Positions 1 through 26,111 of a stretch of DNA of 26,111 nt are shown here, one piece after another. The translations under genes were made by a program, and so were the position numbers. The stretch's first letter is position 1. Each line of letters begins with the position of its first letter. Origin of the DNA: a virus; IMG/VR virus record IMGVR_UViG_3300020581_000029, positions 1-26,111 of that record; one strand, 5' to 3'. Under the pieces are notes generated by a model. It saw only the letters and a list, made by a program, of their open reading frames with translations. It searched no databases and was not told where the DNA came from.

Positions 1-292
1 AGGTTTGCGGTTAACTCTGAACCGTCGTCCGACAGACCGGACGTAAAATGTTGTGGGTGATTCGTGCAACCAAAACTTCAACCCGTCGCAAAGGAGAAGT
101 GGAGGAAACGCAGGGCAAGCCAGGAAACTGGAGCAGGAGCTTAGCAAACTCCGAAAGCCTCTGTGTCTTGCTTCTCCTTTGTGGCGACAAGGCTGCTCTC
201 GTTTAGGGGATAGGAACTCCGTCTTCCAAGCGGAACCTATTCTGGTCGCGGAGAGCAGCCCTGCCGCCAACTGGCGGAAGAGGGAAAAACGA
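1..292 (+). ncRNA. Structured noncoding region, probable RNA element (5' end outside window)
   Basis: About 290 bases without a convincing gene but with a series of inverted repeats: 8-12/20-24, 26-31/38-43 (CGTCCG/CGGACG), a long-range pair 85-99/171-188 (15 bp with a 3-nt bulge), 191-200/251-260 (10 perfect bp, with nested pairs 210-214/236-240 and 218-221/231-234), and 264-268/273-277 (CCGCC-aact-GGCGG). TTTGCG at 4-9 can alternatively pair with CGCAAA at 87-92. An open frame from a GTG at 53 runs through this region into the next gene, but its first 80 codons coincide with the stems and have no ribosome binding site, so I read them as non-coding. I cannot assign a known RNA family. Part of the left end matches the element at 5503-5602. 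Confidence 0.5.
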
Positions 293-493
293 ATGATCCC
301 AATGCGTATCCTCAGTCGGGTCCGGCTGTCCAATGGCCGGATCAACTACAAGGTTAATTCCACAAGCGATGCAAGGAAACGCTATACTGTTCAGTTCTCT
401 GGCAAGACGCCCAAGGGCTGTTCTTGTAGAGGCTGGATTTTCAACCGTGTCAACTGCCGACATATAAGGTTCGTGAAAGGAAAGGTGGCCTGA
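293..493 (+). CDS. Small SWIM-type zinc-finger protein
   Basis: This 66-aa basic protein carries a CxC-x9-CxH pattern (C43, C45, C55, H57), the signature of SWIM zinc fingers, which bind DNA or protein partners. I chose the ATG at 293, which follows a purine-rich AGAGGG stretch; the frame stays open upstream to a GTG at 53, but that part overlaps strong RNA hairpins. The stop lies one base before the next start, so it is probably translated together with the HNH gene. A second SWIM protein lies at 6780. Its partner and role are unknown. Confidence 0.55.
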   Translation: MIPMRILSRVRLSNGRINYKVNSTSDARKRYTVQFSGKTPKGCSCRGWIFNRVNCRHIRFVKGKVA

Positions 494-494
494 C

Positions 495-812
495 ATGTCC
501 ATGAGGAAATCAACCCGTCAGGAGCTACGGAAGGCTAGAGAGCTCCTGCGATTCTGTCTACGCGGTAAGGTTTGCTGGTTCAGGTTCTGCCGCAAACCTT
601 TACTAAACGATGTTTCATACGCCAAAGATGGCGACGGCCAGGGAAGCCCTATCTCCAGGCGGATAACCATCCACCACAAGGACGGTGACCACGACAACGA
701 TGACCGGCGGAACAAGAAACTGGTCCACACCAGCTGTCACAAACGATATCACATACGAAAACGGCGGCGAGAAGAAAAGGCCGCAAGGAGGCAGAATGGC
801 AAGGCCATATAA
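495..812 (+). CDS. HNH endonuclease family protein
   Basis: This 105-aa protein is very basic. C27 and C32 form one zinc half-site. The core reads ITIHHKDGDHDN (H60, H61, D63, D65), followed by H78, C81, H82 and H86, which fits the HNH/beta-beta-alpha-metal nuclease fold with a structural zinc. HNH proteins of this size in phages are nicking or homing endonucleases or packaging-associated nucleases; which applies here cannot be told. No terminase is in the window. The start at 495 follows an AAGGTGG stretch; the ATG at 501 is an in-frame alternative. A homing role is conceivable because a structured RNA lies just upstream, but no intron core was recognised. Confidence 0.7.
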   Translation: MSMRKSTRQELRKARELLRFCLRGKVCWFRFCRKPLLNDVSYAKDGDGQGSPISRRITIHHKDGDHDNDDRRNKKLVHTSCHKRYHIRKRRREEKAARRQNGKAI

Positions 813-843
813 AACGTTCTGTATAGAAAGCAAGGAACCTGAG

Positions 844-869
844 GCTGACGCCGAAGGAACGGCGTGAGC
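844..869 (+). other. Hairpin (10 bp, one mismatch)
   Basis: GCTGACGCCG at 844-853 pairs with CGGCGTGAGC at 860-869 around the loop AAGGAA, with one mismatch. No T-run follows, so it is not an ordinary terminator. Confidence 0.4.
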
Positions 870-952
870 TTGAGGAAATTCTGAAGCGTACCACTTTACG
901 GGTAGGCAAGCAACGGATTAGGCTCACGCTTTTGGAGTACGAAAATTTCTAG
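845..952 (+). CDS. Possible 35-aa ORF with non-AUG start
   Basis: A short frame beginning at CTG 845 encodes a charged helix-rich peptide starting LTPKERRELEEIL and ending LLEYENF. Its composition is protein-like and an AAGGA sits 8-9 bases upstream, but no ATG, GTG or TTG is available in frame after the stop at 824-826. Its first codons overlap an imperfect hairpin (844-853/860-869). It could be a real small gene with a CTG start, the remains of a gene, or chance. Confidence 0.25.
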   Translation: MTPKERRELEEILKRTTLRVGKQRIRLTLLEYENF

Positions 953-1058
953 GTAGTAGGGTTATAGCCTAGCTGTAGCCGGAACGCTTGTAGGACTCCC
1001 TATTGGTTCCTACTGGGGACCTGTAGGGGGATTTCATTTAGCCCAAGGAGGCTAACCT
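949..1058 (+). promoter_or_regulatory. Leader with alternative hairpins upstream of the gene at 1059
   Basis: CTAGG (949-953) can pair with CCTAG (968-972). TCCTAC at 1008-1013 can pair either upstream with GTAGGA (990-995) or, as CCTAC, downstream with GTAGG (1023-1027), so two exclusive folds exist. The ribosome binding site AAGGAGG lies in a small TAGCC/GGCTA hairpin (about 1040-1055). The stretch TGTAGGGGGATT recurs before the sigma-like gene at 10808. Function inferred only. Confidence 0.35.
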
Positions 1059-1241
1059 ATGGAAGACAATCTGGACCACAAGGACGCGGTACTTGCTCAG
1101 TTCACAGAAGGACTGGACCGCTGTGCAATCTGCAAGGGGCAACTAGCTGTCGCTAGGAAGGCGGAATACTCAGGTGGCAAACAGTGGCCCTATTACTACT
1201 GTCCGAATCCCGGTTGTATAATGTTCGGGAGGGATCAATGA
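1059..1241 (+). CDS. Small zinc-ribbon protein
   Basis: A 60-aa protein with two cysteine pairs, C22-x2-C25 and C48-x4-C53, typical of a single zinc ribbon. The spacing and the YYYCPNPGC stretch resemble rubredoxin-knuckle type ribbons. AAGGAGG precedes the ATG, and the stop overlaps the next start as ATGA, so the two genes are translationally coupled. No enzymatic motif is visible. It is probably a nucleic-acid or protein-binding accessory protein, but its role is unknown. Confidence 0.6.
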   Translation: MEDNLDHKDAVLAQFTEGLDRCAICKGQLAVARKAEYSGGKQWPYYYCPNPGCIMFGRDQ

Positions 1242-1408
1242 GCAGTAGGTTCATACGAGAAAAACCTAAACCAGTTCCTTCCTGTTGGAAATGTCGTAAG
1301 CCACTGAACGGACCACGACCGTTCTTCTGCAATGCAAAATGTGCAGAGGAATGGGCCATGCAAGAAGCATTTGTTCTGGATCGTAGGATGGAAAAGTACC
1401 GCAAGTAA
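1238..1408 (+). CDS. Small zinc-finger protein (MYM/TRASH-like)
   Basis: A 56-aa protein with C16-x2-C19 and C31-x3-C35; the second half reads FFCNAKCAEEW, like the treble-clef MYM/TRASH fingers, which often mediate protein contacts. The ATG at 1238 follows GGGAGGG and overlaps the previous stop as ATGA, which decides the start; the frame extends upstream to 1184 without a better site. Function unknown. Confidence 0.6.
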   Translation: MSSRFIREKPKPVPSCWKCRKPLNGPRPFFCNAKCAEEWAMQEAFVLDRRMEKYRK

Positions 1409-1464
1409 ATTCTGCCCCAACGTGGGCATTCTGAATTCCCCCAAACCAAAAAGGAGAAACAAAT

Positions 1465-2877
1465 ATGTCTCATGCAACAATTGATCGTGCAAAAATCACG
1501 TTGAGAATATGTCAGAATTGCAAAGGGCTAGATGGACATCACTTCATCACGACAAAGAAGAGATGTCTAATCTGCGACCGGATCACTTCCCCTCTGGACG
1601 CAGACTTCATCTTCAGGAAGGACAAGGAAGCGAAGATGAAATCGAAATGGCCCAAGAACATCAAACGGTTCCCACGAGAACTGACCGCTGACAAGGATCA
1701 GCAAATCGTGGTGAACGTAATCCAAGAAAAGGTAAAGGACTTCGAGTGTCCTGGCAAGATAACCGATGTCAAGAAAGGACCGATCGTTACGGAGTATGAG
1801 TTCATGCCGGATCGGTACACCAGGCTGAAACGCTTGAAGACCTTGAACGAGGACTTGGCCGTGGCTCTCTCTGCGGAGACCGTCACGATCCAACGTATCC
1901 CCGGCAAGAATACGATGAGCATTTCCATCCCAAACAAGGACCGGAAGACTGTCACGTTCAATGACTGCCTTAAGAACGTGGCAGAAGTGGAGAAGGAAAT
2001 GGCCGTGCCTATCAACTTTGGTATCACTGCTTCTGGTGAACCGATGGTTGTGGACTTGGCTGATTGTCTCCATATGCTTGTCGGTGGACAAACTGGATCG
2101 GGAAAATCGGTGTTCCTGAACAACCTATTACTCTCGATGCTTGTCCATAGATCACCGAAAGAGCTCAACCTATATCTAGTGGATCCGAAGTCGGTGGAGC
2201 TCTTCCCGTACAAAGGAATACCCCATCTCCAGAGTGAGCCACTCAACGATGTGTGGAGAGCTCTTGGGATGATGGATGGGCTCATCGAAGAGATGAAACG
2301 ACGGACTACGTTCTTTGAAATCACTGGCGTGAAGAATCTGAAAGAGTTCAACGCCTTGATGGACAAGAACGGAAAGCCTGATGAGAAGAAACCATATGTC
2401 GTAGCGGTCTTTGACGAGATCGCTGACATGATCCTCCAACAGAAGAAGGAGTTCACCCAGCGTATGGCACAGATTGCTCAGATGGCCCGAGCCTCTGGAA
2501 TCTATGTCATAGCAGCAACCCAGCGTCCTTCGGTAGATATACTGAAGGGCACTATAAAGGTTAACTTCCCGACCCGAGTAGCCTTCCGCGTCCCGTCGGC
2601 TGTGGATAGCAAGACCATCCTCAACTTTAAGGGAGCGGAGCAGTTGTTAGGACGAGGCGATATGTTTGCGCTTCTTCCTCACAAGAGTGCTGCTCAAGGG
2701 TTCGGCTTCCACTTGCACTCACCACTTGTCACCAACGAAGAGCGAGACAAGATTCTCGATCAAATCAAAGCGATCGGGTTCGATTCTCGCTGCGTAGCGG
2801 ACGGTCCTCTTCCTGGGCAAAAGGCTACTGGAACAAACGGGAAGTCTGTCGTCCCGATCAAGAAGGAGTCTAAATGA
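1465..2877 (+). CDS. FtsK/SpoIIIE-type DNA translocase ATPase, membrane anchor absent
   Basis: A 470-aa motor protein. Residues 16-37 form an N-terminal zinc ribbon (C16, C19, C34, C37). About 75-180 match the FtsK alpha domain (GPIVTEYEF region), and about 185-440 the RecA-like beta domain with Walker A GGQTGSGKS near 206-214 and Walker B VVAVFDEIADM near 312. FtsK proteins pump double-stranded DNA using ATP. The usual N-terminal membrane segments and the C-terminal gamma winged helix that reads KOPS sites are missing, so this is a soluble motor, perhaps for DNA segregation, packaging or replication. It carries RFPR at residues 68-71, between zinc ribbon and alpha domain. AAGGAG precedes the start; the stop overlaps the next gene. 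Confidence 0.9.
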   Translation: MSHATIDRAKITLRICQNCKGLDGHHFITTKKRCLICDRITSPLDADFIFRKDKEAKMKSKWPKNIKRFPRELTADKDQQIVVNVIQEKVKDFECPGKITDVKKGPIVTEYEFMPDRYTRLKRLKTLNEDLAVALSAETVTIQRIPGKNTMSISIPNKDRKTVTFNDCLKNVAEVEKEMAVPINFGITASGEPMVVDLADCLHMLVGGQTGSGKSVFLNNLLLSMLVHRSPKELNLYLVDPKSVELFPYKGIPHLQSEPLNDVWRALGMMDGLIEEMKRRTTFFEITGVKNLKEFNALMDKNGKPDEKKPYVVAVFDEIADMILQQKKEFTQRMAQIAQMARASGIYVIAATQRPSVDILKGTIKVNFPTRVAFRVPSAVDSKTILNFKGAEQLLGRGDMFALLPHKSAAQGFGFHLHSPLVTNEERDKILDQIKAIGFDSRCVADGPLPGQKATGTNGKSVVPIKKESK

Positions 2878-3431
2878 ACCTCTTCTACATCGTATACCAG
2901 GTTGTGCCTCGAGATCCTCCTTCTAGTTGGGTGGATCTCGAGCAACAACTGGTGTTCATCTCACGTACGAAGGCTGAACACTACATCAAAAAACATCAGG
3001 GGATATTTCTCCTTCAAGAAATGTGGGCTCAGAGATGGATTGAAGGGAAACCGTCCCCTGTAAAATTCAGAGAAGCTAAAAGCTGGAGGAAAAAGAAAAT
3101 GGCACTTCCACTCTCACTTCAGACCAGAATCATGCGGACAATCACTAGATTCGCAGCAGATCACAAGATGAAGGAGGAGGTTGTTGAAAAGATCCTCAAA
3201 GATATTAACGAGGATCAGATTCTCTCAGAATTAGGGCTGGACACCTCTGCTACTGTAAGAGCCATGATTGACTATCACTCTGAGGATAAGCAGGACCTCA
3301 GATATGCGGATCTGCTGCTGTATGTTGGACCAAGAGATTTCCAGTGGCGAATGCGCGATGGAGAACTTGTTGGAGCAGGTACGCGTGTAGAAGGAGGGAT
3401 CATAGATGAAGACTGTAGTCGCCGTTCTTGA
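2874..3431 (+). CDS. Hypothetical protein with possible internal start
   Basis: A 185-aa protein of unknown family, coupled to the FtsK-like gene by an ATGA overlap. The first 75 residues form one unit (starting MNLFYIVYQVV) ending in a basic run. Residue 76 is an in-frame methionine (ATG 3099) preceded by a good AGCTGGAGG site, so the helical second half, which begins MALPLSLQTRIMRTITRF, may also be made alone. No motif was recognised. The last 26 bases overlap the next gene. Confidence 0.6.
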   Translation: MNLFYIVYQVVPRDPPSSWVDLEQQLVFISRTKAEHYIKKHQGIFLLQEMWAQRWIEGKPSPVKFREAKSWRKKKMALPLSLQTRIMRTITRFAADHKMKEEVVEKILKDINEDQILSELGLDTSATVRAMIDYHSEDKQDLRYADLLLYVGPRDFQWRMRDGELVGAGTRVEGGIIDEDCSRRS

Positions 3432-3897
3432 CACCATGTGGGGAGAGCGAAATGCTAGAGCCCCACGATATTTCCAAATCAACCCTAACAACCGATCTGG
3501 GAAAATGCTGTACAGATTGGTCGGTCCGTACAGAAGGCTCTGGGTCACAAATTCCTGTCGGGAGATGGTTAACAATGCTCGCCGGCATGGTAAACCAGAT
3601 CCTGGATGGCTGGCCGAAAACCTGCGTCGTCTGAAGCCAGATCTAGTCCTCGTCTGTGGAAAGATAGCTCAGAAGACGTTCCGAGAGGCTTGTCCTATGA
3701 AGTGGGATGGATGTGATGATATATCCATCCCGCATCCAGCTGCTAGGAACTGGAGTCAGAAGCAGATCAAACGGATCTCCAGAAAGATTGAGAAGAAGCT
3801 GGGAGATCCAGTTGAGGAAGTCTGTATGGTCTGTTGGGAGCCAGCAGATCCAGACCATCCTCACAAGAAATGCAATAGGTTGTGGAGGATCTTGTGA
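3406..3897 (+). CDS. Uracil-DNA-glycosylase-fold protein with C-terminal zinc site
   Basis: A 163-aa protein. The middle reads LKPDLVLVCGKIAQKTF (about 76-92), followed by ISIPHPAARNW (107-116). These match the UDG superfamily's second beta strand with its LG-A helix and the HP(S/A) motif, though the N-terminal catalytic GE-PG motif is not evident. It may therefore be a non-catalytic or divergent UDG-like protein. Residues 140-156 (C140, C143, H153, C156) suggest a small zinc site. AAGGAGG precedes the ATG. The UDG-Pol fusion at 17760 contains a fuller UDG domain. Confidence 0.6.
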   Translation: MKTVVAVLDTMWGERNARAPRYFQINPNNRSGKMLYRLVGPYRRLWVTNSCREMVNNARRHGKPDPGWLAENLRRLKPDLVLVCGKIAQKTFREACPMKWDGCDDISIPHPAARNWSQKQIKRISRKIEKKLGDPVEEVCMVCWEPADPDHPHKKCNRLWRIL

Positions 3898-4088
3898 ATG
3901 ATGACACTAGGGCCAAGTTGATTGAAATCGTTCTAGAAGAATTGGGAAGGCAGAAAGCAGTTCATCTTCTAGGACGACTGAAGAAGGACATCAAGGATGA
4001 TCAGGAATTTCTCCACGAAGTAGGAATGTTGCATGTCCTAGCAAAGTTTGCATTTCCCTCAACGGGGGGATCCTATGACGACGAATGA
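3894..4088 (+). CDS. Hypothetical small helical protein
   Basis: A 64-aa acidic, helix-rich protein. I start it at GTG 3894, which overlaps the previous stop as GTGA and follows GGAGG by five bases; a GTG at 3882 is in frame but lies on top of that site. No known family was recognised. Confidence 0.55.
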   Translation: MNDDTRAKLIEIVLEELGRQKAVHLLGRLKKDIKDDQEFLHEVGMLHVLAKFAFPSTGGSYDDE

Positions 4089-4365
4089 TAAAATGACTCA
4101 CCGTCAATTGGAGATTCTTAATTTGCTGTGCAAAGGATATACCTCCAAAGAAGTAGCAGCCAGATTGGGAATCTCTGTAAAGACTGCTGAGACTCATAGA
4201 TCCAACATCATGCGTAAGTCTGGCGTAGATAACACTGTCAGACTGCTGCTATGGTCGTTGGTCTATGGAAAGGTAGACTACATGGTTCTCGGCAATGAGT
4301 TGATAGTAGAACAACTTCTGGGATTCCCAGAAAGAAATGGAGATGATCATGTGGAACCCATTTAG
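4075..4365 (+). CDS. LuxR/GerE-type helix-turn-helix protein
   Basis: A 96-aa protein whose first 60 residues are a textbook GerE domain: LTHRQLEILNLL-type helix 1 (here MTHRQLEILNLL), then CKGYTSKEVAARLGIS and VKTAETHRSNIM recognition helices. No receiver or ligand domain is attached. It probably binds promoter DNA as a small stand-alone regulator of phage or host genes. The start at 4075 follows GGGGGG; the frame extends to 4048 without a better site. It overlaps the preceding gene by 14 bases. Confidence 0.8.
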   Translation: MTTNDKMTHRQLEILNLLCKGYTSKEVAARLGISVKTAETHRSNIMRKSGVDNTVRLLLWSLVYGKVDYMVLGNELIVEQLLGFPERNGDDHVEPI

Positions 4366-4747
4366 GAGTAGGGAACCGAAACAAACTCTGGTAGAAGTGG
4401 AGATTGCTATTAAGAACATTTTGGGTTACGATCCGGTAGAAAAGGGTCGTATCCCAGACGAAGATCTTCTGAAGGTTAAGCACTTGGTCAGATTGAGAGA
4501 CGACCTGTTGTTCAAGAGCTTTGAAGAAAGACAGTGTCCAGACTGTCATGGGAAGAATTTCATCATGGGTCCACATGGAGGTATGTCCCAGAATATAGAG
4601 TGCTCTTCCTGTGGGTCCAATTTCAATGTCGGTCCATTTGACGATGGGGTGTTTCTAGGATCAGTATTCATGGTTGATAGAATCGGCTGGAACATCTCTG
4701 GTCGGTGGGCTGAGAAAGGGAGGCTGAAAGAAGAAAAATCTGCGTAG
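4349..4747 (+). CDS. Zinc-ribbon protein
   Basis: A 132-aa protein with a helical N-terminal half and a zinc ribbon at C63, C66, C85, C88 (CPDCHGKNF then ECSSCGSNFNV), separated by GPHGGMSQN. Similar ribbons are found in phage proteins of unknown function. Three in-frame ATGs lie at 4337, 4343 and 4349; GGAG six bases before 4349 favours the last. The gene overlaps the LuxR-type gene by 17 bases. Confidence 0.6.
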   Translation: MWNPFRSREPKQTLVEVEIAIKNILGYDPVEKGRIPDEDLLKVKHLVRLRDDLLFKSFEERQCPDCHGKNFIMGPHGGMSQNIECSSCGSNFNVGPFDDGVFLGSVFMVDRIGWNISGRWAEKGRLKEEKSA

Positions 4748-4784
4748 CTCTGAGCGGGGGACATTTCCCCTAAAGGAGAAAATT

Positions 4785-5063
4785 ATGCCACGTGGTGTAT
4801 ATCCTCGTCAGCCAAGGGTCTCTACTGTCAGAATAATTCCTAAGGTCAGGTTGTCCGCGAAAGAGCGGAGCTCACTCGAACTACCCAAGGAGCCGATCGA
4901 AGTTCTAACGGACGACGATCCAACCCTGGGAAATGTTCTCAAGCGTATCACCCTCACGTACAATGAGAGAGAAGACCATGCTGATAAGGCCAGCTATCTC
5001 AAGTATCTGTACGAGGCACTTGATGACATCGATGACAGCATGAAGACAGACGAGGAAGTCTGA
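4785..5063 (+). CDS. Hypothetical protein
   Basis: A 92-aa protein with a basic N-terminus (MPRGVYPRQPRV) and an acidic C-terminal half. AAAGGAG precedes the ATG. It is followed by an 8-bp hairpin and a noncoding stretch, so it may end a transcript. No family recognised. Confidence 0.6.
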   Translation: MPRGVYPRQPRVSTVRIIPKVRLSAKERSSLELPKEPIEVLTDDDPTLGNVLKRITLTYNEREDHADKASYLKYLYEALDDIDDSMKTDEEV

Positions 5064-5069
5064 TCCTTT

Positions 5070-5092
5070 GGGAGGCAGAAAGAGTGCCTCCC
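5070..5092 (+). terminator. Terminator-like hairpin without T-run
   Basis: GGGAGGCA (5070-5077) pairs perfectly with TGCCTCCC (5085-5092) around a 7-nt loop, directly after the stop of the previous gene. No T-rich tail follows, so it may be an RNA-stability or weak terminator hairpin. Confidence 0.4.
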
Positions 5093-5134
5093 GCTCAGAG
5101 TTTCGTGTGTCAAATAAAAGAAAAGGAGAACGCC

Positions 5135-5185
5135 ATGACTCATGCACCTCCTGTAGTGCGCAACGCAAATAAAATGAATATGTAG
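5135..5185 (+). CDS. Possible 16-aa leader peptide
   Basis: An AAAAGGAG site sits before ATG 5135, which opens a 16-codon frame (MTHAPPVVRNANKMNM). It lies alone in a 214-base interval between genes and is followed by two hairpins, CGGCG-acat-CGCCG (5189-5202) and an 8-bp stem 5218-5225/5237-5244. This is the layout of a leader peptide with downstream RNA structure, but nothing in the peptide points to a specific amino-acid signal. Confidence 0.35.
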   Translation: MTHAPPVVRNANKMNM

Positions 5186-5188
5186 GAT

Positions 5189-5244
5189 CGGCGACATCGC
5201 CGGCAAAATGCTTGGAGGAGGGGAGTTCGAGAGGAGCTCCCCTC
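5189..5244 (+). promoter_or_regulatory. Two hairpins before the basic-protein gene
   Basis: CGGCG/CGCCG (5189-5193/5198-5202, loop acat) and GAGGGGAG/CTCCCCTC (5218-5225/5237-5244) lie between the 16-codon ORF and the ribosome binding site AAAGGAGG of the gene at 5278. They occupy the whole intergenic space. Confidence 0.4.
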
Positions 5245-5277
5245 TGGCTGTCAGACTGAGAAAGGAGGTACAAACAA

Positions 5278-5493
5278 ATGGCTGGACTAGCGAAAAAGCC
5301 TGCTGCGAAAGCGGCAGCTATTCTGAAGAAGTACATCGGATCCGCTAAGGATATGCTGAAGATGCTCGATGAGCTCAAAGAAGCGTCCAAGAATCGTGGA
5401 TTCCGAAAGTCACTTCGAAGGATTGCCAAGGCAGTGAGACGTTCTGAAAAGAAACTGACCAAGGCAGTCAACAAGGCCAAAGTAGCTGCATAA
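5278..5493 (+). CDS. Small lysine/alanine-rich basic protein
   Basis: A 71-aa protein, strongly basic, rich in lysine and alanine, starting MAGLAKKPAAKAAAILKKY and predicted to be mostly helical. The composition resembles histone-H1-like or other non-specific DNA-binding proteins, but no family signature is visible. A strong AAAGGAGG site precedes the ATG. It sits between two structured noncoding stretches, suggesting its own regulation. Confidence 0.6.
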   Translation: MAGLAKKPAAKAAAILKKYIGSAKDMLKMLDELKEASKNRGFRKSLRRIAKAVRRSEKKLTKAVNKAKVAA

Positions 5494-5502
5494 TGCTGTA
5501 AA

Positions 5503-5602
5503 AACGGGCGGAGATTCGGATGCTCTGGGTTGAGACGGACTATGGCGTCCGTACGACTGGACGTAAAGAGCCAGCCTCAGAGCATCCTAGCCTCCGCCCG
5601 TT
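5503..5602 (+). ncRNA. Structured RNA element with two exclusive inner folds
   Basis: A 100-nt intergenic element closed by a perfect 11-bp stem (5503-5513/5592-5602) and, inside it, a perfect 10-bp stem (5518-5527/5578-5587). In the apical part, GTCCGT (5547-5552) can pair upstream with ACGGAC (5535-5540), or CGTCC (5546-5550) can pair downstream with GGACG (5559-5563), so the two hairpins exclude each other. It lies between 5493 and the ribosome binding site at about 5615. There is no T-run, so it is not a plain terminator. The apical sequence GGTT-N14-CGTCCG..GGACGTAAA recurs at 9-47. Confidence 0.6.
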
Positions 5603-5626
5603 CAAATTTCTCAAAAGGAGAAAGTC

Positions 5627-6043
5627 ATGAAAAAGATTTCAAAGAAGCTTGAGAGGGAATTCCGTAAGTCTGCAAGTCAATTCATTGCTCGCATAATGGC
5701 AGAAGGTGCCATAGAAGAGGTCAAAGTAATGCCGATTGATCTCCAAATCTCCATCTTGAAGAAGACTGAGCGTTACTTCAAGGATGGGAAGTTCGCTCAG
5801 GACTCAAAGCAAGTCCAACGGAAGTATCTGAATTCTGCCGCCAAATGCCTCCAGACTCTTCAGGGTCAGATGGAGAGGACTATGGAAGCCATTCAAGGTG
5901 CTCTTATGATTATCCATGCTGAGCAGGATGCAAGAGATATTGGTACTGAACCATCTGACAAAATCCTCTCAAAGGATGAGAGGAGACGGCAATCTAGACT
6001 GGAACGCTACAGAAGTAGAATCCAAAAGAAAGGAGGGAAATAA
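5627..6043 (+). CDS. Hypothetical helical protein
   Basis: A 138-aa, basic, helix-rich protein with a highly charged C-terminus (SRLERYRSRIQKKGGK). AAAAGGAG precedes the ATG; the gene follows directly on the structured element at 5503-5602, so it is the likely target of any regulation by it. The stop overlaps the next start (TAATG). No family recognised. Confidence 0.6.
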   Translation: MKKISKKLEREFRKSASQFIARIMAEGAIEEVKVMPIDLQISILKKTERYFKDGKFAQDSKQVQRKYLNSAAKCLQTLQGQMERTMEAIQGALMIIHAEQDARDIGTEPSDKILSKDERRRQSRLERYRSRIQKKGGK

Positions 6044-6270
6044 TGGCGGAAAAGGTAATCCCAAAAGAACCACCAAAGAAGCCTTTCACAATCACACCAG
6101 AAGCCAAAGCTCTACTGTCTGACATTAAGGAAGTAGAGCAGACAGTTGGTAAGGACGCTCGGAAGGCTCGGCTCCTTACCATCACTGCGAGAGCCTTGCT
6201 AACCAAACTGGCAGAAGCCAGTCCAGCAGTGAAGTTTCTGCTGGAAGGAAAGGTGGAGAAGAAGACATGA
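6043..6270 (+). CDS. Hypothetical small protein
   Basis: A 75-aa protein with a proline/lysine-rich N-terminus (IPKEPPKKPF) and a helical remainder. It overlaps both neighbours by 1-4 bases and follows AAAGGAGG, so it is part of a tight translational unit. Not recognised. Confidence 0.55.
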   Translation: MAEKVIPKEPPKKPFTITPEAKALLSDIKEVEQTVGKDARKARLLTITARALLTKLAEASPAVKFLLEGKVEKKT

Positions 6271-6479
6271 ACGACTTTTACATGTGGTGGGAAAAGCTGG
6301 ATCTGAGAAAGAGAAGGATGGTGCTAGATAAGATTGGAGCTACTCGTTCCCAAAAAGATGCTCTTGTTGGGAGGAGTTGGATAGCTCTGAGTGGATGGGT
6401 TAGAAAGAAGCTGAAGAAGCTTCGTAACACCAATGTCACCAAGGATTCCTGGCAAAAGTTGATGGAGGAGACGTCATGA
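6267..6479 (+). CDS. Hypothetical small basic protein
   Basis: A 70-aa basic protein (MNDFYMWWEKLDLRKRRM...), tryptophan-rich for its size. ATGA overlap with the upstream gene and four-base overlap with the downstream one. No motif recognised. Confidence 0.5.
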   Translation: MNDFYMWWEKLDLRKRRMVLDKIGATRSQKDALVGRSWIALSGWVRKKLKKLRNTNVTKDSWQKLMEETS

Positions 6480-6874
6480 TTAAAAGGATCTCCTCTCACA
6501 TCTTTCGTTTCAGAGTCACTCCACAAGAAGTTCTAGAATCTTTCATGGAGAGCTTCCTGACAGACCGAGAGGCCTTTCCATTGAATGATTGTATGATCGT
6601 AAGACCGACACCAAGAAATATCATACAAGGATTCAAAGATTGGTGGGAAGGCTTTTCTACGTTAGGCACTAAAGAGATTGAAGGTTACAAGTGCCGGCTG
6701 GTAATCCCTCCTAGAGAATCCATTCTTCCTCTCATAAAGGAAGCAATGCCAAAGCTAATCGAGATAGGTAGGAGGATCAATGAGCGAGGTGGGAAAGATC
6801 AAGAGGACCATGGGGTGGCAATATCGTCTAGCAGATCTACGCGAGGACATCAGAGACCTTCTGCGTCCAGGTGA
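6476..6874 (+). CDS. Hypothetical protein with overlapping C-terminus
   Basis: A 132-aa protein. Residues 1 to about 102 look like ordinary coding sequence. The last 30 residues (serine/arginine-rich) lie in the 95 bases that also encode the start of the next gene in another frame and look like read-through into its coding sequence. Either the overlap is real or a small indel has extended the frame. No family recognised. Confidence 0.5.
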   Translation: MIKRISSHIFRFRVTPQEVLESFMESFLTDREAFPLNDCMIVRPTPRNIIQGFKDWWEGFSTLGTKEIEGYKCRLVIPPRESILPLIKEAMPKLIEIGRRINERGGKDQEDHGVAISSSRSTRGHQRPSASR

Positions 6875-7082
6875 TCGTCTCTTCGTTGCAGAAGTAACCA
6901 GTGGGGATTCTGGAAAGAAGTACTGGGTCCAACTCTGTTTCCCAAAAGAAGGGAAGGTAATGTCAGTCTGCCAATGTAGTGCCGGCTTCTTCCAGTGGTA
7001 TCCTGGTGTCTATGGGATGAAGCCGTGTTGTAAGCACGCAGAGAATCTAATCCTGTTTCTAAGGGAGAAAGGAAAAATATGA
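6780..7082 (+). CDS. SWIM zinc-finger protein
   Basis: A 100-aa protein with the SWIM pattern CxC-xn-CxH: C64, C66, then C84 and H86 (with C83 adjacent), in a context typical of SWIM domains (VCQCSAGFF, CCKHAENL). SWIM fingers bind DNA or protein partners. TAGGAGG precedes the ATG; the stop overlaps the next start as ATGA. It is a second, different SWIM protein besides the one at 293. Confidence 0.7.
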   Translation: MSEVGKIKRTMGWQYRLADLREDIRDLLRPGDRLFVAEVTSGDSGKKYWVQLCFPKEGKVMSVCQCSAGFFQWYPGVYGMKPCCKHAENLILFLREKGKI

Positions 7083-7348
7083 GTTCTAACTTGAAAAAGA
7101 GAATCTCGGTGATCTCCAAAGCAGTGGAGAAAGGAAGGTCGAGAAAGGAAGGTCTAGAGAAAGGAGGAAGTTCTAGACTGGACACGATCGATCTGACTCA
7201 ACCTGACGTGGTCCAAATCCTAATTTCCAGAGATGGAAAAACTGTTTGGGTCAATATAGATGGAGTCTGTAGACTCCGTGTATGTAAAATCAAGAAACTA
7301 CTTATGGAAGACAACTATGGCAGAACGAGCTACCAAGCCATTCATTAA
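7079..7348 (+). CDS. Hypothetical basic protein
   Basis: An 89-aa protein with a basic N-terminus (including GRSRKEGLEKGG) and a short beta-rich stretch (VVQILISRDGKTVWVNIDG). Coupled to the SWIM gene by ATGA. The last 32 bases overlap the next gene. Not recognised. Confidence 0.5.
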   Translation: MSSNLKKRISVISKAVEKGRSRKEGLEKGGSSRLDTIDLTQPDVVQILISRDGKTVWVNIDGVCRLRVCKIKKLLMEDNYGRTSYQAIH

Positions 7349-7658
7349 CGAGGAAGGACAAGGCTACAAGAACGCTCAGCATGCTCAGTGGAGTGTTCTT
7401 GTCAAAGCCTCCTTGGAGGAAGCTCATCAGTTGTCTGAGTTCTTCCTGAGCCAATTTAACATGCGTTCCTGTCTGCACTATGACGATCAGTTCTTGTCAA
7501 TGTGTTACGGAGAAGCTGGTTCTGGTGCCGAACCCCTACGAGCAAGGCTAGTAGCTTTCACTATAGGATATTTCTATGGGAAAACTGGTAGGATGCTTGT
7601 AGAAGAGAGGAATCAGAACACAACAGTCATAAGAGAAAGGAGGATGGAAAAGCTATAG
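7317..7658 (+). CDS. Hypothetical protein
   Basis: A 113-aa protein. The ATG at 7317 follows GGAAG and gives a credible N-terminus (MAERATKPFIN); the frame extends upstream to 7260 inside the preceding gene. No recognised domain. Confidence 0.5.
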   Translation: MAERATKPFINEEGQGYKNAQHAQWSVLVKASLEEAHQLSEFFLSQFNMRSCLHYDDQFLSMCYGEAGSGAEPLRARLVAFTIGYFYGKTGRMLVEERNQNTTVIRERRMEKL

Positions 7659-7693
7659 GTCTAAATTTTCCCTTAATGGGGGAGGAGAAAAGA

Positions 7694-8368
7694 ATGAATC
7701 AGAAGCGTATCCTTGAAATGGTTCAGAGAGAGGTGGCTACGATTCGAGATACAGCTGACCTTCCTTCTGTACCAGTTGGGATGGAAGAAGACATGGTGAG
7801 GTTGGGGCATGATTCCAGAGATATTCTGGGATATCAACCTCTACACAAGAAGGCTGTCCTTGGTGGCAGTCGTCTTGCTAATACACTAATAGAACTCGGG
7901 ATTGAGGTGCTGTCACCGACCGCTATCCTAGAGTACGAAAGCAAACTGGGTCGTCCAAATCGTTACCTCGTCACAATGGTAGAACAGGGAATGGGAGTAT
8001 TGGATGAGGTAGATGATGGGGCAGACGATGAAGACGATGACGATGACGACGATGACACTGACGAAGCTAATGACGAGAGACAAGCTCGTATAACAAACTT
8101 CGAGTGGTATCGTACCAACATTCAAGATTACTCCAAACCAATCCCTCCACATGTTCTAGCGAAGGCGATCGAGATCAAGAAGGCTCTGCCAACCACTGAG
8201 TTCTTTGTTGAAGAGCTCAAGGCTGTTCCTGATCCTTTCCTGATCGCGTCCTTTGGCTCTAAAGATTACAAGGAGCAGTATTACATAGAAGTGTGGGAGG
8301 AGCCAACCTTCGAGAAACGAGCAACCAAGGATGCACCATCTAAGAGCAGTAACCGAAAGCAACGCTGA
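7694..8368 (+). CDS. Hypothetical protein with internal poly-aspartate stretch
   Basis: A 224-aa protein. Two folded-looking parts are separated by a run of about 20 Asp/Glu residues (near 115-133). The ATG at 7694 follows GGGGGAGGAG closely and is preferred to the ATG at 7676, which lies upstream of that site. The linker is encoded by GAC/GAT repeats like those at 11476-12043 and 22280-22525. Function unknown. Confidence 0.6.
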   Translation: MNQKRILEMVQREVATIRDTADLPSVPVGMEEDMVRLGHDSRDILGYQPLHKKAVLGGSRLANTLIELGIEVLSPTAILEYESKLGRPNRYLVTMVEQGMGVLDEVDDGADDEDDDDDDDDTDEANDERQARITNFEWYRTNIQDYSKPIPPHVLAKAIEIKKALPTTEFFVEELKAVPDPFLIASFGSKDYKEQYYIEVWEEPTFEKRATKDAPSKSSNRKQR

Positions 8369-9035
8369 AGACCGCAAGCGCCGTCTAGAAGCACAAAAAC
8401 AAAACAAAGAAATGCGCTCCGCCAAGCTAGAACGTACTCGGCATGGCGGAGCGCATGACGACGTCGAGTTAGTGAATATATTTCGCTCGCTTGGCATAGA
8501 CTTCTTCTCCGTACCAAGGGACCAGTTATTTGGGCTCATTCAAAAGACATGGGAAGGGCGTCGCATAGATGATATACCAGAAAGTGCGATTCCCTTCCTT
8601 TCTGAAAATTTCAATGTGAGACGAGTGTATGACGGAGAAGGTAGGGCACTCGTTCACTTTGAAAATCTCGAGGAGGAAAACATGAAGTTGCATACCCAGC
8701 TTGCAGAAATCTCTGGTCAGCCTAGAAAGATAGTAAAGGCTGTCATGGAGGCATTCCTCAAGCAAGTACGTCGGTCACTCAAGGCGGATCGTGGCATCAG
8801 AATCCCAGAATTTGGGAAGCTCTCGGTCCGGTATCGAAAGGCCAAACCGAAACGGAAAGGGAGAAATCCCTTTACAGGAAAGGAGGGATGGTTCAAGGCC
8901 AAGCCGGCAAGCAACAAGCTCAGGTTCTCTCCAGCGAAGGACTTGAAAAGGTTCGTTGCTGAAAAGATCGAAGTCATTGAGCCGAAGAAAAAGAAAGGCA
9001 AGAAGGGCAAGAAAAGTAAGAAACATAAGAAGTAG
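8331..9035 (+). CDS. HU/IHF-type DNA-binding protein with N-terminal extension
   Basis: A 234-aa protein. Residues 118-234 match the HU family: IPEFGKLSVRYRKAKPKRKG is the first arm strand, GRNPFTG the arm tip, and FSPAKDLKRFV the last helix; the tail is lysine-rich. HU proteins bend and wrap DNA. The 117-residue N-terminal extension is unrelated and unrecognised. Residue 118 is a methionine (ATG 8682) preceded by GAGGAGG, so a short HU-only form may also be made. A perfect 12-bp inverted repeat (8412-8456) lies inside the extension. The start at 8331 overlaps the previous gene by 38 bases and is uncertain; ATG 8412 is an alternative. Confidence 0.75.
   Translation: MHHLRAVTESNAEDRKRRLEAQKQNKEMRSAKLERTRHGGAHDDVELVNIFRSLGIDFFSVPRDQLFGLIQKTWEGRRIDDIPESAIPFLSENFNVRRVYDGEGRALVHFENLEEENMKLHTQLAEISGQPRKIVKAVMEAFLKQVRRSLKADRGIRIPEFGKLSVRYRKAKPKRKGRNPFTGKEGWFKAKPASNKLRFSPAKDLKRFVAEKIEVIEPKKKKGKKGKKSKKHKK
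8412..8456. repeat. Perfect 12-bp inverted repeat in a coding region
   Basis: ATGCGCTCCGCC at 8412-8423 is exactly complementary to GGCGGAGCGCAT at 8445-8456, with a 21-nt spacer. The first arm contains an in-frame ATG of the HU-like gene. Confidence 0.7.
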
Positions 9036-9049
9036 CTCCGCGTCCCCGG

Positions 9050-9097
9050 ATTCCGGCTCATCTAATCCGCACCAAAGGTGAGCCGGAATTTTTCTTT
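9050..9097 (+). terminator. Rho-independent terminator
   Basis: ATTCCGGCTCA (9050-9060) pairs perfectly over 11 bp with TGAGCCGGAAT (9079-9089), followed by TTTTCTTT. It lies just after the HU-like gene and closes the preceding transcript. Confidence 0.85.
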
Positions 9098-9111
9098 CCT
9101 ACGGAGTATGC

Positions 9112-9825
9112 ATGGAAGATGAAATAAGAAAACCTGAGAAGAGAGAATGGGAACTACAACGTGAAGCTGCTCAGAAAGCCAGAGTGGAGGAACTTCGTAA
9201 TTTCTGGCTCAGTAGAGTCCTACCTGGTAATAGGATTCTAGAGAAAACCTCTGGAATGACTGGAGAGGTATACAGGATCCACGAATGGGGCGTGGAAGTT
9301 TGGGTATTAGACATGAGCAATGCAAGACAGAATTGGCATTGGAACATGCTTGCTACCCGTTTCCCTAGGAAGATCAAGAGGTATCCACGTCCATTTCGGT
9401 TCCCGAGAGAAGTTCCAACGCAGTGTTGTCACTGTAGGATAGGTCGTATGGAAGTAGAAGGTGAACATGAAGTCCGATGCACACGATGTAAGCTCCTCGT
9501 TGGGGACGAGTCCTTCCCGAGAAGGATCAAAAGGGCATCGTCTTTTCTCAGAAAGAAGTACTCTCAGCCTGACAGTGGAAGGAAAGTTCGTAAAAGAGTG
9601 GTTAGACGAAAGAGGAAGGCATCACATCCTCACGCGAAGAGGAAATCACGAAGTAGAGTGGAACTTCGCTCCAGAGGAAGAAAGGAGAAAAGCAGCCATG
9701 GCAAGAACCAAAAAGAAGGGAATTCAAAGGTTCCCACGACTCAAGGAGCCCCAACGATTCCCCAGACTCAGGGAGCCGCAGAGATTTCTAAGACTCAGGA
9801 AGAAGAAAAAGGAGTAATTTTATGA
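9112..9825 (+). CDS. Zinc-ribbon protein with RFPR motifs; 3' half of frame doubtful
   Basis: The frame encodes 237 aa. Residues 1-80 are helical then beta-rich. Residues 83-100 contain RFPR, RYPR and RFPR in quick succession. C105/C106, C108, C123 and C126 make a zinc ribbon. From about residue 155 (base 9575) the frame becomes almost pure Arg/Lys/Ser, whereas the +1 frame becomes protein-like (GKFVKEWLDERG, HEVEWNF). The natural product probably stops or shifts frame there; a sequencing indel, a programmed shift or a second overlapping gene are all possible. The nominal stop overlaps the next gene as ATGA. ACGGAGT precedes the start. Confidence 0.55.
   Translation: MEDEIRKPEKREWELQREAAQKARVEELRNFWLSRVLPGNRILEKTSGMTGEVYRIHEWGVEVWVLDMSNARQNWHWNMLATRFPRKIKRYPRPFRFPREVPTQCCHCRIGRMEVEGEHEVRCTRCKLLVGDESFPRRIKRASSFLRKKYSQPDSGRKVRKRVVRRKRKASHPHAKRKSRSRVELRSRGRKEKSSHGKNQKEGNSKVPTTQGAPTIPQTQGAAEISKTQEEEKGVIL
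9698..9817 (+). CDS. 39-aa peptide made of RFPRL repeats
   Basis: The ATG at 9698 follows AAAGGAG and opens a 39-codon frame: a basic start (MARTKKKGI), three copies of a nine-residue unit (QRFPRLKEP, QRFPRLREP, QRFLRLRKK) and a lysine tail. The three 27-base units differ mainly at synonymous positions in this frame, so this frame is the one under selection, not the overlapping 9112 frame. It may be separate or the C-terminus of a longer frame-shifted product beginning around 9575. The function of the repeat is unknown; the same RFPR element occurs in six other proteins here. Confidence 0.6.
   Translation: MARTKKKGIQRFPRLKEPQRFPRLREPQRFLRLRKKKKE
9725..9805 (+). repeat. 27-base tandem repeat, three copies
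   Basis: Three consecutive 27-base units starting at 9725, 9752 and 9779 encode QRFPRLKEP-type blocks. Arg codons AGG/CGA/AGA and Pro codons CCA/CCC differ between copies while residues are kept; the third copy is the most diverged. Confidence 0.75.
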
Positions 9826-10031
9826 GCAAAATAGTTGTTGGTGGGAAGACATATACAGTTCCTGGTCCCACCAAACCAATTCCTCCTGGTTTGGAAGACT
9901 GTTTTGGTAGATTAAGAGACATGGATGATCACGGATGCAGAAATTGTCGTGTTAATGACTTTTGTGGTCAGGTCATGGAAATAGTTATCTTGGAGAATAA
10001 CCTGAAACATGACAAGAAGACTGTGGCGTAG
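9822..10031 (+). CDS. Small four-cysteine (CX11CX2CX5C) protein
   Basis: A 69-aa protein with IPPGLEDCFGR and cysteines C27, C39, C42 and C48, i.e. CX11CX2CX5C. This module is repeated with identical spacing in the 428-aa protein at 11410. Four cysteines suggest zinc or an iron-sulfur cluster. Start follows GGAG; the 3' end overlaps the next gene by 23 bases. Function unknown. Confidence 0.65.
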   Translation: MSKIVVGGKTYTVPGPTKPIPPGLEDCFGRLRDMDDHGCRNCRVNDFCGQVMEIVILENNLKHDKKTVA

Positions 10032-10758
10032 GATTCTCTCTATAGACTGGGACTACTTCGTGGATTGTAGAGAAATGCTGTATGTGGAGGACTACATTCA
10101 CTACTGCGGAGTAGAATGGTTGAAAAGAGAGAAGGTCTGGAAAGATAAGTATAACAAAACAGTCCGGGAGAAGGTTCCATTCACTGGTCCTACTCCACAA
10201 ACCTTTTTGAAGCACTTCGATCTCTCTGGAGTGAAATTCCTAGACATTAGACGAAGCCATGCAGAAATCATGGAAGTTCTCGGTGGAATTATAGCCGAAG
10301 GACGTTTGGGCTTGGGTGATCTGGAAGTGGTAAATGTGGATGCTCACCATGACATTCTGTATAGCAGAGAAGATTTGGCTGATTTCAAGATCAAGAGGTA
10401 CACTTGTGGTAATTGGGGTGGAACTCTTGTTCATTTTGGTCTAGCCAAATCCTTGACTCAAGTGTATCCCTCTTGGAGATCAAAGGTACGAGAAATGGTT
10501 TTCAAGGTGAAATTAGGTAGAGGAATCGATTCCTTTATCAGAGCTAAACGCTGGGCTGGGCTCCATCACGTACACGTGATAGAGAGCAGGTTGCACGCTG
10601 TCAAAGGGTTCAAACCAGATGTAATCTTCATTTGCTGGTCTGGACCTTGGGTTCCACCAGTCTATGATGATAAATTCGTGGAGTTGTGTAAAGCTGTCAT
10701 GAAAAGAGGGGGATTTGGTAATCCTGAGAACCATACCCTCCGCTTTCCACGATTCTAG
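10009..10758 (+). CDS. Arginase/UPF0489-like protein ending in RFPRF
   Basis: A 249-aa protein. ILSIDWDYFVD near residue 10 and VVNVDAHHDILY near 110 resemble metal-binding strands of the arginase/deacetylase fold and of UPF0489 proteins; NWGGTLVHFGLA follows, and FICWSGPWVPP lies near the end. The Asp/His content would suit a binuclear metal hydrolase, but activity and substrate are unknown. The protein ends LRFPRF, placing the shared RFPR motif at its C-terminus. It overlaps the upstream gene by 23 bases. A noncoding leader with a conserved motif follows. Confidence 0.5.
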   Translation: MTRRLWRRILSIDWDYFVDCREMLYVEDYIHYCGVEWLKREKVWKDKYNKTVREKVPFTGPTPQTFLKHFDLSGVKFLDIRRSHAEIMEVLGGIIAEGRLGLGDLEVVNVDAHHDILYSREDLADFKIKRYTCGNWGGTLVHFGLAKSLTQVYPSWRSKVREMVFKVKLGRGIDSFIRAKRWAGLHHVHVIESRLHAVKGFKPDVIFICWSGPWVPPVYDDKFVELCKAVMKRGGFGNPENHTLRFPRF

Positions 10759-10807
10759 TGAACGATTTTCGCAGCACGGAGTTTCATTCCTACTGTAGGG
10801 GGATTGA
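10757..10807 (+). promoter_or_regulatory. Conserved intergenic leader motif, copy 1
   Basis: Between two genes: TGAACGATTTTCG, then ACGGAGTTTCATT (10776-10788), then the palindrome CCTAC-T-GTAGG (10789-10799), then GGGGGATT before the GTG start. The 13-mer ACGGAGTTTCATT recurs exactly at 20708-20720, in the same position relative to a stop and a start. It could be a promoter or a 5'-UTR element. Confidence 0.45.
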
Positions 10808-11410
10808 GTGTACGATGTAAGAAGAGCACTCAAGAAATACAGAGGTTTGATCAAATGGACGGCAAGAAAGTACGCAATCAGAGGAAATTTCCGTCTATCC
10901 ATACCGGATCTAGAGGCAGAGGGCTTGTTAATGCTCGTGAAATGCTGCAGATCCTTCCCGAAAGGGCATGGAAGGTTCGGAAGGTACTTCAAAAGAGCAT
11001 GGTACAATCACCTGAAAAGTCTGATCCGATTTGGTTATCAGGACAAGCGTCTAGGAAGGGAGGTGGAACTTGAGGAAGCCTTCGAAGTCGCTCCTCGGGA
11101 TCAAATTGATCCATTTATTTCCCGTATGAAAACTAGAGCCAATGAGCTCAGTCCTTTTCTATCAGAGGACGCAAGGAAGTTCTTGATGGTGCTTGTTGAG
11201 CCAAGTGAGGAGGTGATGGAATACGCGTGGCGAGATTATTGTAGGAAGAGAAAGTTGCTTTCACAAGGTCTCACTGTGCGTGGTGGTAAAAAGTTTCGTA
11301 TCCGGATTCGGCATATTCGTGGAGCGCTCCACATGTCGAGACGCAGGATACGAGAGTTAGTACGGGAAATCCGCAGTGCTTACCGCAAATCTAAAGGGGG
11401 AAAGAAGTAA
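10808..11410 (+). CDS. Sigma-70-like factor (region 2 plus C-terminal HTH)
   Basis: A 200-aa basic protein. Residues about 10-70 match sigma region 2: LIKWTARKYAIRGNFRLSIP, then DLEAEGLLMLVKCCRSF (the DLxQEG helix) and GRFGRYFKRAWYNHLKSLIR (the FxxY-W helix that opens the -10 element). The C-terminal part (ALHMSRRRIRELVREIRSAY) looks like a recognition HTH. Such proteins redirect host RNA polymerase to phage promoters. The start is GTG 10808 with GTAGGGGG upstream. Its target promoters are not known; the repeated leader motif at 10757 and 20691 is a candidate. Confidence 0.7.
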   Translation: MYDVRRALKKYRGLIKWTARKYAIRGNFRLSIPDLEAEGLLMLVKCCRSFPKGHGRFGRYFKRAWYNHLKSLIRFGYQDKRLGREVELEEAFEVAPRDQIDPFISRMKTRANELSPFLSEDARKFLMVLVEPSEEVMEYAWRDYCRKRKLLSQGLTVRGGKKFRIRIRHIRGALHMSRRRIRELVREIRSAYRKSKGGKK

Positions 11411-12696
11411 TGAGCAAGAAGAAGGGCAGTAAGAAGAAAAAGAACAAGCGGAAGAAGGGCAAGCGGTCCCGGTCGGACGACGACGAAGAGGAGGAAACTA
11501 GCGAAGACGACGAGGACGACGACTCAGACGACGACGATGATTCTGAGGACGACGACGGGGACGATTCCGACGACGACTCAGATGATGACGACGACGATGA
11601 TGAGTCCGAGTCCAAGAAGAAAAAGAAGAAGAAAAAGAAGAAATCCAAAAAGTCCAAGGACGATGACGACGACGATGATGACGACGACTCGTCCGAGGAC
11701 GATGACGACGATGACGACTCCGATTCGGATGATGATGACGATGATTCCGACTCGGACGATGATGACGATGACGATGATGAGAAGTCGTCTAAGAAAAAGA
11801 AAAAGAAGAAAAAGTCAAAGAAGTCGGATGACGACGATGACGATGAAGATTCCGACGACGATGACGAGGACGATGACTCTGACTCCGATGACGATGACGA
11901 CGACGAGGATGAGGGAAAGAAAAAGAAGAAAAAGAAGAAGAAGAAAAAGTCCTCGGATGATGACGATGAAGACGAGGACGATGATGAGGACGAGGAAGAA
12001 GATGACTCGGACTCAGACGATGATGACGATGATGATGAGGGGGACGCGAAAGCGTCCTCCCTCGTCCAGATCGATGTAGACAAGTACAAACCCAAAGCTC
12101 CATCCATGACTATCCCGCCAGGGATTGAGGATTGTTTTGGTAGGTACAACGATCCTGACGTCCCGGAGTGTCAGAAGTGCGTTGAATTCAAACACTGTCG
12201 TGCAGTGCAAAGGGCTCGTCAGGAAGACGAAGAAAAGCAAGGAGGAAAGAAAAAGAAGATGAAAAAACACAAGAAGGACAAGAAGCACAAGTCGGAGGAA
12301 CGAGAAGAGCGGGAGGAAAAGAAGTCGAAGAAGAAATCGAAGAAGGAAAAGAAGGAAAAGAAGAGCAAGAAGTCGAAGGGGCTGTCTGATGCCGTGCAAG
12401 AGATTCTGTCTGCTTCCAAGGCCAAGAAGTATGGGGAGATCCAAGGGAAGGGATCCAAGATCTTCATCAAGGTCAATGGTCGCAGAACTGTACGAATCAC
12501 AAGAGCCAACACGGAGGATAAGTTTGTTGTCCAACTGCGGTCGAAGGTGGAACCGAAGAAACTCGGACTCAATAAGAAGAACTGGAAGAAGTCTGGGAAT
12601 CGGAAGTTCAATTACGTCGGCGATGCTGGAAAGGTTGCCAAGTCTCTGCGTATCGCCTTCAAGAAGCTCACCGCAGATTCTGACGACGACGAATAA
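11410..12696 (+). CDS. Block polyampholyte protein with C4 module and C-terminal domain
   Basis: A 428-aa protein. Residues 1-210 are four alternating pairs of lysine-rich blocks and Asp/Ser/Glu blocks, reminiscent of the alternating blocks of eukaryotic Nopp140/SRP40, and must be disordered. About 234-268 carry the IPPGIEDCFGR module with CX11CX2CX5C, as in the 69-aa protein at 9822. A second lysine/glutamate linker follows (about 275-325), then a folded-looking domain (about 328-420; starts LSDAVQEILSASKAKKYG) and an acidic tail. The acidic blocks use GAC/GAT/TCC codons. The reverse-strand Ser-rich frame is a shadow. Likely nucleic-acid or condensate related; function unknown. Start overlaps the previous stop (TAATG). 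Confidence 0.7.
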   Translation: MSKKKGSKKKKNKRKKGKRSRSDDDEEEETSEDDEDDDSDDDDDSEDDDGDDSDDDSDDDDDDDESESKKKKKKKKKKSKKSKDDDDDDDDDDSSEDDDDDDDSDSDDDDDDSDSDDDDDDDDEKSSKKKKKKKKSKKSDDDDDDEDSDDDDEDDDSDSDDDDDDEDEGKKKKKKKKKKKSSDDDDEDEDDDEDEEEDDSDSDDDDDDDEGDAKASSLVQIDVDKYKPKAPSMTIPPGIEDCFGRYNDPDVPECQKCVEFKHCRAVQRARQEDEEKQGGKKKKMKKHKKDKKHKSEEREEREEKKSKKKSKKEKKEKKSKKSKGLSDAVQEILSASKAKKYGEIQGKGSKIFIKVNGRRTVRITRANTEDKFVVQLRSKVEPKKLGLNKKNWKKSGNRKFNYVGDAGKVAKSLRIAFKKLTADSDDDE

Positions 12697-12721
12697 ATTC
12701 TGTACAATCAAGGTGCAGAAT
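12697..12721 (+). other. Post-stop hairpin
   Basis: ATTCTGTAC (12697-12705) pairs with GTGCAGAAT (12713-12721), nine pairs with one G-T wobble, immediately after the stop codon. Confidence 0.4.
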
Positions 12722-12725
12722 AGGA

Positions 12726-12756
12726 GGGGCAGAGGGATCTAAACGCTCTCTGCCCC
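12726..12756 (+). terminator. Terminator-like hairpin without T-run
   Basis: GGGGCAGAG (12726-12734) pairs perfectly with CTCTGCCCC (12748-12756). It follows the hairpin at 12697. There is no T-tract, so it may be an RNA-stability element or a weak terminator. Confidence 0.45.
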
Positions 12757-12775
12757 ACTACTGTTAGGAGGGAAA

Positions 12776-13105
12776 ATGCCAATTAGTGAAATCCCACCAA
12801 AGAGTGTGGTCTCGATGGGGATCTGCATTGGCTGCAAGAAGGAATGGTTCATGTCAGAGCGAGAGCACATGGACTGGTTCAAGCTGGTTGCAGAGAAGAA
12901 TTTCCATTGGCCTAGGCGATGTAAGCCCTGTCGTGCTTCAAAGAGATCTGGTCCTCGTCTAACTCTTGATGAAATCCATACTAGGATTAAGGTCATGATT
13001 ACGAAAGCTGTCGATGAAGAATACAATGGAGATCCAGATACTCTAGCACAGGATCTAACTGATGTAGCTACAAATCTGGAATTGGTAATGAGGAAACGTC
13101 AATGA
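12776..13105 (+). CDS. Zinc-ribbon domain protein
   Basis: A 109-aa protein. C17-x2-C20 followed by KEWF and, after a helix, RRCKPCR (C49, C52) is the pattern of the small zinc-ribbon family with a FxxxKGF-PRRCKPCR type ending. The helical remainder has no recognised domain. TTAGGAGGG precedes the ATG; the stop overlaps the next start (ATGA), linking it to the hypermodification-like gene downstream. Such ribbons commonly bind nucleic acid or ribosomal partners. Confidence 0.65.
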   Translation: MPISEIPPKSVVSMGICIGCKKEWFMSEREHMDWFKLVAEKNFHWPRRCKPCRASKRSGPRLTLDEIHTRIKVMITKAVDEEYNGDPDTLAQDLTDVATNLELVMRKRQ

Positions 13106-14088
13106 GATCCAAAGAGCTCTGGAAAAAGCTGCCTGATGTAGAACTCATAGAAGAGAACTTGAAGGGCTTCTGGGAGTTCGTAGCTGAGAGGCAGAGGATT
13201 TGGTATCGTCGCTTTGTCAAAAGACTACCTCCACCCTGGACGAAGGACCGTCTTCTCAAGAGCTACAAATTCACCAACGTCTATCGTGAATTAGATTATG
13301 GGACGATCTGGTACATGAAACATGTGGTTCCCTTTGCTAAGAAGAGTGTCAGAGAGATGCTAACCAGAGATAGAAAACCGTTCTACGACAAGAGGATTAA
13401 CCTTCTCTGGCTGACAGTCATGTATCGTTTAGTCAATCGTGTGGAGACATTTGAAGAGGTTGGCTTTCTACCATACTTCTGGTGGGGATCAAAATGCAAC
13501 GAGTGGCGTGAAAAATTGGAGAAGAGGAAGAGGCGTGGAGATCAGATCTTCACCAATGCCCATCTTACCTTACCAACCCACACTGTTGGCCAGACTAAGA
13601 TAGACAAATACATGGAAGTCCTGGACGATCTTCACGAAGTGAAATTGCTTCCAGTGTTCACAGCCATCCAAGAGGCGAAAGGTTTAGAGGACGTTTTCAA
13701 AGCTCTTCTCAAGATCAAGTGCGTAGGTCGGTTCATCGCCTATGAAGTATGCTGTGATCTGATATTAGCTAAGGCAATCCCATTCACAGAGAATGATTGG
13801 GTCAATCCTGGTCCTGGTTGTATGAGAGGGATAAATCTGATTTGGCCAAGGCATCATACAAGGGAAGAGTATCAAGGTGACATCCGTTGGCTGATGAAAC
13901 GTCAGGAAGCCATGTTCAAGGGATACGATCTGAAATTCCATCAGTACAACCACCCTCTAACATTGAGAGGAATTGAACACTCCCTTTGCGAGTACCAAAA
14001 GTATTACAAGATGCAACGCAAAGTTGGAAAACAGAGGATGCATTTCGTACCACGAGATTGGGGTCAGAAGATACTGGAATTCAAATGA
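13102..14088 (+). CDS. aGPT-pyrophosphorylase / HMUDK-helical-like DNA base hypermodification protein
   Basis: A 328-aa all-helical protein. FTNVYRELDYGTIWY (residues 57-71) and NPGPGCMRGI (about 235-244) match, from memory, the conserved motifs of the alpha-glutamyl/putrescinyl-thymine pyrophosphorylase and 5-hmdU-kinase helical families, which share a DNA-glycosylase-like fold and act on thymine-derived bases in phage DNA. There is no P-loop kinase domain. Residues such as K209-region KIKCVGRFIAYEV resemble the helix-hairpin-helix of glycosylases. It is coupled to a zinc-ribbon gene upstream and a glycosyltransferase downstream (ATGA overlaps). The exact subfamily, substrate and activity are inferred. 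Confidence 0.6.
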   Translation: MRSKELWKKLPDVELIEENLKGFWEFVAERQRIWYRRFVKRLPPPWTKDRLLKSYKFTNVYRELDYGTIWYMKHVVPFAKKSVREMLTRDRKPFYDKRINLLWLTVMYRLVNRVETFEEVGFLPYFWWGSKCNEWREKLEKRKRRGDQIFTNAHLTLPTHTVGQTKIDKYMEVLDDLHEVKLLPVFTAIQEAKGLEDVFKALLKIKCVGRFIAYEVCCDLILAKAIPFTENDWVNPGPGCMRGINLIWPRHHTREEYQGDIRWLMKRQEAMFKGYDLKFHQYNHPLTLRGIEHSLCEYQKYYKMQRKVGKQRMHFVPRDWGQKILEFK

Positions 14089-15455
14089 AAAGAATAGCTA
14101 TCTTGATGTTTCAGGTACACAACAATCTAGGTGGAATCTTACCATCCACGATCAATCTCTGTGCCGGTCTTGAGGAGGCAGGATATGAACCGCGTGTTTT
14201 TCATGCTGAGTGGCGTGAGCATATTACTGGTATGGAAGGTCGCATCGAAAGGACCAATGGTGCTGGTTACGGACTTCGCCACTGGATCAGCGGGGATCGC
14301 GCTCATCTTGTTGGTGATTCTAAGCATGCACATCCATATAAAGGAAAGAAGGCAGCGAACGAACTCAAAGAAAGACTCTCAGAATATGATGGAGTGATCC
14401 TAGCTACATCTATTCCTTCCTATGTAGCCAAAGGGATGAAGGGGAACAAAGATTGGAAGACAGTATTGAAGCATGGGAAGCCAATGATTGGAATTGTCAG
14501 AGACTGTCACTGGCTTCGTTTGTCTCCTCATATCCTTCCAATGAGACATCGCTTTCTAGCTCTAGCAGGAGTTCATCCAGCTGCATACTATTCACTGAAA
14601 AACTTTCCTGGTAGGATAGCTTGTCAGGTGAACCCATTCGACATTTCCAAAGCAGATGAGGACTATGAGAAAGACTGGGAAAAGGTCTGTGTCACCTCCT
14701 GGTTCAAAAAGTGGAAACGCATGGATGACGGAATTCGTGCAGCACCATTCATGAAACCAATCCATCTCTACATTGCCGGCGGTGGTCTAGAACTCTCTTA
14801 CATGCTGGCTGAAAAGACTGAGGAAGAATACACTGGTAGGAACTGGGAAGGCTATCATCGGAAAGTGATGAACTATAGGTGGAAGCCAGAAGATTCTAGT
14901 TATAGGAGAAACCATGGCTGGAAAAACAAGTCGATCTTTAGAGTTGCAGAACAAGAAGGAAATTTCCATTATGTGGGATTCAAGCTTGGACGAAGTATCG
15001 AAAAGCTGCAAGAGTCATCTGGCGGGCTTGTGGATTTCTCTTATCATTACAAGTGGGGGGAACACTTCAATCGTGTTCTCATTGAGGCCATGCTTGTTAA
15101 GTCCATTCCGTTTGCTAGGCCATATGGGATTTCGGACAATGAAGCCGGTCATGGCAAAATCTTTGACAACACAAACGTTGTTCTCATTCCAGAAGACTCG
15201 AGTCCTAAACGTACTGGCGAAATCATTCGGGACGCAATGCAAGATCATACTCTCAGAAGTGGTATTGTTAAAAATAATCTCAGAAAGCTTGAGATCTTCG
15301 ATCGTGAAACAGTGGCTAAGAATTACGTTCGCCTCCTGGAAGGACGGCAAGACATTGGTCTTTTCGGGGTCACCGAAGGAAGGGCAGACAGAAAAGTCAT
15401 CTCGATGATGGAACGATTTGATGCTATTCGCAGATTTCCACGACTGAAGGAGTGA
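14085..15455 (+). CDS. GT-B glycosyltransferase, possibly a DNA-base glycosyltransferase
   Basis: A 456-aa protein. The N-terminal half opens with a Rossmann strand (KRIAILMFQVHNNLGGILPS), the glycine-rich loop of GT-B enzymes. The C-terminal half contains HFNRVLIEAMLVKSIPFA, the helix-loop of GT4-type nucleotide-sugar binding sites with an early Glu. It ends with RFPRLKE (RFPR at residues 450-453). The ATGA overlap with the aGPT-like gene suggests a joint role, for example adding sugar to a hydroxymethylated base; a cell-surface target is also possible. I chose ATG 14085; the frame extends to 13986 inside the preceding gene. Confidence 0.7.
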   Translation: MKRIAILMFQVHNNLGGILPSTINLCAGLEEAGYEPRVFHAEWREHITGMEGRIERTNGAGYGLRHWISGDRAHLVGDSKHAHPYKGKKAANELKERLSEYDGVILATSIPSYVAKGMKGNKDWKTVLKHGKPMIGIVRDCHWLRLSPHILPMRHRFLALAGVHPAAYYSLKNFPGRIACQVNPFDISKADEDYEKDWEKVCVTSWFKKWKRMDDGIRAAPFMKPIHLYIAGGGLELSYMLAEKTEEEYTGRNWEGYHRKVMNYRWKPEDSSYRRNHGWKNKSIFRVAEQEGNFHYVGFKLGRSIEKLQESSGGLVDFSYHYKWGEHFNRVLIEAMLVKSIPFARPYGISDNEAGHGKIFDNTNVVLIPEDSSPKRTGEIIRDAMQDHTLRSGIVKNNLRKLEIFDRETVAKNYVRLLEGRQDIGLFGVTEGRADRKVISMMERFDAIRRFPRLKE

Positions 15456-15456
15456 A

Positions 15457-15612
15457 ATGAATCAAAGAGAAAATCTTATCAGGAAAGCAAATCAGGAGTA
15501 CGAAATGGCAGGTCTTGCCTCACAAGCTGGTGATAAGAAAGCTGCTGCTGAGCACACGTACAAAGCCAAAGAGTTTGATCGTCAAGCTAGAGAATTGGAG
15601 AAGGAGGAGTGA
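15457..15612 (+). CDS. Small helical protein
   Basis: A 51-aa charged, alanine-rich, probably helical protein (MNQRENLIRKANQEYEMAGL...ELEKEE). The start lies two bases after the previous stop, near AAGGAG; the stop overlaps the next start (TGATG). Not recognised. Confidence 0.5.
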   Translation: MNQRENLIRKANQEYEMAGLASQAGDKKAAAEHTYKAKEFDRQARELEKEE

Positions 15613-15938
15613 TGGAAGATGATTATAGTGTGAAAGGTCCATATGGTATTGGCATAGCACAGCTTCCTGTACGTTGTACTTGTGAAGGTGGCTCTACTGA
15701 AGCTTGTCCACTTCATGCTACTCATAGAGAGTACCTGAGGATATTAGAAAAAGAGTTTCCTTGGGTCCACTGGAGAGAGCCAATCAATCTAAATGATTTG
15801 AAAGGACACGGTGGTGTGGCTTGTAGAATCTGTGTAGCTCGTCGTGGCATCAGAGGAGATCAGATACAATTTCTCCCAGTCTCTCTGGAAGGACATCACA
15901 AGCATCTCAGGGAATACCATCAGCTGGAAGGATACTGA
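15612..15938 (+). CDS. Zinc-finger-like small protein
   Basis: A 108-aa protein. C22/C24 with C32 and H35 may form one metal site; C71-x2-C74 with H95 to H103 resembles a C2H2 finger (SLEGHHKHLREYH). It follows AAGGAGG. It is the last gene before the TS-family operon leader. No enzymatic motif. Confidence 0.55.
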   Translation: MEDDYSVKGPYGIGIAQLPVRCTCEGGSTEACPLHATHREYLRILEKEFPWVHWREPINLNDLKGHGGVACRICVARRGIRGDQIQFLPVSLEGHHKHLREYHQLEGY

Positions 15939-15980
15939 ACCTTTTCTTCTCCTCCGCGTTCTATTATAGTAGGAGGAGAT
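15937..15980 (+). promoter_or_regulatory. Leader with sequestered ribosome binding site before the TS-family gene
   Basis: CTCCTCC (15949-15955) is complementary to GGAGGAG (15972-15978), the ribosome binding site of the TS gene, so the site can be hidden in a 7-bp hairpin. TGAACCTTTTC opens the leader, as in the leader at 20691. The structure suggests translational control of the enzyme. Confidence 0.5.
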
Positions 15981-17129
15981 ATGAGGGTTTACCGTGGAAA
16001 CGGTCTGGGAGATTTCTACTACGCCTTGCTGAGAACCATCACCAGTCATGGTAGAGAAGTTGTTGTTCGTGGACACAGATGTCTGGAACTTCCCGAACCA
16101 GTTTCACTAGTGTATGAGAAGCCTGGATACTGTTGGATGAACATCCCGAAAAGGAGATTCAATCCATTCTTCGCTATGGCTGAGGTATATTGGATATTGA
16201 GTGGTGATGATAGCGCAGATTGGATTGGGTACTACAACAAAAGGATGTTCACTTTCAGAGACGGAGAGAACGATCAACTCCATGGCGCATACGGCAAGAG
16301 AATCAGGAAGTGGATCTATCCGGCAGTTGGCACGATTCCGGGTCGCCCTGACGAAGGGAAGTCTTGGCATCCGGAATACTTGGATCAAATCCGACACGTC
16401 GTTCGTAAACTTCGTGAAGACCCAAACAGTCGTCAAGCTGTCATCAATCTATGGGATCCAGTCAGAGACAACCTCATCAAGTCGAATGACATTCCGTGCA
16501 ATAATATCATCTATTATTCGCTTCGTGATGGGGTTCTAGATCAGACTGTCGTTATCAGGTCAAACGACGTGGTCTGGGGCACTCCATATAACGCAGTCCA
16601 GTATACTCATCTTCATGCTCTTGTTGCTGGCTGTCTGGAAGCCAGGATGGGGACGTTCACTTATGTAGTTCAGAACATCCACTATTACTTCGATCTTTAC
16701 AAAGAGACGTTGGCAAATCTTCTTGAGAAAGCTCATGAGCCGCCTCAGGGTGGACCAGGAGCATTGATCATCCCTAACTTTGACACGGTAACTATGGAGG
16801 ATTTTGATCTCCTTGGGATGAACGTTGAAACTATCTATCAAGCGTGGAGCAAGATCGCTTGGCTCCCATTGAAGCAAGCTCGCTTCATGGGTAATGGATA
16901 TTGGTGCCAAACAATCTCTTGGGTCCTTTGGATTCACAGGATTCTGAAAGAAGGGACTGAGAATCTGATGGACCAGGAGTCTAAACAATATCTAGCAGAG
17001 AGGATTCTGACTCTCGGCTCTCCCTTGGTAGAAATGATCCTAGACTTTACTTCTGAAATGACAAAGAGTAAGTTGCCTGGGGAGGTCGCTCAGATTTGTC
17101 AAAAGATGCTGCAACCGTCGAACAGTTAG
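15981..17129 (+). CDS. Thymidylate synthase family enzyme (possible dUMP hydroxymethylase)
   Basis: A 382-aa protein, longer than typical bacterial TS. The catalytic Cys lies in DIPCNN (C173), followed by RSNDVVWGTPYNAVQY with R193, D196, N204 and Y208. N204 occupies the position that distinguishes dUMP-specific (Asn) from dCMP-specific (Asp) members, so uracil is the likely base. The usual PCH is PCN here, and the C-terminus is extended. The reaction transfers a one-carbon group to C5, giving either dTMP or, as in phages with hmU, 5-hydroxymethyl-dUMP. Downstream of a hypermodification-like gene and glycosyltransferase, the latter is attractive but unproven. Confidence 0.8.
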   Translation: MRVYRGNGLGDFYYALLRTITSHGREVVVRGHRCLELPEPVSLVYEKPGYCWMNIPKRRFNPFFAMAEVYWILSGDDSADWIGYYNKRMFTFRDGENDQLHGAYGKRIRKWIYPAVGTIPGRPDEGKSWHPEYLDQIRHVVRKLREDPNSRQAVINLWDPVRDNLIKSNDIPCNNIIYYSLRDGVLDQTVVIRSNDVVWGTPYNAVQYTHLHALVAGCLEARMGTFTYVVQNIHYYFDLYKETLANLLEKAHEPPQGGPGALIIPNFDTVTMEDFDLLGMNVETIYQAWSKIAWLPLKQARFMGNGYWCQTISWVLWIHRILKEGTENLMDQESKQYLAERILTLGSPLVEMILDFTSEMTKSKLPGEVAQICQKMLQPSNS

Positions 17130-17395
17130 TAAAGCTTCTCAAAGATCTCAAATTCATACTAGACTGGGAAGATTGGTTGTCTCCCCAGAAATTTGATTGG
17201 AGTACGGAGACCCATCCTGGTGGATGGAAGCTAGGGATATCAGATGTAATGATGGAAGAGGTCCTGATCTTACAAGAAATTCAAACTCTACTTGGGGAGG
17301 AAGAATGGATCAAAATGAAAGATCGGATCCTAACGACAAGCAAATTGACGGAGAGCATTACCGAGCAAACAAGAGCTATCAGCATTGGGATCTAG
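17096..17395 (+). CDS. Hypothetical small protein, start uncertain
   Basis: A 99-aa frame starting TTG 17096, with GGGGAGG upstream, overlapping the TS-family stop by 34 bases and the DUF3310 gene by 91 bases. Residues 1-70 look protein-like (QLVKLLKDLKFILDWEDWL). The end is less convincing. No family recognised. Confidence 0.4.
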   Translation: MSKDAATVEQLVKLLKDLKFILDWEDWLSPQKFDWSTETHPGGWKLGISDVMMEEVLILQEIQTLLGEEEWIKMKDRILTTSKLTESITEQTRAISIGI

Positions 17396-17748
17396 TAGCA
17401 GATTATGGGCTGTCCTACTTCATTGGGAACATGACCAAATACGTCTGCCGCTGGAAAAAGAAGCACGGTCTGATAGATCTTGAAAAAGCACTCCATTATT
17501 TAGACAAACTGATGTCTCTAGAATCAAGCTATTGGTTCCTTCCTAAAATGAAACTCTTTCTGCCTACAGATACAGCCGAAAGATTCTGTGTAGAGCAAGG
17601 GCTAGGAGAACTTGAAACTGAGATTGTTCTACTGTCTGTTCAATATAGGAAGGGTGAAGACCTCGTGCCAATCCGTGAAAAGATAGTAGAATTGATATCT
17701 CAGGTCCACAAAAGGGAAAGACTTCCAGAACCTTACAACGCAGGTTAA
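17305..17748 (+). CDS. DUF3310 (SaV nucleotide-kinase-like) protein
   Basis: A 147-aa protein. Residues about 17-69 carry the DUF3310 signature: GEHYR, then GLSYFIGNMTKYVCRWKKKH, then GLIDLEKALHYLDKL. This family is widespread in phages and named after a Staphylococcus phage protein with suggested nucleotide-kinase activity; real activity is uncertain. The ATG at 17305 follows GGGGAGGAAG; the frame extends upstream to 17197. It overlaps the previous gene by 91 bases. Its position beside the TS-family gene suits nucleotide metabolism. Confidence 0.75.
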   Translation: MDQNERSDPNDKQIDGEHYRANKSYQHWDLVADYGLSYFIGNMTKYVCRWKKKHGLIDLEKALHYLDKLMSLESSYWFLPKMKLFLPTDTAERFCVEQGLGELETEIVLLSVQYRKGEDLVPIREKIVELISQVHKRERLPEPYNAG

Positions 17749-17759
17749 GGAGAATCTAG

Positions 17760-20447
17760 GTGGGTCTTACACTTAACGTCATCCGAGAACCGGATGAGTT
17801 CTGTAAGCCATGTGGCGCATACAAGACGTGCGACTCACCTATAATGAATGGGTCTGGTTCTGAGCATCCGATCTGGTTCTTCGTAGGAGAATCTCCTGGT
17901 GCTACAGAAGATGAATTGAACAAACCATTCCAAGGGCAAGCCGGTCGTCTATTGAAAAAGATGATCAAGGCTGTTGGAATCCCTCTGAAATACTGTAGGT
18001 TCTCAAACGTAGTGAAATGTAGACCTCCAGATAACAACATCAAATTCTATCCAAACATCATAGATCATTGCCGGCCGCACATCCTACGTGAAATCCATGC
18101 TGTAAGACCAAAAGTTGTTGTCCTTCTTGGGAACTCAGCTATAAAGAGCATTCTGAACAGAACAGGGATCACGAAGCTACATGGGGAAGTGTTTGATGCT
18201 GGCCCGTGGAAATATGTGTGCTCTCTTCATCCTTCATATTTCTTGCATAATGACACTCCAGCGGCTCTGAGGAAGTTCAGGGAAGCTCTTAAGATCGCGA
18301 AGAACACTGGTGACAAGAAAGCCTCTCTCCAAAAGAAGCGTAATCACATTATGGTAACAGACCATAAGACGCTTCAGGAGATGCGCGATCTATTGATGGC
18401 CCAGAAATATCTGGCTCACGACATTGAAGGCAGCACTCTGAATGCGTTCTCGAAGGTTAGAACACCTAGGATTGGGTGCGCTGGATATGCGTGGAGCGAT
18501 AACGATGCTTGTTGTTTTCCATTGGCTAGTAGAAGGGGAATCAATGTAAAGGTCCGACCAGAAGAATTTCTAGAGGTGATGAAAGAGGTAAACGAGAACG
18601 AGGACATTCGTCACATACTCCAGTTTGGGAACTACGATTACGTCTATCAGGCAGTCCTACATGACATCTGGATAGGTGGGAAGAAGCGTTGTGGGTATTA
18701 CGCTGACACAGGACAGATGATGTACGTCCTTGACGAGAGCAAAGGTGCTCCGAGAGGTTTGAAGGATTGGGCATATCGTCTTGGGATGGGAGGCTATGAA
18801 CTAAAGAAGAGGGAGTACGAAAGATCTCACAAGGAATGTAATTCGGCAGAAGGTGGGAATGCAAATAAGATTCCCATGCCTATTCTTGGTCCATATAATA
18901 TGGACGATAACATTGCCACGTGGAGGCTCTTCTGGAAGCTAAAGAAACGTCTAGTTGCACAGCGTCTCTGGGAACGACCGTTCCTATTCCCTCAAATGTG
19001 GCACGTATGGACTGCTTCCATCCTTGAAATCAATGGACTGAAAATAGATGCTGATCGTAACAAAGAGTTAGACCAAATCTTTACTGAGAAGATTGAGAAG
19101 GCTGACGAAGAGCTACACGATTATCCCCAAGTCAAGAAGCTGCAAAGCCTCAAAGACCGGGATATCATGCTGAAGATCTACGAGCGAGTAAAGAACTACA
19201 AACGCCCACCAGAATCGGTCAAAGATAAAGTTATTGAGCTCTTCGAGAATGTCCCGAAGGAAAAGAAGATTGTCAATCTTAACTCTCCTGAAAGCAGGAG
19301 AACGTTGGTCTTTGACATTCTGAAATACAAGCCTCTGTGGAGAACTAAGAAAGGGAAAAACTGGTCAGTTGAAAAGGAGGTATTAGAGAAGCTTCTCCAG
19401 CAGCGTCAGAGTGTAGTATTGAAACGTATGGTAGAGAGGAATTCTCTGGTCTCTGCAAAGGACAAATACATTGATCCTGTGGTTGCAGAGTGGATGGGGA
19501 CCGATGGTGGGACTCATACTGATTACAGTCCTCATGGTCAGTTGACTGGCAGAGTTTCTAGTAAAGAACCAAATCATGAAAACCTTCCGAAGCATGGTGA
19601 TCTAGCCAAAGATCTACGCTCTCAATTCGTATCGTCTGGTCCAGAGTACTACATCCTGGAGCAGGATAGTAAGCAGATTGAAATGCGTCTGTTCTGTGAT
19701 AGGGCACAAGACGATATCATGATGGAGGAATTCAACCAAGGAAAAGACCCTCATGCAATGGGAGCGATGGCAGGGTTCGAGATCAGTGAAAAGGATTGGC
19801 TGAAGCTACCAGATGAGGAGAGGAAACACCTTCGCTTCCTAGCTAAGTCTGCAATTTCCTTCGGTCTGCTGTATGGTAGAGGACCAGAAGCTCTAGCTGA
19901 GGAATTCCAGAAGTCTATTGGTTGGGCCAGAAGATTCATCCGTAGGTACTTCGCGAAATATGATGACTGTTTGATCTATAGGCAGGAACGTGAAGATTAC
20001 ATCATTGATCATAAGATAGTCTATAGCCACTTCTTCAGACCAAGGCGCTTGCCGGAAGTGGATGCTGATAGTGAGGCGGTGGTTGCTGAGGCTATCAGGC
20101 AAGGGATCAACAGTCCAATTCAAGGTGACGCGTCTGATATAACGTGGGTGGCTCTCCATAGATTGAACAGTTGGCTTCGTAAGTACCATATGAAGTCCAA
20201 GGGGATCATTGCAGTCCATGACGCTGCCTATGTCGATACTCACTACAAGGAAATGGAAGATGTCGTTGAGAGGTTGTATATGTACATGACCGATCGGAAA
20301 TTCATTGAAAAGATGACTGGATGGTATTGCACAGTTCCATGGAATACGGACTGTTTCATTGGTCCTCATCTTGGGAAGAGTACAGAGTTGGCTGTCAAAG
20401 GACCTGGTGAATTTATCGTACCAAAGGAATTCAAAGTGGCAGCTTAG
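17760..20447 (+). CDS. Family-A DNA polymerase with N-terminal uracil-DNA glycosylase domain
   Basis: An 895-aa fusion starting GTG 17760 after AAGGAG. Residues 1-190 are a family-4-like UDG: C15, C18, C24 and a later Cys suit the iron-sulfur site, then GESPGATED, PFQGQAG and LHPSYF. About 210-420 are a 3'-5' exonuclease (D221, E223; GNYDYVY; YNMDD). The polymerase has motif A DSKQIEMRL (D636), motif B R692, K696 and FGLLYG, and motif C HDA at 820-822, where the usual E is A. Fused UDG-Pol enzymes occur in SPO1-type phages with modified uracil. It replicates phage DNA; whether UDG removes uracil or senses it is unknown. Confidence 0.92.
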   Translation: MGLTLNVIREPDEFCKPCGAYKTCDSPIMNGSGSEHPIWFFVGESPGATEDELNKPFQGQAGRLLKKMIKAVGIPLKYCRFSNVVKCRPPDNNIKFYPNIIDHCRPHILREIHAVRPKVVVLLGNSAIKSILNRTGITKLHGEVFDAGPWKYVCSLHPSYFLHNDTPAALRKFREALKIAKNTGDKKASLQKKRNHIMVTDHKTLQEMRDLLMAQKYLAHDIEGSTLNAFSKVRTPRIGCAGYAWSDNDACCFPLASRRGINVKVRPEEFLEVMKEVNENEDIRHILQFGNYDYVYQAVLHDIWIGGKKRCGYYADTGQMMYVLDESKGAPRGLKDWAYRLGMGGYELKKREYERSHKECNSAEGGNANKIPMPILGPYNMDDNIATWRLFWKLKKRLVAQRLWERPFLFPQMWHVWTASILEINGLKIDADRNKELDQIFTEKIEKADEELHDYPQVKKLQSLKDRDIMLKIYERVKNYKRPPESVKDKVIELFENVPKEKKIVNLNSPESRRTLVFDILKYKPLWRTKKGKNWSVEKEVLEKLLQQRQSVVLKRMVERNSLVSAKDKYIDPVVAEWMGTDGGTHTDYSPHGQLTGRVSSKEPNHENLPKHGDLAKDLRSQFVSSGPEYYILEQDSKQIEMRLFCDRAQDDIMMEEFNQGKDPHAMGAMAGFEISEKDWLKLPDEERKHLRFLAKSAISFGLLYGRGPEALAEEFQKSIGWARRFIRRYFAKYDDCLIYRQEREDYIIDHKIVYSHFFRPRRLPEVDADSEAVVAEAIRQGINSPIQGDASDITWVALHRLNSWLRKYHMKSKGIIAVHDAAYVDTHYKEMEDVVERLYMYMTDRKFIEKMTGWYCTVPWNTDCFIGPHLGKSTELAVKGPGEFIVPKEFKVAA

Positions 20448-20456
20448 GAGGATGGG

Positions 20457-20693
20457 ATGAAAGGTTCTGGATTCTTGGGTTGGATCAAATGTGACATTCA
20501 TGGTAGGCAAAAAGCCTACTTTGTCTGTATCCACATTAAAACAGCCGAGGATATTTTTGAACGTACTGAGTGGACTCCGAAAGGAGGAGGTGATTTGATT
20601 TGTAAATTGGGTGGATCTTTCCATTCTGCAGGAGAGATCCTGCTTATGTGTGAAGCGCATTTGAGAGGAATGGGTTTACTTCCAGCAGCATGA
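20457..20693 (+). CDS. Small Cys/His protein
   Basis: A 78-aa protein with C12, H15, C24 and H26 and a later MCEAHLRG, giving several metal-binding candidates. TAGGAGG, partly within the polymerase stop, precedes the ATG. No known family; perhaps a small zinc finger. Confidence 0.5.
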   Translation: MKGSGFLGWIKCDIHGRQKAYFVCIHIKTAEDIFERTEWTPKGGGDLICKLGGSFHSAGEILLMCEAHLRGMGLLPAA

Positions 20694-20737
20694 ACCTTTT
20701 CGGCTCTACGGAGTTTCATTCAAATTAGGAGGGTCAA
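20691..20737 (+). promoter_or_regulatory. Conserved intergenic leader motif, copy 2
   Basis: TGAACCTTTTC followed by ACGGAGTTTCATT (20708-20720) and TTAGGAGGG before the ATG. The 13-mer is identical to 10776-10788, and TGAACCTTTTC also begins the leader at 15937. Confidence 0.45.
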
Positions 20738-20914
20738 ATGGAAGCAGGAGATAAGATCAGAGTAAAGCAGTCTGCAAGAAACAATCAGGGAGAGATTGGG
20801 ACCATTCTCCAAGTAGCAACTGATGGTATAGCGACAATTAAGTCCCCAAGCTCTGACCGGAAATTCTATGTCCATACGGATTTCCTAGAAGAGTATGATT
20901 GGGATGACGAATAG
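20738..20914 (+). CDS. Small SH3/KOW-like protein
   Basis: A 58-aa protein: MEAGDKIRVKQSARNNQGE then GTILQVATDGIATIKSP, an SH3-like barrel pattern resembling KOW motifs (GD-VRV....G..G.I), with an acidic tail. TTAGGAGGG precedes the ATG. It could bind nucleic acid or the transcription or translation machinery; the specific role is unknown. Confidence 0.55.
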   Translation: MEAGDKIRVKQSARNNQGEIGTILQVATDGIATIKSPSSDRKFYVHTDFLEEYDWDDE

Positions 20915-20922
20915 GAGAGAAC

Positions 20923-21141
20923 ATGTCTACAGTGTATAAAGTGTTGCTAGACTCAAGACAGTTCAAGAAGCTCGTCAAAGGGGAGATCCTGGAAATCTGG
21001 TCTGGTGCTGTTGTTGGGGAACATGAGAAAATCGAACTAGCTCTATCTGATCTAGGATTTGGGATCATGAAGAACGCCATACAAGAGGCGGAGTATGAAG
21101 CACGCTCCAGTAGTAATCCAGCTATACCCGAAGGAGATTGA
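20923..21141 (+). CDS. Hypothetical small protein
   Basis: A 72-aa protein (MSTVYKVLLDSRQFKKLVKG...), AGGAG before the ATG. The last 47 bases overlap the next gene. No family recognised. Confidence 0.5.
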   Translation: MSTVYKVLLDSRQFKKLVKGEILEIWSGAVVGEHEKIELALSDLGFGIMKNAIQEAEYEARSSSNPAIPEGD

Positions 21142-21553
21142 GAAGTCTGATCTCCTCAAAGAGTTACGGATAGACAAAAACAATCTGTCCAGAGCTCTCA
21201 TAAGACAGCCAGGTCTGTATGCTTGGTGGTCCTCGTTGTATTCTGAAGTAGTAGATAAGACAGCTAACTTTGCTGCTGAACTGGAAGTGGCAGAAGCAAA
21301 GAAGGCTATCAAATTGACCAAGAAATTTCGGGAAATGGGAAGAAAACACACTGTCAGTGATATCAAGCATTACGTCTCAATCTCCCCAAGGATTAGGGAG
21401 CTCCGGAAGGAACTACGGATCTGGCAGAATTCTGAGAGGATCTTGAAACACGCTGTACGATCATTCGAACAACGAAAGGATGTATTGATGGCTCTGAACG
21501 CCAATCTTAGGGCAGAGAAGAAATCTGAGGAGGAAGGGGGAGACGAAGAGTGA
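21095..21553 (+). CDS. UvsY-like recombination mediator (inferred)
   Basis: A 152-aa helical protein. The layout LYAWWSSLYSEVVDKTANF, then a helix rich in E/K, then YVSISPRIRELRKELRIWQ, then LKHAVRSFEQRKDVLMAL resembles T4 UvsY in helix order and in the recurring tyrosine/tryptophan positions. The acidic C-terminus is unlike the short tail of T4 UvsY. Its position directly before the gp32-like gene and close to recA supports a mediator that loads recombinase on SSB-coated DNA, but this rests on pattern similarity. Confidence 0.45.
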   Translation: MKHAPVVIQLYPKEIEKSDLLKELRIDKNNLSRALIRQPGLYAWWSSLYSEVVDKTANFAAELEVAEAKKAIKLTKKFREMGRKHTVSDIKHYVSISPRIRELRKELRIWQNSERILKHAVRSFEQRKDVLMALNANLRAEKKSEEEGGDEE

Positions 21554-22530
21554 AAACGGCAAAAGAAGTACGGGAGTACATGAAAAAGAAGAAGCGGAAA
21601 CGGGGGAAGAAAAAACCCTGGGTAAGCTTCAAGGAGGGAACGTATTATCTCCGCATCGGTCCGCCATGGAAAAAGAAAGGGGAAGTCTGGAAGGACATTC
21701 TTTTCCATGGTGGATGGAAGAACAAGGTCTACTGTGCCAAGAATGACATAGACCCAGAAACAGGGAAGCAGCGGAAATGCAAAGTCTGTCGTCGTCTGGT
21801 TGAGCTCAAGACTGATAGGTCTAAGAGGGGGAAGAAACTCTGGAGCCTGATCAATCAGCGCAGTGAGGGTCTATGGAATGTGTTGATCGCGAGGGTCAAG
21901 AAGCGTCATGGGAAGCTAATCGTAAGACGATATCGCGATAACAAATTCCATATCTGGCGTGGGTCGTACAAGTGGCATATGGCATTGGTGGACATCTTCT
22001 CAGATGATGATTATCGGGAGAAGTCTATTCTTGGAGTGACCCACCCGAAATATGGTCGTCTTATCAAGCTGCGGAGAGAGGGTTCTGGGCGCGATGATAC
22101 GAGTTATGTGTTTCGCGTCATGGACAAGTCATCACCGATTTCCAAGGATGAAGAGAAGAGGGAGGAACTCCTTGGGACATTGGTCAATCTAGACAAAGTA
22201 GTCCACGGAAGTAGCGACGAAGAGCTCAGTTCCTTCCTTCGTAAGATGGAGAAGAAGGCCAAATTGTTAGCGCGTCGGGATGAGGAAGAGGATGAAGATG
22301 AGGATGCCGACGACGTTGACGAAGATGATGATCGTCCCAAAAAGAAAAAGCACCGTCGTGACGAGGAAGAAGATGAAGAAGACGATGAAGATGAGGAAGA
22401 CGAGGAAGACGATGGTGACGATGATCTCGACAGCCAGTACAAAAAGATGAAAAAGCACTACAAGAAGAAAAAGCGTCGAGAGGAGGAAGATGACGATGAC
22501 GAAGATGAAGAAGACGAAGACGAGGATTAA
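21550..22530 (+). CDS. gp32-like single-stranded DNA-binding protein with charged tail
   Basis: A 326-aa protein. The N-terminus is strongly basic. GTYYLRIGPPW and WKDILFHGGW resemble the OB-fold core, and H53, C62, C77 and C80 (HxnCxnCxxC) form a zinc site in the same order as T4 gp32. Residues about 235-326 are a tail of acidic runs interrupted by lysine clusters; an acidic tail is typical of phage SSBs that contact replication partners. Start GTG 21550 overlaps the previous stop (GTGA). It coats ssDNA for the polymerase and recombinase. The interleaved lysines are unusual. Confidence 0.7.
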   Translation: MKTAKEVREYMKKKKRKRGKKKPWVSFKEGTYYLRIGPPWKKKGEVWKDILFHGGWKNKVYCAKNDIDPETGKQRKCKVCRRLVELKTDRSKRGKKLWSLINQRSEGLWNVLIARVKKRHGKLIVRRYRDNKFHIWRGSYKWHMALVDIFSDDDYREKSILGVTHPKYGRLIKLRREGSGRDDTSYVFRVMDKSSPISKDEEKREELLGTLVNLDKVVHGSSDEELSSFLRKMEKKAKLLARRDEEEDEDEDADDVDEDDDRPKKKKHRRDEEEDEEDDEDEEDEEDDGDDDLDSQYKKMKKHYKKKKRREEEDDDDEDEEDEDED

Positions 22531-22531
22531 G

Positions 22532-22744
22532 GTGAAAGCCAAACCACCTCGTCGTAGGCCGACCCCAAAAGCCTCCGTAGCTGCGAAGACTGCAACACGG
22601 AGTTCAGGTGCCACGGTCTCGGGTCCGGATGTAGTTGAGCAGGAACAAGAGGAAGCTGATCGTCAGGAGAAATTAACCCGCTCAGAAAGCGATGCGGACA
22701 CTGGAGCACGTGGGGCAGAGGACGAAACGGATCTGGAGGAATAA
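22532..22744 (+). CDS. Hypothetical disordered protein
   Basis: A 70-aa frame from GTG 22532: basic first half (MKAKPPRRRPTPKASVAAK), acidic second half, low complexity and likely disordered. The start follows the previous stop by one base. It could be an independent tiny gene or a remnant of a longer SSB tail. The frame extends upstream as a shadow. Confidence 0.4.
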   Translation: MKAKPPRRRPTPKASVAAKTATRSSGATVSGPDVVEQEQEEADRQEKLTRSESDADTGARGAEDETDLEE

Positions 22745-22746
22745 TC

Positions 22747-22962
22747 ATGACCATGATGGGCGAAGTCTCGTTTAAGATAGATTTCCTTAGAGGGATGACG
22801 CCCATCATGACTGAACAAGATCTAGAAGCATTTACTAATGCTTGTGAGCATCTCAGGGACAACGATTTCACCCTGATGGATCTGTACTTTCTGGATAAGC
22901 TGTATGCGAAATTCAACAAACCTGAGGGAGGAGAAAGTGCCATTAAGGTTCCCGAGACTTAA
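22747..22962 (+). CDS. Hypothetical small protein
   Basis: A 71-aa protein (MTMMGEVSFKIDFLRGM...), with CTGGAGGA upstream. The last 26 bases overlap the recA-like gene. No family recognised. Confidence 0.5.
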   Translation: MTMMGEVSFKIDFLRGMTPIMTEQDLEAFTNACEHLRDNDFTLMDLYFLDKLYAKFNKPEGGESAIKVPET

Positions 22963-23992
22963 GAACGGCCATGCGTCCGGAGCCAGTGTAAAACTGATCA
23001 GAAGAGTCATCCAAAGGATTAACAAGGAATATAAGGGCAAGAGAAAGTTAAGTACTCTGGGAAACTCTGTGTTTTCCACTCCCAGACAATACATCCCGAC
23101 GGGAGTTCTACCGCTAGACTGTGTAGTGTGCTTCGGGATGGGGTTCCCTCCTGGCATTATTGAGATATTCGGCCAAGAAGATTGTGGGAAGACAGCTGTG
23201 CTAGAGAAGACATTGGCTGAGTCCCAAAAGCGAGGGTTCTACACAATCATATTTGCGCAGGAATATTCCCTCGACTATAAGAGGGTGACTACTCTTGGTC
23301 TAGACGAAGACCAGCTTATCATTGGAGACGCGGAAACGATAGAAGACGTCTTTGACCAGATCAAATCCATTGTCGGGAAAATTCGTAATAGAGACAAACT
23401 GACACCGATCGTTATCGGGTGGGACACTGTAGCTGCTACTCCGACCAGAACGGAACTGGCGCACAAGGCTGGCTTGGATGCCAGCGACATGGGTCACGCT
23501 GCTGCTCAGATATCTAAGCTATTCCGGAGGATGGTACGGTTCCTCTTTGAGAACATGGTCTGCTTGATATGTGTTAACCAGACTAGAACCAATCTGGCTG
23601 TGAAATGGGGAAGCAAGGAATCTACGTTTGGAGGGAAAGCTCTCAAATTCTACGCCTGGGTTCGCCTTCGAGTTAGAAAGACCAAGACTATCAAAAACTC
23701 TGAGGATGAGGATATAGGATTTCAATGTATCGTGCACGTTTACAAGAACAAAGTAGCTCCTCCTCACAGGGAATGCATGCTCTCAGTCTTCTACAGCCGA
23801 GGAATAGACTCGGTTCGGTCGGTGTGGGATTATGGTATTGACCGAGGGATCTTCAGGCGGAATGGAACTGCTTACAAATTTGGGAAGTACAGCATAACGA
23901 AAAAGACATTCGCAAAGTTTTACGTGAGGAAACAGATTAAGATTGATCGTCTGCTACGACAATCAACAGTTATCAAGGAGGAACAGGAATGA
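22937..23992 (+). CDS. recA: RecA/UvsX-family recombinase with N-terminal RFPR motif
   Basis: A 351-aa protein, close to bacterial RecA length. Walker A is GQEDCGKT (G79 to T86, K85); GWDTVAA follows as Walker B; FGGKALKFYAWVRLRV matches the region after loop L2. It promotes strand exchange in phage recombination and replication. GTG 22937 after GGAGGAGAAA is preferred to the ATG at 22904, giving MPLRFPRLKNG: the shared RFPR motif lies at residues 4-7, ahead of the core. It overlaps neighbours at both ends. Together with the upstream UvsY-like and gp32-like genes it forms a recombination set. Confidence 0.9.
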   Translation: MPLRFPRLKNGHASGASVKLIRRVIQRINKEYKGKRKLSTLGNSVFSTPRQYIPTGVLPLDCVVCFGMGFPPGIIEIFGQEDCGKTAVLEKTLAESQKRGFYTIIFAQEYSLDYKRVTTLGLDEDQLIIGDAETIEDVFDQIKSIVGKIRNRDKLTPIVIGWDTVAATPTRTELAHKAGLDASDMGHAAAQISKLFRRMVRFLFENMVCLICVNQTRTNLAVKWGSKESTFGGKALKFYAWVRLRVRKTKTIKNSEDEDIGFQCIVHVYKNKVAPPHRECMLSVFYSRGIDSVRSVWDYGIDRGIFRRNGTAYKFGKYSITKKTFAKFYVRKQIKIDRLLRQSTVIKEEQE

Positions 23993-24375
23993 AAATCAAA
24001 GAGCCTGGGCATGTCTATCAACTACACACTCTGGATAAGAATTCTAATGAGGATGAAGTCATTCACTTTGTGAACAGAGAGAAAGGAACTGAGCATCAGG
24101 GAACTCAGACTCAGGAAATGCTGAGAGCACTAATTGATCGTACAATGCATTGTGACAACTGTATTCCTTGGGATAGCAATGTTAATATCATACACCACAT
24201 GAGAATGGCGATAGCCTACCACGAAGCAAGGGCTTTGGAGAGAAAAGCTGAGAAGGGCTTGTATTATCCAGAGCTAGTGTTGATGGATGATGATGGCCAC
24301 TTCTCATTAACATTTGAGAATGGTTCTAAAGACCATCAGAATTACTCAAGGAGAAGAGGTTTTCTCGTACGATGA
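23989..24375 (+). CDS. Conserved phage hypothetical protein
   Basis: A 128-aa protein (MKIKEPGHVYQLHTLDK; GTQTQEMLRALIDRT). This combination is familiar from many tailed-phage proteins of unknown function. C55 and C58 lie in the middle. It is linked by ATGA overlaps to recA and the exonuclease, suggesting a DNA-replication context. Confidence 0.65.
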   Translation: MKIKEPGHVYQLHTLDKNSNEDEVIHFVNREKGTEHQGTQTQEMLRALIDRTMHCDNCIPWDSNVNIIHHMRMAIAYHEARALERKAEKGLYYPELVLMDDDGHFSLTFENGSKDHQNYSRRRGFLVR

Positions 24376-25298
24376 AAACTCTAGTCTTTGATGGCCATAA
24401 TGCTCTGTGGAGACTTCAGAAAAGACTTCCAGAGCTATCAGTCTCTGGCAAGCCAGTGCAAGTCGTATTTGGCTTTATGAGGCTTCTGCGTGCTGCGCTT
24501 GCTCAATTTGAACCTGATGCCGCGGTGGTATGTTTCGATTCTGGATTTCCAGAAGCAAGGGTGAAGATCTACCCTGGCTACAAACATGGCCGGCATCACG
24601 ATCCAGATGAGGAGAGCTCTCTTACTCAGCAGCTTAAAGTCATTAAGCAAATCTTACCAAGCATCAATGTGGTCCATTTGTCATTTCCAAACACAGAGGC
24701 TGATGATCTAGTAGCAATAACTTGTCATGATCTATCTGGTGAAAAGATTATTGTATCGTCTGATCGTGACATGTTTCATCTGGTAAGGAAAAACGTGTCA
24801 GTATGGTCTCCAATCAAGTACGATCTCTATACGGAAGAAAACTTCCGGAAGTTAACAGGAATGTCGCCTCGTCAGTGGCTGGAGTTTAGAGTCCTGACTG
24901 GTGATTCTGGGGATGGTATTCCTGGTGTGGCTAGAGGCTTTGGTGAAGAGACAGCGAAGGAGCTAATTGAAAAGTATGGCTCTATAGAGGAACTGTTTCT
25001 ACCAAAGGTCGAGAAGAGAGTTTCTAGGAAAGGAAATCGCTACGCTTTGTTGTATTCAGATGGAGTAAGAGAAAGTGTGAAGAGGAATTTCCTTCTAATG
25101 GATTTGACTCTTCCACAGAAAGGAGAAAACTACCCAAAGATATCTAAGATGCTTGAAAAGCGTATGGCTCGTAGGAGGACTGTAGATCGGGTGACTCTAC
25201 GAGAAACTTTCGAAGAGCAAAAATTCAAGACTCTGTTGAAAGACTTCGCTCGGTGGGTAAGACCATTCGAAGATCTGGATACAGTGGAGGAAAAATGA
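24372..25298 (+). CDS. 5'-3' exonuclease (flap endonuclease family)
   Basis: A 308-aa protein with the metal-binding acidic residues of the family: FDGHNALWR near the N-terminus, PNTEADDLVAI, SSDRDMFHLV, and LTGDSGDGIPGV near residue 180, followed by the helix-3-turn DNA-binding region. It removes RNA primers and 5' flaps, a job of the polA 5' domain that the polymerase here lacks; the two are separate genes as in T-type phages. The stop overlaps the next gene (ATGA). Confidence 0.9.
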   Translation: MKTLVFDGHNALWRLQKRLPELSVSGKPVQVVFGFMRLLRAALAQFEPDAAVVCFDSGFPEARVKIYPGYKHGRHHDPDEESSLTQQLKVIKQILPSINVVHLSFPNTEADDLVAITCHDLSGEKIIVSSDRDMFHLVRKNVSVWSPIKYDLYTEENFRKLTGMSPRQWLEFRVLTGDSGDGIPGVARGFGEETAKELIEKYGSIEELFLPKVEKRVSRKGNRYALLYSDGVRESVKRNFLLMDLTLPQKGENYPKISKMLEKRMARRRTVDRVTLRETFEEQKFKTLLKDFARWVRPFEDLDTVEEK

Positions 25299-25633
25299 AA
25301 GCCTATCTCAATCCTGAAAAGGCAAAGAGATTGCTTAAGAAAGCAGATCTGTTGTATGTCAAGATCATAAGGATCCAGAATAGGATGATCGATAGAATGG
25401 GTCCTGTAATGAAGCCGGAAGCCTGGAATAGTGATCCTGAAGCTCCAAGACGCTTCCGCTTGATCGTCAAGGAACTCCGTCTCATACGGAAAGCTAAGAT
25501 TCTGAAGGGAGAATTGGAACCTATGAGGTTTCCAAGAGGAGTCAGAAGAGAAGGGATCGTTCGTTTTCCACGTAGGAAGAAAATTGAAAGTAAGAAATTT
25601 GAACGTCAACTCAAACTATTTGAGGAGGATTAG
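25295..25633 (+). CDS. Basic protein with two RFPR motifs and C-terminal QLKLF
   Basis: A 112-aa protein. The first 80 residues are helical (YLNPEKAKRLLKKADLLYVK). Then MRFPRGVRREGIVRFPRRKK holds two RFPR motifs, and the last 10 residues are FERQLKLFEE, a match to the QL-x-LF clamp-binding consensus. ATG 25295 overlaps the exonuclease stop and follows GGAGG. This hints at a clamp-associated replication factor, but no clamp gene is in the window and no enzyme motif is visible. Confidence 0.6.
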   Translation: MKAYLNPEKAKRLLKKADLLYVKIIRIQNRMIDRMGPVMKPEAWNSDPEAPRRFRLIVKELRLIRKAKILKGELEPMRFPRGVRREGIVRFPRRKKIESKKFERQLKLFEED

Positions 25634-26111
25634 TGGCAAGGAGAGCAAAGGTTTGGAGAGTACGTGAGGATTATCGTCCTCTAGTTAAGAGGATCAAGAA
25701 ACTCTTTCCCACAGTGCTGGGACACATACGGACCAAGCGCATTCTCTTGGTAGGATTTGAGAATCCAAATAGCAGCTTCATTGCTCAGATCAGAAAGAAT
25801 GCTCATCCTTGGGCAATGGCTCTGCCAGATTATGATTTCGTGATCCAAATTTGGTCCACTCGTTTTGACATCAAACCAAAGTCTTACAAACTATTCGTGA
25901 TGCTGCATGAATTGCTTCACATACCAGTAGGAGGATTTGACAAAAAGAATCGTCACCAGTATCGCAAACTACTTAGACATGACATTGAGGACTTCTCTGA
26001 ATTACTTGAAGCCTATGGTATTAGACTCCACAAAGTCAAAGATATCTATAGAGGTGAAGAAGGACTTCTTAATTTGAAGAAGAAAAAGAATTCTCACATT
26101 TTGAAAGAGAA
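25633..26111 (+). CDS. Putative phage metallopeptidase (partial)
   Basis: At least 159 residues, cut by the window end. HELLH in VMLHELLHIPVGGF is the HExxH zinc motif with an adjacent GG, followed by acidic and His residues (HDIEDFSELLEAYG), typical of the putative phage metallopeptidase family. GTG 25633 overlaps the previous stop by one base and follows GAGGAGG. The family's substrate is unknown. Confidence 0.7.
   Translation, partial: MARRAKVWRVREDYRPLVKRIKKLFPTVLGHIRTKRILLVGFENPNSSFIAQIRKNAHPWAMALPDYDFVIQIWSTRFDIKPKSYKLFVMLHELLHIPVGGFDKKNRHQYRKLLRHDIEDFSELLEAYGIRLHKVKDIYRGEEGLLNLKKKKNSHILKE

Follow-up and report, generated by a model that had tools for sequence, protein, structure and literature searches.

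In known systems, proteins of the PF18723 family are fused to, or encoded beside, a PF18748 5-hmdU DNA kinase, and in several of these systems a PF18724 (ADDT) protein is encoded close by. What, then, would such a protein do in a phage where its gene is joined to that of a glycosyltransferase (GT)? The question is raised by a 26,111-base IMG/VR fragment from an uncultured phage (IMGVR_UViG_3300020581_000029), the whole of which we refer to as the window. Between positions 12776 and 20447 all genes lie on the plus strand, and encode in order a Cys-rich protein, the PF18723 protein (hel), a GT, a 109-aa protein, a thymidylate synthase (TS)-family enzyme, a DUF3310 protein and a fusion of uracil-DNA glycosylase (UDG) with PolA. 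The features considered here are:

3406–3897, plus strand: second UDG-superfamily protein, stand-alone (PF03167, E 1.2e-7)
12776–13105, plus strand: 109-aa protein with two CxxC pairs (Zn-ribbon-like), ATGA-coupled to hel
13102–14088, plus strand: hel, HMUDK_hel (PF18723, E 2.9e-59), 328 aa, predicted HhH-GPD fold
14085–15455, plus strand: GT-B, GT4-like retaining glycosyltransferase as judged from its EX7E motif (E326–E334) and structure model, 456 aa, ATGA-coupled to hel
15609–15938, plus strand: Cys/His-rich 109-aa protein, GTG start, a singleton cluster
15981–17129, plus strand: TS-family enzyme (PF00303, E 1.4e-28), predicted from residue alignment to be a dUMP hydroxymethylase
17197–17748, plus strand: DUF3310 protein (PF11753), TTG start uncertain, described in PHROGs as nucleotide-kinase-associated
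17760–20447, plus strand: family-4 UDG fused to a family-A DNA polymerase (PF03167, E 8.8e-25; PF00476, E 2.2e-60)
20502–20520, plus strand: terminator-like hairpin 3' of the polymerase gene

ATGA overlaps join the first three genes of the cassette, at 13102–13105 (Cys-rich protein/hel) and 14085–14088 (hel/GT); the second of these had been reported in a first-pass annotation of the DNA, as had the UDG-fused polymerase just downstream, and both are as described there. In the UDG domain of the polymerase, the FeS cysteines and the GESPG and HPS motifs could be seen by eye. Homologues of the 12776–13105 protein are encoded immediately 5' of hel in four related loci (L001, L013, L014 and L103). 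The 15609–15938 protein had no Pfam or PHROG match, and clustering revealed no counterpart among the relatives. The cassette is surrounded by replication and repair genes (FtsK-like, HU, SSB, RecA/UvsX and a 5'-3' exonuclease), and the stand-alone UDG-like protein probably serves uracil sanitation. The hairpin is the sole plus-strand candidate between 12600 and 20600, a region in which terminator-like hairpins are not more numerous than in shuffled sequences; a promoter scan gave fewer matches than shuffles. No dCMP deaminase (PF00383) was found in the window or in the L001, L013 or L016 records.

Residues 20–306 of hel match PF18723 with 201 bits against a cut-off of 25, which is far above chance. 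The protein had been labelled 'aGPT-pyrophosphorylase/HMUDK-helical'. The profile search upholds the second part of this label; the first part is an old prediction for the family, which Pfam now names the helical domain of 5-hmdU DNA kinase, the amino-acid transferase being a separate family, PF18724 ADDT. Neither hel nor the GT had a match in NCBIfam, or among PDB sequences searched with HMMER. The structure model of hel is confident (pLDDT 91.3). Its nearest solved structure is PUGT (Z 11.0, rmsd 4.2 over 219 residues, 11% identity), which is gp46 of phage PaMx11, a 5-PmdU glycinyltransferase that, unlike hel in the role we propose, transfers an amino acid in the kinase pathway. Next among the structural matches are queuine salvage enzymes and then HhH-type DNA glycosylases. 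Comparison with OGG, AlkA and EndoIII gave VIA Z scores of 7–10, PUGT itself (Z 11) being no glycosylase; by model comparison, the fold of hel is of the DNA-glycosylase (HhH-GPD) type. The hel profile is also related to the ADDT profile (hhalign probability 94%). In a hairpin-motif alignment made by eye, the position of OGG1 K249, the catalytic Lys of bifunctional glycosylases, is an invariant Phe211 in hel; the Lys is also missing from monofunctional glycosylases, and hence Phe211 alone does not rule out glycosylase activity. A set of residues is invariant in kinase- and GT-associated hel proteins alike: R30, P45, W46, F57, N59, R62, D65, R109, F211, E215, N235, G237-P238-G239, E292, C296, E297 and K300. 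Since these residues are identical in the two settings, hel probably does the same job beside a kinase and beside a GT. We propose that it is the subunit that recognises and presents hmdU in DNA; the sequence and the model are consistent with an adaptor, shared by GT and kinase systems, that would handle hmdU-DNA.

The GT scored 16.3 bits against PF00534 (E 0.007), below the cut-off of 26.4. Its structure model is of modest confidence (pLDDT 63) but matches GT-B enzymes, as the first-pass annotation had suggested: Foldseek assigned a GT-B fold (E 1e-7), and VIA comparison gave Z 18.0 over 299 residues with PimA and Z of about 16 with T4 DNA alpha-glucosyltransferase (AGT), including its complexes with hmU DNA. 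An EX7E motif is present (E326-HFNRVLI-E334); both Glu residues are invariant between this GT and two GTs of L001, and only E334 is invariant in a wider set. T4 AGT thus resembles the window GT in fold, and its solved complexes include hmU DNA, but tblastn/HMMER searches detected no sequence homology between the two, and AGT acts on hmC without a helical partner (T4 has no PF18723). A tblastn search of 50,697 INPHARED phage records with the window GT gave no close match, and a viral-contig pattern search derived from the GT alignment returned the L001 record again and nothing else. Membership of the TAGT family (PF20691) was considered and rejected (hhalign probability 0.17%, no PF20691 match). 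We propose that the GT is an hmdU-DNA glycosyltransferase.

We aligned the TS-family enzyme with SPO1 gp29, M6-like and ViI-like enzymes, T4-like Td, T4 gp42 and the enzyme of phage G. Two positions, 147 and 177 in E. coli numbering, distinguish modification-linked from ordinary enzymes (PMC8670742). Cys173, Asn174 and Asn204 of the window enzyme occupy E. coli positions 146, 147 and 177, respectively, and the catalytic Cys (146) is therefore kept. Position 147 is Asn in the window, SPO1 gp29, M6-like and ViI-like enzymes, and His in T4-like Td; position 177 is Asn in the window enzyme, in keeping with the dUMP type assigned to it earlier, as opposed to Asp in T4 gp42 and phage G. SPO1 gp29 is a demonstrated dUMP hydroxymethylase, annotated as deoxyuridylate hydroxymethylase and cited as such in PMC5175136. 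The Asn residues at 147 and 177, together with the catalytic Cys, lead us to predict that the 15981–17129 product is a dUMP hydroxymethylase. Its gene accompanies hel in kinase as well as GT systems.

The absence of a P-loop hmdU kinase from the first-pass annotation was borne out by profile searches. At a threshold of E ≤ 1, the 26-kb fragment and the 92.9-kb L001 record were both free of matches to PF18748 (kinase) and PF18724 (ADDT), and a search of both with an iterated kinase profile was likewise negative. L001 carries the same cassette in permuted order (GT, GT, Cys-rich protein, hel, TS, UDG-PolA), in a record with no tRNAs. Both Pfam families were also not found in the records of L013, L014, L016, L142 and L130. 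Where a kinase is present, in the kinase-type members L103, L017 and L018, it adjoins hel. PF18748 fails on some diverged kinases, such as one of the two in L017, and the window is a 26-kb fragment, so that a kinase could sit elsewhere in the genome.

Relatives of hel were gathered from IMG/VR, GTDB genomes and phage records, and their neighbours scored with iterated profiles. After dereplication, 71 loci had 3 kb or more of sequence on both sides of hel. Within 5 kb of hel, 24 of them have a kinase only and 29 a GT only; two loci have both and 16 have neither, and hence the kinase/GT rule is not absolute. Fisher's test of exclusivity (p 3.5e-6) ignores the kinship of the loci and overstates the effect, since the loci are related; an independent-pairs test pointed in the expected direction, with about six opposite pairs to one same pair, but was not significant (median p 0.125). 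Exclusivity being non-significant once phylogeny is controlled, the strong result is recurrent exchange, and strict exclusivity near hel appears, from these sequences, to be a tendency. The hel tree shows at least 10 switches between the kinase and the GT state, including within the window's own clade (100/93), which contains L001 (GT), L014 (GT-like) and L103 (two kinases). A close pair of loci, L016 and L017, shares 95% DNA identity from inside the TS gene into polA, with hel 88% identical; between the flanks common to both, L017 has a radical SAM gene, ADDT and two kinases, and L016 has a SPASM radical SAM gene and two GT-like genes.

GT genes lie closer to hel than they would if placed at random; with a single representative of the marine clade, 14 loci gave a combined p of 6e-9. 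They belong to several families: TAGT (PF20691), the window-type GT-B, CgeB-like proteins and other candidates, the last two kinds having weak or no matches to GT Pfams. An example of TAGT in the marine loci is L057 10858–11631 (PF20691, E 8.6e-24), and hel is paired with a GT also in L142, from a distant lineage. The first-pass annotation had left the pathway as either incomplete or different from known ones. Our analysis favours 'different' and speaks against 'incomplete', no kinase being present in the 92.9-kb L001 record and GTs replacing the kinase in many lineages.

Two of the surveyed loci, L130 and L144, carry a PIG-L de-N-acetylase (E 2.5e-8 and 1.3e-6, respectively), and L144 also has an APS-kinase (E 2.7e-12) and, more weakly, matches to sulfotransferases. 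These extra genes fit sugar decoration as the theme of the GT branch, and the de-N-acetylase and sulfotransferase-like genes may point to elaborated, possibly sulfated, DNA glycosides.

The M6 (Pseudomonas) and ViI (Salmonella) loci resemble the window in that hel is clustered with a TS of the dUMP-hydroxymethylase type, and M6-like phages also have a family-A polymerase within the cluster. These kinase-type loci consist of 5-HMUDK (PF18748), HMUDK_hel (PF18723), ADDT (PF18724) and the hydroxymethylase; the window, in contrast, is without kinase, ADDT, PLP enzyme or radical SAM gene, and has an ATGA-coupled GT-B gene. Both PF18723 and PF18748 are present in EP75 (ViI-like) and SBSphiC, whereas SPO1, an hmdU phage with a comparable hydroxymethylase-polymerase neighbourhood, has neither, and the same is true of T4 and phage G. 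This distribution indicates that hel tracks modification beyond hmdU. PhiW-14 has PF18723. SP-15, whose hypermodified pyrimidine bears glucose, is without it, and hence hel is not required for every sugar-bearing thymine derivative.

The closest precedent is in pelagiphages of the HTVC023P type, for which the co-location of a TS, the helical protein (as aG/PT-PPlase1) and a putative beta-glucosyl-HMC-alpha-glucosyltransferase was already noted in 2022 (PMC9599517); that paper suggested a broadened function and took the helical protein as a pyrophosphorylase. Like the window, these phages have genes for the helical protein, a GT and a TS close to PolA, and no kinase was reported for them. L057 and other marine loci of our survey belong here; their GT is of the TAGT kind (PF20691), to which the window GT-B/GT4 enzyme is unrelated (hhalign 0.2%). 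The passages of PMC9599517 that we consulted make no mention of kinase/GT exchange, and none of the papers in the collection searched described the exchange or the GT-B version. The priority of the GT-paired hel finding is uncertain.

Taken together, the sequence, the predicted structures and the gene context make it likely that the cassette represents a branch of thymidine hypermodification that dispenses with the kinase and O-glycosylates hmdU in DNA. The protein families, the gene coupling, the TS residues, the GT-B fold, the absence of kinase and ADDT from the fragment, and the recurrent exchange are the observations; the reactions, the nature of the added group as a sugar, its attachment at the level of DNA and the function of hel as an adaptor are what we infer from them. 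The cassette would probably swap thymine for hydroxymethyluracil and then add a sugar. The TS-family enzyme would convert dUMP to 5-hydroxymethyl-dUMP; the family-A polymerase would incorporate hmdU, with its fused UDG domain and the second UDG clearing stray uracil; and after replication the GT-B enzyme would use a nucleotide sugar to glycosylate the oxygen of the 5-hydroxymethyl group. On the assumption that hel engages hmdU in DNA for the kinase in known systems, it would do the same for the GT, its DNA-glycosylase-like fold probably serving to flip the base. The predicted product, a glycosyl-hmdU, would resemble Base J (glucosyl-hmdU) of kinetoplastids, which is likewise O-glycosylated hmdU. 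Base J is made via oxidation of T within DNA; in the window, by contrast, hmdU would arise at the nucleotide level.

Four other explanations have to be weighed against this. The genome may simply be incomplete, with a diverged hmdU kinase and ADDT beyond the 26 kb and the GT either sugaring an amino-acid-type hypermodification or acting separately. The record is indeed a fragment, two loci have a kinase and a GT-type gene near hel, and PF18748 overlooks some diverged kinases, as in L017. However, the 92.9-kb record of L001 has the same cassette and no match to PF18748, PF18724 or the iterated kinase profile, five further records (L013, L014, L016, L142 and L130) are without both families, and a kinase, where present, adjoins hel (L103, L017, L018), which together make this explanation unlikely. 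Rather less probable is that the GT is an unrelated cargo gene, acting in host surface or protein glycosylation, that lies beside hel by chance. Phages often carry enzymes of the GT4 type as cargo, and in sequence the window GT is far removed from known DNA glycosyltransferases; against this stand its ATGA coupling to hel, the repetition of the pairing in L001 with permuted gene order and in the distant L142, an adjacency that exceeds chance, and the fact that the same position is filled by several GT families with no relationship to one another, among them TAGT, which is known to glycosylate DNA.

We give similarly little credence to the idea that hel is itself a catalytic transferase, like PUGT, with the GT or kinase merely preparing or extending the group. 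Its top structural match is PUGT, a 5-PmdU glycinyltransferase (Z 11.0), its profile is related to that of ADDT (hhalign 94%), and the polar residues among its invariant positions suggest a site for catalysis or binding; yet in kinase systems the kinase and ADDT are both separate from hel, and use of a glycosyl donor calls for a GT, which the cassette has. Finally, it is very improbable that the TS-family gene encodes an ordinary thymidylate synthase and that the phage has no modified base: this is the label in Pfam and PHROGs, but Asn stands in place of the active-site His, a substitution shared with the dUMP hydroxymethylase of SPO1, and the gene is found in company with hel in kinase and GT systems alike.

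Beyond the glycosylation of hmdU in this phage, we tentatively suggest a broader role for the family, for which the case is nearly balanced: PF18723 may be a general, catalytically silent 'hmdU socket' of DNA-glycosylase fold that presents hmdU in DNA to interchangeable transferases, with phages swapping the neighbouring enzymes. The transferases would be kinases or members of several unrelated GT families, and the socket, hydroxymethylase and polymerase would stay. If this is true, a family whose names and annotations tie it to a DNA kinase, or to pyrophosphorylase activity, does more than they imply, and phages commonly contain glycosylated hmdU that has been overlooked. The chemistry of DNA in many uncultured phages could then be predicted from sequence alone, and the GTs beside hel would be candidate enzymes for the glycosylation of hmdU in DNA. 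The pair L016 and L017, and the window with L103, L001 and L014, would form a natural module-swap series that may show how phages alter their DNA decorations against restriction.

Besides the UDG fused to the polymerase, the window encodes another member of the UDG superfamily, which suggests strong exclusion of uracil. A 428-aa protein also lies in the window, and relatives of it hold the same position in L001, L013 and L015-L017, loci with relatives of the helical protein HMUDK_hel (PF18723).

Window 3406-3897: UDG-superfamily protein
Window 11410-12696: 428-aa protein, mostly Asp/Ser/Glu tracts alternating with Lys tracts; its Cys-containing segment and C-terminal domain are conserved

The phages carrying L016 and L017 are near-identical; their effector modules are exchanged, and the same NAD-dependent epimerase gene lies downstream.

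L016 7232-9983: SPASM radical SAM gene and two glycosyltransferase-like genes
L017 885-4310: radical SAM gene, ADDT and two kinase genes

At five further loci (L021, L022, L026, L027 and L111), a GT-B gene lies a short way upstream of HMUDK_hel, and no thymidylate synthase (TS) gene was found within about 10 kb. In all of these except L111, a radical SAM protein is encoded between the two, and a PolIII alpha-like gene follows (Pfam-tested in L021).

HMUDK_hel homologues also occur in cellular genomes, where they are possibly proviral; PF18748 was not found in the Haloarcula or Nanoarchaeota locus.

L101 9941-10891: homologue, Haloarcula chromosome
L098 9971-10906: homologue, Nanoarchaeota MAG
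L102 1370-2353: homologue, Bacteroidaceae MAG, adjoining a TS-like gene

A nucleotidyltransferase and an annotated alpha glucosyl transferase are encoded close to a TS-family gene of Bacillus phage G whose product has Asp at position 177 (dCMP type); hmC glycosylation is possible in this phage.

L094 3311-4693 and 8001-9047: neighbouring features, Bacillus phage G

Two HMUDK_hel loci encode gene sets that may produce aminosugar or sulfated DNA glycosides.

L130 6156-9247: glycosyltransferase, TAGT, PIG-L de-N-acetylase
L144 3-4028: glycosyltransferase, PIG-L de-N-acetylase, APS kinase, sulfotransferase-like gene
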